Below are positions 1 through 64,000 of a stretch of 64,000 nt of DNA, in pieces. The DNA is taken from contig JANRLI010000007.1 of the NCBI GenBank assembly GCA_033762625.1, positions 215,541 to 279,540 of the forward strand, given 5' to 3'. The notes under the pieces were generated by a model. The model did no database searches and was not told where the DNA came from. It saw only the letters and a list, made by a program, of their open reading frames with translations. This DNA comes from Alphaproteobacteria bacterium. GTDB lineage: Bacteria > Pseudomonadota > Alphaproteobacteria > UBA9219 > RGZA01. Positions within the stretch are counted from its first letter, which is position 1. Each line of letters opens with the position of its first letter. The translations under genes were made by a program, and so were the position numbers.

Positions 1-477
1 CTTCCGCCGATCGAGCGCATCCAGCGCGCAGAGACGTTGATCGCCGCATCGAGTGCCGATATCCGACATGGCGGTGAGATGGCCTTCTATCGCCGCCGGC
101 TATCCGATGGCTCTGGTGACTTCATCCAAATGCCGGATGAGCGCCGCTTCCAGGCTGATACCGCTACCCAGCGCAGCGAAGATTACTACTCCGTCTTACT
201 CCATGAGCTGACGCATTGGACAAGTGATGTCCATCGCTGCAATCGCGAACTTGGCGCCCGCTTTGGCGATGCCGCATACGCGATGGAGGAACTCGTTGCT
301 GAACTAGGCGCAGCATTCCTTTGCGCTGAGCTCGGCATCACAGTAACGCCGCGCGCCGATCATGCCGGCTATATCGCGCACTGGTGTGATGTCATGAAAT
401 CCGACAAGCGTGCCATCTTCACTGCTGCCGCGCGTGCTTCAGAAGCTGTTTCGTTCCTCAAGCGACTTGCCGCATGA
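1..477 (+). CDS. ArdC-like antirestriction protein, C-terminal part (5' truncated by window)
   Basis: The reading frame is open from base 1, so the start lies outside the window. The visible ~158 residues hold a zincin signature, HELTHW, followed by an EELVAELGAAFLC segment that supplies the third metal ligand in ArdC/DUF1738-type proteins. This family pairs an N-terminal single-strand-DNA-binding domain (not visible here) with a C-terminal metallopeptidase-like domain and protects incoming plasmid or ICE DNA from restriction. Its presence says the DNA left of the tRNA-fMet is also of mobile origin. The family call is good; antirestriction activity is inferred from the family. Confidence 0.8.
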   Translation, partial: LPPIERIQRAETLIAASSADIRHGGEMAFYRRRLSDGSGDFIQMPDERRFQADTATQRSEDYYSVLLHELTHWTSDVHRCNRELGARFGDAAYAMEELVAELGAAFLCAELGITVTPRADHAGYIAHWCDVMKSDKRAIFTAAARASEAVSFLKRLAA

Positions 478-536
478 CACCGCGCTTCAAGCCGGCGCGC
501 CGCTCATGCGGCGTTGCCGGCTTTTGTCTTTTTGCG

Positions 537-1799
537 CTACGCACGTGCGGTGAACAATTCGTCGAGGTCGGTCGTATATCGCGGCGAGACGTTGGAGCGG
601 CGCATCGACCAGCGTGGTGGCGCTGCGAGCGCAGCCGGCCGCACGGTGTTGCGACCGAAGCGCATATTGATCGTGTCCATCGCCCGCATGACTTTGGCTG
701 ACCGCACGGGATCGATGCTCGGCACGAGTTGCGCGGATAGCTGTTGCTGCGGGACGAGATCAAGGAGGATCACACCCGCCTTGGCGTAGCGGTAGCCTTG
801 CCGCCAGATACGCGCACCCGCTCTTGTCGCGGACGCGATGAGCGCGAAAGTGTCGGCGGTTGGTTCAATGCCGAAGCTCGACTGATTGACATATTGCGGA
901 TCGACCTTCGAAAACCTGTTCGTCTGCAAGAACACCTGCATCGCGGTAGCGACGAGACCATGACGGCGCAGCTTTTCAGCGGCGCGCGTCGCGTAGCTCG
1001 CGAGCGCTTGCTGCATCTCGTCCCAGGTTTCAACGGACCGTCCGAATGAGCGCGTCACGGCAAGCGATTTGCGCGTCGCTGGCGCGAGCGAGAAGGGCAG
1101 ACACATCGTGCCGCGCAGCTCCCAAGCTGTGCGCAACCCGACGACCGAGAGATGTTTGCGGATCTCATCATCAGAGAGCGCCAGGAATTCAATGATGGTG
1201 GTGACGTTGACGCTTGCTAGTTTGCGCACCGCCGCCGGGCCCAAACCCCAGACCATTTCTGCGGGAAGGGTTTCGTAGAGGCGATTTCGTTGACGCTCAT
1301 CGGACAGATCGCAGACGCCGTTGCCGCCGCGCTGTTTCTTGGCGATGGCGTTGGCAAGTTTGGCGATCGTCTTGGTGGGGCCAATGCCGACGCAGGTCGG
1401 GATCTTCGTTGCCTTCAGAACAGCGGCCCGGATAGCGATGGCGTGGTTTTCCACCCCGTTCATGCCGGATACATCGAGAAACATCTCGTCGATGGAATAG
1501 GGCTCGACCTCCGGTACGAGATCGGTCAACACTTCATACATGCGCCGTGACATGTCGCCGTAGAGCACATAGTTCGAGCTTTTCCACACGACATCTTCGA
1601 GCCCCGGACGACGTTTGGCGAGATGATAGGGCTCGCCCATTTTGATGCCGAGGTCTTTGGCTTCCTGTGTGCGCGCAATCGCGCAGCCGTCATTGTTGGA
1701 TAGCACCACGACCGGCTTGCGCTTCAGCTTGGGATCGAAGGCGCGCTCGCACGAACAATAGAAGCTGTTGCCGTCGATGAGTGCGAGCATGGTGTTCAC
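537..1799 (-). CDS. umuC: Y-family DNA polymerase V catalytic subunit UmuC
   Basis: The 420-residue protein opens with ALIDGNSFYCSCERAFDP, the Y-family palm start with its metal-binding Asp. It also has the second catalytic motif SIDEMFLDV, then finger, thumb and little-finger regions of normal UmuC length. It would perform translesion synthesis after SOS induction. A GTG start at 1799 overlaps the upstream umuD stop (GTGA), so the two are translationally coupled; an ATG at 1790 is also possible. The pair is under the SOS box at 2194-2208. Mobile elements often carry such cassettes. Confidence 0.93.
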   Translation of the reverse strand: MNTMLALIDGNSFYCSCERAFDPKLKRKPVVVLSNNDGCAIARTQEAKDLGIKMGEPYHLAKRRPGLEDVVWKSSNYVLYGDMSRRMYEVLTDLVPEVEPYSIDEMFLDVSGMNGVENHAIAIRAAVLKATKIPTCVGIGPTKTIAKLANAIAKKQRGGNGVCDLSDERQRNRLYETLPAEMVWGLGPAAVRKLASVNVTTIIEFLALSDDEIRKHLSVVGLRTAWELRGTMCLPFSLAPATRKSLAVTRSFGRSVETWDEMQQALASYATRAAEKLRRHGLVATAMQVFLQTNRFSKVDPQYVNQSSFGIEPTADTFALIASATRAGARIWRQGYRYAKAGVILLDLVPQQQLSAQLVPSIDPVRSAKVMRAMDTINMRFGRNTVRPAALAAPPRWSMRRSNVSPRYTTDLDELFTARA

Positions 1800-2176
1800 A
1801 CCTCGAAACGAACGAGCGCTTCGACGATGGCCCAGATCTCAGTGTCACCTGTCACAGGACGCGCATCGGATTTCGATGGCTCCAACCACCATGCACCTTC
1901 CTTGAAGATGAGCGTTGCGAGGATGACGTCGCCGTCGAGGATCGCAACGCAGACCTTGCCGGCGACCGGATCGGCCGCCGCGTTCACGACGAGCACATCG
2001 CCATGATGGATGCCGCGCGCGCTTAAAGCTTGCCCGATGACGCGCACCGGATAGCGCGCGGGGCGGCGCAGATCGAGCTTGTCTGCGAGATCAATGACCG
2101 GTTCGATATGGTCCTGCGCAGGGCTCTGAAACCCTGTGGTTTCATCGCCGCGATAGTGACGTTCGTTCTCCTGCAT
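1796..2176 (-). CDS. umuD: UmuD-like protein with both catalytic residues replaced
   Basis: The 126-residue protein aligns along its length with E. coli UmuD from Gly25 onward (GFQSPAQDHIEPVIDL against GFPSPAADYVEQRIDL; GIHHGDVLVV against GISDGDLLIV). In this hand alignment the catalytic Ser60 of the GDSM motif becomes Ala (GQAL), the general-base Lys97 becomes Ala, and the Cys24-Gly25 cleavage site becomes Thr-Gly. Only 14 residues precede that Gly, so the product is nearly the size of cleaved UmuD'. It probably acts as a ready-made UmuD' partner for UmuC. A Shine-Dalgarno AGGGGG precedes the ATG at 2176. Confidence 0.85.
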   Translation of the reverse strand: MQENERHYRGDETTGFQSPAQDHIEPVIDLADKLDLRRPARYPVRVIGQALSARGIHHGDVLVVNAAADPVAGKVCVAILDGDVILATLIFKEGAWWLEPSKSDARPVTGDTEIWAIVEALVRFEV

Positions 2177-2193
2177 CCTGCCCCCTAGAACAA

Positions 2194-2208
2194 GAACATA
2201 TCATGAAC
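2194..2208 (-). promoter_or_regulatory. LexA (SOS) box, alphaproteobacterial type
   Basis: On the minus strand the site reads GTTC-ATGATAT-GTTC, an exact match to the GTTC-N7-GTTC operator of alphaproteobacterial LexA. It ends 18 nt upstream of the umuD ATG. A further GAAC half-site lies at 2188-2191 on the plus strand. The site sits between umuD and the divergent SRAP gene and could control both. Confidence 0.85.
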
Positions 2209-2297
2209 ATACATCGATGCAAGAGCCGTTTTAAGGGCTGGGGATGAGCAAGACAAAAGTCATGGCCGCACAATAGGTTGGAAGGTATTCTTGAGGG

Positions 2298-2957
2298 ATG
2301 TGCAATCTCTATTCCCTGACCAAGGCGCGCGAGGCGGTTATCCGTCTCTTTCGCGTGTCCGACAATCGCGCAGCGCACTACGATCCGCGTCCTGCGATCT
2401 TCCCTGGAAAGATGGCCCCGGTCGTGCGCGGCACCTCAGATGGCGAGCGCGAGCTCGTCGAGCTCAGCTGGGGTTTCGTCCTCAATCAGAAGGACCGCGC
2501 ACCGCGTCGTGACACGAACGTCAGGGATGATAAGGCAGTCGCTAGTCCGTTCTGGAAGGACTCAATCGAGCAGCGTCGCTGCCTTGTGCCGGCGTCATCG
2601 TTTGCCGAGCCGAAGGAGGTGACGCCCGCGACGTGGCACTGGTTTGCGTTAGCCGGTGATGAGCCGCGTCCGCTCTTTGCGTTTCCGGGCATCTGGCGCC
2701 GCTACAAAGGACCGATCAAGAAAGCCGGCCCAGTCGTGGAGATGGATGTCTACGCGTTCATGACGACGCTGCCCAATGCACTCGTCGGTAGTATCAATCA
2801 CGAGCGTATGCCGGTCATTCTGACCAAGCCTGAAGAGTTCGACACATGGATGCAGGGATCGACTTCAGAGGCGATGGGCCTCGTCACGAGCCATGACGCC
2901 GACCGAATGCGCATGGTGCAATCCGGGTTTACCAAAGAGGATCTGCTCGACGTATAG
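2298..2957 (+). CDS. SRAP-domain protein (SOS response-associated, YedK/HMCES family)
   Basis: The 219-residue protein starts MCNLYSL, giving the invariant Cys2 that forms a thiazolidine crosslink with abasic sites in single-stranded DNA. Downstream are NVRDD (family NARxE region), RCLVPASSFAEP and INHERMPVIL with the conserved His-Glu. Length matches YedK. It shields abasic sites during replication or translesion synthesis, which suits its position divergent to umuDC across a shared SOS promoter region. Function is well established for the family. Confidence 0.9.
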   Translation: MCNLYSLTKAREAVIRLFRVSDNRAAHYDPRPAIFPGKMAPVVRGTSDGERELVELSWGFVLNQKDRAPRRDTNVRDDKAVASPFWKDSIEQRRCLVPASSFAEPKEVTPATWHWFALAGDEPRPLFAFPGIWRRYKGPIKKAGPVVEMDVYAFMTTLPNALVGSINHERMPVILTKPEEFDTWMQGSTSEAMGLVTSHDADRMRMVQSGFTKEDLLDV

Positions 2958-2971
2958 CTGCTCGAAGGCGC

Positions 2972-3709
2972 TCAGCTTGGGTCGTCGCCAGGATCGGAAG
3001 GCTTGGAAGGTCGACCTCTTCGCACGGGTCGGTTCGGACTAATTCGATCCGGCTTTGGCGCTCGGAACTTGCTAATCAGCACGTCGATCGATGCGATGCG
3101 CTCGCTGAGCGCTTCAGGGGTGACGTCTTTGTCTACTGTTTGAAGATCGCAGCGCGCGGCAGCAACGTCGGCAAGACCTTTAAACGTCTTGAAGGGAGTG
3201 ACATCATCAAGCAATGCCTCGCGGCTCGCGTCGATCGCGTGATCCAGGGCGAAGCAGAGAGCAGACGCGCTGATGGGACGAATGAACCCTTGTGCCGTAT
3301 CCGGCAAGTCGTTGCTCAATTTCAATAAGCGGATTTGCGCATCGAAATTGTCGAACATCGCAGCCATTGCTGCTAGTTGATCAATCAGGTTGAGCGATCG
3401 ATCGCCGGATGACGGTACATAAGCTGGATCAGGTTTTACGTCGGCGCGCAACGCTGGCAAAAGCCACGATAGTCGGGCCACCGACAAATTGACTGGAGTA
3501 AATCCATCGTTTGCAATCAATTGCAGCACATTCTGAATGAAACGACTGCGTCGTTCGGGAGCGATTGCTGCTGCGTCGAGTATCGCATTCACGTCGCCGA
3601 ACGCAATGAGACTGTCGAGTGCGGTCTCAGAGGCGACCGACCTTTCGCTTGGTGTCTCTGCGATGAAGTGGTCCACAAGTAGCTTTATGCTGAGCGGTGT
3701 GTCGGACGG
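2972..3709 (-). CDS. Hypothetical protein with basic Arg/Pro-rich tail
   Basis: A protein of about 245 residues that I do not recognise. It is mostly predicted alpha-helical and has no signal peptide or membrane segment. It ends in RRGRPSKPSDPGDD, which resembles an AT-hook (core RGRP) and suggests DNA contact. The ATG at 3709 has AGGA five bases upstream; a longer frame begins at 3760. It converges on the SRAP gene with a 14-base gap. Confidence 0.6.
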   Translation of the reverse strand, partial: PSDTPLSIKLLVDHFIAETPSERSVASETALDSLIAFGDVNAILDAAAIAPERRSRFIQNVLQLIANDGFTPVNLSVARLSWLLPALRADVKPDPAYVPSSGDRSLNLIDQLAAMAAMFDNFDAQIRLLKLSNDLPDTAQGFIRPISASALCFALDHAIDASREALLDDVTPFKTFKGLADVAAARCDLQTVDKDVTPEALSERIASIDVLISKFRAPKPDRISPNRPVRRGRPSKPSDPGDDPS

Positions 3710-3976
3710 CATGAAAATCCTAAAAGCCGTGACTTCACCGCAGAGTGTTTCTCTCTGCAAGGCTCAAATTACTTGCATCGGCAGAACCGGCAAATTCGCG
3801 AAACGCGATTGTAAGCGTTCGCGACGAGATTTCATGAAATCAGCGCCTTGAATAGATTTGCGATCATTGACCTATTTGTTGTATCGACCCATTTATCTCG
3901 AATTCGCTTGTTCGAATAACCCTTGCAACGCCAGATTAAACTCACTAGATTGCGCTCCGTACACAGTATTATTGTC

Positions 3977-4053
3977 CGCGGGATAGAGCAGTCCGGTAGC
4001 TCACCAGGCTCATAACCTGGGGGTCGTTGGTTCAAATCCAACTCCCGCAACCA
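3977..4053 (+). tRNA. Initiator tRNA-fMet (CAT)
   Basis: A full 77-nt cloverleaf with encoded CCA. The acceptor stem CGCGGGA/TCCCGCA has the C1-A72 mismatch diagnostic of initiator tRNA. The anticodon arm is CCAGG-CTCATAA-CCTGG and the T arm GTTGG-TTCAAAT-CCAAC is fully paired. Its 3' part is duplicated at 26712-26759, which marks it as an integration site. Confidence 0.97.
4006..4053 (+). repeat. attL-like direct repeat (3' part of tRNA-fMet)
   Basis: These 48 bases, from the anticodon arm to the CCA end, recur at 26712-26759 with three mismatches. Duplication of a tRNA 3' end is the usual footprint of a tyrosine-recombinase element, and an integrase lies between the copies. Confidence 0.75.
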
Positions 4054-4232
4054 ATACCAACTACCCCGTGCCAACTTTCCGCGCCGCTGTTTTGCCTTCG
4101 CGCTCTACACACATCCTCTGAATTGTTCGCACGCGTCCAGCTGCGCTGCCTGCGCATGTCTGTTCTTGCCTTTCGTCTCGCCGCCCGCTGAGACCCCAGC
4201 CGCTGGTGAGGGGCCGTCATCGGGACGGCTCG

Positions 4233-4246
4233 ACATCACGAAAGGA
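4233..4246 (+). repeat. Repeated leader motif ACATCACGAAAGGA, copy 1
   Basis: This 14-nt motif ends in a Shine-Dalgarno (AAAGGA) and lies eight bases before the ATG at 4255. The identical 14-mer recurs at 5145-5158 in front of the gene at 5165. The shared block may keep a common translation signal or mark a duplicated leader. Confidence 0.6.
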
Positions 4247-4254
4247 AAATACAA

Positions 4255-4566
4255 ATGCCAATTCAAATCATCTCATGGTTCTGGGAGGAAGCATTCGACA
4301 AGTTCGGCTTCGGGGACGGCGACGATGTCGTCATGACGCACGTGGTTGCCGATGTGCTCGGAAGACACGGCTACAATGTCACCATCACGCCTTGGGGCAT
4401 GCATAACGACATCATCACCTCGATCCTCGATGCTGATGGTATCGAGCAAATCCCGGAGACGGCTAATCTTGGCTACGATGAGCCGCGAGAATACCTGCCG
4501 GAATCTATCGTCAAGCTTCTCGATACTGACCCAAGCACCGGTTCGGATGTGAAGGTGCGGTCATGA
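4255..4566 (+). CDS. Hypothetical protein, 103 aa
   Basis: Not recognised. A small acidic soluble protein, with an aromatic N-terminal segment IISWFWEEAFDKFGF and no membrane segment or Cys cluster. The ATG at 4255 has AAAGGA eight bases upstream. Its stop overlaps the next start by four bases (ATGA), so the two genes form a small operon. It is the first gene inside the element after the tRNA, a position typical of accessory regulators or antirestriction-type proteins, but nothing seen here supports a specific role. Confidence 0.65.
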   Translation: MPIQIISWFWEEAFDKFGFGDGDDVVMTHVVADVLGRHGYNVTITPWGMHNDIITSILDADGIEQIPETANLGYDEPREYLPESIVKLLDTDPSTGSDVKVRS

Positions 4567-4835
4567 GCACGCCTGTAATCCGAAAGCGCACCGGAAGCTG
4601 GAGCACCTTCGAGCGTCGCTTTCAGCCACGCTACACCGAAGATGAAAGTGTGCTCGTCGAGATCTTCGCCTTGCCCAAGGACATTGATCCGCGATTGGTG
4701 TGGACTGTCACTGACGACGATGGGCGCCTCTACCTCAATCCTGGATACCGCTTTGTGAACCGCTTCGCCTACGTCATTTGTGAAGTGCCGTGGAGCGACA
4801 TCGACACGATGCAGCCGCCATATCGATTTGACTGA
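4563..4835 (+). CDS. Hypothetical protein, 90 aa
   Basis: Not recognised. It is translationally coupled to the preceding gene by an ATGA overlap. The sequence is mixed alpha/beta with many aromatics (RFQPRYTEDESVLVEIF, PGYRFVNRFAYVI) and has no signal peptide or transmembrane helix. Coupling to its neighbour and codon use like the rest of the left half support a real gene. Confidence 0.65.
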   Translation: MSTPVIRKRTGSWSTFERRFQPRYTEDESVLVEIFALPKDIDPRLVWTVTDDDGRLYLNPGYRFVNRFAYVICEVPWSDIDTMQPPYRFD

Positions 4836-5006
4836 CGCCTACCTCTCTTCGACAAGCCGACGATGTGTGTGCCGCTGGCAGTGCCCGATTCAGCAGCTTA
4901 GCGCATCGTTGGCCAATTGCGTCTGATTGCCTTTCGGAGCCTCCGCAAGGACGAGCAGTGCCATCTGATCACGCGGCCTACATGGCACCCCACGGGCCGC
5001 AATGAC

Positions 5007-5067
5007 GAATTTCGGGTGGTACCCCCGCCACGCGGGCTGCGCCCGCGCGGCCCGTCCCCCGAAATTC
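5007..5067. repeat. Nested inverted repeat (structured DNA/RNA element)
   Basis: The outer arms 5007-5016 and 5058-5067 are perfectly complementary over 10 bp. The inner arms 5031-5037 and 5041-5047 are complementary over 7 bp around a TGC loop. No T-tract follows the structure, so a simple terminator is unlikely. It could be a structured leader RNA, a single-strand origin or part of a transfer origin. Confidence 0.6.
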
Positions 5068-5144
5068 TATGCAGCCCGCCGGCAAGTGCCTGGGGCCCCG
5101 CCATGTGATCGGCGCGCAGATGGCACCGCATCGTGCGGAGCCAC

Positions 5145-5158
5145 ACATCACGAAAGGA
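5145..5158 (+). repeat. Repeated leader motif ACATCACGAAAGGA, copy 2
   Basis: Identical to 4233-4246 and ending six bases before the ATG at 5165. It supplies the ribosome-binding site and fixes that start. Confidence 0.6.
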
Positions 5159-5164
5159 CATCCC

Positions 5165-5368
5165 ATGAGCAACAAACCAACCCTCCATGCTTACGCTGTG
5201 AAAGATCGCGGCAAGAACCAGAAGGCCATCTGGACACGCATCGGTGCCGCTTGGCCGCACGAGAAGGGCGTCGGCTTTACCATCGAACTCGATGCATTCC
5301 CTGTCGATGGCCGCATCGTCTTGACCGCACCCAAGGCTGACACAGCCGAAGAAGGCGGTGCCAAATGA
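5165..5368 (+). CDS. Small conserved-looking protein, 67 aa
   Basis: The ATG at 5165 (MSNKPTLHAYAV) is set by the AAAGGA in the repeated leader. The protein reads as a compact beta-rich domain: KAIWTRIGAAWPHEKGVGF then a strand ending VDGRIVLTAPK. Small proteins of this pattern are, as far as I recall, common beside plasmid and ICE genes without assigned function. The stop overlaps the next gene by four bases (ATGA). Confidence 0.7.
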   Translation: MSNKPTLHAYAVKDRGKNQKAIWTRIGAAWPHEKGVGFTIELDAFPVDGRIVLTAPKADTAEEGGAK

Positions 5369-5613
5369 AAACCATCAGCAGATCAGCTGAGCAGGCGGGC
5401 GCGAAAGCGCCCGCCACCGCTTGTCGCTCTTGCGGGTCAATGCGCTTCGTCATCATCGAAAGCTACGCCTATAGTGGCGAGCTTTATCCTGAGGATGACG
5501 GCACCGCTTTCTTGCATTGCTTCAGCAGCGAAGGCGGCATCGATATGATCCGCTGCCGGGAATGTGGCACCAAGCACAGCCCCGACGATTTCATCGACAT
5601 CATCATCAACTGA
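5365..5613 (+). CDS. Zinc-ribbon-like small protein, 82 aa
   Basis: It has two Cys pairs, CRSCGS near residue 22 and CRECGT near residue 66, spaced as in a zinc ribbon; the segment between them is acidic and aromatic. It is coupled to the upstream 67-aa gene by an ATGA overlap. It may bind nucleic acid or protein through the ribbon. The zinc site is seen in the sequence; any role is inference. Confidence 0.7.
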   Translation: MKTISRSAEQAGAKAPATACRSCGSMRFVIIESYAYSGELYPEDDGTAFLHCFSSEGGIDMIRCRECGTKHSPDDFIDIIIN

Positions 5614-5977
5614 AGTTACAGCGCCGTTGCTCGGAGTGCTTCTCGCAATCCGTGCACGGCGTTCTTCTTGTTCATCGCAATGGTAGATCTAGCTGGACGG
5701 GATCAATTCTGCACATGGAAGTTTCGTGAATGATTGAACTCGTTCGGTAGCACGTGGATGTGCTGCGGCATGACTCGCGCTTCATGGAGTTTGTCGGAAT
5801 CTGTCCGAGCGATTTCGGGTTACCGTGGATTACGATTGGGTTTTGTGAGGGCTGACTTAGCTTAGTGGGGCGGGGTAGCGAGATGTGTTTGGCCTAGGCC
5901 AAACCATTCGGTCAGGGGCCGGGCAGATGGCCCCCGACACCCCAGGACGCTTGCGCTCAGCCCTCATTGAACTCGTC
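5614..5977. other. Non-coding region upstream of mobC, candidate oriT
   Basis: No supportable gene lies in these 364 bases, which directly precede the mobC-relaxase pair where an origin of transfer is expected. It holds an 18-bp perfect palindrome at 5887-5904 and a GGGGCC/GGCCCC inverted repeat just after it. I did not find a textbook IncP or IncQ nick sequence, so the oriT call rests on position and structure. Confidence 0.45.
5887..5904. repeat. 18-bp perfect palindrome upstream of mobC
   Basis: The sequence GTTTGGCCTAGGCCAAAC is fully self-complementary and lies 74 bases before the mobC ATG. It suits a dimer-binding operator, for example for the ribbon-helix-helix MobC, or an oriT arm. 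Confidence 0.6.
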
Positions 5978-6319
5978 ATGCCACGCTCATCTGCCCAATG
6001 GAAACGCGATCGCCAGCTCAACATCGCCTTGCATCACAGCGAAGTCGAGATGCTGAAGGCGCATGCCGATGCGAAGGGTATGCGTCTCGTCGACTATGCG
6101 CGGGCGCGCTTGTTGGCGATGCGGGCAGCGTCGGCAACGGTGGTTCTGCCCTCCAAGCTGGAACGGCTCAATCTCGAACAGCTCAAGCGCATCGGAAACA
6201 ACCTCAACCAGATCGCCCGCCAGCTGAATGGCCTTGGCCAGGTGGTGCCGGACGAATTGACCGAGACCTTGAACGCGGTCCGGCATCTCCTTCGCAGTGC
6301 GACGGACGATGATCGTTAA
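5978..6319 (+). CDS. mobC: MobC-like relaxosome accessory protein
   Basis: The 113-residue protein begins MPRSSAQWKRDRQLNIALHH, a basic segment leading into a ribbon-helix-helix-like start. It carries the MobC signature LEQLKRIGNNLNQIARQLNG in its second half. MobC proteins bind oriT and help the relaxase melt and nick it. The gene overlaps the relaxase start, so the two are made together. The ATG at 5978 is preferred over an upstream in-frame start at 5885 because the domain begins there. Confidence 0.85.
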   Translation: MPRSSAQWKRDRQLNIALHHSEVEMLKAHADAKGMRLVDYARARLLAMRAASATVVLPSKLERLNLEQLKRIGNNLNQIARQLNGLGQVVPDELTETLNAVRHLLRSATDDDR

Positions 6320-7748
6320 ATTCGCCAAACCCGGAAAATCCTTTAAAGGGGTCATGCAGTATCTCGCGCATGATGCCGGTCACGCCGAAACGGCGGAACG
6401 GGTGGCATGGACGCATACGATCAACCTAGCCCATGATGACATCGAGGCCGCTACGGCAGAGATGCGCACGACCGCCCTCAATGCGGATGTGCTTAAAGCG
6501 CAGCACGGGATCGGCGGGCGTCAGGTCGAACGCCCTGTCCGGCATGTGTCCCTGAACTGGCATCCGAGCGAGAAACCGGATCAGGACGCAATGCTTGGCG
6601 CGGCGCAGTCCTTCTTGAAGCACATGGGATGGGATGAGCATCAGGCGATCGTTATCGCACATGATGACAAGGCCTATCGCCACGTTCATCTCGTGGTGAA
6701 TGCCATTCATCCGGAGACAGGACGCAAGTTGGATGACGGGTTCGAGCGACGGCGCGCGCAGGCTTGGGCGCTTGCTTACGAGCAGGACCACGGAAAAATC
6801 TTCTGCGAGGAGCGCATCAAGCCGGCTGCCGAACGGGAAGCGAGCGCCCCGCGTCAGGCCTGGATTGCCATGCGCGATCTACCCGCTGAGCGCATCGCCG
6901 ATGACTATCTTGACCGGCATGACCCACGTCTGGTCATGGAGCGCAATGAATGGAAGCTTCTCAAGGATATCCAGAAGTCGGAACGGATCGAGTTTTTCGA
7001 GAACGGCAAGGAGATCTATCGCGGCATCAACCAGACGATCTACCGTCAGGTGCGGGAAGAATTCCGCCAGGAATGGGCAAGCTACTACGCCGCTCGACGT
7101 GACGGAGTTGATGCTGCTTCACTCGCTGAACTCCGGCTGGAATTAATCGCACGGCAGCGCGATGTGATGTTGGAGCGCCGGGGAGAGGCCACTGCCGAAC
7201 AGCGAGACCTGCGTGACCTACAATATCGGGAACTACTCGACCGCCAGAAAGACGAGCGCGCTGAACTTGCTGCGCGGCAAGAGCTTGGCCTCAGATCGCA
7301 CGATCTGCTTGATCGCGCTTACCCGGTCACGTTTCAGAAGCCGATCGACCGCGAAGCCGAGATTATGGGAGGAGAGGATGGTCTTGATCGCTTCGGAGTG
7401 CAGCGTGGGCGAGAGCGTCATGATGGCGACGTTGCGCCCCAACGCAGCGAAGAACTAGTCGCTCGTGGCAACGACGATGAAACGCGAGCCCCGCTTCGCG
7501 ATCCCGTATCGGGCATCGCCGGCGGATTGCTCAGCATCATCGGGCAACTTGGCGAGAGCCTCACGGGAGGCGCCACCAAGCCGCCACCAAAATCCGCGCC
7601 CGAGGTTGATGCGCTGGAGCGGTTCAAGGTTAAGCGCGGCCAGCCGCCGCCGGGCGACGCCAATGAGCGCGCCGCCCAAGACCGCGAGCGTGCCCATGCC
7701 GAACGGCAGAACTGGCGCGAGTGGCATCAGTACGAACAGGAACGATGA
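6309..7748 (+). CDS. Relaxase (VirD2/MobA type, Pfam Relaxase family)
   Basis: About 479 residues. The N-terminal third has the relaxase three-histidine motif HDDKAYRHVHLVVNAIHP and an upstream HVSLNWHPSEKP segment. The rest is charged, Arg/Glu-rich helix, and the last ~100 residues are Pro-rich and basic. It would nick oriT, stay bound to the 5' end and pilot the strand. ATGs at 6297 and 6309 are both possible; both overlap the mobC stop. The large non-catalytic half probably contacts the coupling protein. The catalytic Tyr was not assigned with certainty. Confidence 0.88.
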   Translation: MIVKFAKPGKSFKGVMQYLAHDAGHAETAERVAWTHTINLAHDDIEAATAEMRTTALNADVLKAQHGIGGRQVERPVRHVSLNWHPSEKPDQDAMLGAAQSFLKHMGWDEHQAIVIAHDDKAYRHVHLVVNAIHPETGRKLDDGFERRRAQAWALAYEQDHGKIFCEERIKPAAEREASAPRQAWIAMRDLPAERIADDYLDRHDPRLVMERNEWKLLKDIQKSERIEFFENGKEIYRGINQTIYRQVREEFRQEWASYYAARRDGVDAASLAELRLELIARQRDVMLERRGEATAEQRDLRDLQYRELLDRQKDERAELAARQELGLRSHDLLDRAYPVTFQKPIDREAEIMGGEDGLDRFGVQRGRERHDGDVAPQRSEELVARGNDDETRAPLRDPVSGIAGGLLSIIGQLGESLTGGATKPPPKSAPEVDALERFKVKRGQPPPGDANERAAQDRERAHAERQNWREWHQYEQER

Positions 7749-8158
7749 CGGGAGCAATGCAGGGGTCCGCCCATTCGCTCCGACAGATCCATAGGACCCG
7801 AAGGATCAAGCGCGGCTTCGCCTTGGCCGCGCGATCGCTCCTGCGCAAGCGAACGAAATGCGGTCCTGAGCTCGCCGCCATCGAGAATGATTTTGCTTAT
7901 CGGTATTTCTGCGCCATGCAGGAAGTGTGCACCAGTTCGCGGCGCGCGATGATTGCTCGATTGACCCTTGAAAAGGCAGCGGCTACCGCGCGCGCGATGA
8001 AAGATCGGTTGAGCCATACGCCTGAGTTCCAACGCGGTCGGATCGAACGACGACCACTTCACTATCGTGCGCTTGCCGATGTCGCACCATCACGTCAGAT
8101 GCTGCAACATAAGCGGCACCGAGCCCGTCAAATGTTCTTCATCAACCCGACGAGATAG
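7745..8158 (+). CDS. Hypothetical basic protein after relaxase, 137 aa
   Basis: Not recognised. It is rich in Arg and Lys and helical, with no membrane segment. The ATG at 7745 overlaps the relaxase stop (ATGA) and AGGA lies four bases upstream, both favouring translation as part of the mob operon. Its 3' end overlaps a minus-strand small membrane gene by 31 bases. It could be a relaxosome DNA-binding protein, but only basic composition and position support that. Confidence 0.5.
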   Translation: MTGAMQGSAHSLRQIHRTRRIKRGFALAARSLLRKRTKCGPELAAIENDFAYRYFCAMQEVCTSSRRAMIARLTLEKAAATARAMKDRLSHTPEFQRGRIERRPLHYRALADVAPSRQMLQHKRHRARQMFFINPTR

Positions 8159-8313
8159 ACGCCGAAGATCAGCAGCGCTGCGCCTTTGATATAGCCGAGC
8201 GCATCGCGATTGCCGAACATCGCTCCGACCATGCTGAAGGTGCCCCAGAGCAGGCAGCCCATGCCAATCATGTGCAGCAATTGCTGACCGATGCCGAAGA
8301 GTTCACGCAGCAT
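8128..8313 (-). CDS. Small inner-membrane protein, 61 aa
   Basis: Two hydrophobic helices span most of the protein (LLHMIGMGCLLWGTFSMVGAMF and AALLIFGVYLVGLM). AGGAG lies seven bases before the ATG at 8313, which I prefer over a longer frame from 8349. It is the last gene of the minus-strand coupling-protein operon. Small two-helix proteins in transfer operons can be pilin-like or accessory subunits, but no pilin processing site was seen. Confidence 0.7.
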   Translation of the reverse strand: MLRELFGIGQQLLHMIGMGCLLWGTFSMVGAMFGNRDALGYIKGAALLIFGVYLVGLMKNI

Positions 8314-8329
8314 GAGTGGTCTCCTTTTG

Positions 8330-8458
8330 TTAAGGCAACATCCAGCCAAGCCAAGGCTTGAGATGGCCTGCGGCGAGAAGGGCGAGATCGGCGAAGGTCG
8401 CAGCGACGATGGCTACGATGAGCAAGATGCCAAGGGCTCGTCCGATGGGGATGCGCAT
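8330..8458 (-). CDS. Very small membrane protein, 42 aa
   Basis: The frame reads MRIPIGRALGILLIVAIVAA and goes on to a WLGWMLP end, with one transmembrane helix over residues 8-30. It starts 10 bases after the coupling-protein stop and ends 16 bases before the next gene, filling the gap in the operon. No function is assigned. Its reality rests on spacing, hydrophobicity and an uninterrupted frame. Confidence 0.55.
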   Translation of the reverse strand: MRIPIGRALGILLIVAIVAATFADLALLAAGHLKPWLGWMLP

Positions 8459-8468
8459 GGCGCGGTGC

Positions 8469-10445
8469 TCAACTGAGGGGATGGATCGGCCAGTCTAGCG
8501 TCGGCTGTTGGGTCGAGCCGCGCGAGGCGAGGTGGATGATCGATCCGGCGTAGCGCTGCTGTTTGTCGCCGCGCACCGGTATGGCAAGCCGGATGAAGGC
8601 ATCGCTTGGGACGCGCGGCAGGGATTTTGTGGCGCGGCCGTAGCTCGTATGACGTCGCCGCGACCAGCTTCCATCGATGGCCGCTTGCTCACTCGTCGTA
8701 ACGACAATCTCCGAGCGTTGTCCAAAGAGGCCTGAGGCCCAGCGATTGGTTTCTTCTTCGGTCTGGCGCAGGAAGATCTTGACTGCGCAATTGCCGAGGA
8801 AATTCTTCACATCGTGGTGGTTGCGCGTCCGCTTCATGAAGGCAGACAGATTTTGTGCGGCGATGATGTTGGCGTGGACGCTTTCGCGCGAGCGCTCGAA
8901 GAAGTCGGAATCCCCGCGTCCTTCGCCGCTCGTGTAGAACGTCTGGAATTCATCGCAGAGGAAGAAGGTTGGCTGGCGCTTGTTGGGGCGCGCAAGAATG
9001 GCGCGCTGATATTCGAGCTTGATCAGCGTGTTGACGAGGCGGCTCATCCGCTCCCGGTCGGAAGCCGGCATGTGGACATAGAGAAGCTTGCCGCTGTCGA
9101 TCATCGCGCCGATCGACACGGTGGAAGCCTGCGTGAAGATCTCATGGAATGGCGCGACCAGAAATTCATCGAGCAGCTGGGTGATGGTGCCGCGCACGCC
9201 CGATTTTTGCCTGTCCGCCATTGCTGCCCATTCTTTCTCCATAAAGGTGACGGCATCGGTGATCTGGGCGGGTACCGCTTGCGGATAGCGGCTGCCGATG
9301 GCCCGGATGAGTGTGTGGTAGAGCGGTGTCTCGGCTTCGCTCTCTTGGCTCAGCCGGTAGACATCTAGGATCGAGGGCGCAGGCGTGATCGCAGCGCCGC
9401 GCACCAGCGCGATCGCGTGACGCAGATAGACCTTGGCGCTATCGAGGAAGAATGAGCCTTCCGATCCGGTTTCGACGCCGATGAGGCGCAGTGCTGCGAT
9501 GAGCCGCGTTGCGACTTCAAGCGGATCATCATCATTGTCGAGCGGGTTCCAGGCAATCGAGCGCCAGGTGCCGCCGGCATCATGCCAAGCGGCAGGATCG
9601 ACGATCAGTAGATCGTTGCTGCGCTTGTACTTTTCGCAGAGCTTCTGCACCTTGCCATAGAAATCGCCTTTGGCATCGAGGATCAGGCCGCCGACCGGAT
9701 GATCCGATTTGGCGAAGGTCGCGATCATGCCTTCGAGCACGGCGTTGAGCACGGCGACGGTCTTGCCCGAGCCCACTTGCCCGAACACCACCGCGTTCTT
9801 CACGAAGTCATCGAAGTGCCACTCGAACGGACCATTACGCGCCTCGATGATGAACGATCCTTTGCGCGGGATCGTAATTTTTGCGTTCGGATTTGAGCGA
9901 CGCTGCGCTCGTCGGGGGCGGTAGCCGAGATGATCGAGCTGTTGACGAAGATAACGGCGCAGGAAGAAGGCATTCACATAGTGACCGCGATTGCGCAGCG
10001 CGCGGACCGGCAACCACGCCAGAAAGATGAGCGCTGCCAGCGCAAATGCTGTTTGCCAATTCGTCAGCGCGCCGGCCTGGGGCCAGTGCGACACTATATA
10101 TAAGGTGAGCGCCAGCATCGCACCGGCAAGGGTGATGAGTTGGCCACGCCGGGCGAGGCGCCGTTCATGCTTCAGATAACTGAGGGTGTCGTTGACGGCG
10201 GTTGAGGCAGCGCCGTAGGCGCGTTGCAATCTGCAATCGCGCCAAAGCCGGAGTGCGAGAATGAACCCGATCACACCGGCGCTCCCGGCCGCGCAGACGC
10301 AAAGCATCTGCGCGAACCGGCTATCGGCGGCATAAGCTGGATCTTTCGGCAGATTGCTGATGCCGGCAATCAGCATTGGCGTTCCTGCACCGATCACCAG
10401 GAGTAGAGCGAGTGCCTGCCGGTCATTGAGTGAGGGAACGCGCAT
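8469..10445 (-). CDS. VirD4/TraD-family type IV coupling protein
   Basis: About 658 residues from the ATG at 10445, which has GGAG seven bases upstream; a longer open frame into the upstream gene is ignored. Four N-terminal hydrophobic segments (about 11-28, 45-65, 102-118, 132-147) are followed by a Walker A GQVGSGKT (222-229) and a Walker B FFLCDEFQTF. This ATPase links the relaxosome to a secretion channel and pumps DNA. With no channel genes in the element, it presumably docks onto a secretion system supplied in trans. Four N-terminal helices rather than two is unusual. Confidence 0.9.
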   Translation of the reverse strand: MRVPSLNDRQALALLLVIGAGTPMLIAGISNLPKDPAYAADSRFAQMLCVCAAGSAGVIGFILALRLWRDCRLQRAYGAASTAVNDTLSYLKHERRLARRGQLITLAGAMLALTLYIVSHWPQAGALTNWQTAFALAALIFLAWLPVRALRNRGHYVNAFFLRRYLRQQLDHLGYRPRRAQRRSNPNAKITIPRKGSFIIEARNGPFEWHFDDFVKNAVVFGQVGSGKTVAVLNAVLEGMIATFAKSDHPVGGLILDAKGDFYGKVQKLCEKYKRSNDLLIVDPAAWHDAGGTWRSIAWNPLDNDDDPLEVATRLIAALRLIGVETGSEGSFFLDSAKVYLRHAIALVRGAAITPAPSILDVYRLSQESEAETPLYHTLIRAIGSRYPQAVPAQITDAVTFMEKEWAAMADRQKSGVRGTITQLLDEFLVAPFHEIFTQASTVSIGAMIDSGKLLYVHMPASDRERMSRLVNTLIKLEYQRAILARPNKRQPTFFLCDEFQTFYTSGEGRGDSDFFERSRESVHANIIAAQNLSAFMKRTRNHHDVKNFLGNCAVKIFLRQTEEETNRWASGLFGQRSEIVVTTSEQAAIDGSWSRRRHTSYGRATKSLPRVPSDAFIRLAIPVRGDKQQRYAGSIIHLASRGSTQQPTLDWPIHPLS

Positions 10446-10456
10446 CTTCAATCTCC

Positions 10457-10735
10457 CTAGCGCTTCGGGCGCGGCCGCAAGGGACGCGGCGTGAATCCTG
10501 TCGCGTTCGATGGCGGCGGGAGCAGTGCGGGAGGCGTTGGTGAACTGAGCTCGACCTGTTGTGCGCGCAGCGGCACTTTCGCGGGCGGCCGGTGTCGCCA
10601 GGCACGCCAGAGTGCAATGATGAGAAGCCCCAGCAGCCTTCCAGCGAGTGCCGCAAGTGCAAGCGCGATGCGGATTGCGAGGGTGATGCACGACACTGCA
10701 AGCCGCACGAGCATAGAGAAGAGAGCGAGCAGCAT
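10457..10735 (-). CDS. Small membrane protein with Pro-rich cytoplasmic tail, 92 aa
   Basis: The N-terminal 45 residues are almost wholly hydrophobic (LLALFSMLVRLAVS, then ALALAALAGRLLGLLIIAL). The C-terminal half is Pro/Arg-rich (RPPAKVPLRAQQ, LLPPPSNATGF, RPLRPRPKR). It overlaps the upstream vWA-like gene by one base and precedes the coupling protein by 11, so it is an operon member. A scaffold or coupling-protein partner role is inference. Confidence 0.7.
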   Translation of the reverse strand: MLLALFSMLVRLAVSCITLAIRIALALAALAGRLLGLLIIALWRAWRHRPPAKVPLRAQQVELSSPTPPALLPPPSNATGFTPRPLRPRPKR

Positions 10736-11592
10736 CAGCGCCTCCCGTTCTGGGCTTGTACGGATGGCACTGGGCTCGCCATGCCAAGGAAGGTCACTTC
10801 GCTCGCGCCGGCTTCTTTAAGCAGCCGCTCCCAGAATGCTTGGTGACGTGGCCCCTGCACGGCAGCGAATTTTCCGCGCTGGAGGTAGTCGATCGAGACG
10901 CTCACGCCTTGCAGATGGAGGCGCGCCGTCTTCGGCAGGGCCGACGCTTGATAGGATGACCAGAAATCACCCGGTCGTAGTTGCGAGTAGCCGCCCTTCT
11001 CGTGTTCAAGCAGGTCCGAGATGATGACGAGGCGGCGGGCCGCTGTACGCGTATCGAAATCGGCGCGCGTCAAGGTCGCCGCAAGCGTCTGAATGATCGG
11101 TGAGCGCTCGGATGGCGCTTGATCGAGCGCATTGATCACAGCCTTATCGATCGGCTCTCCATAGACCGCATGCCATCGCTTCTCGACTTTGCTGCGCGTC
11201 ACAAGAAGCGGATTAGCATTCTCGCCTTTGCCCGGATTGCACACCGACACCAGTTCCACTGGCTGCCATGCGGCTTCAGGATTGAGGCTGAGGACCACGA
11301 AGCGTCCGCCTTCCGGTACGCGGTCACGCTCTGCTTCGATGGTGAGTCTCAGCCGGAGTTGCTGGTCTTGCGTGAATGTATCGGTCGTATCCACCACGAC
11401 AAGCGTGGTGGATACGGCTTTCAGCGGCGATGATTGGCAGAGGGCGAAGGTATCCGCTGTGCGGTTGCTTGCAAGGATAGCAACGGTGGCAAAACCGCCG
11501 ATCGATGCAATGACCAAGCCCCATAGCCCGATTAGGGTAACGAGACGCTTGGGCGATGAATGCAAGCGGTTGCTGTGATGAATGTGGCGCAT
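10735..11592 (-). CDS. Membrane-anchored von Willebrand A-like protein
   Basis: About 285 residues from the ATG at 11592 (AGGGGG upstream). A single transmembrane helix at about 17-41 is followed by a periplasmic domain opening LVVVDTTDTFT, which resembles a vWA MIDAS strand (DxTxT), with a later hydrophobic strand RRLVIISDLLEH. A Rossmann-like vWA fold is likely but was only judged by eye. It lies between the large coiled-coil membrane protein and the coupling protein, and the same order may define a conserved transfer or envelope module. Confidence 0.6.
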   Translation of the reverse strand: MRHIHHSNRLHSSPKRLVTLIGLWGLVIASIGGFATVAILASNRTADTFALCQSSPLKAVSTTLVVVDTTDTFTQDQQLRLRLTIEAERDRVPEGGRFVVLSLNPEAAWQPVELVSVCNPGKGENANPLLVTRSKVEKRWHAVYGEPIDKAVINALDQAPSERSPIIQTLAATLTRADFDTRTAARRLVIISDLLEHEKGGYSQLRPGDFWSSYQASALPKTARLHLQGVSVSIDYLQRGKFAAVQGPRHQAFWERLLKEAGASEVTFLGMASPVPSVQAQNGRR

Positions 11593-11602
11593 GATGTCCC
11601 CC

Positions 11603-13075
11603 TTACTCCGCGCGCTGCGCGAGGCGCGGCTCGTTGAACGCATCGTCTTTGTTGATCTGTTGCGCCGCGCGCCGCTCGGCGCTGCTGACCATGGTCAACA
11701 TCGCTTCGATCGTCGCCGTCTGCTCGGTGAGGATCTTCTGCTGTAGTTCTGCGAGGCGCGAGCGGTTCTGGGCGAGGATCTTTTCGGCCTGTTCGGCAAC
11801 CGCATAGAGATCACTGACATCGAGGCGCGTTTTGCGAAGGTCCTCGAATTCCGGATAGCTATCGAAGTAAGCCGGTGCCGGTGTTGTCCGCACCGCGCGA
11901 TTGCGGTCGCGGTACGTGCGCTGCCAGATATGCTGGCGTCCGATCTCATCGGCGATCGAGTCATTCATCGTCCGCTCGATGCCTTGCGCTTCGCTCACAA
12001 GGCGGCGGATCTCGCCGACATTCGCCGTCTCTGTTTCGAGGCGCGCACGCAGCTTGGCGAGCTCGCCGTCAAAACCATTCTGGAGGCCATTCTTGAGATT
12101 GGCTCTCGCATCCTCCAGCACGCGGTCAGCCGCCCGAAAGCGGCGATCCATGACCTCATGCTGCCAATAGGGCGCAACGATGCCCCAGCTACCGCCGCGT
12201 CCTTTGAGGGCCGCGACGAAGAACGTCGCCAAGCCGACAGCGAACAGCACGAAGGGCGGGATCGAGCTATAGGCGAACCAGCGCCACGGCTTGAGGATGA
12301 CGAGGAAGTCGATCTGCGCTTTGGCGTCGTGACTGATCGCTTCGCGTAGATCGCCGAGCGCAAGATGCAGCGCCAGCGCCGCCGTCAGCAATACGCCAGT
12401 TATCCCGATGCCGAGCAGCCGCAGCGCTGGCTGCCGGTGGATCATCAACCGGAAGCCAAGAAACCCGGCACCGAGCCCCATGACAACATTGGCGACACCG
12501 ACACTGAGCGCCAGCATCAATCCGCCGAGCAAACCGCGATCTTGAAGCTCTTCAAATGAGAAGGCGTTGAAGACGCTCTCGCCCAGCATCAGGATCGCGA
12601 GCAGCGCAAAGAACATGGCGCGGTCATCTTTGTAGATGGCCGAGAAGGGACCAAGACCATTGTCTTCTTCGAAGGTGCGCAGATCCCGAAGCGCACGCTG
12701 TTGATGCTTGAGCGCGGTTTCGAGATCGTCTCGGTGGAGGTCCTTCGCTTCCGCGACCTGGCGTCCGATATTGGCGCGCTCCAACCCGGTATCGAGTGGG
12801 TAGGGTAGTAAGGCGCGAGCTGCATTCGTGCGCTGCGTGATCTCGGCGCCGGCAAGCCGCGTCACACTCGCAACGAAGCCTTGTGTCTCATCGACCAGCA
12901 CGCGCTGATGCTCGTCGAGATCGACATCCTCGCTGCGCGGTTCATTCTTGCGGCCCGCTGCCGTCGCGCGGCCGAGAATATCGTGCTTCGCTTTGACCTC
13001 CTCGATACGCTTGGGTGAGTAGGTCGAACTTGTCGGGACGAAGGTTCGTCCGAGATTGATGCTCTGATTGCTCAT
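11603..13075 (-). CDS. Four-helix membrane protein with flanking coiled coils, 490 aa
   Basis: Not matched to a named family. Residues about 100-140 and 310-480 are charged, heptad-like helix. Between them are four transmembrane segments (about 154-173, 182-208, 217-240, 270-290). The C-terminal coiled coil contains ARLETETANVGEIRRL and AEQAEKILAQNRSRLAEL. It starts four bases after the HTH gene and ends ten before the vWA-like gene, in one transcription unit with the coupling protein. The layout recalls structural or tethering membrane proteins, and a role in mating-channel assembly is possible but unproven. Confidence 0.65.
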   Translation of the reverse strand: MSNQSINLGRTFVPTSSTYSPKRIEEVKAKHDILGRATAAGRKNEPRSEDVDLDEHQRVLVDETQGFVASVTRLAGAEITQRTNAARALLPYPLDTGLERANIGRQVAEAKDLHRDDLETALKHQQRALRDLRTFEEDNGLGPFSAIYKDDRAMFFALLAILMLGESVFNAFSFEELQDRGLLGGLMLALSVGVANVVMGLGAGFLGFRLMIHRQPALRLLGIGITGVLLTAALALHLALGDLREAISHDAKAQIDFLVILKPWRWFAYSSIPPFVLFAVGLATFFVAALKGRGGSWGIVAPYWQHEVMDRRFRAADRVLEDARANLKNGLQNGFDGELAKLRARLETETANVGEIRRLVSEAQGIERTMNDSIADEIGRQHIWQRTYRDRNRAVRTTPAPAYFDSYPEFEDLRKTRLDVSDLYAVAEQAEKILAQNRSRLAELQQKILTEQTATIEAMLTMVSSAERRAAQQINKDDAFNEPRLAQRAE

Positions 13076-13079
13076 GGCC

Positions 13080-13403
13080 TTATTCCTTAGGGGTGGTGGT
13101 TGTTGGCGCGCCGGTCACGGCGCGCTGCTCTTGAGACGAGATCCACGCCATCAAGACGCTGCGCCGCGCACACAAGACCGAGCCCAGCCGGAACACCGGC
13201 AGGCGCGAAGTTTCAGCAAGGTGGTAGACTTTGCGGCGCTGTGCCTTGTCGCCGAAGAGGAATGCTGCGATCTCGTCGGCGCCGCGCAGCAGATCGGGCG
13301 CGAGCACACTTCGTTGGCGCGTGTCTTCGTCGGAGCCCCTTGTTAGCCAATTGCCTTTGCATTCAAGGTCAGGTGATGGGGCGTCGTCTTGTGCTGGAGG
13401 CAT
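13080..13403 (-). CDS. HTH-type DNA-binding protein, paralogue 1
   Basis: About 107 residues from the ATG at 13403, with GGAGAGAT upstream. The core RRKVYHLAETSRLPVFRLGS followed by VLCARRSVLMAWISSQE looks like a winged or excisionase-like helix-turn-helix. It shares that core almost word for word with the protein at 16906-17178. As first gene of the coupling-protein operon and divergent to the sigma-like gene, it is a good candidate regulator of both. Confidence 0.75.
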   Translation of the reverse strand: MPPAQDDAPSPDLECKGNWLTRGSDEDTRQRSVLAPDLLRGADEIAAFLFGDKAQRRKVYHLAETSRLPVFRLGSVLCARRSVLMAWISSQEQRAVTGAPTTTTPKE

Positions 13404-13593
13404 TTGATCTCTCCGGTCTCTGCTGGTGATCCAGCGAGCACCGTCGGGAGGCTTCGCCATCCTTGGTGCTCGCAATCCTCAGGTGGTCGAGATCCGGAAT
13501 CGTGCTTGTGCGAAAAAAATTTTGAGGGCCATGGTCAGAACGTACAAACCGTGCACCTATAATTTGAAGGTGCTAGGCTCTTGGAGAGCATGG

Positions 13594-14307
13594 ATGAGTG
13601 ATCCGCCGGACGTCGTGGACGCTTGTTGTGAGAGCACGACGGGGCTCATTGATATCCAATGGGATGTTGTCGTATACGCCGCTTATGCTGTTCTTAGCGG
13701 AATGAGGCTTGACGCCGCGGCTCGGTTAAGACCGAGACCAATTCCAGAGGACTCCTACTGGGGCGATGTGCTCAATGACGCAGTATTGACCCTGCTCGAT
13801 CCACTTGGTCGCTCGTACCCTGCTACAACTTCAGAGAGGGGCGACCGCACCAAAAAGGCGGCATCCGCTAAGTATGGTTCTGACCCCCACTCAGTATTAC
13901 GCGAGTTTGGCGCATTACCACTCCATTTACAGATTGAAAAATTAGCGCGAATGGCCAAGACGCGTCGCGACAATCAACGACTTGCTTTGCGCAGGCGCTT
14001 AAAGACGGCTCGTGACAATTATTCTAGTATTGTTCAAGAATGGCCACAGATCACGGCCAGTGATTTAGTGGATGACATCATCAATCGCGACCAACAAAAA
14101 CAAGTCATCAAGGTGATGTGCGAAAGGCTCGCCCCTCCAGACGGTCGTCTCCTGCTAGTGATTATTTGCGAGGGTATGCCCAATGAGGCTCGTGCGGCTA
14201 AACTTGGCATAGCGACCAAGGCAGAAATGCATAACGCTCTTCGTCGCATTCGGAGTGCGGCTAAATTTGCGCTCCGTGAGTTTCAGGAGATAGACGATGC
14301 CCAATAA
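13594..14307 (+). CDS. Sigma-70-like protein with region-4 HTH
   Basis: About 237 residues from the ATG at 13594 (GGAG upstream, MSDPPDVVDACC). The C-terminal ~70 residues read like sigma region 4: LVDDIINRDQQKQVIKVMCE, GRLLLVIICEGMPNEARAAKLG, then a basic recognition helix MHNALRRIRSAAKFAL. The N-terminal part is less clear. Sigma-like regulators on mobile elements can switch on element genes. The downstream gene overlaps it, suggesting a partner. The RNA-polymerase-binding region 2 was not confirmed, so an unrelated HTH regulator remains possible. Confidence 0.55.
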   Translation: MSDPPDVVDACCESTTGLIDIQWDVVVYAAYAVLSGMRLDAAARLRPRPIPEDSYWGDVLNDAVLTLLDPLGRSYPATTSERGDRTKKAASAKYGSDPHSVLREFGALPLHLQIEKLARMAKTRRDNQRLALRRRLKTARDNYSSIVQEWPQITASDLVDDIINRDQQKQVIKVMCERLAPPDGRLLLVIICEGMPNEARAAKLGIATKAEMHNALRRIRSAAKFALREFQEIDDAQ

Positions 14308-14575
14308 GCCTCCGTCCAAGCCGGTCGTCCCGATCAAACTGGAGGATCTTGATGATGAGTTTGGATATTATGTCAAGGTTGACCGTTTCATCGATCAACT
14401 TGACCCGGTCCTGATCAGTCAGCATTTGCGCGATGTCTTCAGCAACGAGCTTGCTTTTCTGGATGTTCCAGAAGCCCTCGATTTTATCGACCATGACACA
14501 GTCGCAGACGAGGACAATAGAATTACAGAGCGAGAAAATGAGCAAACTCGCAAGAAGACAGGAACCTCAAATTGA
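14297..14575 (+). CDS. Small acidic protein coupled to sigma-like gene, 92 aa
   Basis: Not recognised. Strongly acidic (KLEDLDDEFGYYVKVDRF, DHDTVADEDNRITERENE). Its start overlaps the sigma-like gene's 3' end by 11 bases, so the two are co-translated. An anti-sigma or chaperone-like partner would fit the arrangement, but nothing in the sequence shows that directly. Confidence 0.55.
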   Translation: MPNKPPSKPVVPIKLEDLDDEFGYYVKVDRFIDQLDPVLISQHLRDVFSNELAFLDVPEALDFIDHDTVADEDNRITERENEQTRKKTGTSN

Positions 14576-14614
14576 CTTCTGCCGAGCCATCGCACGGGCA
14601 CTCTCAGCGCGAAC

Positions 14615-16105
14615 TTACAACTGTAAATCTGAACGTCCCGCGAAAAAGGCCCAGAGGCGAACCATGGCGTAGGTGTCGAGGGAGCAGTAGGCGGAGAGCT
14701 GCGCGCGGATCTCGTCCTTTCGCACAGGTGATGTCGCGGACTGAATGGCTTCGCGGTAGGCGACACTGGCCATCTCGCCGTCCTTCACGCCGGGGAGCTT
14801 GGCGTAGTCGAGATCGGGCGCGATCGCTGGCAACACCTTCTTGATGCTCCAGCTGCCAGCCTGCGAAGGGTGGTAGTAGAACTTCGTTGCTATCGGCAAC
14901 AGGTCAACGAGACGATCGATGATGGCGATGAGCGATGCTTCGAGATCGCTGAACATCTCCGCAAGTTCACGGATACGACCGGCCTCGAAGGTGCGTTTGT
15001 AAACAAAGATCGGACCAGCAACGGCGCAGCTTTGAATCAGCGCTTGCGCGAAGGGTCTGCAAGGGTCGTCGCCGCTGAGATCGAGGAATTCCGTGTGGCT
15101 AAGAACGCCGGCGTCCGAGACGTGATGCAGGCTGAACTGGAACGGGATCTGCTGGTAGGGACGGGTGCCCTTCCAAACCGGTATGGCGAGATTGACGCTT
15201 TCGAAGTCGAGGAACAGCGCGGGAAGCGGATGGGCTTTGAGCGCATCTGCCGCGCCTTTGGCGTCGAAGTAGGTCGTGCCAGAGAGGGTGTGTGCTTTGA
15301 CGCGCTTTTGGATGTCGTTCAAGTACTCATCCGGCACATCCGACATATCGATGATGGACTTGGTCTCGATATAGTCCTTGGTCTCCTTGCGTTGCAGACG
15401 CGGGAGCCAACCCACGGGACGTTCGGCCTGAGGTTCCTGGCTTTTGCAGTAAGACCAAAAGCTGCACTCGAAGGGCTTTGAGCAGTGCGCGCCGGTGCTT
15501 TTCTTGGGTTCGGTTGGCAGTGACGCGATAGCGCTAGCCTCTATGATCCAGTCTTGCACGTCTGCAGTGCGCGCGCTCGCTTCCTGCGTTACATCAACTT
15601 CGATCAGCAGGCCGTTGTAATGCTTATCACCCGGATAGGTCCACGAGCTGTCGATGTGAGCGATGGCGATGGATTGCAAAGGCACGCCTGCGCTTCTCGC
15701 CACGTTGAACTGTATAGCGGCATCATCGAGGTAATAATCTTTGACGCCGGTCGCCGATTTAACCTCGACCATGCGCCACGTATTCGCGCTGACGGGGAGA
15801 AGGATGTCGGCAAACGCTATCGCTTCAGATGTCGCGAAGCCCGCTTCGAATATTGGCGCGTTTCCTGAGAGCAGAGATCGGCTGCGCTCCAGAGCTTTCT
15901 CGAAGCCTTCTTCCTGCGCGTTGATGAGAATGCCCTGTGCCTCAGGATCATAGAGCGCGCGTGCAATCGCTCCGACTTCATTGCCGACCGACATGCTGAC
16001 TTCAGCGCCGCTATCGACACGCAATTCCGGTTTATGCACTTCGAGCCAAAGCCGTTTCGGGCATTGGCGGAAGGCAAGCAATTTTGATTTTGAAAAGCGC
16101 CGCGT
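14615..16105 (-). CDS. DUF2779-type Cas4/RecB-like plus DEDD nuclease
   Basis: About 496 residues. The N-terminal half starts FSKSKLLAFRQCPKRLWLEV, the Cas4/RecB-type entry with its first Cys. It continues FADILLPVSANTWRMVEVKSATG, a PD-(D/E)xK core, and CSFWSYCKSQ supplies the closing Cys residues of an iron-sulfur cluster. The C-terminal half has LFLDFESVNLAI (DxE) and YCSLDTYAMV, the acidic motifs of a DEDD exonuclease. Two nuclease folds in one chain suggest processing of foreign or damaged DNA/RNA. Starts at 16105 (ATG) and 16120 (GTG) are both possible. Confidence 0.8.
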   Translation of the reverse strand, partial: TRRFSKSKLLAFRQCPKRLWLEVHKPELRVDSGAEVSMSVGNEVGAIARALYDPEAQGILINAQEEGFEKALERSRSLLSGNAPIFEAGFATSEAIAFADILLPVSANTWRMVEVKSATGVKDYYLDDAAIQFNVARSAGVPLQSIAIAHIDSSWTYPGDKHYNGLLIEVDVTQEASARTADVQDWIIEASAIASLPTEPKKSTGAHCSKPFECSFWSYCKSQEPQAERPVGWLPRLQRKETKDYIETKSIIDMSDVPDEYLNDIQKRVKAHTLSGTTYFDAKGAADALKAHPLPALFLDFESVNLAIPVWKGTRPYQQIPFQFSLHHVSDAGVLSHTEFLDLSGDDPCRPFAQALIQSCAVAGPIFVYKRTFEAGRIRELAEMFSDLEASLIAIIDRLVDLLPIATKFYYHPSQAGSWSIKKVLPAIAPDLDYAKLPGVKDGEMASVAYREAIQSATSPVRKDEIRAQLSAYCSLDTYAMVRLWAFFAGRSDLQL

Positions 16106-16212
16106 CATGCAGGAAATCACGTCTCGCAGCTTTCAGCACCCCCGCTCAGCTGACTTGGCGAGGTTACTTCATCTTGACTGGCGATGCCATCCCTCTCGTT
16201 AGTGCGGCTGCT

Positions 16213-16752
16213 TCAAGGCTTCGATGGTAGTTGCGCGGTGCTCTTCCAGAACATGCAAAACGAACCGATGCATAATGGCTGCGGGCGCAGCTTCATTGAC
16301 GCCAAAATGCCTCGCAATGCGTCCTTGTCGTTCGCGTTCTTGACTTCAAATGGCGACTTACATGGCCAAGCTTGCGACAGCGCGATCCAGGTCAATGTCG
16401 ACAGATCGGCTTGGCGACTTTCTGGATGCGCGCGAAGGTAGTTCATCAAGACATCATACGCCTGCTGTGTCTTGGTGTCGTGCGGAGGACAGGGAGGCGG
16501 GTCGCTTGTGCTCCACGTGTCACCCACATTCTCATCTGATGCAATACTGAGTGATATTGCTTTGCCAATATAAAAGCCTTGAATATACCCGCCAAGAAAC
16601 ACCATGCAGGCATCCTTCTCGGCGCCGCGTGAATTTTCGCATGTTGAGAAATATTTATTACCAGTTGGTCCATCGTCGGCGCTTGCATGATTTGGCAAAG
16701 ACGATATGGCTATGAAGGCAACAAACAATACTGATGCAGTAATAATGCGCAT
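16213..16752 (-). CDS. Secreted Rap1a/Tai-like protein
   Basis: The 179-residue protein has a signal peptide (ITASVLFVAFIAISSLPNHA, cleavage near SADD). The mature part carries Cys-rich spacing typical of the Rap1a/Tai immunity fold: CENSRGAEKDACMVFLGGYI, then CPPHDTKTQQAYDVLMNYL, then ALSQAWPC. Rap1a and Tai proteins sit in the periplasm and neutralise peptidoglycan amidase toxins (Ssp1/Tae4 class). No toxin gene is next to it, so it may be an orphan immunity gene. The family call is by pattern only. The region is AT-richer than its neighbours. Confidence 0.65.
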   Translation of the reverse strand: MRIITASVLFVAFIAISSLPNHASADDGPTGNKYFSTCENSRGAEKDACMVFLGGYIQGFYIGKAISLSIASDENVGDTWSTSDPPPCPPHDTKTQQAYDVLMNYLRAHPESRQADLSTLTWIALSQAWPCKSPFEVKNANDKDALRGILASMKLRPQPLCIGSFCMFWKSTAQLPSKP

Positions 16753-16823
16753 ACGTTGTTTATAGCGCGGCCTCTTCGGAAAGTCGAGACGTGGTAGAAG
16801 AGCCCTCGCTCCGGTTCACCAGG

Positions 16824-16890
16824 GGGATTTTGATCACCCCCTTACGCCACGCGTCGCTCGCCTGTCTGGGCGAGCGAGCGACGGTGGCTC
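16824..16890 (-). terminator. Paired hairpins downstream of the HTH gene
   Basis: Two inverted repeats lie in the short gap after the HTH gene: a GGGGGAT/ATCACCCCC hairpin and a GCTCGCC/GGCGAGC hairpin. They could end minus-strand transcription. No strong T-tract follows, so efficiency is uncertain. Confidence 0.4.
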
Positions 16891-16905
16891 CAGGGGGATG
16901 ATGAC

Positions 16906-17178
16906 TTAGGCAGCTTTGCGCGGCTGCGCATAACCGCGTTGCTCTTGTTCTGTGATCCAGTTGAGCAGGACCGTGCGGCGCGCACACAGCACCGATCCGA
17001 GCCGGAAGATCGGAAGGCGGGAGGTCTCGGCGAGGTGGTAAACCTTCCGTCGCTGCCGGCTATCGCCATAAATGAAATGAGCAATCGCCTCTGCGCCGCG
17101 CAGCACATCGTCTGCAAGGGCATCGTTAATCTGCATCAGAACCGCCGACGGCAATTGGGTCGAAGTATTTGGTAACAT
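16906..17178 (-). CDS. HTH-type DNA-binding protein, paralogue 2
   Basis: 90 residues, sharing the core DDVLRGAEAIAHFIYGD then RRKVYHLAETSRLPIFRLGS with the protein at 13080-13403. The recognition segment (VLCARRTVLLNWITEQE) is nearly identical, so the two may bind the same sites. It is divergent from the integrase at 17437 and could act as its regulator or as a directionality factor. The start at 17178 has GGAGGG-type spacing upstream. Confidence 0.75.
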   Translation of the reverse strand: MLPNTSTQLPSAVLMQINDALADDVLRGAEAIAHFIYGDSRQRRKVYHLAETSRLPIFRLGSVLCARRTVLLNWITEQEQRGYAQPRKAA

Positions 17179-17329
17179 AAGGCCCTCCTTGTCTTGCGTT
17201 GTATGCGTTGTCGACCGTCGCCGTCCAAGCTCGATGAACTAATTCCAAACGATGAAAAGATTGCGCGGTATGTTTCGACTCCTAATAAAAATTCTATTGT
17301 TATTCAATAAGGCCTGATTTAATATCCAG

Positions 17330-17389
17330 TTGGATGCGTGGGAATCTTTGGGAATCGCTTTTGCACGCTAGTGCCATCCCGCATCCAAC
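17330..17389. repeat. Inverted and direct repeats upstream of the integrase
   Basis: A perfect 10-bp inverted repeat (GTTGGATGCG at 17330-17339, CGCATCCAAC at 17380-17389) encloses a tandem TGGGAATC pair spaced by two bases. It ends 47 bases before the integrase ATG. Such sites can be operators or accessory arm sites for recombination. Confidence 0.55.
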
Positions 17390-17436
17390 CAATCATATTC
17401 GACCAAACTTGTTCGCTCCTGCAAAGGTGGTGCGTC

Positions 17437-18690
17437 ATGGCGTCTGTGCGCAAACGCAAATGGAAAACCAAAGGTGAGACCCGCTTCGCATGGGTGGTCG
17501 ACTTCGTCGGCCGCGATGGCAAACGTGGGCGCCAGCAGTTCGACACGCGCGCAGAAGCCGATGCTTACCGTATCACGATCGAAGGCGACATCCATCGCGG
17601 CGATTACCGCGCACAAGCCGGCTCCACAACGGTGCAGCAAGCGGCGCGGCTGTTCCTCGATCATTGCCACGAACGCATGCACCGGCGCGAACGCATGACG
17701 CGGCACAATCTCAATGTCTATGAAGGCCACATCGCGAACTACATCGCTCCCAGTGTTGTGCGAAGCTCGCCAAGAAAACGAACGAGAGCGCGTTCACCGT
17801 TCGACAAGGGTCTTGATGACACCACGCTACGTGAGCTCACGACCGGACGCGTCGAACGCTTCTGCGATGATCTCAAGAAGACCGACATCGCTGTACCCAC
17901 CATTCGCAAGATCCTTGGGACACTCAAGCAGATCCTGCGCTTTGCCGTTAGCCGAGATCTGGTTGCCATCAACGTCGCTCGCGATGTGCGTGTGATCGGG
18001 CGCCGCGATCAGGGCGCGCGCAAGATCGTGCCGCCGAGCAAGGAAGATATGCGTCTGCTGATTGCTGCGGCCGATGAAGACTTCCGGGTGATGCTGGTGG
18101 TTGCCGCTGCGACAGGCGCCAGAGCCGGCGAATTCCACGCGCTGCGCTGGAAACATGTGGACCTTGCGAGAGGCGAGGTGCGAATCATCACGCGCGTTGA
18201 TGCCTATGGCAGCGAAGACGTAACCAAGACGGAAGCAGGTATGCGCGAGGTGCCACTCGGCTCCGAAGTCGTTGCGATGCTCAAAGACTGGAAGCGTCGC
18301 TCGAAATTCACCAAGCCCGATGATCTCGTCTTCACGAATGAGCGCGGCAACTATGTCAATCATGACAACATGGTCAAACGCCGCTTCCGTCCGCTGTTTG
18401 AGAAGCTGCAGGCAGCACATGAGGAAGATCCGGTTGAGCATCCAAGGGCGCCAGCCTATTTTAACTGGCATGCGCTACGGCACTTCGCGATCTCGTGCTG
18501 GATCGAAGCTGACCTAAAGCCAAAGACGGTGCAGACCTTCGCTGGTCACAGCAGCTTGCAAGTCACGATGGACCGGTACGGTCACCTCTTCAAATCAGAA
18601 GATCATAAGGCGACGATGGACCGGATCGCCAAAGGCGTGTTTGGCGGTGATTTAAAAACCAAGAAAAACAAGGCATTACAGGCATTATAG
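17437..18690 (+). CDS. int: Tyrosine recombinase / integrase
   Basis: 417 residues from the ATG at 17437 (AGGTGG upstream). The N-terminal part is an arm-binding/SAM-like region (KRKWKTKGETRFAWVVDF, then TTVQQAARLFLDHCHE). The catalytic domain has R229 (GARAGEFHALRW), the Lys in DVTKTEAGMREVPL, H345-xx-R348 (HALRH), H371 (GHSS) and the nucleophile Y381 (YGHLF), so the full R-K-H-R-H-Y set is present. It presumably integrates the element into tRNA-fMet. Its position 13 kb from one end and 8 kb from the other is odd for an integrase. Confidence 0.93.
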   Translation: MASVRKRKWKTKGETRFAWVVDFVGRDGKRGRQQFDTRAEADAYRITIEGDIHRGDYRAQAGSTTVQQAARLFLDHCHERMHRRERMTRHNLNVYEGHIANYIAPSVVRSSPRKRTRARSPFDKGLDDTTLRELTTGRVERFCDDLKKTDIAVPTIRKILGTLKQILRFAVSRDLVAINVARDVRVIGRRDQGARKIVPPSKEDMRLLIAAADEDFRVMLVVAAATGARAGEFHALRWKHVDLARGEVRIITRVDAYGSEDVTKTEAGMREVPLGSEVVAMLKDWKRRSKFTKPDDLVFTNERGNYVNHDNMVKRRFRPLFEKLQAAHEEDPVEHPRAPAYFNWHALRHFAISCWIEADLKPKTVQTFAGHSSLQVTMDRYGHLFKSEDHKATMDRIAKGVFGGDLKTKKNKALQAL

Positions 18691-18711
18691 GAAATAAGAT
18701 GATTTAAACGA

Positions 18712-19746
18712 TTGAATCCTATAATTTCGAATAATGGAGTGAGAGGTCCTATTTTAGAGTTCGATGGCAATCAGCGTCGGCATGTTCTGAATGTTCAGCA
18801 GCAATTTGCGGCATGGCGCGAGGATCGTCGTGCCTTGCGCCGTATCGGCGGCATGCACTGGAAGACGGGCGGCAATGGCCAGCGCTATCTCTACGCAACA
18901 AACGGACGCAAAGAAAAATCCCTCGGAGTGAAATCCGAAGAGACCGAAGCGATCTATAAGGCGCACGGCGATCGCGTCGAGGAACTCCGCGCGCGCATCG
19001 AGAAATCAGCGGACCTGCTCGATCGAAGCGCGCGCGTCAGCAAGGCACTCTATCTTGGCCGGGTGCCAACCATCGCCGCGAAGATCCTGCGCAAGCTCGA
19101 TGATGAAGGATGGCTCGATGGACAATTGATGGTTGCCGGCACCAACGCCTTGTTCGCTTATGAGTTCGGGACCGGCGTTCTCGTCGGCGAAGATCTGATC
19201 GCGACGGAAGACCTCGATCTGCTTTGGGACCCTCGCCATCGCTTGTCTTTTGTATCCGCCGATGAATCGTCCGTAAGTGTGCTCGGCCTTATCAAGCAGG
19301 TCGATCGCTCATTCCGAAAGCGCAGACCCTATCAAGCGATCAACGATGACAGCTATCTTGTTGATGTCATCCGGCCCGTGCAGCCCAACGAGATGTTCAA
19401 AGAGCCGCCCAAGCTGACGAAGGGCGCTGACGAGTTCGATCCATCGCCCATCGAAGGCCTTGCCTGGCTGGTCAGCGCTCCGCGCTATGAGCAGATTGCG
19501 ATCGCCGAAGATGGCTGGCCCGTTCGCATCGTCACGATCGATCCTCGCGCCTATGCGCTTCACAAAGTCTGGCTTTCCAAACGCAGCCAGCGCGAAAGCT
19601 TGAAACGACGTCGGGATCTTGCCCAGGCAAAGGCCGTCGCGGAACTTGCGGTGCACTGGCTGAACCTTCGCTTCGACGGAAGTGATCTGTCAGCGCTGCC
19701 CGTCGAGCTGCTTGATGGCATGGCAGAATTGAAGGGGCTCACCTGA
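18712..19746 (+). CDS. Nucleotidyltransferase (NTP_transf_8, GSU2403-like)
   Basis: About 344 residues. The core GQLMVAGTNALFAYEF then EDLDLLWDPRHRLSF shows the nucleotidyltransferase G-T/S motif and an Asp-x-Asp pair; a C-terminal helical part follows (AYALHKVWLSKRSQRESLKR). Related stand-alone nucleotidyltransferases act in toxin-antitoxin or abortive-infection pairs by modifying tRNA or proteins, but no partner is obvious here. The TTG at 18712 or the GTG at 18739 is the start; neither has a good ribosome-binding site. It follows the integrase by 21 bases. Confidence 0.75.
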   Translation: MNPIISNNGVRGPILEFDGNQRRHVLNVQQQFAAWREDRRALRRIGGMHWKTGGNGQRYLYATNGRKEKSLGVKSEETEAIYKAHGDRVEELRARIEKSADLLDRSARVSKALYLGRVPTIAAKILRKLDDEGWLDGQLMVAGTNALFAYEFGTGVLVGEDLIATEDLDLLWDPRHRLSFVSADESSVSVLGLIKQVDRSFRKRRPYQAINDDSYLVDVIRPVQPNEMFKEPPKLTKGADEFDPSPIEGLAWLVSAPRYEQIAIAEDGWPVRIVTIDPRAYALHKVWLSKRSQRESLKRRRDLAQAKAVAELAVHWLNLRFDGSDLSALPVELLDGMAELKGLT

Positions 19747-19855
19747 GCGGCAATCCCGAGCCATTCCCATCCGTTGACGGACCTCCTCATTGAAGAGGTG
19801 ACCACCTGCGCAGCAGGATGATGCCGACTTCAACCCCCAACGAAGGAGGCCTTCC

Positions 19856-20365
19856 ATGAATACCGTCATCACCATCGGCAAGCGACTGATCCCCATCGAG
19901 CACATCGCTTTCGTCGAACCCTACGACCCCTCGACCAATCCCAAGCTGCAGACGAGCCGGGACTACAAAGCCCGCATCGTCATGATCAACCGCGAGAGCG
20001 TGCTCACGGAGCAGACGCCCCAGAGCTTCGCCGAGGCTTATGGCTTCCGCATCCTGGAGCAGGACCAGATCGCCACCAATCCTGCCGTGTCGTTTCGTGT
20101 CGAGACGTTCGAACCGGCGGACGGCTTTACGCCGAGCAAGGCGTTCGCGGCGCGCGTTCTATGGCGTGACTATGATGGGAACGATCAAAGCAAACTGCTC
20201 CTGGCGGCGCCGGAGAAGGTTCTCGCCGTAGTCGTTCGCGGAGAAAGCGACGCTCGTCCGGCAGCATCTGAGGCAACAGCGGCTCTTCCAGATGAAAACA
20301 CAATGCGTCGGCCACCGCGAAGACGCCAAGCGAATGCCGCAGCTGATGTGATGCCACAGCAGTAA
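19856..20365 (+). CDS. Hypothetical protein, 169 aa, basic C terminus
   Basis: Not recognised. The N-terminal ~80 residues (MNTVITIGKRLIPIEHIAFVEPYDP) look like a small beta-rich domain. The C-terminal tail is Arg/Pro/Ala-rich (RRPPRRRQANAAADV) and probably disordered. GGAGG lies upstream of the ATG, and a strong terminator follows 18 bases after the stop, so it looks like a well-expressed single gene. Confidence 0.7.
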   Translation: MNTVITIGKRLIPIEHIAFVEPYDPSTNPKLQTSRDYKARIVMINRESVLTEQTPQSFAEAYGFRILEQDQIATNPAVSFRVETFEPADGFTPSKAFAARVLWRDYDGNDQSKLLLAAPEKVLAVVVRGESDARPAASEATAALPDENTMRRPPRRRQANAAADVMPQQ

Positions 20366-20383
20366 CATCACGCCCGACATGAA

Positions 20384-20420
20384 GAAGCCCGCGAGCCACT
20401 AACTCGCGGGCTTCCTTTTT
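20384..20420 (+). terminator. Rho-independent terminator
   Basis: A perfect 12-bp stem GAAGCCCGCGAG/CTCGCGGGCTTC with a 7-nt loop is followed by a run of five T. It ends the 19856 gene and may also serve the convergent cargo operon that stops at 20423. Confidence 0.9.
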
Positions 20421-20422
20421 GC

Positions 20423-21595
20423 CTAAGGAGACGATGTCACATAGAGCGCGTAGGGAAGGCACCACCGAACTGCCTTGCTGAGCTCCCGTCGTTGCTCAGT
20501 ACTCATTGTACTCCATTCCGGCATCACAAGCTTAAGCCTTCTCAAGGTATCGATTTGCGGAATTTCAAAGACATAGAATTCGTGGCGCACGGCCTGCCCA
20601 ACTGCCGCCGAGATACGGTCTGCGATCACACGCCGTGCATAACGTGGGAGCATCTGATCGCTGGGACGGCCTTGTCTTATCGAAACCCCAGGTGGCAAAA
20701 CGGCATCAATCGTGCCTGGATACGCATTAGGATCGTACTCGCCCTGCGGTCGAAGCCCGCCGAAAATGTTCAGGCACATGATATCGCCGTAGGTGTAAGC
20801 CCACATGGGTTGTGTGCTACTGTGCCGAAATACTGCCAGCCCCATACCTTCTTTGAGGAGGCTCTGAACGAGGCTGTTTCGCAGATCATCGTCTATTTTC
20901 AGTGATGGAGCGCCTCTGGTTTCATCCGGTGCGTCAAACTCTGCTGCAACATAGGGGAAGCCATCCGGACCAATACGTTTGATGCTATTCGGTATCAGAA
21001 CTGGCTCGGCATCCTTATTGAAGTAGTGGAGTAGATACTGCTGGGCATTCGCGATGTTGAAGCCATCCGAAGGGTCTAACGGCTCAGGGTATGGTGTTTG
21101 CACAGCCTTTGCCGGTTCCGATGAAATAGCGCTTTGCGCAGCAGGAACCGGAGCGATGTTTTCGGGCGTCAGTGGCCTTTGAGCGGACAGGTTGAGTGCC
21201 GTAATCGCGCGGAAAACTGAGACGCGCTTGCCATAAGAATTAGTGAGCTTCCCAAGCGCAAATTTAGCGCCGAGAGGAAAGTTCGCGTCACAGATCATGC
21301 GGGGTAAGAAGGTGAGGCTGAAATGGGCCTGGACTTCTTCTGGTGTCTTTCCGACAAGTTCTTTGCGTTCGATTACGAAGATGCCATTCAATGGAGCCAC
21401 TTCGCCGTCGTAGACGCGGACGTAGGCATCGGTTTCAAGATTGGCGACGGCTGTCATAAGTTCCGTGATGGGGGCGCTGTGCTCGTCGGACGGTACTACC
21501 GACGACTTAATTCCCTCCGGCTCCTCGTGAGGAACCGGTGACGCGTTCGTTGATGATGGCGGGGTGCTGATAGATGAGTACTCCGACGAGGTCAT
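20423..21595 (-). CDS. Cargo operon gene 4, unknown function, 390 aa
   Basis: Not recognised. A Ser/Pro-rich N-terminus (residues 1-45) precedes a first domain (AYVRVYDGEVAPLNGIFVIE, FLPRMICDANFPLGAKFALG), a Pro-rich linker and a second domain with ADRISAAVGQAVRHEFYVFE and YGDIMCLNIFGG. It overlaps gene 3 by four bases. The stop is directly at the terminator. No catalytic motif was identified, and AT-richer composition marks it as recently acquired relative to the mob region. Confidence 0.65.
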   Translation of the reverse strand: MTSSEYSSISTPPSSTNASPVPHEEPEGIKSSVVPSDEHSAPITELMTAVANLETDAYVRVYDGEVAPLNGIFVIERKELVGKTPEEVQAHFSLTFLPRMICDANFPLGAKFALGKLTNSYGKRVSVFRAITALNLSAQRPLTPENIAPVPAAQSAISSEPAKAVQTPYPEPLDPSDGFNIANAQQYLLHYFNKDAEPVLIPNSIKRIGPDGFPYVAAEFDAPDETRGAPSLKIDDDLRNSLVQSLLKEGMGLAVFRHSSTQPMWAYTYGDIMCLNIFGGLRPQGEYDPNAYPGTIDAVLPPGVSIRQGRPSDQMLPRYARRVIADRISAAVGQAVRHEFYVFEIPQIDTLRRLKLVMPEWSTMSTEQRRELSKAVRWCLPYALYVTSSP

Positions 21596-22170
21596 GGCGA
21601 CGGTTCGCTAGTCACCATTGGCGGCCAACCTGGATGCTCATAAACCGGCACCCATTTTGATACTGGTCGCAACTTCATGGATGCAACAAAACCCAAGTCC
21701 TCACGATGTTTTGCCTGCACTCCAGCGAGAGCGTAACGCGTATTATACGGCAAAGTTGGATCTAGCGGTTCAGAGTCAGCAAAAAAGGTACCAGTGTGTA
21801 TATCTAGCGTTCTGGAGGTTCGCTCGCTTGTATTGCAATGCAATTTCGGAGCGTTCCGATCGTATATCCATAGATCACTATACAAATAGCTTTGAAACCT
21901 TTGATCGTCTCTTTCGTTATAAAGCGTCTGTGCTTTCCATAACAATTTCCCATCGACACTGACGCACCAAAGATTAGTTCCTGCGAATTGTGGATCAGCT
22001 CCTGGATCGGGAACACTCAAAACTATAAAGAGCTTATCCTCAAGCCTTGCTATCTCCGCTATGTCCGTTGGAAATTCGAAGACGATAGCTCCGTTTCGCG
22101 AAACACTTCGATCGCTAATCGAGACGTCGCCGAGGATTGCCTTTGTCGATTGATTTTGTTTGTTGTTCAT
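21592..22170 (-). CDS. Cargo operon gene 3, unknown function, 192 aa
   Basis: Not recognised. It looks beta-strand-rich, with a beta-propeller or jelly-roll flavour: AIVFEFPTDIAEIARLEDKL, FIVLSVPDPGADPQFAGTNL, NLWCVSVDGKLLWKAQTLY, with an Asp/Gly turn pattern. The N-terminus is polar and there is no signal peptide. It overlaps gene 4 by four bases (ATGA), so they are translated together. An immunity-type role is possible in such clusters but is speculation. Confidence 0.65.
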   Translation of the reverse strand: MNNKQNQSTKAILGDVSISDRSVSRNGAIVFEFPTDIAEIARLEDKLFIVLSVPDPGADPQFAGTNLWCVSVDGKLLWKAQTLYNERDDQRFQSYLYSDLWIYDRNAPKLHCNTSERTSRTLDIHTGTFFADSEPLDPTLPYNTRYALAGVQAKHREDLGFVASMKLRPVSKWVPVYEHPGWPPMVTSEPSP

Positions 22171-22215
22171 TGCTCTATTTTAGTGCATTTTGTCATTGTT
22201 ATGCAACGTGATTGA

Positions 22216-22896
22216 TTATCCGATATCCCGTGTATTTACGAAAGACACCGAGCCTAAATCGCTTATCTTGAATTGACGTACCTCTCCGCTGTCTGGTCGG
22301 CTAGCCTCAACAAATGTACCATGCGCTACATGGACATCGGAAACCTTGGTTGGGAGCGGTTGGTTTGGAGGCAAAGACAGCCTCCGCGATATCTCCTCTG
22401 CTGACATATGGCCATCGTTTATATCAACAGGTCTCGTGGCATAGCGACCTTGCTGATTATCTGCGCCATGTACACGGTCAAGTTCTGTGGGCGTGAGATT
22501 GATGCTATAAATTACGACCGGCGCTTCCGGATGGTACTCCGGAACTTTCCCTGGATCTTGCAATGCATTCTGCTGGGCAGCCCAATCACGATCTTTCAAT
22601 TCTAGCCCACGACTTGCGTGGAGCTGGGCCGATGTTGCACCCGGGATTTCGGGGTGGGGTAGATGCCCTTCATTTGTTGCGGAGGGAGCTGTGAGCGACC
22701 AAAGGTCGTTATAGTAGTTCAGCGGGACCTCAGGCGGCGGTAGAGGATTACGTCTCAGGATTTGATCTTCTGCCGCGCGAGCTAGTACTTGATTCAATCG
22801 CGCGGCCTCGAACCGTTGTGCTGCGGCGCGCTCCTCGGCTTGGTATGTGGCTAGTTGTTCGGGCGTTCTAGCTGATGGATTTATTTGGCATCCCAT
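22216..22896 (-). CDS. Cargo operon gene 2, unknown function, 226 aa
   Basis: Not recognised. The N-terminal 60 residues form a charged helix rich in Ala, Glu and Arg (YQAEERAAAQRFEAARLNQV); the middle is Pro-rich and probably flexible. The end (VSDVHVAHGTFVEASRPDSG, RQFKISDLGSVSFVNTRDIG) is a small beta domain. A start-proximal Cys follows the initiator (MGCQINPS) but no signal peptide precedes it. It begins nine bases after gene 1. Confidence 0.6.
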   Translation of the reverse strand: MGCQINPSARTPEQLATYQAEERAAAQRFEAARLNQVLARAAEDQILRRNPLPPPEVPLNYYNDLWSLTAPSATNEGHLPHPEIPGATSAQLHASRGLELKDRDWAAQQNALQDPGKVPEYHPEAPVVIYSINLTPTELDRVHGADNQQGRYATRPVDINDGHMSAEEISRRLSLPPNQPLPTKVSDVHVAHGTFVEASRPDSGEVRQFKISDLGSVSFVNTRDIG

Positions 22897-22905
22897 GTGT
22901 GTGCC

Positions 22906-25761
22906 TTAGTAGAAGAGTTGGCTAGCTTGTACCGGCGCGGGGCGACGGACATAGCTATTATATGATTCAGCGATGGCGGATCGTATTGGTGGTGCTGGTT
23001 CAAATCCACGCTCGCGCAATTGATTGAGTGCAGTGACGAGCGTAGCTAATTGGCGGTAGCGTTCGAGCAGCGGATAGTGTTCAGCGAACAAGTCGTAATT
23101 CGCATTGAAAAGCGCTGCGCGGTAGCCGGTCGCAAAATCTTTGTTATTCGTGTATGTGCGTGTGTCATTTTCATCGATAGTGCCAGTCTGCAATCCAACT
23201 ACAGCCTTTTCCACAGTGCAGCGCAGCGTGGATTGTTCGGTTTTCGACCATGTGATTTCTACAGCTGCCACTTTGAAAGTAAGGAAGTTGTTGTGGCCTC
23301 CACTATCTCTTCCAGCTTCTGCCATTTTTGCGATGATAGATTTCAGGCGAGCGAGCGATGGGCTAGTCTCTTGATCGTCGGTAACCTGGATGCTGCCAGT
23401 CTGACAGAGTAGCAGCGGTCCTGCTTCGCAATCCGTTGCAAAGAGCGTGTTGCCGAGTGCGGTGTGGCCGAGCCACTTTGGCTCCCACTGTGCGGTGAAA
23501 GGAATCCAGTTAGGCGAACTCTGTGTTAGAGGCGCTGGCGGTTCGGCGCTAAAGGTAGGCCAGACTGGTTTGTCGGCGCCAAATGCAAGCGCTAGAGCTA
23601 CCTCTATGTCTTCCGGCACTATGAGCGGAAGCTGTTTTGAACTGATAGGGTCGAAAGCGAAGTTAATCTCTCCAGCCTCTGAGACTGAAAGGCCTCGAAA
23701 GCGTCCGAAACCTTGGAGTGGCTTGCTTTCTTGTGATTGCGGCTGAATAGCACCCAGGATCGGTCGCTGTGCTGCATCAACAGCGTTGTATCGAAACCAG
23801 TTCTGAACCGGATGAATTTGCGTGTGGCCTAACAGACCTATTTGAGCTTGAGCGACACACGACCCATACGATGGATAACCGATGCATTCATCCTCTAGAT
23901 ACGCATTGAGCAATGATAGGCATCCTTCGATTAAATCGAGATCCGAGAAAGCGCCTGATTTTATCGACGTTACCAACTGCTCAGGCGACATGCGTCTCGC
24001 TGTTATGTGCTTCACTAGAGCAAGAGCATCTTGAGTTTGTTTGCGGTTCAATGGGTCAGACATTGCTTGGGCTAGATCTCGGACGCGCAGTGCAGCACGC
24101 CGTTCGTATGCCTGACTGATGTCCTCAGGATTGCAGTCATTGTATAATAGATCGGCGTACTCTGTTGCGGCGGCGGGATCAAAAGCGGTGCCGATGCCGA
24201 GGAGCGACCGGGTGGCGGCGGCAAGTGCCGCTTCACGCTTCGCTGATTTCAGAATCTCCGGAGCGATATTCGGTGAAGAATTCACGTCGCGCGTGGCGAC
24301 GGCATGGTAGTAAGCTTGCGCTTTCTGCTGATCGATTGGCTTGCCATATAGCCCGGTATTATAGGCTCTTGCTAAAAAGTGGCCGGATTCGGTGCGCAAG
24401 TCCTCTGGATCATTAAGATCGTATTCAATTCCGTCCACAAGGGTTGGCAAATGAGGACGCAATTGAGTAAGTTCATTATAATAGCCTATCACGCGTGCTG
24501 CATGAGAACGTGCAGCATCAATAAATGTTTCGCTACGGGCCAACCAATAGAGGGCACGGGGCAGATCAATATCTCCGCCAAGTGGTGGTTGCAAATAACC
24601 CATCGCGAGGTTGTATGCCTGAGTTGCGCCACTGGGATGAAATGTAGCTTTCACGCGCAGTTCACGCGCCTTGCCATGATCAGTGAAGCTATGATTTTCA
24701 CTTTCATAGACATGTGCCAAAAGTTCAGCCCAGGTGCGCGGCACACTGGTGAAGCCTGTTTGCTCATATAGATGTAGGATCGCTTTAACATCTGCGTCGG
24801 TTAAAGGCTGTTCGGCTTTGTCCTTATCTCGCCATAACTTGAACGCTTTGTGAAATAGATCCCAGACTGGCTGCGGATATTCGGATTCTGGTGTGTCGGA
24901 AGAGAGCGGTGGTGGTAGTTTCGACAGCGCGGTGTATTCGTCTTCTGCGTCATCAACCCTTATGGACAACTCGTACCAGGCAAAAAACAGCTCGTTATCG
25001 AGATTGTTGTCTACATCCCTTTTGTATCCACTTCTATAGATAGCATAAAGTTTGCGAAATTCTTGGGCTCGCTCCCTAGTCATGGGGCGCTCTTCCGATA
25101 GCTCAAGCCCGTTATTGAACAATTCAATCATATGTTGTGGTAGATATGCCAATCTTGGATCGTCTTTTACATACGGCTTGCCGTGTAATCGGCTTTTGAG
25201 TTCGTAGTATTCCGAATTCACTTTGTATATGTTTAGTTTAAGCTCATGCCATGCCAGCCGCAACACGCGAATGTCTTCTTGAGCCGTTGAACTCGGGTTA
25301 ATAGCGTCAATGTGCTTCAACTTGTATAATTCGATATGTGAATCTCTGTCTGCTTCACACTCCGCGATAAAGGCGTCTCTTCTGTAACTAAAGCAATTGT
25401 AATGGTCAGCAAAAAACGCTCGGGCTATGTAGTATGAAGCCACGAGCCGGTCAGGCAAACCAGTTAGGCGTGGATCGATGTTTAGTTCGGGACCACGCTG
25501 CAGCGCCTTCAAGAACTCAGCAGAGTAACTAGGGTTTTGTTGCTCCTTGTTGTTTAACTCATTGTCAGTGTGATCTGCGATTTGTTGCTCGCTGGTTTTT
25601 ACCGGCTCTTCTTTGCTACGCCAAATCGAGGAGACCTTGCGAAAGATAGCCTTCACCAGTATTTCGTAACGGGAAGGTGGGGGTGGTCTCCATTCCTTCG
25701 ATCCGTGAACAGCGATTTTCAGAACTTTGGTATCTCGCTTATTTCGTTTCATTTTGGGCAA
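22906..25761 (-). CDS. Cargo operon gene 1, large Sel1-like repeat protein, 951 aa
   Basis: The middle (about residues 395-560) contains Sel1/TPR-like helical hairpins, for example QAYNLAMGYLQPPLGG then DLPRALYWLARSETF, and GHFLARAYNTGLYGKP then QKAQAYYHAVATRD. The N-terminal 350 residues are charged helix. The C-terminal 250 residues form a separate unknown domain with WIPFTAQWEPKWLGHTALGN and a closing FNANYDLFAEHYPLLERYRQ segment. Sel1 repeats usually mediate protein interactions. As first and largest gene of the four-gene operon it is probably the scaffold or effector. No catalytic motif was found. Confidence 0.65.
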   Translation of the reverse strand: MPKMKRNKRDTKVLKIAVHGSKEWRPPPPSRYEILVKAIFRKVSSIWRSKEEPVKTSEQQIADHTDNELNNKEQQNPSYSAEFLKALQRGPELNIDPRLTGLPDRLVASYYIARAFFADHYNCFSYRRDAFIAECEADRDSHIELYKLKHIDAINPSSTAQEDIRVLRLAWHELKLNIYKVNSEYYELKSRLHGKPYVKDDPRLAYLPQHMIELFNNGLELSEERPMTRERAQEFRKLYAIYRSGYKRDVDNNLDNELFFAWYELSIRVDDAEDEYTALSKLPPPLSSDTPESEYPQPVWDLFHKAFKLWRDKDKAEQPLTDADVKAILHLYEQTGFTSVPRTWAELLAHVYESENHSFTDHGKARELRVKATFHPSGATQAYNLAMGYLQPPLGGDIDLPRALYWLARSETFIDAARSHAARVIGYYNELTQLRPHLPTLVDGIEYDLNDPEDLRTESGHFLARAYNTGLYGKPIDQQKAQAYYHAVATRDVNSSPNIAPEILKSAKREAALAAATRSLLGIGTAFDPAAATEYADLLYNDCNPEDISQAYERRAALRVRDLAQAMSDPLNRKQTQDALALVKHITARRMSPEQLVTSIKSGAFSDLDLIEGCLSLLNAYLEDECIGYPSYGSCVAQAQIGLLGHTQIHPVQNWFRYNAVDAAQRPILGAIQPQSQESKPLQGFGRFRGLSVSEAGEINFAFDPISSKQLPLIVPEDIEVALALAFGADKPVWPTFSAEPPAPLTQSSPNWIPFTAQWEPKWLGHTALGNTLFATDCEAGPLLLCQTGSIQVTDDQETSPSLARLKSIIAKMAEAGRDSGGHNNFLTFKVAAVEITWSKTEQSTLRCTVEKAVVGLQTGTIDENDTRTYTNNKDFATGYRAALFNANYDLFAEHYPLLERYRQLATLVTALNQLRERGFEPAPPIRSAIAESYNSYVRRPAPVQASQLFY

Positions 25762-26034
25762 ACATTCTGCATTTAGCTTGCTGCACTCCTAGAGGGGTAG
25801 TTGCCGCAAGAAATCTATTGAATTGGTAGGAGCGATTGCAATTCTCGTTTTAGTTTCGCAATGATATAGTTGGGAACTAATCAAAAGATATACCCAAGTT
25901 AATCAAATTGAGTTCTCTTTAGGATGCGTTGTGTCTAGCCAGTATCAGTTTGGTCGCATTTGTCGCGTGGGCTTTAACAGAAGGCTACTACTGATTAGAT
26001 GTCCAAGAAATTGCACACTGAAATGTTTTTTGAG

Positions 26035-26517
26035 TCAGTGACACCAATCGCTACGTTGTGGGCAATGCTCGCCATCACAAATATAAGGCCGGGCAAGACC
26101 TTCCTCGATCAATGTCTTCGCGACGTCCTTTCCGTGTGACAGAAGGACTGCGCAACGTCGGCCGTAGTTACACGTTGAAGTCCCTTCGGTGCCGGGCAGG
26201 CAAGTGCAGGGATGCTCTACGAGCTTGATCTCTCCAGCCTCGACGATCTCATGAAGACGCGCGCTCGCACGTTTGCCTAATGCATCCTCCTCTGCGCAGT
26301 GAGCACGAGGGCCAACTTCCGGAGTGTCGAAGCCAAGCAGGCGATAATGATGATGATCACTTTGCACTGTGTCACCATCAATCACGAAGACCGACTGTGA
26401 CGGTTTTGAGTGAACCACGCCGCATGACGCGATCATCCAGCTGCACAGCGCGAGCGCGGCGATACGCACGAAATTCCAACGGAGGCGAACATCGATCTGA
26501 AGAATCTTTGACTGCAT
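26035..26517 (-). CDS. Staphylococcal-nuclease-like lipoprotein
   Basis: 160 residues. The N-terminal part has a hydrophobic signal ending IASC, a plausible lipobox with Cys32. The domain then reads VFVIDGDTVQ and YRLLGFDTPEVGP, the SNase core with Asp/Arg/Glu positions, and a later GRRCAVLLSHGKDVAKTLI helix. Four extra Cys near 115-125 and two at the end may form disulfides. It would be a membrane-anchored, outward-facing nuclease. It lies alone at the right end of the element. The family is clear; substrate and location are inferred. Confidence 0.8.
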   Translation of the reverse strand: MQSKILQIDVRLRWNFVRIAALALCSWMIASCGVVHSKPSQSVFVIDGDTVQSDHHHYRLLGFDTPEVGPRAHCAEEDALGKRASARLHEIVEAGEIKLVEHPCTCLPGTEGTSTCNYGRRCAVLLSHGKDVAKTLIEEGLARPYICDGEHCPQRSDWCH

Positions 26518-26711
26518 GCACAGCCATCTTGCCGAGAGCGTGAGCTAGCAACAACAGCTGCGCATGGAGTCATTTTTGTCGGAACTGCACGACGCGCACC
26601 GCTCTCATGGAAGACGACGGCTTTCGGTCTCAACAACGCGTTACTGAGGGTTCCGTGGCACAAGCCTGGCACAAATCGAGGCTAAGTCATTGATATCGGC
26701 TATCTGGAAGG

Positions 26712-26759
26712 AGGCTCATAACCTGAAGGTCGTTGGTTCAAATCCATCTCCCGCAACCA
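26712..26759 (+). repeat. attR-like tRNA-fMet 3'-end copy
   Basis: It matches 4006-4053 at 45 of 48 positions, including the CAT anticodon loop, T loop and CCA. The anticodon stem and T stem no longer pair fully (the 5' side is GGAGG), so it is a fragment, not a working tRNA. It marks the right border of the element. Confidence 0.75.
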
Positions 26760-26829
26760 AATCTTTTTTAGATTCCAGCAATATGGTCGCATATTGCCGT
26801 TTTTATTCACTAGGCTTATAAAGCCTATT

Positions 26830-27249
26830 ATGAATGCCCCGTCGATTTCACTGATAACCCGCATGCGCCGTGCAACCTTCATCAATGAAGGAATAGCAAT
26901 GCTTGTGATGTTGATGGTATTGCTGAAGGGCTTTATACCCGTTGGTTACATGCCGGATATGGAGGCTTTGCAGAAGGGTGTTGTTAAAATTACCATCTGT
27001 ACGGCATCTGGTTTTGAAGAAAAGTTGGTGGATAGCGTAGATAAAACCGCGCCAGCAAAATCGCACCACGCGACATCTGACTTCTGTCCATTTGGTTGGG
27101 CGCCCCATGCTGTTACTGCTCCCATTTCAGTATTTTTAATTCCCGAAATATTTTTGGTTCCTGAACGCCTTATCGCGTTTCAGAAACTGTTCCTAAGCAA
27201 ACCGCACCATACGGTTGCCAGCCCGCGCGCGCCGCCGGCATATACCTAA
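26830..27249 (+). CDS. DUF2946-family membrane-associated protein
   Basis: About 139 residues from the ATG at 26830 (an in-frame ATG at 26794 is possible). A hydrophobic N-terminal helix leads into LKGFIPVGYMPDMEALQKGV then KITICTASG, and the end has HHATSDFCPFGWAPHAV, SPRAPPAY. These are the features of DUF2946 proteins, often found near copper-handling or TonB-dependent receptor genes; no such neighbour is seen here. The His/Cys motif suggests metal contact. Confidence 0.7.
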   Translation: MNAPSISLITRMRRATFINEGIAMLVMLMVLLKGFIPVGYMPDMEALQKGVVKITICTASGFEEKLVDSVDKTAPAKSHHATSDFCPFGWAPHAVTAPISVFLIPEIFLVPERLIAFQKLFLSKPHHTVASPRAPPAYT

Positions 27250-27264
27250 GCATACATCATCATC

Positions 27265-27319
27265 GCATGCGGATATGACCGCTTGAGCGTTCGCTACCCG
27301 CGGTTGCTCGCCCGCATGC
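27265..27319 (+). promoter_or_regulatory. Structured leader (nested hairpin) before the 771-aa gene
   Basis: Outer arms GCATGCGG (27265-27272) and CCGCATGC (27312-27319) pair perfectly. Inner arms ACCGC (27278-27282) and GCGGT (27300-27304) also pair. The element ends 31 bases before the next start and has no T-tract, so it is more like a 5'-UTR element or attenuator than a terminator. Confidence 0.5.
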
Positions 27320-27349
27320 CGTCTTCAAAAAATTCCAATAGGTTTCATC

Positions 27350-29665
27350 ATGTCTGTTGCAATATCTGCACCAGCCTTACATCACGATATCGAGCCGACC
27401 GGCGCAGATGCTGGAAACAACGCTGCGGCTGTTTGTTTCCAATCAGCGGGGCAGGTGGTGACGGTGCTCGGCAAATTAGATCGTCATTTTCATGACAATT
27501 CAGATTTGGCTCGTTTTGCGAAACGCGCGGTTGCCGAATATGCCGCCAAGCGTGATACGCAAATTGTTAGTGTAGTTGTTACCAAAGACATCCTTGATAT
27601 GGATGCGGATAATGCCAAGCAAATTACCATCGGGGATGAACATTATGCCGTAACTATCGGCGATTTGCGGGATGGTAGAAGCCAGATGGACCACATTAAC
27701 CGCGTTATCGAACGGCTAAAATATCTGCAAGCCGTGATGGTGATGCTATCGACAACTGATATGTTGGGCACATCACAGGCGGTTGGCAAGCAAATGGGCG
27801 GGTTGAATGCCAAGGTGCAACAGGTGCAAAAGCTTGGCGTGAAGCTGGAGCAATTTTCAAAGCAAGTAACGCAAGCTCAAAAAGAAGGAAAGCCAATCCC
27901 TGCTGAGGCATTGAAGTCAATCCTAACCCAGCTGAATAGATTGAATACAGCGGCGAATCCGCCCGAAATACGCAAAATTGCACAGGCCATGGCGGTGCAG
28001 GTGAAAGAGCTGCGGCAGCTTCCCATCATGCGCCAAGCTCTTATCCAAACACAAAACGCTAAAACGCAATTGCACATCGAGGCAAGAAACGATGCGCCGA
28101 TTAAAACGGAAACGCGTTTCAAAATTCCATTAAAGCTGCTGGCAAATAAGGACGCTGCGGGGCAGCCACTGGAAATTACAACTGGTACTGAACCCGTAAA
28201 AGTAACGCGACATTTTATAGTACTAACGCCTACGCGTTCCGAGCAAATCCATACACGAATTGTTGGCGCGTCGAATATCAATCAAGCCGCACGCGTGCAA
28301 CACACTGTAGCACCAGCCAAGAATGATAACCGTTTTCGCGCGATACAACAGCCGATCATGAAGCCAGTTGAAGCGCGGCAGACAGCAATTACCGCGCCTG
28401 AACGTGCAAATGTTACGCCCACAACGACACAGCGCTTTACTGTTGTATCAAACACGGTAAAGCAAGCGCCTGTGCTAACCACGCTGGCGCAAACGGGGCA
28501 GGCTACAGTTCAGTACGCAGCTGCGCAGAGTACATCGCACGTTGTCCAACAACCATCAATTATACCTCAAGTTGTTCAGCATTCACCACAACAGGCTGTG
28601 CAACAAACAGCGCAGCACGTGCCACAGACGCAACAGCCTATTCAGCAAACAGTGCAACACGTTGTTGAACAGACGATCAAGCATGCAGAGCCAATTCAAA
28701 GTGCAGCTGACCAGACTGTAAACACTGTGCAAGTCACTACAACGCAGGAACATGCAAAATCCGCACTTCAAGACACCGCGCCAGCACAGCCTACATCACA
28801 TACTACCGCTGTGGTTACCCAAACCACCAAACCGGAAGTTCAGAACACAGCACTTCAAGAGCCAAAACATCAACCGACTGAAATTAAACAAAGCACTGAT
28901 ATTAAGGTCTCCACGGGAAATGCAAATACCAATCGGGTTGAGGCGAAGCCGATTACGGATGTTCAAGGGCCAGTGCAGCCACAGGCGGGTCAACCGCAAG
29001 AAACTCCACGCCTACAAGATGCTCAGCGTGCAGCAGCGCATGTTGAAGCTGGAAAAGCAACTGCGCCTGTTGACAGTGTAAGGGGACGCCTTCCATCGCA
29101 ACAAGGTACACAACCCGGGCAACCACCTCACCAGATTGATCAGCTAGGTAACGCTGCCCCAAAAAATCTGCCAGATGGCATGGTGTATGCCGACAACGAC
29201 AGCCCAACAGCGCGCGGTACGGAGCCGCGTGCTCGCACAACGCCTGCAAAGCCAAACGAAGCACCACCTGTTGGCATACCCGACCAAGTTATTAACCGAC
29301 AACAACCAACATCACCGGAAGGAGATGATAAGAAGCCTGAAAGAACTACCCCCAATGTTGCCAAGGAATTCGGCAGCTGTGGAGAAGCTGTTTGTAAGTG
29401 CGGCAAGGCAGGCGAGACACCAAGCGCACGCGTGACTACGCCAAGTAATCTACCTGCGGCAACAGGTAATGCTACAGAACAGAAAGCTGAAAAGCCCGTA
29501 ACAAAAGGTAATATTGGACCAGAGTTTCGTGAAAGTTGCGGAATAATTTGTACCTGTGACTTAGCAAAAAATGCAGCAAATCCTGAAAGTCAAGCACCGA
29601 AAGGAGAACGCGAGTTTGGCAGGCGCACAAGGCGTGCATCTGCTCCGCAAGCGAACGCTGCATAA
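27350..29665 (+). CDS. Gln/Thr-rich protein with C-terminal Cys motif repeats, 771 aa
   Basis: Not recognised. Residues 1-260 are a folded, helical part (GQVVTVLGKLDRHFHDNSDL, then a helical hairpin around QVQKLGVKLEQFSKQV). About 330-650 is low-complexity, rich in Gln, Thr, Val and Pro (QQAVQQTAQHVPQTQQPIQQ). Near the C-terminus two related motifs occur, EFGSCGEAVCKCGK (about 672-686) and EFRESCGIICTCDL (about 724-738). No signal peptide is visible. It heads a three-gene unit with the next two genes. The Cys motifs may bind metal or be lipidated or crosslinked. Confidence 0.7.
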   Translation: MSVAISAPALHHDIEPTGADAGNNAAAVCFQSAGQVVTVLGKLDRHFHDNSDLARFAKRAVAEYAAKRDTQIVSVVVTKDILDMDADNAKQITIGDEHYAVTIGDLRDGRSQMDHINRVIERLKYLQAVMVMLSTTDMLGTSQAVGKQMGGLNAKVQQVQKLGVKLEQFSKQVTQAQKEGKPIPAEALKSILTQLNRLNTAANPPEIRKIAQAMAVQVKELRQLPIMRQALIQTQNAKTQLHIEARNDAPIKTETRFKIPLKLLANKDAAGQPLEITTGTEPVKVTRHFIVLTPTRSEQIHTRIVGASNINQAARVQHTVAPAKNDNRFRAIQQPIMKPVEARQTAITAPERANVTPTTTQRFTVVSNTVKQAPVLTTLAQTGQATVQYAAAQSTSHVVQQPSIIPQVVQHSPQQAVQQTAQHVPQTQQPIQQTVQHVVEQTIKHAEPIQSAADQTVNTVQVTTTQEHAKSALQDTAPAQPTSHTTAVVTQTTKPEVQNTALQEPKHQPTEIKQSTDIKVSTGNANTNRVEAKPITDVQGPVQPQAGQPQETPRLQDAQRAAAHVEAGKATAPVDSVRGRLPSQQGTQPGQPPHQIDQLGNAAPKNLPDGMVYADNDSPTARGTEPRARTTPAKPNEAPPVGIPDQVINRQQPTSPEGDDKKPERTTPNVAKEFGSCGEAVCKCGKAGETPSARVTTPSNLPAATGNATEQKAEKPVTKGNIGPEFRESCGIICTCDLAKNAANPESQAPKGEREFGRRTRRASAPQANAA

Positions 29666-29701
29666 TTTTATTTTAACCCAAACAATAGAAAAGGAATAAT
29701 T

Positions 29702-30217
29702 ATGACCCATGCTCTAAACCAAATTACCCCGCCAATTTACACTGGCGAATTGCCAACTGAAAAAGTTGACATGTTTGATGTGCTTCAAGACGCTGTTATG
29801 GATGTAGCCGAAGGAAAGAAGAGCGTGGCCGGACTTTATAATGATGGCCGTTTTAAACAGCGTGTCTTTACGGAGATAGAAGGTATAAATTCCAATCTTC
29901 GTGTGTTTCAGTTTACAGGCACGAATGGATTTTGTTGTCTGGTTGCCTATGAACTGGATGATAAGCAGCAAATTCGCGTGCATTGCAATGAGTTAAACGA
30001 TGTATTGATTGCGATGGATGGTCAACCGCCACATCTTCTCAATTGTTTTGATCGTGGCTTTACGCGCCACCCTAAACCTAACAATTTTGCCGAACCTGTG
30101 TTGTTGGAGCCAGCTGCGGCGGATACGTATTTTGAAAATGCGCTAAAGCGTCTTGGCCCGACCCGTCCAATGACCTTTGTACGAGGCGGAACCAGTATCG
30201 CGATCGATGTGAAGTAA
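29702..30217 (+). CDS. Hypothetical protein, 171 aa
   Basis: Not recognised. Soluble, alpha/beta, with no signal peptide (FDVLQDAVMDVAEGKKSVAG, LRVFQFTGTNGFCCLVAYEL). It follows the 771-aa gene by 36 bases with AAGGA upstream and ends one base before the next start, so it is in an operon. A small ligand-binding or chaperone-like fold is possible. Confidence 0.7.
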   Translation: MTHALNQITPPIYTGELPTEKVDMFDVLQDAVMDVAEGKKSVAGLYNDGRFKQRVFTEIEGINSNLRVFQFTGTNGFCCLVAYELDDKQQIRVHCNELNDVLIAMDGQPPHLLNCFDRGFTRHPKPNNFAEPVLLEPAAADTYFENALKRLGPTRPMTFVRGGTSIAIDVK

Positions 30218-30218
30218 T

Positions 30219-31106
30219 ATGTTAGATAGTATTACAAAGCCCGATACGCCAACCCATTCGCTTGAACGCGAATGGGGGCCGGCATTATTCGCGGAACGTA
30301 AGGCTGACCATATCCGGCGGCGTGTGCCGACATGGCGGTATAAAGTTGGCGTTGCTCTGGGCAGCTTTGCCATGCTCACCTTTGCAGCGCAGCCGGTTAT
30401 TGATCTTCAGCTGGAGCGGATGGACAGGGAACGGATTGTCGCCAAACGAATGCTGCTAGACGACCTTCAGAAAGGCAAGGTCGAGATTACGTGGGATGGC
30501 TTGCGACTTCTGAGTACTCCAACGTCAGATCAAGCTTTGGAAACAAGCATTTCCAAAGTCTATGAGCGCTATGCTGGCGAATTCATGACGCTATCAGTTT
30601 CAAAGAACATTCCCTTGCCAGAAAACTTCACACTTGGTGCGGCTGGCTACATGCTGTGCGGGACGGGGCCGGCTGGCTCGCATTCATCCAATGGCTGTCA
30701 TGCATGTGTAGCCAGCAATAGGAATGATTCAGAACGAAATCGTCGTTATCTGGCGCGGTTACTGCGTAGGCTTGCGCAGAAATCTACTAATCCAGCTTTG
30801 AGAGCATTCGCCAAAGCGACAGGCGATGGGGACATGGATGTGTTTGCGCAAGTATGGTTTGCAAAATGGCCTGAAGCATCGCAGCAACTGCTATTGAAGG
30901 AGACCTGTGATCTGAGTGATGCTGCCAAATCGCTTGGTATTTCGTTTGATACCAAAGAGCATTTGCTCAACCGTGTGATAGAGGTTGCCATCAATCAGAT
31001 AGCCATGCGTAAGCAATCTGGTGAAGCAGCAGTCCCCTTTGTGCCAATCTTACCAACCGTCATTCATCAAGCTGCATTCGTAGCACCTGCACAGATGCCT
31101 GGATAG
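30219..31106 (+). CDS. Hypothetical single-pass membrane protein, 295 aa
   Basis: Not recognised. The first 40 residues are cytoplasmic-like and basic. One transmembrane segment follows (VGVALGSFAMLTFAAQPVI, about 43-61), then a large helical domain with a Cys pair region GYMLCGTGPAGSHSSNGCHAC. That cluster could bind metal. It is directly coupled to the upstream 171-aa gene. Confidence 0.65.
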   Translation: MLDSITKPDTPTHSLEREWGPALFAERKADHIRRRVPTWRYKVGVALGSFAMLTFAAQPVIDLQLERMDRERIVAKRMLLDDLQKGKVEITWDGLRLLSTPTSDQALETSISKVYERYAGEFMTLSVSKNIPLPENFTLGAAGYMLCGTGPAGSHSSNGCHACVASNRNDSERNRRYLARLLRRLAQKSTNPALRAFAKATGDGDMDVFAQVWFAKWPEASQQLLLKETCDLSDAAKSLGISFDTKEHLLNRVIEVAINQIAMRKQSGEAAVPFVPILPTVIHQAAFVAPAQMPG

Positions 31107-31121
31107 TTGAGAGTGATTGAA

Positions 31122-31190
31122 GGATTTGAACCAAACGGAGGCTCATAACCCTCAGGCGCAATCCCTGCGGATTGAGTGGTTCAAATCCAT
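31122..31190. other. tRNA-like three-way-junction relic
   Basis: Outer arms GGATTTGAACCA (31122-31133) and TGGTTCAAATCC (31177-31188) pair over 12 bp and enclose two hairpins, GAGG-CTCATAAC-CCTC and CAATCC-CTGC-GGATTG. The blocks GGAGGCTCATAACC and GGTTCAAATCCATCTC match the tRNA-fMet fragment at 26711-26750. There is no normal acceptor stem or D arm, so it is not a functional tRNA gene. Confidence 0.5.
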
Positions 31191-31429
31191 CTCGCAAACA
31201 ACAAACTAACTTCCATACAATCACTGATAGTCGTTTCGCGTTGCGGTTGAGGCTTCTGCATTAACCCGTTGATATTTCTGCGTCTGCTTAAAAAACTAGC
31301 CGTGGGTTCTCGGTAGATTTGCAACATTGACTGGTCGTTCTACTTACGAGACGGCCTTTTGTACATTTACACTTGTCTTACCCTCATATAGCGTCTTGCC
31401 ACAATCTCACCAACCAAGAGACTCTGCGC

Positions 31430-33613
31430 ATGACCCAACGTCGTCCCAATCGCTTGCTGTTCGCTTCGTTCTTTTTTGCTTTGTTGATGATGTTGGGGGC
31501 CGTGCCTGCCTTTGCGCAAGTGCAGAGCACAATGTGTCCGGAATGTAATCCGCTAGCAGACAGAGCAAACGAACTTAAAAAGCCATTAGCGGAATTGCGG
31601 GCAAAGGTGAACGCTGCTATTGCCGCTCAATCTGCTGCGGATAAGGCGCAGCGCGAAGCCAATGAAAAAGAAAAAGAGGCAACGCAGGCCAAATACCGTT
31701 TCATGAGTGAAGCAGACAAAAAACGCGATGCTTCAAAAAAGAAAAGAGATAAAGAGGACGAAGAGCGCAAAAGAAAAATCCGTGAACTGACAGCGGAGAT
31801 TGCTCAGCTTACTAAAGGCATGGCTGACCAACAGACAGAACACGCACGCTTAACCGCATCCATCCCCGAATTGCAACAAGCAGCAGAAACAGCAGATGAA
31901 AACCTAAAATATCAAGAAGAAGAAGTGGCCAAAGCCGAAGCCAAAGTGCAGGAGGCTGCCAAGGCATCTACCGCCGCCAACCAGTTGGCGAATTCGACGG
32001 TACAGTCTTATGAGCGAGACGAAAACCGCACAACACAAAACCGTGCTGCACGAGCAGCGCGCGCCGATTTAGCAGCAGCACGTGAAGATTTAGCCAAAGC
32101 GCAAACCGCATTAAATAGCGCAAAGGCAAAAGCCAAAGCTGCGCATCAGCGTCTTGATAACATCGGTAATTTGCAAAGCGCAGCGATAGCGAAGTTCAAC
32201 CAGCTACGCGCAGAAAAGCAAGCGAAGGAAGCGGAGCTTGCGCATCTTTCCGGCATCCGCGATGGCGGTCCGACCGATTTTGATGAAAATTCATATCAGG
32301 AAGAATTATCCCAATACGAAGCGCGTGAGCGCGAAGCCAAGGCAGCAACCGATGCTGCCAATAAAGCATTGGATGCTGCAATGAAGGCTGTTGGTGATGC
32401 ACTGAACGAAGAGGGCGATGCGCAAAAGCTTTATAACGATGCGGTTCGTGCATGGGAACAGTGCATGGATGATTGCCGCAGCGGTAAAAAGAAGAAAGCC
32501 AAAGAACCAATTACTGAAGGCGGCGGTGGCACCGGGGTAACCACGGGTACTGGCGGCGGAACAACCAGTGGCGGTACGGGTGCAACAGGTGGAGCAACCG
32601 GGGGCGGTCGTACAGCTACAGGCGGCGGAACTACTGGCGGCCAAACCCAAGCACCGCGCGCAAAATGCCAGCCTTGCATCGATAATGCTCAGGCTGTGAA
32701 AGATGCAATCGACAAGGTCGCTGCTGTAGAAGACGCAATTAAAGAACTTGAAACAACTTATAAATCCGACAAGGCGGCAATCGATGATCGCCGGGCGGAT
32801 GCGCAGCGTGAGGCAGATGAAGCACAACGAGCATATCAAGAATACATCAATATAGTATTTAACGTAGCGAATTCAGGTGTGCCAACCAATCCACAAACTG
32901 CAAGGGCGCATGCTGAAGACTTGAAGAAAGACATCTCTGATGCGAAAAATAAACTTAAATCAATTAAGGCAGAAAATGATGCACTTATTGCTAAATACAA
33001 TAGTGACCGCCAAAAACTGGTTGCTGATAAAGATGCAGCCATTGCAGAACGTGATGCCGCGCAAAGAGCACTCAAAAACTGCGAAAAGAAATGTGGCCTT
33101 GTTCAAGACGGCCATGTGATGGTCGTACCAGGTTCTGGCAGCGCGAATGTTGAAGTGGAAGAGGTGCATTTAGTTACCGGCACTAACCCGCTCGACCCCA
33201 GAGCAGTGGAAGATACGTTCAACCGTGGTGCTGCGCCCATTATCTCCTCCGGCGGTGGTAGCAGCGGGCCAGTTATTCCAGCTGATCCGCATGAGCCATT
33301 TGTATCAAGCGGGTCAATCAGTGTGGTGCATGTGGTGGGTTCAACCGCATGCCCAACACCTTTCTCGAATGTGGTCGTACGCACAACAGCTGGCGACAAT
33401 GTTACCATTTCTGGTGTTTCGACATCAGGTAGCGGTACATCACGTATTATCAGTTCGCCATCGGGTAGCGGCGGTACGGCCCCGCAGTTTGAATCCTTCT
33501 TCAACTGCTCATCCCCTACACCGGGTACTTATAGTATTACTGTAAACTTCACGGCAACGGTGGGCGCAACGCCGACACCGCTTTCCTTCACCGCAACTGT
33601 TACCGTCCAGTAA
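31430..33613 (+). CDS. Secreted coiled-coil protein with two Cys-clamped hairpins
   Basis: About 727 residues from the ATG at 31430, chosen because a clean signal peptide follows (LLFASFFFALLMMLGAVPAFA, cut before Q). The mature chain has two similar halves. The first runs from CPEC (about residue 37) through long Ala/Lys/Glu coiled coil to CMDDC (about 344). The second runs from CQPC (about 415) through coiled coil to CEKKC (about 552). A Gly/Thr-rich linker separates them and a beta-rich, Ser/Thr-rich domain ends the protein. Probably periplasmic or surface-exposed, and likely partnered with the barrel protein downstream. Confidence 0.75.
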   Translation: MTQRRPNRLLFASFFFALLMMLGAVPAFAQVQSTMCPECNPLADRANELKKPLAELRAKVNAAIAAQSAADKAQREANEKEKEATQAKYRFMSEADKKRDASKKKRDKEDEERKRKIRELTAEIAQLTKGMADQQTEHARLTASIPELQQAAETADENLKYQEEEVAKAEAKVQEAAKASTAANQLANSTVQSYERDENRTTQNRAARAARADLAAAREDLAKAQTALNSAKAKAKAAHQRLDNIGNLQSAAIAKFNQLRAEKQAKEAELAHLSGIRDGGPTDFDENSYQEELSQYEAREREAKAATDAANKALDAAMKAVGDALNEEGDAQKLYNDAVRAWEQCMDDCRSGKKKKAKEPITEGGGGTGVTTGTGGGTTSGGTGATGGATGGGRTATGGGTTGGQTQAPRAKCQPCIDNAQAVKDAIDKVAAVEDAIKELETTYKSDKAAIDDRRADAQREADEAQRAYQEYINIVFNVANSGVPTNPQTARAHAEDLKKDISDAKNKLKSIKAENDALIAKYNSDRQKLVADKDAAIAERDAAQRALKNCEKKCGLVQDGHVMVVPGSGSANVEVEEVHLVTGTNPLDPRAVEDTFNRGAAPIISSGGGSSGPVIPADPHEPFVSSGSISVVHVVGSTACPTPFSNVVVRTTAGDNVTISGVSTSGSGTSRIISSPSGSGGTAPQFESFFNCSSPTPGTYSITVNFTATVGATPTPLSFTATVTVQ

Positions 33614-33622
33614 GAGGCAATC

Positions 33623-34105
33623 ATGAACCATTTTTCAATCTTACTTGCTTTGCTGATGGTGCTTACATTACCAGCTAGCGCATCGGAATTCCGTGATATT
33701 AATCGCATCAACCGCAAGGGCGCTGTACCAGCAGGCGCACAGGAAGTTGAAACGCTGAAAATGGTTGACCGCGCGTTGGTCAGGCAGGCGGTTGAAAAAA
33801 TCATGGCGAGCTGGAATACGCCGCAGCTGGAAAAATACCTAGGTGAAAAGTTCCACAACAAGGAACGCCTTATGGATACGATTTCAACCTTTGCCCAGCG
33901 CGATGCGAAGGTAACGGTGCTTGCCATTCAAAACCTTAACACGCTGCAGCAGTTTACCGATGGAAGCAATATCGTTAGCCGCGTTAGCGTGATTGCACGT
34001 ACGCAAATTCAATTCACCGATCCTAATCTTGCTGCCAAAACAGCCGATGGCACGGTGGAGTATATATTAAAAATCACGCAACCGATTAAGAAGGGAGCTA
34101 TTTAA
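33623..34105 (+). CDS. Small periplasmic protein, 160 aa
   Basis: It has a signal peptide (FSILLALLMVLTLPASASEF). The mature part is helix then strand (ALVRQAVEKIMASWNTPQLE, NIVSRVSVIARTQIQFTDP), suggesting a small NTF2/SnoaL-like or similar alpha-beta roll. It overlaps the next gene by one base and follows the coiled-coil gene by nine. I do not recognise the family. Confidence 0.7.
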   Translation: MNHFSILLALLMVLTLPASASEFRDINRINRKGAVPAGAQEVETLKMVDRALVRQAVEKIMASWNTPQLEKYLGEKFHNKERLMDTISTFAQRDAKVTVLAIQNLNTLQQFTDGSNIVSRVSVIARTQIQFTDPNLAAKTADGTVEYILKITQPIKKGAI

Positions 34106-36291
34106 TGCGTAAGCTGCTTCTCCTTTCTGCATCCCTTGTCACCCTAGCAGTCACGGCGCATGCCGAAGATTATAAAGACTGGGATTTGCAATTTAATAAC
34201 ACCGCGCGTTATGACCATTATACGGTTGATGGTAATAAAGCGGCTTCGCCTTACCCTGATTACGGGCACCAATGGTATGATGAGTTCGATGGCAACGCAT
34301 CACGCCAATTTTCGCCATATGAAAAAATGCGCGCATCATTTTCGGGTTTGGTAAACGGTTCGCGTTACCGCAGCCGCGATTATGATTTTGTGCCGGAGCG
34401 CGCCAATCTGTTTTATGAAAACGGTAATGGCGCTGTGCCGTACCGCGTGGAAGGCGGCGATTATTTCGCCAATCTATCCTATCGCACTGAACAGCAATCA
34501 CTCAAAGGCGCACAGGTTGAATTGCAGCCGGATTCCAGTTGGTTTACCGACCAATCGGTTGTGTTGTTTTCGGGCGTAAGTAATCCGTCATGGCGCCGTA
34601 TTGATGATGCAGTTGATAATTCAACGGGCGCATCATGGCTGATTAAAAACGATACGTTGGGCCGTGTGGCATTTAACGCTGTTTACAACTACCGAAATGG
34701 CGCTCCGCCAATGGGCCGCGGCGTTATTCTGAACAAGGCGCAACAAGTTGTCGAAAGCATTGCGTGGAACAAAGATAATATCCATTGGGGTTCAGAACGA
34801 CTGGATATCGAAGCAGAGCTTGCCAATTTCAATGGCGACACAAATACGCCAACCAATAACCGTGATCAAAGCGGGCAGGGGTATTATACCGAAATCAATG
34901 GTCGCAGCACGGAAGTAAAGCCGCTGTCTTACCGTTTCCGCTTTGAAGATTACGGCAAGGATTTCCGCCCGGCACACGCACTGATTACGCCTGACCATCA
35001 GGGCATTGAAGGTAATCTGGGCTGGCGTTTTGAAAATGGTATGGCGCTGCGTGGTCGTGCGCATCATTATGCTGATGGCATCCATACCAATACCAATATT
35101 CAGGATACCGAATTATTTGGTGCAACATTAAATGGCCCAATCCTTGGCGCGTGGGCGCCAGATGTATCGGGCCGCGTAGATGTCTATCAGCAAAGCATTG
35201 AAGACCAGCTCAAGACCGTCAGTTTCCAATTGCATTCGATCGCCGCGGAAGCAAGCAAGCCGATAAATGAAAGCTGGACAGGGAATGTGCTCTGGGGCTT
35301 CCAAGACCGTGCTGACCAGACGGCTATCAACCGCGATTTCGATATGATGCAATGGGGCGCAGGCGCAACTTATTCATTCAATTATAACGAGTGGAGCGGG
35401 AATATTCACCCCGGCCTTATCTTCCGCGATTATACCGGCAAGATTGATAACCAGTTCGATGTCGCGCCAAGCTTTGCTATGCATCTTGCCAACGCCAACC
35501 ACAGTTTAGATTTTGGATATAATGTATTGTTCCAAGACCGTTCGGTGACGGGCCAGACGGATGACCGTACACAGAATATGAGCCTTGATTACCGTTACAC
35601 ACGGGATGAACACGAATTCGGCGTAACCGGCGCAGTGTTTGACCGCGCAGTTGATATTGGTGGCGGCACAACCGCAACACGTATTGGCGCGTATTATACC
35701 TATCACTTCTTCAAACCAGCAGGCAGCACGGAAAACATGGCGGCAAATGAACACCGCAACCCTGTTGTCACCGGCGCGGATATTGGCGGTGTAACCGAAG
35801 CTTCCCCTGAATTACTCGCAACGCTTGACCCCGGCATCAGCAAGAGCGATGCGCAAGCACGCGTGAAAAACGCTGGTATTTCAGGCGGTGTGACCACATC
35901 GAATGCGGTTGTGTACGAAGCCAATCTGCTGCCCGTTGATTTGCGCCAGCGTTTAGTTTTAGGCGTCAACCAAGGCAAGCTGGAGCGTAGCGCGCTTATT
36001 CTTGATATTGATAATATGAGCAATGTCTCCCAAATGCAGGAACATTATGCGCGTATTCGCGACAAGCTGATTGCAAGCTATGGCAAACCGTCACGCGAAT
36101 ATGATAGCGGTGTGGATAGCGTTGGCGCATTGCCGACCACATCCATCCTTCGTCGCTTTAGTGAATGGAGCACATCGGCTGGCAAAATTCGCTTCGGCCT
36201 ATCGAAGGGTATTGATGGCGTAACGCGTTATGAAGTTCAGCATACAAAGAACTTCACTGGCGCGACATCATTCTGGGGCGTGAAGTTCTAA
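34105..36291 (+). CDS. Predicted outer-membrane beta-barrel protein, 728 aa
   Basis: A signal peptide (LLLLSASLVTLAVTAHA) leads into a chain with many alternating hydrophobic/aromatic strands ending in aromatic residues (NGMALRGRAHHYADGIHTNT, WSGNIHPGLIFRDYTGKI, TRIGAYYTYHFF) and a C-terminal ATSFWGVKF with final Phe, the hallmark of barrel insertion. The part after residue 560 is more globular. It may pair with the secreted coiled-coil protein and the small periplasmic protein in an envelope complex. No specific family was named. Confidence 0.75.
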   Translation: MRKLLLLSASLVTLAVTAHAEDYKDWDLQFNNTARYDHYTVDGNKAASPYPDYGHQWYDEFDGNASRQFSPYEKMRASFSGLVNGSRYRSRDYDFVPERANLFYENGNGAVPYRVEGGDYFANLSYRTEQQSLKGAQVELQPDSSWFTDQSVVLFSGVSNPSWRRIDDAVDNSTGASWLIKNDTLGRVAFNAVYNYRNGAPPMGRGVILNKAQQVVESIAWNKDNIHWGSERLDIEAELANFNGDTNTPTNNRDQSGQGYYTEINGRSTEVKPLSYRFRFEDYGKDFRPAHALITPDHQGIEGNLGWRFENGMALRGRAHHYADGIHTNTNIQDTELFGATLNGPILGAWAPDVSGRVDVYQQSIEDQLKTVSFQLHSIAAEASKPINESWTGNVLWGFQDRADQTAINRDFDMMQWGAGATYSFNYNEWSGNIHPGLIFRDYTGKIDNQFDVAPSFAMHLANANHSLDFGYNVLFQDRSVTGQTDDRTQNMSLDYRYTRDEHEFGVTGAVFDRAVDIGGGTTATRIGAYYTYHFFKPAGSTENMAANEHRNPVVTGADIGGVTEASPELLATLDPGISKSDAQARVKNAGISGGVTTSNAVVYEANLLPVDLRQRLVLGVNQGKLERSALILDIDNMSNVSQMQEHYARIRDKLIASYGKPSREYDSGVDSVGALPTTSILRRFSEWSTSAGKIRFGLSKGIDGVTRYEVQHTKNFTGATSFWGVKF

Positions 36292-36384
36292 CCGTTTTTT
36301 GTGGAATACATGCAAACCCGTGCGCATTAGGTGATGCGCCAGCAGCATTATTTGCAGCGATATAAACGTCTGGAATTATCCATA

Positions 36385-38673
36385 TCACGCAGCTTTGCGT
36401 ACGGATTGCCGCAGCGTTTTAGCAGCATCCACCATGTTTTTCAGCGCCGGTACAACCTCATCCCATTTTCGGGTTTTTAATCCGCAATCGGGGTTCACCC
36501 ATAGACGCTGTGGCGGAATGCGCTGCGCTGCCTTTTGCATCAGTTGTACGATATGCTCCTGCGTAGGAATGTTGGGGGAGTGAATGTCATATACGCCTGG
36601 CCCAATATCATTGGGATAATTGAAGGTTTCAAATGCATCCAGCAATTCCATAGCGGAGCGTGACGTTTCAATGGTAATGACATCGGCGTCCATCTCGGCG
36701 ATCGATGAAATGATATCATTGAATTCCGAATAGCACATATGGGTGTGAATTTGCGTTTCATCGGCAACACCGTTGGCTGCGATGCGGAAGGCATCAACCG
36801 CCCAGTTCAGATATTCATTCCACTTTGCGCGGCGAAGCGGCAAGCCTTCCCGAAGCGCGGCTTCATCAATTTGGATAATGCGGATGCCTGCTTTTTCCAA
36901 ATCCAGCACTTCCTGACGTATCGCCAGCGCAAGTTGTTGACACGAGGTTGAACGCGGTTGGTCATCGCGCACGAAAGACCAGTTTAAAATGGTTACAGGA
37001 CCCGTGAGCATACCTTTCATGGGCTTGTTCGTCAGCGATTGGGCGTAGGTTGTCCAGTTCACCGTCATCGCTTTCCGGCGGCTGACATCTCCAAATAAAA
37101 TCGGCGGCTTTACGCAGCGCGACCCATAGGATTGCACCCAGCCATAGGCACTGAACACATAGCCCTCGAGCTGTTCTCCAAAATATTCGACCATGTCGTT
37201 GCGTTCGGCTTCGCCATGCACAAATACATCAAGCCCCAGCGCTTCCTGTTCGACGACACAATGCGCGATTTCTTTTTGCATTAGTTTTATATAGGACGCT
37301 TCATCCAGCTTACCTGCGCGGTACTGGCTGCGCGCATTACGTATTTCAGCGGTTTGTGGAAAAGAGCCAATGGTAGTGGTCGGGTAGTGCGGCAGCTTAA
37401 GTCGTTCAGCTTGTTTTTGTGCGCGCACTGTATAACTGTTTTGGCGCTGGCCTGTGGCGGTATCAAGTTTCGCTACCGCCTGTTTCACAGATGGATTATG
37501 CACACGTGGTGAGGCGCGGCGTTTATCAATAGCAGCTTTGTTTTGGGAAAGTGCTTCAGCCACCGAGGCGCGGCCATGATTTAATGCGCTTGCCAATACC
37601 TGCAATTCATCTAGTTTTTGAACCGCAAAGGCCAGCCATTCTTTAATTTCAGCATCAAAATGCAGTTCGCTGTTTAAATCAACCGGTACATGGAGCAGCG
37701 AGCATGATGGTGCAATCCATAACCGATCTTGCAGCAGATTATGCAGAGGTTCGAGCCAGTCGAGCGCGGAGGTCAAATCTGTTTTCCAGATATTTCGGCC
37801 ATTAATTACGCCAACTGATAGAATTTTACCGGGTGTGAGGCGTTCCGCAACACGTGATACTTCGCCCGGCGCATTTATTGCATCAATGTGTAGACCGTTT
37901 ACAGGAAGGGAACAGGCAAGGCCAAGATTATCCTCTAATTGACCAAAATAGGTTGCGAGCAAGATGCGCGGCGTGCTGGTGCGCAAATTCTGATAAGCTG
38001 TTACAAAGGCTTGCTGCCAATCAAGGGTTAGTTCGGTTACCAGAACCGGCTCGTCGATTTGTACCCACTCAACGCCTGCCTTTGCCAATAGTTCCAGCAA
38101 AGATTTATAGGCCGGTAGAATACGTTTGAGGATGTTCAGTTTATCGCTGCCACCCTTGGTTTTGCCAAGCCACAGATAGGTTATCGGCCCAATAATTACG
38201 GGCTTTACCTTGATGCCTGCCTTTTGCGCTTCGGCAATTTGTTCAAGCAACATGGATGCATCCAGCTTGAATTCGGTGTCTGCGGTAAATTCGGGAACAA
38301 TGTAATGATAATTCGTGTCAAACCATTTGGTCATTTCACCGGCATGGATACAACTGCATTCACTGTCATTTGCAGAGCGGCCGCGCGCAACACGGAAATA
38401 ATTATCCAGCGGGCGGTTGCCAATTTTATTCGCGCGTTCAGGAATATTACCAAGCATAAAGCTGGTATCGAGCACTTGATCATAAAATGAAAAATCGCCG
38501 ACCGGAACCCAATCAAGTGTGGATTGTGCTTTCCAGTTTAGCAGACGCAACTGCGCACCCGAATTCAAAAGTTCCTGCTGGGATGATGTGCCTTTCCAAT
38601 AGTTTTCCAGCGCAAATTTCAGTTCACGCTGCGCGCCAATGCGCGGAAAGCCAAGATTATGGGTAAGGGCCAT
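36385..38673 (-). CDS. metE: Cobalamin-independent methionine synthase MetE
   Basis: 762 residues, normal length. It moves a methyl group from 5-methyl-tetrahydropteroyl-triglutamate to homocysteine without B12. The N-terminal half opens [20 protein letters not shown]. The C-terminal zinc site is intact: H645 and C647 (THMCYSEF), E669 (TIETSRS) and C730 (VNPDCGLK), each offset four from E. coli. It is divergent from metR, which typically activates it. The cytoplasmic enzyme duplicates the job of metH at 58908 and would serve when cobalamin is scarce. Confidence 0.97.
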
Positions 38674-38749
38674 CTTAAACGCTCCAGTAACTTAGTGTTG
38701 ATTTGTGCATTCATTTTACGCTTTTAACCCATGAATACAAATGATATGA

Positions 38750-38783
38750 TTTCATTATTCAATTAGTTTTATTCATAATGAAA
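38750..38783. promoter_or_regulatory. Inverted repeat in the metE-metR intergenic region
   Basis: TTTCATTAT (38750-38758) and ATAATGAAA (38775-38783) are perfectly complementary over 9 bp. The right side also forms the palindrome TTCATAATGAA (38772-38782), which resembles MetR half-sites (TGAA/TTCA). Its place between the divergent genes makes it a likely MetR operator. Confidence 0.5.
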
Positions 38784-39706
38784 TGGACATACCGATGAGC
38801 CTTGAACGTATTCATTTGAATATCCTTCGTGAAGTGAGCCGCAAGGGGTCGCTGACCGCAGCGGCTGATGCTTTGCACCTCACCCAATCTGCATTGAGCC
38901 ATACGATTAAAAAGATGGAGCAGCACTTAGGCACGCAGGTATGGAGCAGGGAAGGGCGAAGCCTACGCTTAACCCAGGCAGGTCAGTATCTACTGTCATT
39001 TGCAAATCGTATGTTGCCGCAATTGGAATATGCCGAGCAACGTATGAAGCAATATGCCAAAGGCCAGCGCGGTAGCCTTCGTATCGGCATGGAATGTCAC
39101 CCGTGTTATCAATGGTTGCTTAAAGTAATTGCGCCATATCTGGCTGCCTATCCGGATGTGGATGTGGACGTGAAGCAAAAGTTCCAGTTCGGCGGGATTG
39201 GCGCATTGTTCAATTATGAAATAGATATGCTGGTAACGCCGGACCCTTTATTGAAGCCCGGCCTGCATTTTGAACCCGTATTTGATTACGAGCAGGTATT
39301 GGTGGTTGGCCGTAAGCATGCGCTTGCCAAACAGAAATTTGTGTTGCCCAAACAGCTCGCAGATGAAACGCTGATAACCTATCCTGTCGCGATTGAACGG
39401 CTTGATATATACAACCATTTTTTTGTGCCAGCAGGCGCTGCCCCGAAAAAGCATAAGACCATCGAAACGACAGATATTATGCTGCAAATGGTCGCTAGCG
39501 GTAGGGGAGTGGCGGCGTTACCACGCTGGCTTGCGGCAGAATATTCGAAAAAGCTTCCCATTACGCCGGTACGGTTGGGGCGCGGCGGCGTTGCCAAGCA
39601 AATCTTCCTTGGCGTCAGGAAAACCGATATGGATATCAAATATATAAAGGCTTTTATTGAACTTGCGCGTTCTGCCAGTCGCAAAAAGCCACGGTTGAAA
39701 AACTAA
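38783..39706 (+). CDS. metR: LysR-type regulator MetR
   Basis: 307 residues. The N-terminal winged HTH reads LTAAADALHLTQSALSHTIK, as in MetR. A LysR effector domain follows (LRIGMECHPCYQWLLKVIAP), whose ECHPCYQWL segment is characteristic of MetR. With homocysteine as coinducer it activates metE and metH in known bacteria, and here it is divergent from metE. Start at 38783 or 38795 (MSLERIHLN); the latter leaves the inverted repeat fully upstream. Confidence 0.92.
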   Translation: MDIPMSLERIHLNILREVSRKGSLTAAADALHLTQSALSHTIKKMEQHLGTQVWSREGRSLRLTQAGQYLLSFANRMLPQLEYAEQRMKQYAKGQRGSLRIGMECHPCYQWLLKVIAPYLAAYPDVDVDVKQKFQFGGIGALFNYEIDMLVTPDPLLKPGLHFEPVFDYEQVLVVGRKHALAKQKFVLPKQLADETLITYPVAIERLDIYNHFFVPAGAAPKKHKTIETTDIMLQMVASGRGVAALPRWLAAEYSKKLPITPVRLGRGGVAKQIFLGVRKTDMDIKYIKAFIELARSASRKKPRLKN

Positions 39707-39817
39707 GCGTGACTCGGCGGATTGTACTGGCCACCTGCTTCAATTAACATAATTATTAACGATATGACTTAAACTAATAGCTCTCCTAATTAGCGTACCA
39801 TCGTATTCGGATAGATT

Positions 39818-40297
39818 ATGGCACAACTGATTATCACCAAAAACAGACTGAAGGAAAAAGTTGGCAGCGGCGGTTTCAAGCCCGAAGCGCTGGCCAAAGC
39901 GCAAAAAAGTCTTGATGAAAACACGGTGGATTTCATACCGATCGCAACGCCATACATTGAAGAAATAAAACGCATTATCGACGAGTATAAAATACATCCC
40001 AATCCTTCTGCGTTTGCCCGTTTTCTTGACCCGCTTATGCAACTGCGCGCACAAGGAACTTTTTTTAAATACCCATCCATTTCAAAGCTGAGTGATGTGG
40101 TGGTCGATTTTCTGGATTCCGTTGAAGGGCTGGATAGCACCATCATGGAAATTATCATTGCCTATCATGCATCTGCTAATGCGGTGCTGAAAGCCAGATT
40201 GATGGATGAAAAAGCCCCTCCTTGCGCGGCGCTTATCACGGAACTTTCTGCTGCTTGCAATCGTTACAAGGCAAAGCAAACCGGTAATGGCATATAA
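39818..40297 (+). CDS. Hypothetical protein partner of response regulator, 159 aa
   Basis: Not recognised by name. All-helical and soluble (RFLDPLMQLRAQGTFFKYPS, VVVDFLDSVEGLDSTIMEII). It overlaps the response-regulator gene by 11 bases. The helical-bundle layout with a central conserved-looking FLDPLMQL motif could be a phosphotransfer-like or signalling partner; no His phosphorylation motif was proven. Confidence 0.7.
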   Translation: MAQLIITKNRLKEKVGSGGFKPEALAKAQKSLDENTVDFIPIATPYIEEIKRIIDEYKIHPNPSAFARFLDPLMQLRAQGTFFKYPSISKLSDVVVDFLDSVEGLDSTIMEIIIAYHASANAVLKARLMDEKAPPCAALITELSAACNRYKAKQTGNGI

Positions 40298-40796
40298 TTT
40301 TTCCAAAGTTTCCGTGCTGGTCGTTGAAAGCTCCCGTGAAATGTTCAATCTGTTCAAGGGCGTGCTCAAAATGCTGGAAGTGCCAGACAGGAATTTGCAC
40401 GCCGCCTATTCGCCGGAAGAGGCGATTGAACGGTTTACAAAGATCAATCATGACCTGATTATAACCGATTGGCTGCAAAATCCGGATCGCGGAATTATTT
40501 TGACCAAAAGCATTCGCATGAATGCCAAAACGGGAAACCGCTTTGTGCCGATTATCATGACTGCTGGTTCGGGGCATAAAAATCGTGTGATACGCGCAAG
40601 AGATGCAGGGATATCGGAATATCTTGTTAAGCCGTTTTCCGCAGATGGCCTAGCGACGCGTATTACCCGCGTGATTGAAAAGCCGCGCCCGTTTGTAGTG
40701 AGCGAAAATTACGTTGGCCCTGACAGGCGCGTACGCGTAGAACTGTTTGAGGGTGAAGACCGCCGCAAAAACAGGCTGGAAGCAGTCAAGGAATAG
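40287..40796 (+). CDS. Single-domain response regulator
   Basis: About 169 residues from the ATG at 40287, which overlaps the upstream gene. The receiver fold is clear: VSVLVVESSREMFNLFKGVL, phosphoacceptor Asp in LIITDWLQNP, then PIIMTAGSG and a Lys in EYLVKPFSADGL. There is no output domain; the tail NYVGPDRRVRVELFEGEDRR holds two xDRR motifs seen in other alphaproteobacterial receivers. It probably signals by protein contact. No kinase is adjacent. Confidence 0.85.
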   Translation: MAYNFSKVSVLVVESSREMFNLFKGVLKMLEVPDRNLHAAYSPEEAIERFTKINHDLIITDWLQNPDRGIILTKSIRMNAKTGNRFVPIIMTAGSGHKNRVIRARDAGISEYLVKPFSADGLATRITRVIEKPRPFVVSENYVGPDRRVRVELFEGEDRRKNRLEAVKE

Positions 40797-40812
40797 TTCA
40801 AGAAGGATAGCC

Positions 40813-42033
40813 ATGGCGTCCACGTTTACTACACGCTGCTGCATCGTGGGAGGAGGGCCAGCTGGTATGATGCTTGGCTATTTGCTTGCGCGGGCGGGTG
40901 TAGAAACGATTGTTCTGGAAAAGCACGCCGATTTTTTTCGTGATTTTCGCGGTGATACGGTACATCCCTCAACATTTAATGTGATGGATGAATTGGGTCT
41001 TGTGGATGGCTTTGTGAAATTGCCGCATGTAAAGATACAGAAAATGGTTGGGCAGTTTGGCGATACATCGTTGCAAATTGCCGACTTAAGCCGGTTGCAT
41101 GAAAAACATCCTTTTATCGCGCTTATCCCTCAATGGGATTTTCTGAACTTCCTGCGCGAAAGCGGCAAACGCTTTCCAAATCTCAACGTCATTATGAATG
41201 CCAATGTGACCGATTTGATATGGTCGGGTGATGTGGTGACAGGCGTGAAAGCGATGGCTCCCGATGGTGAAGTGGATATTCATGCAGATGTGACGATTGG
41301 CTGCGATGGACGGCATTCGATTGTACGCGAGCGTGCCAAGCTGGACGTTACGGAAATTGGCGCCCCTATGGATGTGTTGTGGTTTCGAGTAAGCAAAGGC
41401 GTAGAAAGCGAAAATGTCTTCGCGCGGATGGATGCAGGGAAAATGATGGTAACTTTTGACCGCGGGGATTACTGGCAATGCGCCTATGTCATTCCCAAAG
41501 GGCAATTTGAAGCGGTGAAAGCGCGTGGGCTGGATGCATTTCGGAACGAAGTCATCAGCATGGTGCCAATTTTGAAGAATACCCATACAGATGTGAAATC
41601 ATGGGAAGATGTAAAGCTACTCACCGTGGCAATTAATCGCTTGAAACGCTGGACGCGCCCGGGCTTGTTGTGCATTGGCGATGCTGCCCATGCCATGTCA
41701 CCGATTGGTGGGGTGGGCGTAAACCTTGCCGTGCAGGATGCGGTTGCAACCGCCAATATTCTGGCCAGCAAACTGGCACGTAGCGGTGTGCTTAGTGAAC
41801 ACGAGCTGGATAAGGTACGTCAGCGGCGCGAATGGCCAGTTTTGTTTACACAGCAATTACAGGTGGTCATGCAGAATAACGTCATCAGCCCTGTATTGAA
41901 GCAAGGTGCTTCATATAAAATTCCGCTGATGATCCGCATTATTGATGCCGTTCCGTTATTACAGGGTTTTATGGCGCGGCTTATGGGATTTGGGGTGCGG
42001 CCCGAGCATGTACATTCACCATTAGCAAAGTGA
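40813..42033 (+). CDS. FAD-dependent monooxygenase (UbiH/PHBH-like)
   Basis: 406 residues from the ATG at 40813 (AGAAGGA upstream). The N-terminal Rossmann motif CCIVGGGPAGMMLGYLLA binds FAD. The second motif is DGRHSIVRERA and the third is GLLCIGDAAHAMSPIGGVGV. This is the aromatic-hydroxylase class that oxidises quinone precursors, aromatic acids or similar. The substrate cannot be told from context. It converges on the following dehydrogenase gene. Confidence 0.88.
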   Translation: MASTFTTRCCIVGGGPAGMMLGYLLARAGVETIVLEKHADFFRDFRGDTVHPSTFNVMDELGLVDGFVKLPHVKIQKMVGQFGDTSLQIADLSRLHEKHPFIALIPQWDFLNFLRESGKRFPNLNVIMNANVTDLIWSGDVVTGVKAMAPDGEVDIHADVTIGCDGRHSIVRERAKLDVTEIGAPMDVLWFRVSKGVESENVFARMDAGKMMVTFDRGDYWQCAYVIPKGQFEAVKARGLDAFRNEVISMVPILKNTHTDVKSWEDVKLLTVAINRLKRWTRPGLLCIGDAAHAMSPIGGVGVNLAVQDAVATANILASKLARSGVLSEHELDKVRQRREWPVLFTQQLQVVMQNNVISPVLKQGASYKIPLMIRIIDAVPLLQGFMARLMGFGVRPEHVHSPLAK

Positions 42034-42045
42034 TGTTCAATTATC

Positions 42046-43185
42046 CTATTTCTTATGAACCAGTATTTCCTGCGTTATTTCGGAAATAGACTTAACGCCG
42101 CACAGCGCCATTGCTGTGCGTATTTCCTTGGCAAAGATGTCAATCAGATTTTCAACGCCCGCCTGACCATTGGTTGCAAGCGCATAGATATAGGCGCGCC
42201 CCAGCAGAACCGATTTTGCGCCCAGCGCCAACATGCGAACCACATCAAGCCCGCTGCGAACGCCGCCATCGGCCAGTACGGTTAGGTTGTTTCCGACCGC
42301 ATCAACAATCGCTGGTAATGCTTTCGCGGTTGAAAGCGCGCCATCCAACTGTCTGCCGCCATGGTTGGACACAACAAGGCCGTCAGCGCCGAAGCTGACC
42401 GCATCATGTGCATCAACCGGATCAAGAATGCCTTTGATTATCATGGGGCCTTTCCAAAAAGCGCGTATCCATTCCAGATCAGACCAGCTGATAGATGGGT
42501 CAAAATTTTTAGCAAGCCAACCCATATAATCTTCGATATTGGTTTTCTTGCCGCGATAGATGCTGATATTTCCTAAATCATGCGGGCGGCCAAGCAACCC
42601 AACATCAAACGCCCAGCTTGGCTTCATGATTGCTTGCGCCATGCGTTTGGCGGGCGCAAACGCGCCAGACATACCCGAATGGCGGTCGCGGTAACGGGCG
42701 CCGGGAACAGGCATATCGACCGTAAACACAAGATTTTTAACCCCTGCTGATTGTGCCCGTTCCAGCATGTTTTTCATAAACCCGCGGTCTTTTAAAACAT
42801 ATAACTGAAACCACAGGGGCTTCGGGCTCTTAGCCGCAACTTCTTCCAACGAACACAGCGACACAGTTGATAGGCAAAATGATATGCCCTTCTTGGCCGC
42901 AGCAAGTGCAGTTTGGATTTCGCCGCGCCGTGCATACATTCCGCCAAGCCCGATGGGGCCAAGCAGGAAGGGAAGGGACAGTTTTTCACCAAACAGCGCT
43001 GTATCCGTAGATAAATCAGCGACGTTTTTTAAAACGCGCTGGCGCAGATTGATTTCCTGTAGGTCAGAACAATTGGCGCGAAGTGTCTGTTCGCTTTGCG
43101 CGCCGCCATCGCCATAATCAAATAGAAAACGCGGAACTTTACGGCGCGCAGCTTCGCGGTAATCAAGTGCAGAGGAAATAATCAT
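42046..43185 (-). CDS. FMN-dependent alpha-hydroxy-acid dehydrogenase (LldD-like)
   Basis: About 379 residues; a longer frame starts at 43221, but [18 protein letters not shown] at 43185 matches family starts. Key features: the conserved Tyr in [20 protein letters not shown], an FMN-site Lys in MIIKGILDP and catalytic His/Arg in [10 protein letters not shown]. The chain lacks a secretion signal, so it is probably membrane-peripheral and feeds electrons from L-lactate or a similar hydroxy acid to quinone. L-lactate is the commonest substrate; specificity is not proven. Confidence 0.88.
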
Positions 43186-43348
43186 GGAAGGTATCGTTCT
43201 ATAGCTCAGGAAATTAGTCAAATATGATTAACGCGAAACGCATGTGAATGAAAGTAATTCGGCATCCGTGTTAACCAAACATCGATGTTACGCTTTAAGG
43301 GTCGATACGGGCGACACGTTATTTTAGTGGGTTTTTGGAGGGATTTTG

Positions 43349-43888
43349 ATGAAATCGATGGTTCGTAAATTAATGGTTATGGTGGTGATGTGTATTGGCC
43401 TAAGCAGCAATGCATTCGCCTTCACTGGTACCCAAGGCGCCATTTTCTTCCCGCCTGAAAATCCGCAAGATTGCAATGCAAACACGTATCTTAATTGGGC
43501 AGGCCCCGGCAGCAATGTACGCTGCGAGCCATTGCCAACCATCACCGCGCTGGAATGTCCTGAAGGATATGCAGGAACCAAGTTGTATGGTGATGCAGAT
43601 TTGAAGCTTTGCGTTCTGGTTGCGAAGAAGCAAAAAGTTTGCCCGCAATTCATGCCACCATTATGCGGTGATGATGAAGAATTAGCTGGCGGCGGCATGG
43701 GCAGCGATGGCTGCGAGCTCGCCCCCGTGTGCAAGAAAAAAGTAACCGTTGAATCCTGCCCACAATATATGCCGCCGATTTGCAGTTCGGACGAAGTATT
43801 GATTGGCGGCGGTAAAGGGCCGGATGGATGTGACCTCGCACCTGTTTGTGCGAAGAAAACCTTCAGCAAATCTTTAGGAAAAATTTAA
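43349..43888 (+). CDS. Secreted Cys-rich protein with tandem repeats
   Basis: A signal peptide (RKLMVMVVMCIGLSSNAFA) precedes a ~155-residue mature chain. Two tandem repeats of about 35 residues occur: CPQFMPPLCGDDEELAGGG and CPQYMPPICSSDEVLIGGG, each followed by G-x-DGC(E/D)LAPVC. The Cys pattern (C-x(7)-C, DGC, VC) suggests small disulfide-bonded modules. GGAGGG precedes the ATG at 43349. Unknown function; extracellular or periplasmic binding is likely. Confidence 0.75.
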   Translation: MKSMVRKLMVMVVMCIGLSSNAFAFTGTQGAIFFPPENPQDCNANTYLNWAGPGSNVRCEPLPTITALECPEGYAGTKLYGDADLKLCVLVAKKQKVCPQFMPPLCGDDEELAGGGMGSDGCELAPVCKKKVTVESCPQYMPPICSSDEVLIGGGKGPDGCDLAPVCAKKTFSKSLGKI

Positions 43889-43920
43889 ACGATTTCCAAT
43901 CATGGTGAGCAAGGAGTGTA

Positions 43921-45363
43921 CTAAGCTGTGCGTCCCGGTGCAGCTATGGCCGCGGCTTTTTTGGCTACCGTAGGTGTGCTTGTAGGTGAGCTGGATGCGG
44001 CAGGCGATGAACTTGGCGATCCGCTTGGACTGGAAGTTGGAACTGCTGTTGGTGTTGAACTCGGAGTTGAACTGGTGCTAGCGCTAGGTGTAATTATTTC
44101 TGTAGGTAATGCAGCAATGCTTGCCGTCGGAAGCGCAGGAAGTGATGGCGTTCCCGTGGCTTTGTAATCCTGTAATTCGCTAAAGCGTAGCCCGCTGCGA
44201 TCTTTATCTGCATCAGCCCGGCGACTTGGTGTTGATGTTGGCGTCGCACTAGGTGTGCTTGTCGGGATTTCGTTGGTCAGGCAATGTACACTGCCTTGGC
44301 CAAATGTAAAATTGATGTTTGGTCCAATATCGCTTGCAGATACTACTCGAATGCCTTGTTTCAGCAATTCAGCGCGAAGCCGCTCTGGAACCTGATTGGC
44401 AATCATCACATTGCCGACATAGGTCGCATTTGCGACCGCCGTTTGCTCTTCGCCATTTTGTATCGTGACTATATTATTGCCATAAATTTTCCGAAGGTCT
44501 TCCATGCTGCGCGCCGTTAGGCCTGGCGGAAATACCATTAGACGTCCGTTAGGTAGCACAGATGTAATCAGGTCAAGATGGTAGAGTGTTTGATCTTTTG
44601 CATCACCGATTTGCGTCCGGTATCCGGAGCGTTCGACCACCACTGTGCGATAGCCTGTTAATTGCTGTAAACGCGCCGCATTTTGTTCGTATTGCTCACG
44701 ATTACCGCCAGGCTGCATGCCGTACAAAATAATTTTGCGCTGCTCATCAACCATCATGTCACCGCCCTGGAAAGGGATGTCGGTTTGGGTTGTTTTTATT
44801 CCGCGCTGGCCAAAGAATTGTGTCAGTGCCGCAGCATCGCGGCGCATATCTTCATCTTTCTTGCCGCTGTATTCGCCGGTCGTGTTATTGGGAAAGAGTA
44901 TTTGATTGCCCACACGAAGGTATGAATCACGCGTCCATAGCTCGATGCCGGATCCTTGATGATCCGGACCTTTTAGGACTTCAACGCGCCCACCATTTTG
45001 GCGAATAGCTTCAGCAAGTGCAGCATGAGATACCATTCGATTGATAACTTCGGTTGTAGAAGCGGAAAGATCTTCTGGCGAAATCATCAAGGTTGTAGTG
45101 TTGGGCTGTACACGATTACCCGGAAACACAGAGAGATTTGGAAGTGTCGTTGGCGGTTGACGGAAATGTTGCTGCACGTATTCGCTGGCTAATCGCCGCG
45201 CGTCGGCTTCATTAAGTTTATGATCTGCCATGATCTTTGGTATGGCCAATTCAAGCATACGCTGTTCATTGGGTGTGACGCCAATTACAACGCGGCCATT
45301 CACCGTGCGTTGATCAAGTGTCAGCAATCGCTCTGCTGGGTTATCCCTTACGAGGGATTCCAT
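43921..45363 (-). CDS. Arginine-deiminase-like pentein domain with Ser/Thr/Pro tail
   Basis: 480 residues from the ATG at 45363. The motifs IELWTRDSYLRVGN, PFQGGDMMVDE, YHLDLITSVLPNGRLMVFPP and FGQGSVHCLTNEI fit the Asp, His-x-Asp and nucleophilic Cys of guanidino-modifying penteins. The VHC-x-TN form resembles protein-arginine deiminases. The last ~110 residues are low-complexity Ser/Thr/Pro. No good ribosome-binding site precedes the ATG. The frame continues upstream, without other stops, to a TAG at 45412 and then into the 46626 gene, so this may be the C-terminal half of a split protein. Confidence 0.7.
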   Translation of the reverse strand: MESLVRDNPAERLLTLDQRTVNGRVVIGVTPNEQRMLELAIPKIMADHKLNEADARRLASEYVQQHFRQPPTTLPNLSVFPGNRVQPNTTTLMISPEDLSASTTEVINRMVSHAALAEAIRQNGGRVEVLKGPDHQGSGIELWTRDSYLRVGNQILFPNNTTGEYSGKKDEDMRRDAAALTQFFGQRGIKTTQTDIPFQGGDMMVDEQRKIILYGMQPGGNREQYEQNAARLQQLTGYRTVVVERSGYRTQIGDAKDQTLYHLDLITSVLPNGRLMVFPPGLTARSMEDLRKIYGNNIVTIQNGEEQTAVANATYVGNVMIANQVPERLRAELLKQGIRVVSASDIGPNINFTFGQGSVHCLTNEIPTSTPSATPTSTPSRRADADKDRSGLRFSELQDYKATGTPSLPALPTASIAALPTEIITPSASTSSTPSSTPTAVPTSSPSGSPSSSPAASSSPTSTPTVAKKAAAIAAPGRTA

Positions 45364-45411
45364 GACTGATGAGACATGACCGCGATTAATTGCATCCTTG
45401 TTCTGTTCGAC

Positions 45412-46626
45412 CTATCGTTCGAACTGGGCTAGGCGTTCACCGCTCAACCCTTCACGCGATAATGATAAAAATGAATTATAAGGATTTTGTTGGAATGCTT
45501 GTTCAAACAAACGCTCCCCGCGAGGGCCCGTATATGTCGCAATATCGCGAATGGCTGTGGGATCGGTCTTTAACCGTTCCAGAACCTGCGTTTCAAAGCG
45601 TGCCAAGCCAGCTTCAGGTAACATCGAATGGTAGCCGGATAAATACCTAAGGGACTGGGATCGATCATTTACTATCGCATCAATTTTTTGCGGATTACTT
45701 GAAAAAGCCTGCATCACCGCTGCGCGATAGGGGTGACTTTGATCGTCCAGTATTCTTAGTGCTTCTCTTGGGTTTGCCGCAGCAGCCTGTTTAAACATTT
45801 CTTCCGCGTTGGGCCATGGAATGGATAAATCATCTGGACGCATACGAAGAACATAATAGGCATGGCGTGAAATGGAGTTTTGCCAGACTTCCGGCGATGC
45901 TGTACGTATTATTTCCGTTAAATTGTGTTGACGAACAATATCGGGATAACCAGTTAAAAGTGCTGGATCCGTTCGCGCAACCCGTTCCATGGCTTGCTGG
46001 ACCTGCTGATCAGATAGAAGGCTGCGTAATGCGCTACGGTTAAAAACAGCGGCAGCGGGATCACGTTCTAGATACGCCATGGCATTCTCAGGTGTGATTG
46101 CCCCGATTATAGCGCGTTGGATTTCTAGTTGTTCAGCGTTGTTATCATTTGCGCGAAACAGCCTTAACGCTGCAATAGGATTTTGTTGCGCTGCGGCCTG
46201 TAAAATGGGAATGCGGTGTGCAAGTGGTGCGCGTTCAAGCGCAAAGCTATAAAACACGCTTTGCGGGTCGGCGCGCGCGATTTCTATGGCAAGTCTTTGG
46301 TTGGCGGGGTTGACAAGCAGAGCATCAAGATTATCCGAATTCGTGCGAGCAAAACTAAGCCGATGTGCATTGGCTATTGCAACCAGAACATCACGGCCAT
46401 AAGGAAGGGTTGCAAGTCTTTCCATGACAGCTTTGGCAGCCCGGTCTCCCCAGAACGATTGCGGATTTGCTTCGCCAAGTTTTTTTAAAACATTGGCGGC
46501 ATAACGCTGCGAATAAAAATTTGGTGCTGCGGCAATTTGCAGATGAATATTCTCAATCGGGATCGTACGATCACCGTTTCTATATCGTTCTATCAGTGCA
46601 AGCCATTCGGCTTCGGTTTGCGCCAC
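45412..46626 (-). CDS. Helical-repeat protein in frame with the deiminase-like gene
   Basis: 404 residues, almost wholly alpha-helical, with repeated Ala/Leu hairpins (RIPILQAAAQQNPIAALRLF, FKQAAAANPREALRILDD, FEQAFQQNPYNSFLSL) like HEAT/TPR-type repeats. It ends in a TAG at 45412-45414, but the same frame continues 16 codons to the deiminase ATG with no further stop. The two may be one ~900-residue protein interrupted by a nonsense codon, or a readthrough product. No signal peptide is seen. Confidence 0.7.
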   Translation of the reverse strand: MAQTEAEWLALIERYRNGDRTIPIENIHLQIAAAPNFYSQRYAANVLKKLGEANPQSFWGDRAAKAVMERLATLPYGRDVLVAIANAHRLSFARTNSDNLDALLVNPANQRLAIEIARADPQSVFYSFALERAPLAHRIPILQAAAQQNPIAALRLFRANDNNAEQLEIQRAIIGAITPENAMAYLERDPAAAVFNRSALRSLLSDQQVQQAMERVARTDPALLTGYPDIVRQHNLTEIIRTASPEVWQNSISRHAYYVLRMRPDDLSIPWPNAEEMFKQAAAANPREALRILDDQSHPYRAAVMQAFSSNPQKIDAIVNDRSQSLRYLSGYHSMLPEAGLARFETQVLERLKTDPTAIRDIATYTGPRGERLFEQAFQQNPYNSFLSLSREGLSGERLAQFER

Positions 46627-46766
46627 TTAAATTTCCTTATCAAACAATCATTTAATTCTATGTTTGATAGGTTGCGCGTCATTTAATGTTTGGTTTCTAA
46701 GCGCTTAAGTTAGAAATCAAATTATCTCAAATTGAAACTGGTTTGATTGATAACAAAGCAAAAAAA

Positions 46767-46794
46767 ACGCCCATATTGTTGCCAATATGGGCGT
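46767..46794 (-). terminator. Rho-independent terminator after metY
   Basis: A perfect 12-bp stem ACGCCCATATTG/CAATATGGGCGT has a 4-nt loop. On the minus strand it is followed by a run of eight T. It ends the metXW-metY transcript 25 bases after the metY stop. Confidence 0.92.
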
Positions 46795-46818
46795 CTGATT
46801 TTATCAAAAAAATACTAG

Positions 46819-48135
46819 CTACGCCACTTTCTTCACGTTTGCGTTCGCAGCTTTGTCCAGGGCTTGTGAAATATCCGCGATGATGTCATCGGGGTGTTCA
46901 ATGCCGATGGACAAGCGCACATAACCCGGCGTTACACCTGTCAGCAGTTGTTCTTTTGCGTTCAACTGGCTGTGCGTTGTGGATGCTGGATGAATAGCAA
47001 GCGTACGTGCATCGCCGATGTTGGCAACGTGGTATGCCAGTTCTAATGCATCGATGAAGCTTTTACCTGCTTCAACACCGCCTTTGAGTTCAAAGCCGAT
47101 AAGCGAACCATTTCCGCCTTTCAGGTATTTCGCAGCGCGTTCCTTGGACTTACCTTCCGCGATGGATGGATGAATAACGCGGGAAACGGCGGGGTGCTTT
47201 TTCAAGAACTCCGTTACCTTCACCGCATTTTCGCAATGCGCGCGCATGCGCAATGGCAAGGTTTCTAGGCCTTGTAAAATCAGGAATGCGTTGAATGGTG
47301 CAAGTGCCGATCCCAAATCACGCAGCAAGGTTGTGCGTGCCTTGATGATATAGGCAACAGGGCCAATGCCTTTCACGGCCTGTGTCCACACGGCGCCATG
47401 GTATGACGGGTCAGGGGTGTTGAGTGCAGGTTGACGTTGCGGGAATTTTTCCCAGTCAAAGTTACCGCTGTCAATGATGATACCGCCAAGGCCGTTGCCG
47501 TGACCACCAATCCACTTGGTCAATGAATAGACAACAATTGCTGCGCCATGTTCGATGGGTTTGCAGATGATGGGGGCGGCGGTGTTATCCACGATAAGCG
47601 GAATGCCTTGTTCGCGGCCAATGGCTGCCACTTCTGCAATCGGGAATACTTCCAGTTTTGGATTTGGCAGTGTTTCTGCGTAGTAAGCGCGGGTACGTGC
47701 ATCGGTCAATTTACGGAAGTTTTCAGGATCTGCCGGGTCTGCAAAGCGCACTTCGATGCCCATATCCTTTAGCACGTTTTTGAACAGGTTGTATGTGCCG
47801 CCGTAGAGATCGGTTGAGGACACGATGTTATCACCAGCCTTGGCGATGTTTTGAATGGCAAATGCCGATGCCGATTGGCCGGAGGTGAGGGTCAGGGCTG
47901 CAACGCCGCCTTCAATTGCGGCAAGGCGTTTTTCTAGCACATCGCAGGTTGGGTTCATCAAACGGGTGTAGATGTTGCCCAGTTCTTTCAGCGCGAACAG
48001 GTTTGCGGCATGTTCGGTATCTTTGAATTCATAGGCTGTGGTTGCGTAAATGGGAACTGCAACCGCGCCGGTTGTCGGGTCGCTGCGATGGCCTGCATGC
48101 AGTGCCAGTGTTTCGGGGTGTTTCGAGTTGGTCAT
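46819..48135 (-). CDS. metY: O-acetylhomoserine sulfhydrylase MetY
   Basis: 438 residues, typical of MetY rather than the ~390-residue cystathionine synthase. The PLP-binding Lys is in [18 protein letters not shown]. Other family segments are [35 protein letters not shown] and [15 protein letters not shown]. It adds sulfide to O-acetylhomoserine to give homocysteine directly. It follows metXW by 43 bases in one transcript, so it uses the acetylhomoserine from MetX and the sulfide from the divergent cys operon. Control is by the SAM-II riboswitch at 50032. Confidence 0.95.
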
Positions 48136-48178
48136 AGTCTTCTCCTTCAGTTAAAAATAAAATGGTTAGCGTGGCGTG

Positions 48179-49981
48179 TTACCTTGAAAGTATGTAAAGC
48201 CCTTGTGAGGCAAATAAATTTGCATGTTTAGCAAGCAACCCGGTGAGGGGTTTACCAACCGCATCAAGCGGGATGGATTTTTTAATGCGCATATCACCTT
48301 CTTTGGCGAATTTGCGGAAATCGTCAAGCGTACAAAAGCGAATATTGGGCGAATTGTACCAATCATAGGGCAAAGACGGTGATTTTGGCGATTGCCCGAG
48401 CAGGGCAAAGTGCAGACGTGCCTGCCAATGGCCAAAATTGGCGACGTTAACAATGACCGTGGGCGCGATGCGGCGCAGCTGCTGGAGGATTTCCAGTGGT
48501 CGGGGTAGTTCCGAAAGGGTGCGGTTTAGAATGACCACGTCATAGGCATTGTCAGGGTAAGTTTGCAAATCGGCGTTCGCATCGCCTTGAATAACACCCA
48601 AACCTTTGGCAACCGCGTTTTGAACTTTCTCGCGGTCATATTCCAACCCAAAACCGCGCACGTTTTTATGGTCGATCAGCCATTTCAATAATGTGCCATC
48701 ACCGCAGCCCACATCAAGCACGCGGGTGTTGGCAGGCACTTCATCCGCAATCATTTGCAATTCTTCGGGCAATGCGCTGGAGAGCTGCGCAGCAGATTTT
48801 GCAACGCTGCTGCGTTTATCTTCGCAGCCTTCGATGAAACCTGCCAGTTGGCGGTGAAATTCCGGTTCATCGAGCAAGAACGCGTCATGGCCTTTATCGG
48901 ATTCAATATCGATATAGCTGACATCGGCGTTTGCACCGGTCAGTGCCTTTACCAATGTGCGGCTTTCGGATGACGGGAATAACCAATCGCTGGTGAAGCT
49001 GACGACCAGAAAACGCGTTGGGCTTTTTGTGAAAGCCTTGGCGAGTGTACCATTGCCCAGATCATCAGCGAGATCATAATAATCCATCGCACGGGTGATA
49101 TAGAGATAGGAGTTGGGATCGAAGCGTTCGACAAAACTTTCGCCTTGATGACGCAGATAGGATTCAACTTGGAAATCCGCATCGAAACCGAATGACACGG
49201 CGGAGCGATCTTGTAAGCGGCGACCGAATTTGCGTTGCAATGCGCTTTCCGACAAATAGGTGATGTGCGCTGCCATACGCGCGACCGACAACCCGGCAGC
49301 GGGGCGCTCTTTTTCCTTTAAATACAGGCCTTGATGCCATAACGGGTCAGCCATAATGGCTTGGCGACCAACTTCGCCAAACGCAATGTTTTGCGCCGAA
49401 TGGCGTGATGATGTGGCAATCGCCGCACATGCAAAAACATGGTTTGGATAAAGCGCTGCCCATGACAGTGCTTGCATACCCCCCAATGAACCGCCGATGA
49501 CCAAGAAAATTTGCGGAATTTCTAAATGGTCAATCAGCGCTTTTTGTGCACGCACCATATCGTTGATGGTGATGATTGGAAAATCCAATCCCCATACTTT
49601 GTTCGTTGCAGGATTTAAGCTGCGCGGTCCTTCGCTGCCCATGCAACCGCCAAGAATATTCGCGCAAATCACAAAATATTTAGAGGTGTCGATGATCTTT
49701 TCCGGCCCAACCATGATCTCCCACCAGCCAGGCTTACCCGTCACGGGGTGGTTTTCTGCAACATACTGATCGCCGGTTAAGGCGTGGCAGATAAGGATTA
49801 CATTGCTTTTATCAGGGTTCAGTGTGCCATAAGTTTGATAGGACACGTAGTAGTTGGAAAGGCTGCCGCCACAATCCAGTTTCAAGGGTTCATGTATGCC
49901 AAGTTGCACGCGTTTGCCGGGCAAACGTGCGGGGTCGAAATCTGGCAGCGATGGTGATGGAAGCAAATGTGCTTTCGTCAT
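48179..49981 (-). CDS. metXW: MetX-MetW fusion: homoserine O-acetyltransferase plus MetW
   Basis: A 600-residue chain. Residues 1-385 are MetX, an alpha/beta hydrolase with nucleophile S165 (GGSLGGM), D332 (SDWLFPS) and H365 (DKGHDAF), which acetylates homoserine. A short linker follows. Residues about 400-600 are MetW, with the SAM-type loop [15 protein letters not shown] at 421-435 and a region [20 protein letters not shown]. In most Proteobacteria metX and metW are adjacent separate genes, and MetW supports MetX activity. Here they are one polypeptide, so the partners are made one-to-one. Confidence 0.95.
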
Positions 49982-50031
49982 AAACCCGTTCCTAACTCAT
50001 CAGGACCACGGCGTTTTTCACGATTGCCATG

Positions 50032-50105
50032 CGCTTTAGCGAATATTTTACGCGGTGCAAGCTGTCCAATAAGGGAGGTTTTAAGCTCCATCAAATCCCG
50101 CGAAG
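50032..50105 (-). promoter_or_regulatory. SAM-II riboswitch for metXW-metY
   Basis: On the minus strand the leader shows the SAM-II landmarks in order: CGCGGGATTTG, then AGCTTGCACCGCG, then CGCTAAAGC. CGCGG (50102-50098) pairs with CCGCG (50055-50051) to form P1, and the CGCTAAA 3' strand would close the pseudoknot. It ends about 50 bases before the metXW ATG. High SAM would block expression. Confidence 0.82.
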
Positions 50106-50240
50106 AAGCTGCTAATGAGACAGCGTTCTTGAATTCATACTAGTTGATTGGGGATTTGAATGTCAAATGTGTTTTCATTTTCTCTTGACGAAAGGGAATT
50201 GGCTGCCTATTTATTGCTCATTCGTTGGGGTAAAACCCAG

Positions 50241-50290
50241 CCGCGGGATTTGAGGGGCAGCTTGCAACCGCGTCAACAAGTGCTAAAGCG
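50241..50290 (+). promoter_or_regulatory. SAM-II riboswitch for the cys-met operon
   Basis: The plus strand reads CCGCGGGATTTGAGGGG, CAGCTTGCAACCGCG, then AACAAGTGCTAAAGC, a close match to the SAM-II consensus and similar to the copy at 50032-50105. CGCGG pairs with CCGCG (P1). It begins about 320 bases before cysG and shares the intergenic region with the divergent copy. Confidence 0.85.
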
Positions 50291-50561
50291 CTACAGCGTC
50301 AGTACGTGTAACTGGCCTCGCCCGAGTGGTTGTTCTGCATGTGCGGAATAGAGCGAACGGCGAATAAAAGCTGTAGACCCCCCGTATTTTGATGGTTTCA
50401 TCTGCCTGAAAAATGCGCATTTTAAGCGGGAAAGTCTATCAGCGTTTTGCAAGCGTTTCGTCTTGCAACACATCCTTAAAACTTCCCCGTTTTTTGTATT
50501 TTCTGCTTTTGTGACGCAGTTATTTAACCGATAACTTGCCGTCACCTTTACGGGGTTTTTA
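50291..50561 (+). other. Long cysG leader with stem-loop
   Basis: No gene is supported in these 270 bases. Near the end (50511-50545) a stem-loop forms: GTGACG/CGTCAC outer and AGTTAT/ATAACT inner. The start codon at 50562 has only a weak CGGGG ribosome site. The stem could link riboswitch state to translation. Confidence 0.5.
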
Positions 50562-52004
50562 ATGAGTTACGCACCACTATTTTTCAAACTGGGCCCAACG
50601 ACCCGCTTCACCATTATTGGTGGAGGAAACATTGCGCTGTCAAAAACCGAAACACTCACAGGTCTTGGCGCAAAAGTGCATGTTGCGGCACGTGAAATTC
50701 TCCCCGAACTTAAAGTTTTACTTGAAGCAACCGACGGCAGCTTTGTGGAAGCTGAATACGCTACATCACAACTCAGCAGCGCTACAATTATTATCGCCGC
50801 AACCGATGATCATGCATTAAACGAACGCATTTATAGGGATGCCAAGGACCAGCGCAAAATCGTCAATGTAGTGGACACGCCCGAATTATGTGATTTTATT
50901 TTTCCCGCCACCATCAAGCGCGGCGATGTACAAATCGCCATTTCATCGGCCGGTGTTTCGCCATCATTGGCGCGTGCCATTAAACGTAAGATTGAACACG
51001 TGTTGCCGTGGAATTTGCAGGCGCTAACGAACTGGATCAAAGAAAAGCGCGATGTAGTAAAGGCGCATTTGAACGGTATTCAAGCACGCCGCTTGTTCTG
51101 GGATGAAGTGCTGGATGGCGGCATTGCGCAGGAAGTGGTGGAGGGTAATAACGCCAAGGCGGAAACGCTGTTTGCGCAGGCCATTTCCGAAGCGCCAGCA
51201 TCATCCCGAGCAGCATTATATTTAGTGGGCGCTGGCCCGGGTCATCCTGATTATATCACCGTGCGCGGCACGCAATTATTGGGGCAGGCGGATGTTGTTT
51301 TATATGACCGTTTGATCCCGCCGGATTTGCTGACCCGCTATGCACGCCGCGAAGCAACCAAAATTGCAGTCGGCAAAAGTGCAGATCATCATATTAAAAC
51401 GCAGGATGCGATTGCGGAATTAATTGAAACGCATTTGCGCCAAAACAAAATCGTGGTGCGGTTAAAAGGTGGGGACCCCGGTATTTACGCGCATGCGGCG
51501 GAAGAAATGGATATTGCACGGAAACTTGGCGTTCCATATCAGATCGTGCCAGGTATTACCGCGGCACTGGGCTGCGCGGCTGCATCCGGTTTTCCGCTCA
51601 CCGAGCGTGATGGCGCAAGCGCTGTGCGTTTCCTGACCTATTATGATGAAACATTATACAGCGATGGTTTCTGGAAATCGTTGGAGTTATCGCGCGATGA
51701 AACCTTGGTGTTCTATATGACCACCAAGAAGCGCAAGTCACTTATCGAGAAACTGCTGTCGATTGGGTATAATCCATCAACGCCAACGGTGATTATTGAA
51801 CAGGGCACAACGCCGAACCACGCCGAATATGAAGCAACGCTTGGCACATTCATTGAGCGTTTTGGCGATACCAATTTTATTACCCCAACACTGCTGGTGA
51901 TCGGTGATGTGGTACGCTGGCGTTCAACCCATAGCTGGCGCGAACCCGCCGCGACACGCGAAGACTGGTTTGAAAAAAATACGCGCGAGGTGGCGAGTGT
52001 CTAA
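50562..52004 (+). CDS. cysG: Siroheme synthase CysG (bifunctional/trifunctional)
   Basis: 480 residues. The N-terminal third has an NAD-binding loop TIIGGGNIALSKTETLTGLG and NVVDTPELCDFIFPA, the precorrin-2 dehydrogenase/ferrochelatase (SirC) part. The C-terminal part, YLVGAGPGHPDYITVRGTQL with VVRLKGGDPGIYAHAAEE and GITAALGCAAASGFPLTER, is uroporphyrinogen-III methyltransferase. It makes the siroheme needed by CysI. It is first in an eight-gene run with overlaps or gaps of a few bases, all under the SAM-II switch. Confidence 0.94.
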   Translation: MSYAPLFFKLGPTTRFTIIGGGNIALSKTETLTGLGAKVHVAAREILPELKVLLEATDGSFVEAEYATSQLSSATIIIAATDDHALNERIYRDAKDQRKIVNVVDTPELCDFIFPATIKRGDVQIAISSAGVSPSLARAIKRKIEHVLPWNLQALTNWIKEKRDVVKAHLNGIQARRLFWDEVLDGGIAQEVVEGNNAKAETLFAQAISEAPASSRAALYLVGAGPGHPDYITVRGTQLLGQADVVLYDRLIPPDLLTRYARREATKIAVGKSADHHIKTQDAIAELIETHLRQNKIVVRLKGGDPGIYAHAAEEMDIARKLGVPYQIVPGITAALGCAAASGFPLTERDGASAVRFLTYYDETLYSDGFWKSLELSRDETLVFYMTTKKRKSLIEKLLSIGYNPSTPTVIIEQGTTPNHAEYEATLGTFIERFGDTNFITPTLLVIGDVVRWRSTHSWREPAATREDWFEKNTREVASV

Positions 52005-52746
52005 CCCCCTCAACGAAGTATTGGCAAAAACATTGGCAACCGGTTTTGCTGGCCTAAGCTGGCAAGACCGCATTGCCGCGCTTCGTGATTATCCGCAACT
52101 CAAAATCGCGTTTTCAACCAGCCTGTCATTTGAAGACCAGGCGATTACGCATGTGCTCGCAACCAAAAAAATTCCGGCAAAAATTTTTACACTGGATACC
52201 GGACGTTTGTTTGAAGAAACCTATAAGCTGCATCAAGCAACGACTGACAAATACGGGATTCAAATTGAAGCCTTTGCGCCTGATGCAGAAGATATCAAAA
52301 CCTATGTTGCCAAAAATGGTATCAACGGCTTTTACAACAGCGTTGAAAATCGCAAAGAATGCTGCCGTATTCGCAAAATTGTCCCGCTTGGCAAGGCGTT
52401 AAAAGGCATTGATATCTGGATTAGTGGCCTTCGCCGCGAGCATTCGGATAACCGCAGCAATCTGGAAGCGGCAGAATATGATGCGCGCGATAATGTGATT
52501 AAACTCTATCCGCTAGTTGATGTTACAACCGCGGATGTTTGGGCATTTATCAAGGAACACAATATTCCCTATAACCCCATGCATGATAACGGCTTTCCAT
52601 CGATTGGCTGCGCACCATGCACACGGGCAATTGCGCATGATGAACATCCACGCGCGGGCCGCTGGTGGTGGGAGCAGGGCGAACAGGAATGCGGATTGCA
52701 TATGGTAGATGGCAAATTAGTAAGAGTGAAAACAACGAATGCTTGA
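51997..52746 (+). CDS. cysH: Adenylylsulfate (APS) reductase CysH
   Basis: About 249 residues from a GTG at 51997, which overlaps cysG by eight bases and has GAGGTGG upstream. The PP-loop-like KIAFSTSLSFEDQAI is followed by the Cys set C122-C123 (KECCRIRK) and C205-xx-C208 (GCAPCTRA) that binds a [4Fe-4S] cluster, and the catalytic C232 (ECGLH). Those cluster Cys mark APS reductases rather than PAPS reductases. It reduces APS to sulfite with thioredoxin. No APS kinase gene is present in the operon, which agrees. Confidence 0.92.
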   Translation: MSNPLNEVLAKTLATGFAGLSWQDRIAALRDYPQLKIAFSTSLSFEDQAITHVLATKKIPAKIFTLDTGRLFEETYKLHQATTDKYGIQIEAFAPDAEDIKTYVAKNGINGFYNSVENRKECCRIRKIVPLGKALKGIDIWISGLRREHSDNRSNLEAAEYDARDNVIKLYPLVDVTTADVWAFIKEHNIPYNPMHDNGFPSIGCAPCTRAIAHDEHPRAGRWWWEQGEQECGLHMVDGKLVRVKTTNA

Positions 52747-54208
52747 TGAACAACAACAAAAACTGATTGATGGGCTGTGGGACAGCTTAAGCGCTGAACA
52801 GCGCGCGTGGATTGTCGGCTATTTGAATGGCCGCGCGCGTGATTTAGGCGGCGCAACCGTTACAGCGCCTAGCAATGCGGCTACCATTCAAATCGTCTAT
52901 GCGACGGAGACCGGCAACGCGAAAGCCGTCGCGCAAGGGCTTGTAAAATCAGCAAAAGAGCGCGGTTTTAAATCGAAAGTTTCGCCAATTAACAAGGTAA
53001 CGCTATCGGAAGTTGCGGCGTTTAAAGACCCGGTTATTTTTATTTCCAGCACGCATGGCGAAGGCGACCCGCCGGAAATGGCCCATAAGTTTTTTGAAGG
53101 TCTGCATTCATCTAAAACTAATTTTTCTGGTGTGAATTACGCGGTGCTTGGTCTTGGTGATCGCGCCTATAAGGAGTTCTGCAAAGCTGCTGCCGATATT
53201 GATAAGGCACTGAGTGCGGGCGGCGCAAAACCATTTCATCCGGTGTTATTGCTTGATGTTGATTATGCCGACCATGTTCAAGGCTGGAGCGATGCGATGT
53301 TTGCCGCATTGTCATCCCTTGTTGGTCAGGCAGTTCCGAAAACTGCTGCGCCAGCTAAATCCACCAAATCGTCGAATGTCGGCTTCACACGCTTAACACC
53401 TGTTGAAGGCACCATTAAAGATAGCATTGTGCTGAACGATATTGGTTCAGCAAAAGAAACCTATCATATCGAAGTGGAATTTGAAGGTGAATTACCCTAC
53501 GCATCCGGCGATGCGGCAGGCATTATTCTGCCAAAGGCCGCTGATGGCAGTGACCCAACCCCGCGCTTATATTCGATTGCTTCATCACCAACTGTGCACC
53601 CCAATCAGGTGCATCTCACAGTGGCGCTTGCAAAACATACATTGCCAGATGGTAGCACTGGCTATGGGCTTGGTTCAGGTTACCTTGCCAGCAAAAAAGT
53701 TGGCGATAAGGTGAAGTTTTATATTCAGCGTAATTTGCGTTTCCGCCTTCCCGAAGATTCATCCAAAGACATCATCATGGTTGGCCCAGGCACGGGGATT
53801 GCACCATTCCGTGCATTCGTTCAGGAACGCGGGGAGCAGGGCGGCACAGGCCGCAACTGGCTGTTCTTTGGCGATCAACATGCGCATTGCGATTTCCTGT
53901 ATCAGGCCGAATGGCTGGAAGCATTGGCGGGCGGCGCGCTTACCAAACTGGATGTCGCATTTTCCCGTGATAAGAAGCAGAAAGTCTATGTGCAACATAA
54001 GATGCAGGAACATGGCAAGGAAATAGCCGAATGGCTTAATGGTGGCGCGTCATTTTATGTATGCGGTGCCAAATCACCGATGAGTGAGGATGTTGAAAAA
54101 ACACTTGTAGATATTGTGGTTCAGCACATGGGTAAAAGTGTAGAAGCCGCGCAAGCCTATCTTGCTGACCTCTCGGAACAAGACCGCTACGTGAAGGACG
54201 TGTATTAA
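52739..54208 (+). CDS. cysJ: Sulfite reductase flavoprotein CysJ, lacking connecting domain
   Basis: 489 residues against about 599 in E. coli. An N-terminal helix precedes a flavodoxin domain (IQIVYATETGNAKAVAQGL, SSTHGEGDPPEMAHKFF, VLGLGDRAYKEFCKA). The FAD/NADPH domain follows with TPRLYSIASS, IIMVGPGTGIAPFRAFVQ and FYVCGAKSPMSEDVEKTL, ending RYVKDVY as in CysJ. Between GDAAGIILP and TPRLYS only about eight residues occur, where E. coli has some 90 residues of helical connecting domain. It passes NADPH electrons to CysI. It overlaps cysH by eight bases. Confidence 0.92.
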   Translation: MLDEQQQKLIDGLWDSLSAEQRAWIVGYLNGRARDLGGATVTAPSNAATIQIVYATETGNAKAVAQGLVKSAKERGFKSKVSPINKVTLSEVAAFKDPVIFISSTHGEGDPPEMAHKFFEGLHSSKTNFSGVNYAVLGLGDRAYKEFCKAAADIDKALSAGGAKPFHPVLLLDVDYADHVQGWSDAMFAALSSLVGQAVPKTAAPAKSTKSSNVGFTRLTPVEGTIKDSIVLNDIGSAKETYHIEVEFEGELPYASGDAAGIILPKAADGSDPTPRLYSIASSPTVHPNQVHLTVALAKHTLPDGSTGYGLGSGYLASKKVGDKVKFYIQRNLRFRLPEDSSKDIIMVGPGTGIAPFRAFVQERGEQGGTGRNWLFFGDQHAHCDFLYQAEWLEALAGGALTKLDVAFSRDKKQKVYVQHKMQEHGKEIAEWLNGGASFYVCGAKSPMSEDVEKTLVDIVVQHMGKSVEAAQAYLADLSEQDRYVKDVY

Positions 54209-54209
54209 A

Positions 54210-55913
54210 ATGCCAGACAACAAACTCACCCCTCCTGCTGGTAATCCATCACCTGTTGAGGCGATTAAGCTCAAGAGCAAGGGCTTGCGCGGTACCTTGG
54301 CGCAGGGTATGGAAAATGCAATCACCGGCGCTGTCAGCGCAGACGATCAAACTGTAATTAAATTCCATGGCAGCTATCAGCAGGATGACCGTGATCGCCG
54401 CGCAGAGCGCGAACTTAAAAAACTGGAATGGGCGTATTCCTATATGATCCGTCTGCGCTTGCCGGGCGGCGAAGTGTCGGATGCGCAGTGGCGCGGCCTT
54501 CATAAGCTGTGTAATGATAATGCCAGCGGGGTGATTAAAATCACCACGCGCCAAACCATTCAAATTCATGGCGTTGTAAAAGCCAAGATGAAGCCAACCA
54601 TGGAATGGTTCCGTGATTTGGGTGTGGATACCATTGCGGCATGCGGCGACGTCAACCGTAATGTGATGGCGGGTGCAGACCCAACCTTGTCGCAGTTCCA
54701 TGAGGAAGTGTACGAATTTGCGCAAAGCATTTCCGAGTATTTATTGCCCAAGACCCAGGCGTTTTCAGAAGTATGGCTGGACGGCGAAAAGCTGACCGGG
54801 GATGAACCTGAAGAAGATCCGCTGTATCTGAAACATTATTTGCCGCGCAAATTTAAAATCGCGATTGCGACACCGCCGCACAATGATACCGATATTTTTA
54901 CCAACGATATTGGCCTGATTTCGATTGAAGAAAACGGGGAGTTCACGGGCTTTAACGTCGCCATCGGCGGCGGCATGGGAACTACACATGGTAATCCTGA
55001 AACTTATGCCCGACTTGCCACAGTGATTGGGTTTGTACCAAAAGATAAAGTGCTGGATTGTGTGTGGCAGATCGTTGCTGTGCAACGTGATTACGGCAAT
55101 CGCAGTGACCGTAAATTATCGCGTATGAAATATACTGTCGATCGCTTGGGCGTTGATGTGTACAAGGCCGAAGTTGAAAAGCGCATGCAAGAAAAGCATA
55201 AGGGCTTCAAATTCGGCGCAGAAAAACCATACAAATTTATCGAACGGGTTGACCATTACGGCTGGCAGCAAGGCAAGGATGGTCTGTATTTCCGCACCAT
55301 TTTTGTAGAAAGTGGCCGTGTGATGGATTTGCCGGGCTATGCGATTAAAACCGCATTGAAGGAATGTGCAGATACCGGCTTTTGTCAGTTTCGTTTCACC
55401 GGTAATCAGAACATCATGCTGACCTATATCGAGCAAAAGAATAAAGGCGCCATCGATATGATTTTAGCAAAACATGGGATTGATGAGAGTAAGTTTTCGA
55501 ATATCCGCAAGGATGCATTGGCATGTGTGGCGCTCAATACCTGTGGTTTGGCTTTGGCAGAAGCACAGCGTTATCTACCAACCTTGATTACCAAAGTGGA
55601 AGGGTTGCTGGCTAAACACAAATTGGAAAAGGACCCATTTAGCATCCGCATGACCGGTTGCCCGAATGGTTGCGCACGCCCATGGGCGGCTGAAATCGGT
55701 TTCATCGGCAAGGCGCTCGGCCAATACAATCTATATCTGGGCGGTAATTCAACGGGTACACGTCTGAACCGCCTTTATAAGGAAAGCCTTGATGAAGCGC
55801 AGATTTTACAAACGCTTGATGGGCTGTTTGCCGATTACGCCAAGAACCGTCAGCCAAGCGAACGCTTTGGCGATTTTATTTACCGAACCATCCAATCAGG
55901 AGCAGCGGCATGA
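54210..55913 (+). CDS. cysI: Sulfite reductase hemoprotein CysI
   Basis: 567 residues, normal length. It carries siroheme and a [4Fe-4S] cluster ligated by C439, C445 ([15 protein letters not shown]), C484 and C488 ([16 protein letters not shown]), and the closing [16 protein letters not shown]. It reduces sulfite to sulfide with six electrons from CysJ. It starts one base after the cysJ stop and overlaps cysD by four bases. Its siroheme comes from CysG upstream. Confidence 0.96.
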
Positions 55914-56815
55914 GTACGCTAACACCTCACTTACAGTATCTTGAAGAAGAAGCAATTACCATTATTCGTGAAGCGGTCGCATCTGCGCAAAACCCTGTGT
56001 TTCTTTACTCCATCGGCAAAGACAGCGGCGCGTTATTGCATCTGATTATGAAAGCATACTATCCGGTGAAACCACCCTTACCGATGTTGCATGTCGATAC
56101 GCGCTGGAAATTCCGCGAGATGATCCAGTTCCGTGATACGATTGCCAAGGATTTGGGTTTGAAGCTGCATGTGTTCAAGAACCCGCGTGGTGAAGCGGAG
56201 AATATCAGCCCATTCACGGTCGGTACACGCATGCATACCCAAATCATGAAGACCGATGCGCTTAAAATGGCGCTGAACCAGTTCAAATTCGATTTCATCT
56301 TCATCGGCGCGCGCCGTGACGAAGAGAAGTCACGCGCCAAGGAACGCATTTTCTCCCTTCGTAACCGCTTCCATGCCTGGGACCCCAAAAACCAGCGCCC
56401 TGAATTCGGCTTACTATTCAATACCCGCTTGCCGGAACACCATAGCATGCGTGTTGCACCGCTTTCGAACTGGACGGAATATGATGTGTGGCAATATATC
56501 AAGGCGGAAAACATCCCCATGGTGCCCTTATATTTCGCGAAGGAACGGCCTGTGGTCATCCGTGACGGACAGATCATCATGGTGGATGATGACCGCTTTG
56601 TCTTTGAAGAAGGCGAAAAGCCGATTATGAAAAAAATCCGCTTCCGTACGCTGGGCTGTTACCCACTTACCGGCGCGATTGAATCCGAAGCGGACACGCT
56701 GGACAAAGTAATTGCTGAACTTGAAGACCAGCGCATTTCCGAACGCGCAGGGCGCTTGATCGACAAGGACAGCGCTGCATCGATGGAAAAGAAAAAGAAA
56801 CAGGGATATTTCTAA
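55910..56815 (+). CDS. cysD: Sulfate adenylyltransferase small subunit CysD
   Basis: 301 residues. The ATP PP-loop is [19 protein letters not shown]; later parts include [40 protein letters not shown] and a tail [20 protein letters not shown]. With CysN it activates sulfate to APS. It overlaps cysI and cysN by a few bases. The ending KKKKQGYF matches known CysD ends. Confidence 0.97.
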
Positions 56816-58050
56816 TGATTAGCAGAGACACACTTCACTTTCTAACTTGCGGCCATGTGGATGATGGCAAATCAACCCTCATCGGTCGGTTATTGTATGA
56901 TGTTGGCGCTATCCCTGAAGACCAAGCGGAAGGAGCAATGGTCGACGGCGTGCTGGATTATTCCCGATTGCTGGATGGTTTGGAAGATGAACGTAGTCAA
57001 GGTATTACTATTGATGCTGCATACCGCTATTTCCGTTTTGGCGGACGCCATTTCCGTATTGCCGACACACCAGGGCACGTTCAATATGTGCGTAATATGG
57101 CGGTTGCTGCGGCCAATAGCGATGTGGCGCTGATTTTGGTGGATGCCGCACATGGCGTACGCGAGCAAACCATTCGCCACAGCAAAATTGCAGCGTTTTT
57201 TGGCATTCGCCAATTCGTAATCGTCGCCAACAAAATGGATTTAGTCGGTTATTCTGAAACCAAGTTCAAGGCTATTGAAAAGGATTACCGCGACCAGATG
57301 GCGGATGTTCCAAACCTGTCACTGACTTTTATTCCCGTTAGCGCAATTGCAGGTGATAATGTATTTAAGAAAACCACAAATATGCCGTGGTATAAGGGCG
57401 AGACGATGATGGATTACTTGCAAAAGGTGCAGGTGCAAACATCATCCCTGCAAGGCGTGCGGTTGCCTGTTCAATCGGTTATCCGGTTTGAAGACCGCCG
57501 GGGCTATCAAGGCATGCTGAATGGCGGTGTGGTGAAGGAAGGCGATAAATTACAGGTCGCAGGTACAAGCAGCACCATCGGCATTTCACGTATCTATCAC
57601 AGTGGCAAACAAGTCAAGGAAGTAAGCGCAGGTCAGGCCGTAACTTTGGTCACGGATGATGATGTGGATATTGCACGCGGTAATGTGCTTTATCCGGCCA
57701 GTGCGCCGATCACTTCAACCGAAAGTTTTGTGGGGAGCGTATTGTGGCTTGACCCCAGCTTTGCAGGGCGCGGCGATGTTCAGTGCACGCTCAAGATTCA
57801 TAACCGCGAAGAACAGGTGGAGGTACGACAAGGCGCTGTAAATGGCCCGATTGTTGATACGTGCATCTTTGCGGCGTTGCCCATTCCGGTTGATTTATAT
57901 GCGCACAACCGCATGACTGGCATTTTCATGTTGATTGAATTAGAAACGGAACGCGCTATCGGCGTTGGTACGGTGCGTTCCATCAAGGAATGCGATTGGG
58001 ATAAAGGCGGTGATGCGCCCGCACTCAAGAACTCCGCGTCTTTTTTCTAA
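56815..58050 (+). CDS. cysN: Sulfate adenylyltransferase GTPase subunit CysN
   Basis: 411 residues. GTPase motifs are intact: GHVDDGKSTLIGRLL (G1), GITIDAAYRYF (G2), DTPGHVQYVRNMA (G3) and VANKMDLVGYSE (G4). It drives APS formation by GTP hydrolysis with CysD. It is about 60 residues shorter than E. coli CysN, mostly at the ends, and has no fused APS kinase. That fits direct reduction of APS by the CysH upstream. Confidence 0.95.
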   Translation: MISRDTLHFLTCGHVDDGKSTLIGRLLYDVGAIPEDQAEGAMVDGVLDYSRLLDGLEDERSQGITIDAAYRYFRFGGRHFRIADTPGHVQYVRNMAVAAANSDVALILVDAAHGVREQTIRHSKIAAFFGIRQFVIVANKMDLVGYSETKFKAIEKDYRDQMADVPNLSLTFIPVSAIAGDNVFKKTTNMPWYKGETMMDYLQKVQVQTSSLQGVRLPVQSVIRFEDRRGYQGMLNGGVVKEGDKLQVAGTSSTIGISRIYHSGKQVKEVSAGQAVTLVTDDDVDIARGNVLYPASAPITSTESFVGSVLWLDPSFAGRGDVQCTLKIHNREEQVEVRQGAVNGPIVDTCIFAALPIPVDLYAHNRMTGIFMLIELETERAIGVGTVRSIKECDWDKGGDAPALKNSASFF

Positions 58051-58066
58051 TAAGTTTCAGGTTTGA

Positions 58067-58906
58067 ATGTCGAACGTGTCCCTCAGCTTTGAATTTTTTC
58101 CGCCCAAGACGGAAGCATTGCAAGATGCCTTGTTAAAGGTAGCGGGGGAGCTTGCGCCACTTAAACCATCCTTCGTGTCGGTAACATATGGCGCAGGCGG
58201 TACAACGCGCGGACGCACACACGCGTTGGTTGATCAGTTGCAAACCAAATTTGGATTGAAGGCTGCTGCGCATTTAACCTGCGTGGGTGCTACAAAGACC
58301 GAAGTTGATGGTATTGCCAAGGATTATTGGGCAAAAAACATCAAACATATCGTTGCGCTGCGCGGTGATGCGCCAGATATGAATGGCAAATATACGCCGC
58401 ACCCTGAAGGCTATGCCTATTCCTGCGATTTAGTGGAAGGGTTAAAAAAGCTTGCGCCATTCGAAATCTCCGTTGCGGCTTATCCTGAAGTGCATCCGGA
58501 TGCGGTGAGTGCGGATGCCGATTTGTTGTATTTAAAACGCAAGCAGGAAGCCGGCGCAACACGAGCCATTACGCAATTCTTTTTTGATAATGATGCATAT
58601 TTGCGGTTCTGCGAACGCGCTAAAAAAATTGGCATTACGATACCTATTGTTCCTGGCTTGTTGCCTATCTCGAATTTTGAAAAGGCCGTTGAATTTGCCG
58701 GCAAATGCAATACATACGTACCGGATAGCCTTAAAAAGACATTTGCAGGACTTTTACCCAATAGTGATGAGTTTAAAGCTGCGGCGATTGCCACAGCGAT
58801 TGAACAAGCCAACTACTTGCGCAAAAACGGCGTAACGCATTTTCATTATTATACGCTAAACCGCGCAGATTTGGTTATTCCCATTTGCAAAGCATTAGAA
58901 GGATAA
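58067..58906 (+). CDS. metF: Methylenetetrahydrofolate reductase MetF
   Basis: 279 residues, close to E. coli MetF. It starts VSLSFEFFPPKTEALQDALL with the folate/FAD-site Glu, then FVSVTYGAGGTTRGRTHALV, AAHLTCVGATKTEV and HIVALRGDAPD. FAD-dependent reduction of methylene-THF gives the methyl-THF used by MetE and MetH. It is 17 bases after cysN and one base before metH, so the one-carbon supply is tied to the sulfur operon. Confidence 0.96.
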   Translation: MSNVSLSFEFFPPKTEALQDALLKVAGELAPLKPSFVSVTYGAGGTTRGRTHALVDQLQTKFGLKAAAHLTCVGATKTEVDGIAKDYWAKNIKHIVALRGDAPDMNGKYTPHPEGYAYSCDLVEGLKKLAPFEISVAAYPEVHPDAVSADADLLYLKRKQEAGATRAITQFFFDNDAYLRFCERAKKIGITIPIVPGLLPISNFEKAVEFAGKCNTYVPDSLKKTFAGLLPNSDEFKAAAIATAIEQANYLRKNGVTHFHYYTLNRADLVIPICKALEG

Positions 58907-58907
58907 T

Positions 58908-61900
58908 ATGGCCTCGCTTCTTGAGACATTAAAAGAACGTGTATTGCTGTGCGATGGCGCTATGGGCAGCCGTGTGCAATTGCTGGATCTTGATGTTGAA
59001 AAAGATTATTTGGGCAATGAAAACTGCACCGAAATTTTGAACCTTTCGCGCCCTGAACTGGTGGTTGAAATCCACAAGGGCTATCTCGCGGCTGGCGCGG
59101 ATATGATCCTCACAAATTCGTTTGGCGGTTCGGCTGTAACGCTCGCCGAATTCGATTTGCAGGATAAAACCCATGAAATCAACAAACGTGCCGCTGAATT
59201 GGCGCGTGAAGCCATTTCACATTTCAAAGATCGCCCGCGTTTTGCGTTGGGTTCGATTGGCCCCGGCACAAAACTGTTGTCGCTTGGCCATATTGAATAT
59301 GACGTAGCGGAAGATGCGTTTAAACGTCAAGCCGTTGGCCTGATTGAAGGCGGCGTGGATGCCATTTTAATTGAAACCTGCCAAGACCCGCTGCAAATCA
59401 AGGCGGCAGTGAATGGCGCAAAACTGGCGCGGGAGCAATTAAAAAAGCACGTCCCGATTTTTGTAACCGTAACAATTGAAGTGACGGGCACAATGCTGGT
59501 GGGCACAGATATTGCGGGCGCCGCAACGATTATTGAAAGCTTGGGCGTTGATCTGGTCGGCTTGAATTGCGCAACAGGCCCACGTGAAATGATGGATCAT
59601 GTGCGCTGGCTGTCTGAAAACTGGCCACGCATGCTTGGCGTGCAACCTAATGCCGGATTGCCGGAATTGGTGGATGGTAAAACCCATTACCCGCTGGGCC
59701 CTTGTGATCTTGAACATTCACTGGAACGCTTCGTAACCGAATTCGGCATGAATTTTATCGGCGGTTGCTGTGGCACGAATGTGGAGCACATTGAACACCT
59801 TGATAAAATGCTGCGCCGTATTGCCGAAGATGGGGTACGCCCAAAGCCCAAGAAGCGTAACCCAACATGGACGCCAACCGTTGCATCATTGTACGGGCAG
59901 GTAAGTCTGCGTCAGGAAAATGCTTATCTCGCGATTGGGGAGCGTTGTAATGCCAATGGCAGCAAGCAATGGCGGATGTTGCAGGAAAAGAATGACTGGG
60001 ATGGCTGCGTTAAAATGGCGCGTGAGCAGGTGCAGGAAGGTTCCAACGCGCTGGATGTGTGCACCGCATTTGTTGGCCGCGACGAAGTCTATGAAATGGG
60101 CGAAGTGATAAAGCGCTTTGCCGTTTCTATTCAGGCGCCACTGGTTGTTGATAGTACCGAATATAAGGTTTTAGAATCCTCGCTTAAACTTTATGGCGGC
60201 AAAGCCATTATTAACTCCATCAACTTCGAAGATGGTGAAGAGCCCGCACGCCAACGCTTGCGACTTGCTCGTAAGTTTGGTTGCTCGGTTATAGCGCTGA
60301 CCATTGATGAAAAAGGCATGGCGAAGGAGCCACAACATAAGCTGGAAATCGCCAAGCGTTTATATGATATGGCCGTGAATGAATTTGGTCTGCCGCCGGA
60401 AGATTTATTGTTCGACCCGCTGACCTTCACCGTGGCAACGGGAAATGAGGACGACCGCAAGCTAGGGTTATGGACCTTGGAAGGCATCGAGCTGATTTCC
60501 AAGGCCATGCCAAAATGCCAGATTATATTGGGGTTATCGAATATTTCTTTCGGTCTTAATCCACCCGCGCGGCACGTTTTGAACTCCGTGATGCTGGATT
60601 TGGCCATGAAGCGCGGATTGACGGGCGCAATCGTGCACCATTCCAAAATCATGGCCTTGCACAAAATTCCGGAAGAAGAAGTGCGCATCGCCGAGGATTT
60701 GATTTTTGACCGCCGCAAGGATGGATATGATCCGCTGCATGCCTTCATGGCGCTATTTGCAAACCGCACGACTGCGGATGCGGTTAAGAAAAACCGCCCC
60801 GATACGGTTGAAGAATGTCTGAAACAACGTATTGTCGATGGCGACAGTATTGGATTAGAAGCCGATTTGGATGAGGCGCTAAAAAAATACAAGCCGCTTG
60901 AAATCATCAATACGCTGTTGCTGGACGGTATGAAGGTGGTAGGCGAATTGTTTGGCGCAGGCAAAATGCAATTGCCGTTTGTGCTGCAATCTGCCGAAAC
61001 CATGAAAAAATCCGTCGCGTTCCTTGAGCCGTTTATGGAAAAAGTGGAAGGGCAGGAAAAAGGCGTGATGGTATTGGCCACGGTAAAGGGCGATGTGCAC
61101 GATATTGGTAAAAATCTGGTGGACATCATCCTCACCAATAATGGCTATAAGGTAGTGAATTTGGGCATCAAACAGCCGATTGAAGCGATTTTGGATGCAG
61201 CCAAGGCGCATAACGCCAATGCAATTGGGATGTCCGGCTTGCTGGTGAAATCGACCGTGATTATGAAAGAAAATCTTGCCGAAATGTCAAAGCAGGGGCT
61301 TAGCATTCCGGTGATGCTTGGCGGCGCAGCACTTACACGTGGCTATGTGTATTCCGATTGCTCGGAAAGCTACACAACAGGGCAGGTGGCATACGCCAAT
61401 GATGCATTCGACGGCCTTGGGCTGATGAACAAGGTGATGGATGGGACTTTTGGCGATTTTGTAGCAGCGGAAAAACAGCGCACGCGTCCGCGCCGTAAAG
61501 TTGCCGAAACGCCAACAGCCGAGGAAAGCATTTTTGCTGAAACCACCGACCCCGTTGCCGCACGTGAAAAGCGCGAGAAAATGGGGCAGGGGATTGTTGT
61601 GCCCAAACCGCCATTCTGGGGGCACAAGATTATTGATTATGTGCCCGCTGAAACGCTTATACCGTTTGTCAACGAGCGCTCATTATACATGCAGCAATGG
61701 GGCTTTAAGAAGCAGGGCAAACGCATTGAAGAGTATATGGAAGATGCAAAGCGCGAATACCGCCCTATATTAAAGCGCATATTGGAAGATGCAAACCATG
61801 ATAAGGCATTAAATGCCACAGCATCTTATGGCTATTGGCCCGCTGCCGCCGAAGGTAATGATGTAGTGATTTTTGATGCACAGGATCATAACAAGGAAAT

Positions 61901-62405
61901 CGTGCGCTTCACATTACCGCGCCGCAAACCCGAAGCCGACGGCACACCGGGCATTTGCATTGCGGATTTCTTTAAGGATATTGGTGCGGCAACGCGCGAT
62001 GTTATTGGGTTGCAAATCGTGACGATGGGCGAGCGCGCATCGGAAGTTTCCAGAGAATGGTTCCAGCAAAACCGCTATCAGGATTATATGTTCCTGCATG
62101 GCCTTTCCGTCGAATGCACCGAAGGCATGGCAGAATATGTGCATGCCCGTATCCGCAGCGAATTGGGGTTCGGCCATGAAGATGCAACCGACATGGAAAA
62201 GCTGTTGCAACAGGGCTATCGCGGTAGCCGTTATTCATTTGGCTATGCCGCATGCCCACGTCTTGAAGATCAGGAACCGATTTTGAAATTGCTCCATGCC
62301 GAGGAAGTTGGCATTGCTTTGACGGATGAATTCATGCTCCACCCCGAACAAAGCACATCAGCGATTGTGGTGCATCATCCTGCGGCACGCTATTTCAACG
62401 TCTAG
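58908..62405 (+). CDS. metH: Cobalamin-dependent methionine synthase MetH
   Basis: 1165 residues with all four modules. Homocysteine domain: zinc ligands C221 (GLNCATGP), C287 and C288 (IGGCCGTNVEHI). Pterin domain: about 330-620 (AYLAIGERCNANGSKQWRML). Helical cap: around 640-720 (MQLPFVLQSAETMKKSVAF). Cobalamin domain: DVHDIGKNL with His731 as lower ligand. The C-terminal activation domain runs from about 840, with ADFFKDIGAATRDVIGLQIV and ATDMEKLLQQGYRGSRYSFG. It makes methionine and ends the operon. B12 synthesis genes are not in the window. Confidence 0.97.
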   Translation: MASLLETLKERVLLCDGAMGSRVQLLDLDVEKDYLGNENCTEILNLSRPELVVEIHKGYLAAGADMILTNSFGGSAVTLAEFDLQDKTHEINKRAAELAREAISHFKDRPRFALGSIGPGTKLLSLGHIEYDVAEDAFKRQAVGLIEGGVDAILIETCQDPLQIKAAVNGAKLAREQLKKHVPIFVTVTIEVTGTMLVGTDIAGAATIIESLGVDLVGLNCATGPREMMDHVRWLSENWPRMLGVQPNAGLPELVDGKTHYPLGPCDLEHSLERFVTEFGMNFIGGCCGTNVEHIEHLDKMLRRIAEDGVRPKPKKRNPTWTPTVASLYGQVSLRQENAYLAIGERCNANGSKQWRMLQEKNDWDGCVKMAREQVQEGSNALDVCTAFVGRDEVYEMGEVIKRFAVSIQAPLVVDSTEYKVLESSLKLYGGKAIINSINFEDGEEPARQRLRLARKFGCSVIALTIDEKGMAKEPQHKLEIAKRLYDMAVNEFGLPPEDLLFDPLTFTVATGNEDDRKLGLWTLEGIELISKAMPKCQIILGLSNISFGLNPPARHVLNSVMLDLAMKRGLTGAIVHHSKIMALHKIPEEEVRIAEDLIFDRRKDGYDPLHAFMALFANRTTADAVKKNRPDTVEECLKQRIVDGDSIGLEADLDEALKKYKPLEIINTLLLDGMKVVGELFGAGKMQLPFVLQSAETMKKSVAFLEPFMEKVEGQEKGVMVLATVKGDVHDIGKNLVDIILTNNGYKVVNLGIKQPIEAILDAAKAHNANAIGMSGLLVKSTVIMKENLAEMSKQGLSIPVMLGGAALTRGYVYSDCSESYTTGQVAYANDAFDGLGLMNKVMDGTFGDFVAAEKQRTRPRRKVAETPTAEESIFAETTDPVAAREKREKMGQGIVVPKPPFWGHKIIDYVPAETLIPFVNERSLYMQQWGFKKQGKRIEEYMEDAKREYRPILKRILEDANHDKALNATASYGYWPAAAEGNDVVIFDAQDHNKEIVRFTLPRRKPEADGTPGICIADFFKDIGAATRDVIGLQIVTMGERASEVSREWFQQNRYQDYMFLHGLSVECTEGMAEYVHARIRSELGFGHEDATDMEKLLQQGYRGSRYSFGYAACPRLEDQEPILKLLHAEEVGIALTDEFMLHPEQSTSAIVVHHPAARYFNV

Positions 62406-62407
62406 CC

Positions 62408-62941
62408 ATGTTGCATAAATTGCCAATCATCGGGGTTATGGGCGCAAGCAAAGCGCGCCATGATGAATTGACGCAGCCATTAGGATCGGCGATTGCGAAG
62501 GCGGGTTATCATCTGCTCACTGGCGGCGGCACAGGAGTGATGGAGGCCGTTTCGCAAAGCTTTACGGCAACGCAGCCACGCAAAGGGTTATGTATTGGCG
62601 TTATCCCCATGAGTGGAGTGGGCGATGCCTATAAGGTTATGCCGGACTACCCAAACCCCTATGTGGAGCTGCCTATTCAATCGCATCTGGGGATTTATGA
62701 TGGGCACGACCCGCAGCAAATCAGCCGGAATTATATCAATATCCTTACCAGTCATGTGGTGGTGATATGCCCCGGCAGCAAGGGCACGCGAAATGAATTA
62801 TCGCTCGCGCAGCAGTTTAAAAAGCCGTTCATATTATTCGGGAATGAAGCGCAGTTCGCCGAATTTCCTTCGGGCTTACGACGAACAGATGATCTTCATC
62901 AGGTCATGCTGTATATTCAAAATAATCTATCGTTATCATAA
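62408..62941 (+). CDS. SLOG/TIGR00725-like Rossmann protein, 177 aa
   Basis: It starts LPIIGVMGASKARHDE, has the nucleotide-binding turn LLTGGGTGVMEAVSQSF and later VVVICPGSKGTRNELSLAQQ, which corresponds to the PGGxGTxxE motif of LOG/MoCo-carrier-like proteins. The changed PGSKGT-RNE form could mean altered catalysis. It lies two bases after metH and may be in the same transcript. The true substrate is unknown. Confidence 0.75.
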   Translation: MLHKLPIIGVMGASKARHDELTQPLGSAIAKAGYHLLTGGGTGVMEAVSQSFTATQPRKGLCIGVIPMSGVGDAYKVMPDYPNPYVELPIQSHLGIYDGHDPQQISRNYINILTSHVVVICPGSKGTRNELSLAQQFKKPFILFGNEAQFAEFPSGLRRTDDLHQVMLYIQNNLSLS

Positions 62942-62956
62942 AGGCAGCGTAAAACC

Positions 62957-63292
62957 ATGAACGTATCACGGCGGCAGGTATTGGGCGGTTTAGGTGCAGC
63001 AACATTTTTGGCAGCATTTTCACCTGCGTATCTGGGCAGCGAAGTAGTGATGCATGGGTATTTGAAACCATACGGCATGATGGGTAAGTATGTGTTCAGC
63101 GCAACGCCATTCCATTGCCTTGAATGTTTCAGGGGTGATGAAACCACGCTGATGCTTGTCGATTTAAAGGGCACCGCGCCCCATGCAGGCAAAGTTCAAT
63201 TAAAAGGCGTTTTACAGGCATTTTATGGTAAAACCGGCATGTTCGCAGCCAGGTTAAAAGACGCAAGATGCGTAAAAAACGCTTTCGTTTAG
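62957..63292 (+). CDS. Small exported protein with Tat-like signal, 111 aa
   Basis: It begins NVSRRQVLGGLGAATFLAAF, an SRRQ twin-arginine signal followed by a hydrophobic stretch. The ~80-residue mature part contains FHCLECFRGDETTLMLVDLK, a beta-rich domain and one more Cys. Tat export suggests a folded or cofactor-bearing periplasmic protein. Not recognised as a family. Confidence 0.7.
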   Translation: MNVSRRQVLGGLGAATFLAAFSPAYLGSEVVMHGYLKPYGMMGKYVFSATPFHCLECFRGDETTLMLVDLKGTAPHAGKVQLKGVLQAFYGKTGMFAARLKDARCVKNAFV

Positions 63293-63323
63293 GTTGATTT
63301 ATAGGTATCACTGCAAACGGATT

Positions 63324-63413
63324 GGATGGGTGGCCGAGCGGTTTAAGGCACCGGTCTTGAAAACCGGCGTGGGTGAAAGCTCACCGTGAGTTCGAATCTC
63401 ACCCCATCCGCCA
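63324..63413 (+). tRNA. tRNA-Ser (TGA)
   Basis: A 90-nt class II cloverleaf with encoded CCA. Acceptor GGATGGG pairs with CCCATCC. The anticodon loop CTTGAAA gives TGA, the long variable arm is GTGGGTGAAAGCTCAC, and the T arm GTGAG-TTCGAAT-CTCAC is fully paired. Confidence 0.97.
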
Positions 63414-63449
63414 CTTCTACCCATGCCCATTTGGGCATGGGTAGAAGTG
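63412..63449. repeat. 17-bp perfect hairpin after tRNA-Ser
   Basis: CACTTCTACCCATGCCC and its exact complement pair around the 4-nt loop ATTT. The stem starts inside the CCA end. No T-run follows, so it may be a processing or attachment structure rather than a standard terminator. Confidence 0.8.
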
Positions 63450-63612
63450 ATCGATGCGGGCGCAGTGGACGAATTCTTGTTCGACAATTTTCGGAAGTAA
63501 GCGAAGCGCACGCCCAGAAAATTGCAACTTTGCGAGCCGCGCGCGGCGTGGCAAAGTAATCTCACCATAAGTATGAAGATAAAATAACGCCAAATATAGA
63601 TTTTAACTAAGT

Positions 63613-64000
63613 ATGGCAAAATATAAAAAAATTCAATTAGACATTAATCAGCCATGCATATGTGGAAGTGAGAAGTCTATAGCTGCTTGTCATTTAGACA
63701 CAGACGGGCGTTTAAGAAAGCCCTTACCAAATATAAACCCACCATCTCCGAATACTGGCTATGCGCATAATGGTTGCTATTTAAATCGCACTAAAGATTG
63801 TTCAGAAAAAATTTCAAAAGAGCATTATATATCCAGGTCCATAATAGACCAGTTAGGGAGCGTGATACGCATGTCCGGTGCGTCATGGCTACAGGCAGGA
63901 GAAACGCTCGATACAACTGTAGATAATCTCACAGCAAAAGTTTTATGCACGCGCCATAACTCAGCATTATCACCACTAGATGATGAAGCGGCACATTTTT
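63613..64000 (+). CDS. SEC-C/HNH-like protein, 3' end beyond window
   Basis: The open frame runs to the window end with 129 codons. It starts MAKYKKIQLDINQPCICGS and shows a SEC-C-like zinc motif C-x-CGSEKSIAACH. Further on is SKEHYISRSIID and LCTRHNSALSPLDDEA, resembling an HNH-type His/Asn core (EH...C-x-x-HN...LD). The DNA is AT-rich, unlike the sulfur operon, and follows a tRNA. It is probably accessory, perhaps a nuclease. The C-terminal end is unseen. Confidence 0.6.
   Translation, partial: MAKYKKIQLDINQPCICGSEKSIAACHLDTDGRLRKPLPNINPPSPNTGYAHNGCYLNRTKDCSEKISKEHYISRSIIDQLGSVIRMSGASWLQAGETLDTTVDNLTAKVLCTRHNSALSPLDDEAAHF

Follow-up and report, generated by a model that had tools for sequence, protein, structure and literature searches.

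Divergent SAM-II aptamers with a probable hairpin-split pseudoknot stem upstream of metXW-metY and of a sulfate assimilation run in an alphaproteobacterium

A single intergenic region within a 64 kb stretch of alphaproteobacterial DNA (the window) carries two SAM-II aptamers on opposite strands, one in the leader of metXW-metY and the other in the leader of a run extending from cysG to metH. In both, a hairpin (P3) probably splits the P2 stem of the pseudoknot, and the two elements most likely lower the expression of their genes at high concentrations of SAM, their presumed ligand. This form, with its P3 hairpin, is common among alphaproteobacterial SAM-II aptamers; together with a four-member SAM-II set in the genome of the window (G000), it is what is new here.

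Results

Identification of the aptamers

The landmarks GGGATTTG, GCTTGCA and GCTAAAG occur in the same order on both strands of the intergenic region. An initial annotation had proposed two divergent SAM-II riboswitches at this place, and both the landmarks and the scores of an independent model bear this out; the region that it delimited (50032-50290) is the right one, but stops short of the minus copy's upstream end and of every downstream part (P3′, P4′ and the Shine-Dalgarno sites).

An Rfam scan of the window at curated cut-offs called no SAM-II. At permissive settings, RF01726 (SAM-II long loop) scored the plus copy at 32.9 bits (E 2.5e-4 in a 721-base stretch; 50237-50296) and the minus copy at 19.4 bits (E 0.5; 50107-50026), while RF00521 (SAM_alpha) gave 24.9 and 15.5 bits, respectively; both copies thus fall below both gathering scores (44 for RF01726, 36 for RF00521). 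A search of the genome with RF00521 returned nothing at E 0.001, which was not taken as absence, since 14 control genomes were also silent.

Scores as low as these called for an independent test. A pattern scan of genome contigs yielded 119 loci, and a covariance model (R1) was built from 40 aligned SAM-II aptamers of other genomes, the window's genus being excluded. R1 scored the plus copy (50240-50295) at 73.7 bits (E 1.3e-18) and the minus copy (50104-50027) at 36.0 bits (E 2.9e-8), E-values that are rough because the calibration was short; the third-best match in the window reached 12.4 bits. Across the whole genome, only four places pass E 0.01, namely the divergent pair, locus B (C13:105312) and locus C (C3:115083). 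The initial annotation had named a low covariance-model score as grounds for rejecting its claim, and by Rfam alone the claim would fail, whereas the independent model scores high. None of 18 other SAM-II loci with plain cores (0/18) reaches the Rfam gathering score, so that the cut-off, rather than the RNA, is the likely reason for the sub-threshold scores: Rfam is insensitive to this SAM-II form.

Structural features agree with the assignment. The core that is invariant in the 40 foreign copies, GGGAUUUGA / AGCUUGCA / GCUAAAGC, equals the core present here, the foreign copies having been picked by a pattern that contains the GCUUGCA/GCUAAAG letters. In their alignment, three of the five P1 pairs show changes on both sides, with a covariation score reached by none of 500 shuffles. 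Both window copies possess P1 (CGCGG/CCGCG) closing a loop that begins with GAUUUGA, as well as the P2 core formed by (A)GCUUGCA and GCUAAAG, and both lie in leaders before methionine or SAM genes (metXW-metY; the run with metF-metH). Neither has the distal P2 pairing directly after GCUAAAG that belongs to the RF00521 consensus; a pairing termed P4 is found instead, beyond the inserted P3. Both copies are SAM-II aptamers.

A plus copy that has decayed or lost its function, with regulation left to the minus copy, is very improbable: the plus copy lies under the Rfam cut-off and its end is about 265 nt from the cysG start codon, but its R1 score is twice that of the minus copy, it retains both P3 and P4, and it is nearly identical in the sister species G001 although the remaining leader has diverged.

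The plus-strand leader and the cysG-metH run

The plus copy precedes a run of sulfate assimilation genes that ends in metF-metH, as the initial annotation had stated and as NCBIfam matches confirm; the genes of the run are tightly spaced. The features of this side are as follows.

50185..50213, plus strand: candidate promoter of the cysG leader (TTGACG, 17 nt, TATTTA; weak -10), with the -35 conserved in G001
50240..50295, plus strand: SAM-II aptamer of the cysG-metH run, short-loop form (R1, RF01726); 72.6 bits in G001
50254..50257, plus strand: P4 5′ strand GGGG, pairing with the C run 50378-50383
50291..50376, plus strand: P3, CUACAGC (50291-50297) with GCUGUAG (50370-50376), enclosing a variable hairpin domain
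50377..50383, plus strand: ACCCCCC, P4 3′ strand; with the next GUA also complementary to the cysG Shine-Dalgarno
50394..50406, plus strand: conserved GGUUUCAUnnGCC element; in G000, 4/4 genome-wide matches lie in SAM-II leaders
50427..50495, plus strand: candidate intrinsic terminator, CGGGAAAGU...ACUUCCCCG-UUUUUU (-19.7 kcal/mol, z -3.4)
50550..50564, plus strand: cysG Shine-Dalgarno ACGGGG and start codon
50562..62405, plus strand: run cysG-cysH-cysJ-cysI-cysD-cysN-metF-metH (NCBIfam; neighbouring genes overlap or lie no more than 16 nt apart), with starts at 50562 (cysG), about 51985 (cysH), 52739 (cysJ), 54210 (cysI), 55910 (cysD), 56815 (cysN) and 58067 (metF), and metH at 58908-62405
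62408..63292, plus strand: two more co-directional ORFs (62408-62941, 62957-63292) before a tRNA gene

In this leader, GCUAAAGC is followed by GCUACAGC, which pairs with the GCUGUAG located 72 nt on; next comes ACCCCCC, in which CCCC is complementary to the GGGG directly before CAGCUUGC in the aptamer. The stretch 50291..50376 has a folding energy of -34.6 kcal/mol (z -3.2), and the P3 helix is kept in G001 despite a different enclosed stretch. Two candidate elements for passing the signal on to cysG lie further downstream. CCCCGUA is predicted to form a duplex of -12.4 kcal/mol with UACGGGG at the Shine-Dalgarno, and the candidate terminator has a 3′ arm, ACTTCCCCGTTTT, that G001 retains together with a 5′ arm able to pair with it; the 5′ arm is not conserved letter by letter, and the z in G001 is only -0.1. 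A terminator pattern scan limited to short loops did not find this candidate (50427..50495), and a pattern scan for promoters did not report the one at 50185..50213.

The minus-strand leader and metXW-metY

On the other strand, matches to MetX and MetW (in one fused ORF) and to TIGR01326 for MetY uphold the proposed metXW-metY target.

50137..50166, minus strand: promoter of the metX leader, TTGACA (50166-50161), 18 nt, TAGTAT (50142-50137); pattern scan, 10/12 consensus letters
50027..50104, minus strand: SAM-II aptamer of metXW-metY, long-loop form (R1, RF01726), conserved in G001
50064..50067, minus strand: P4 5′ strand GGAC, directly before AGCUUGC, pairing with GUCC (50006-50003); same in G001
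50007..50031, minus strand: P3, CAUGGC (50031-50026) with GCCGUG (50012-50007)
50003..50006, minus strand: P4 3′ strand GUCC, also within the 5′ arm of the hairpin predicted to mask the metX Shine-Dalgarno
49969..50024, minus strand: hairpin-folding stretch enclosing the metX Shine-Dalgarno AGGA (49993-49990) and AUG (49981-49979)
48179..49981, minus strand: metX-metW as a single ORF of 600 aa (NF001209, MetX, residues 24-390; TIGR02081, MetW, residues 407-598)
46819..48135, minus strand: metY, O-acetylhomoserine sulfhydrylase (TIGR01326, above cut-off)

The insert in the aptamer loop contains a GGAG/CUCC hairpin (50089-50074), and alignment with G001 reveals TTGACA-17-TACTAT at the place of the promoter. 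The hairpin around the metX Shine-Dalgarno is predicted at -18.3 kcal/mol (z -3.1), a stability reached by none of 200 shuffles; G001 retains this hairpin but builds it from other pairs (-16.0 kcal/mol, z -1.7). The MetX-MetW fusion also occurs in G001, and in another genome, G003, both matches lie in one open frame.

A hairpin probably inserted in the pseudoknot

Both window copies share one layout, in which GCUAAAGC is immediately followed by P3, and the strand bordering P3 on its 3′ side pairs back before GCUUGC to form P4. The same order of P3 and P4′ is found in loci B and C and in the genomes G001 and G002, while the enclosed stretch varies in length and sequence. Defined as a helix of at least 6 pairs starting 0-2 nt after GCUAAAGC, P3 is present in 71 of 107 aptamers (66%), as compared with 21% when the downstream sequence is shuffled. 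P4, defined as at least 4 Watson-Crick pairs in flexible register that join the strand preceding GCUUGC to the one immediately 3′ of P3, is present in 57 of these 71 loci, versus 3 of 71 at a control position 20 nt downstream.

In permutation tests, which leave in sequence relatedness, 41 of the 54 distinct combinations formed P4, whereas 5000 permutations averaged 16 and never exceeded 26; in a narrower register the signal was weaker (21/48, with at most 17 under permutation). The stronger argument is that P4 occurs with eleven different pair types. In a fixed-register alignment chosen on P3 only, changes on both sides were seen in 4 of 5 P4 pairs and 5 of 6 P3 pairs, and every version slid to another register scored lower for P4. 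As P3 was selected by pairing, the percentage of it that is paired is no evidence in itself; its pair types vary (CUACAG/CUGUAG, CCACAG/CUGUGG, CCACGG/CCGUGG, CCACGA/UCGUGG).

The Agrobacterium tumefaciens metA SAM-II binds SAM and requires P2 pairing to do so: changes at two P2 positions abolished the SAM response, and compensatory changes restored it (PMC1273637). By their numbering, we read these two positions as distal P2 pairs, just as we read the RF00521 consensus as pairing the distal half of P2 directly after GCUAAAG. On the simplest reading, P4 is probably the distal P2, displaced by insertion of P3 on the 3′ strand, and this displacement would account for the low Rfam scores. With one or a few unpaired letters opposite the insertion, the structure would be a three-way junction. 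P4 was also looked for, and none found, at L018/L025 (G008, RFNS01000285), where a SAM-II precedes an AstE/AspA-type protein.

Further copies and their targets

The divergent pair recurs in G001, with metXW-metY on one side and cysG-cysH-cysJ-cysI-cysD-cysN-metF-metH on the other. Other lineages also carry SAM-II before sulfate assimilation genes: in Hwanghaeella it precedes cysG, a nitrite/sulfite reductase-family protein, a DUF934 protein and metZ, and in Nisaea, cysH and a relative of ferredoxin-NADP reductase. Other copies are found before a small ORF, metF and metE (G003) and before runs containing metA (G014, G026, G031); the targets of other copies of this SAM-II form are methionine and sulfur genes (metF-metE, metA, metE, the cysG run with metZ, cysH).

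Several leaders were observed in other settings. At locus B (L020:7290-8265, G000:C13) and at L023:1271-2230 of G002, a SAM-II with the same downstream element precedes a short ORF of 69-84 aa and a gene for a protein of 183 aa that gave no Pfam match, in an operon conserved between the two species. At locus C (L021:5128-9134, G000:C3) and at L024:4559-8566 of G002, a SAM-II stands before genes for two proteins, one of 900 aa with a weak hexapeptide match and the other a RimK-like ATP-grasp protein of 319 aa; their leader, about 200 nt long, is highly conserved and in G000 has two GGGUUUCAUnnGCCC hairpins. L209 (G031:C247) carries two P3-type SAM-II about 600 nt apart on one strand before a metA-containing run, each with terminator-like hairpins. 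In G016 (L208:4616-5134), the gene that follows a SAM-II leader encodes a GAF-domain protein of 172 aa, which may be a free-methionine sulfoxide reductase, and in Halomonas (L064, L067, L070, L117) a candidate SAM-II-like pattern match precedes a 315 aa protein with a P-loop-like start.

Downstream element and origin of the copies

An order-wide search for GCUGUAG[AU]CCC...GGUUUCAUnnGCC gave ten matches, each behind a SAM-II core, while the reversed control gave 0. An element independent of SAM-II was rejected, every match in G000 lying in a SAM-II leader and the ten order-wide ones likewise; an antisense peptide (MKP..GG) over the element was also rejected, its frame not being kept between copies. 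At 50394-50406, after P4′, GGUUUCAUnnG forms a small hairpin whose loop is conserved; six genomes of the order have it (the window's, G001, G002, G003, G004 and G014).

The suggestion that the two window copies arose by an inverted duplication within the intergenic region appears improbable. Inverted repeats of 15, 12 and 10 nt do connect them, but these stretches are the consensus of the class, with letters that vary little or not at all across the 40 foreign copies. The two copies also have different loops, P3 and P4, the minus copy being a long-loop form with a P3 and P4 of its own. The plus copy is more like loci B and C of the same genome, and since its downstream part is common to all three, these are likely related by copying.

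Discussion

From aptamer to gene

In the reading that we favour, the standard P1/P2 pseudoknot core of each leader would sense SAM, and plentiful SAM would lower expression of both metXW-metY (minus strand) and the cysG-to-metH run (plus strand). Hairpin P3 would interrupt the 3′ strand of P2, with the distal part of that stem (P4) formed by the strand directly 3′ of P3. In the metX and cysG leaders, this P3′/P4′ strand may alternatively pair downstream with the Shine-Dalgarno region, and these second partners, together with the cysG terminator candidate, make it the likely link between aptamer and gene. Repression is the expected direction because the targets are biosynthetic genes.

How the strands would exchange is less straightforward. 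In G031, G016 and G026, an intrinsic terminator begins its 5′ arm directly next to P3′ and carries the P3′/P4′ strand in its loop. As the strand would mask the Shine-Dalgarno or sits in a terminator loop in the leaders of metX, cysG and some metA copies, the simple reading is that the P3/P4 state is permissive; with SAM stabilising P4, the naive prediction would then be activation, at odds with biosynthetic targets. P3/P4 may in part be a structure of the SAM-free RNA, or else the neighbouring stem may stack on P3 and cooperate with it. Minimum-free-energy folding, run with the aptamer free and blocked, formed P3 in the blocked state in the plus copy and locus C, but not in locus B or G001, a mixed outcome by which folding does not settle the switch.

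Taken to its full extent, the former option would make P3/P4 the SAM-free state, which frees the Shine-Dalgarno or holds off the terminator until SAM binding breaks it. We consider this possible but rather unlikely, since P4 takes the position of the distal P2 in the RF00521 consensus, P2 pairing is required for SAM binding in A. tumefaciens (PMC1273637), and the constant short linkers resemble one three-way junction. It would nevertheless yield the SAM repression that the targets demand, and it agrees with the competition between P3/P4 and a masking structure in metX, locus B and L079, with the interlocking of P3/P4 and terminator in G031, G016 and G026, and with a nucleotide before the unpaired A that covaries with both possible partners (L052 vs L104).

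A broader proposal, which we put forward tentatively and consider less likely than not, is that these RNAs constitute a widespread SAM-II subclass below Rfam thresholds, in which P3 splits P2 into a three-way junction and P3′/P4′ is the common switching strand, shared with Shine-Dalgarno or terminator. P3/P4 would be permissive in some members, and would there be a SAM-free structure, or SAM might even raise expression; one ancestral composite might have been copied to give the four-member set of this lineage (sulfate assimilation and two other operons).

Relation to known systems

The copies described here share with the SAM-II families RF00521 and RF01726 P1, the L1 sequence GAUUUGA, the P2 core (GCUUGC/GCUAAAG), the distal P2 pairing and a position before methionine genes in alphaproteobacteria. 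They differ in that P3 parts the distal P2 from the P2 core, the sixth P1 pair of RF00521 is absent, both gathering cut-offs are missed, and the plus copy heads sulfate assimilation genes, metF and metH. The Sinorhizobium meliloti metZ and metA leaders likewise place SAM-II aptamers before methionine genes, with control predicted via a terminator for metZ and via Shine-Dalgarno masking for metA; genes and downstream parts differ from those here, and the portions of that report consulted mention no P3 insertion (PMC9373788). The same kind of pseudoknot aptamer occurs in Pelagibacter SAM-V and in the SAM-II/SAM-V tandem; SAM-V is without the final pairing element at the 3′ end, whereas the window copies retain it at a place shifted by P3, and they are divergent rather than tandem (PMC2704228).

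Leyn et al. (2014; PMC4239095) list metY as the core SAM_alpha target, with hom, metA, metX, metC and metW as others, and their main text nowhere uses the words sulfate, cysH or cysD; the claim of the initial annotation that the plus-strand target is broader than the usual met genes therefore holds with respect to this published regulon. In the open-access papers searched, we found no description of SAM-II over sulfate assimilation, nor of a P3 insertion in SAM-II.

A single type of SAM sensor over both sulfate assimilation and methionine genes is familiar from the S-box (SAM-I) of Firmicutes, an unrelated RNA class in another phylum. If the reading favoured here is right, SAM feedback in this lineage would span sulfate activation and reduction, siroheme, and homocysteine synthesis and methylation from one divergent region, a reach wider than that of the published SAM-II regulon. 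A corrected model would add many alphaproteobacterial riboswitches that are currently missed at Rfam thresholds, and P3/P4 would offer a concrete, testable structure for the connection between SAM-II and gene, a link that was still to be established according to Barrick and Breaker (2007; PMC2258182).
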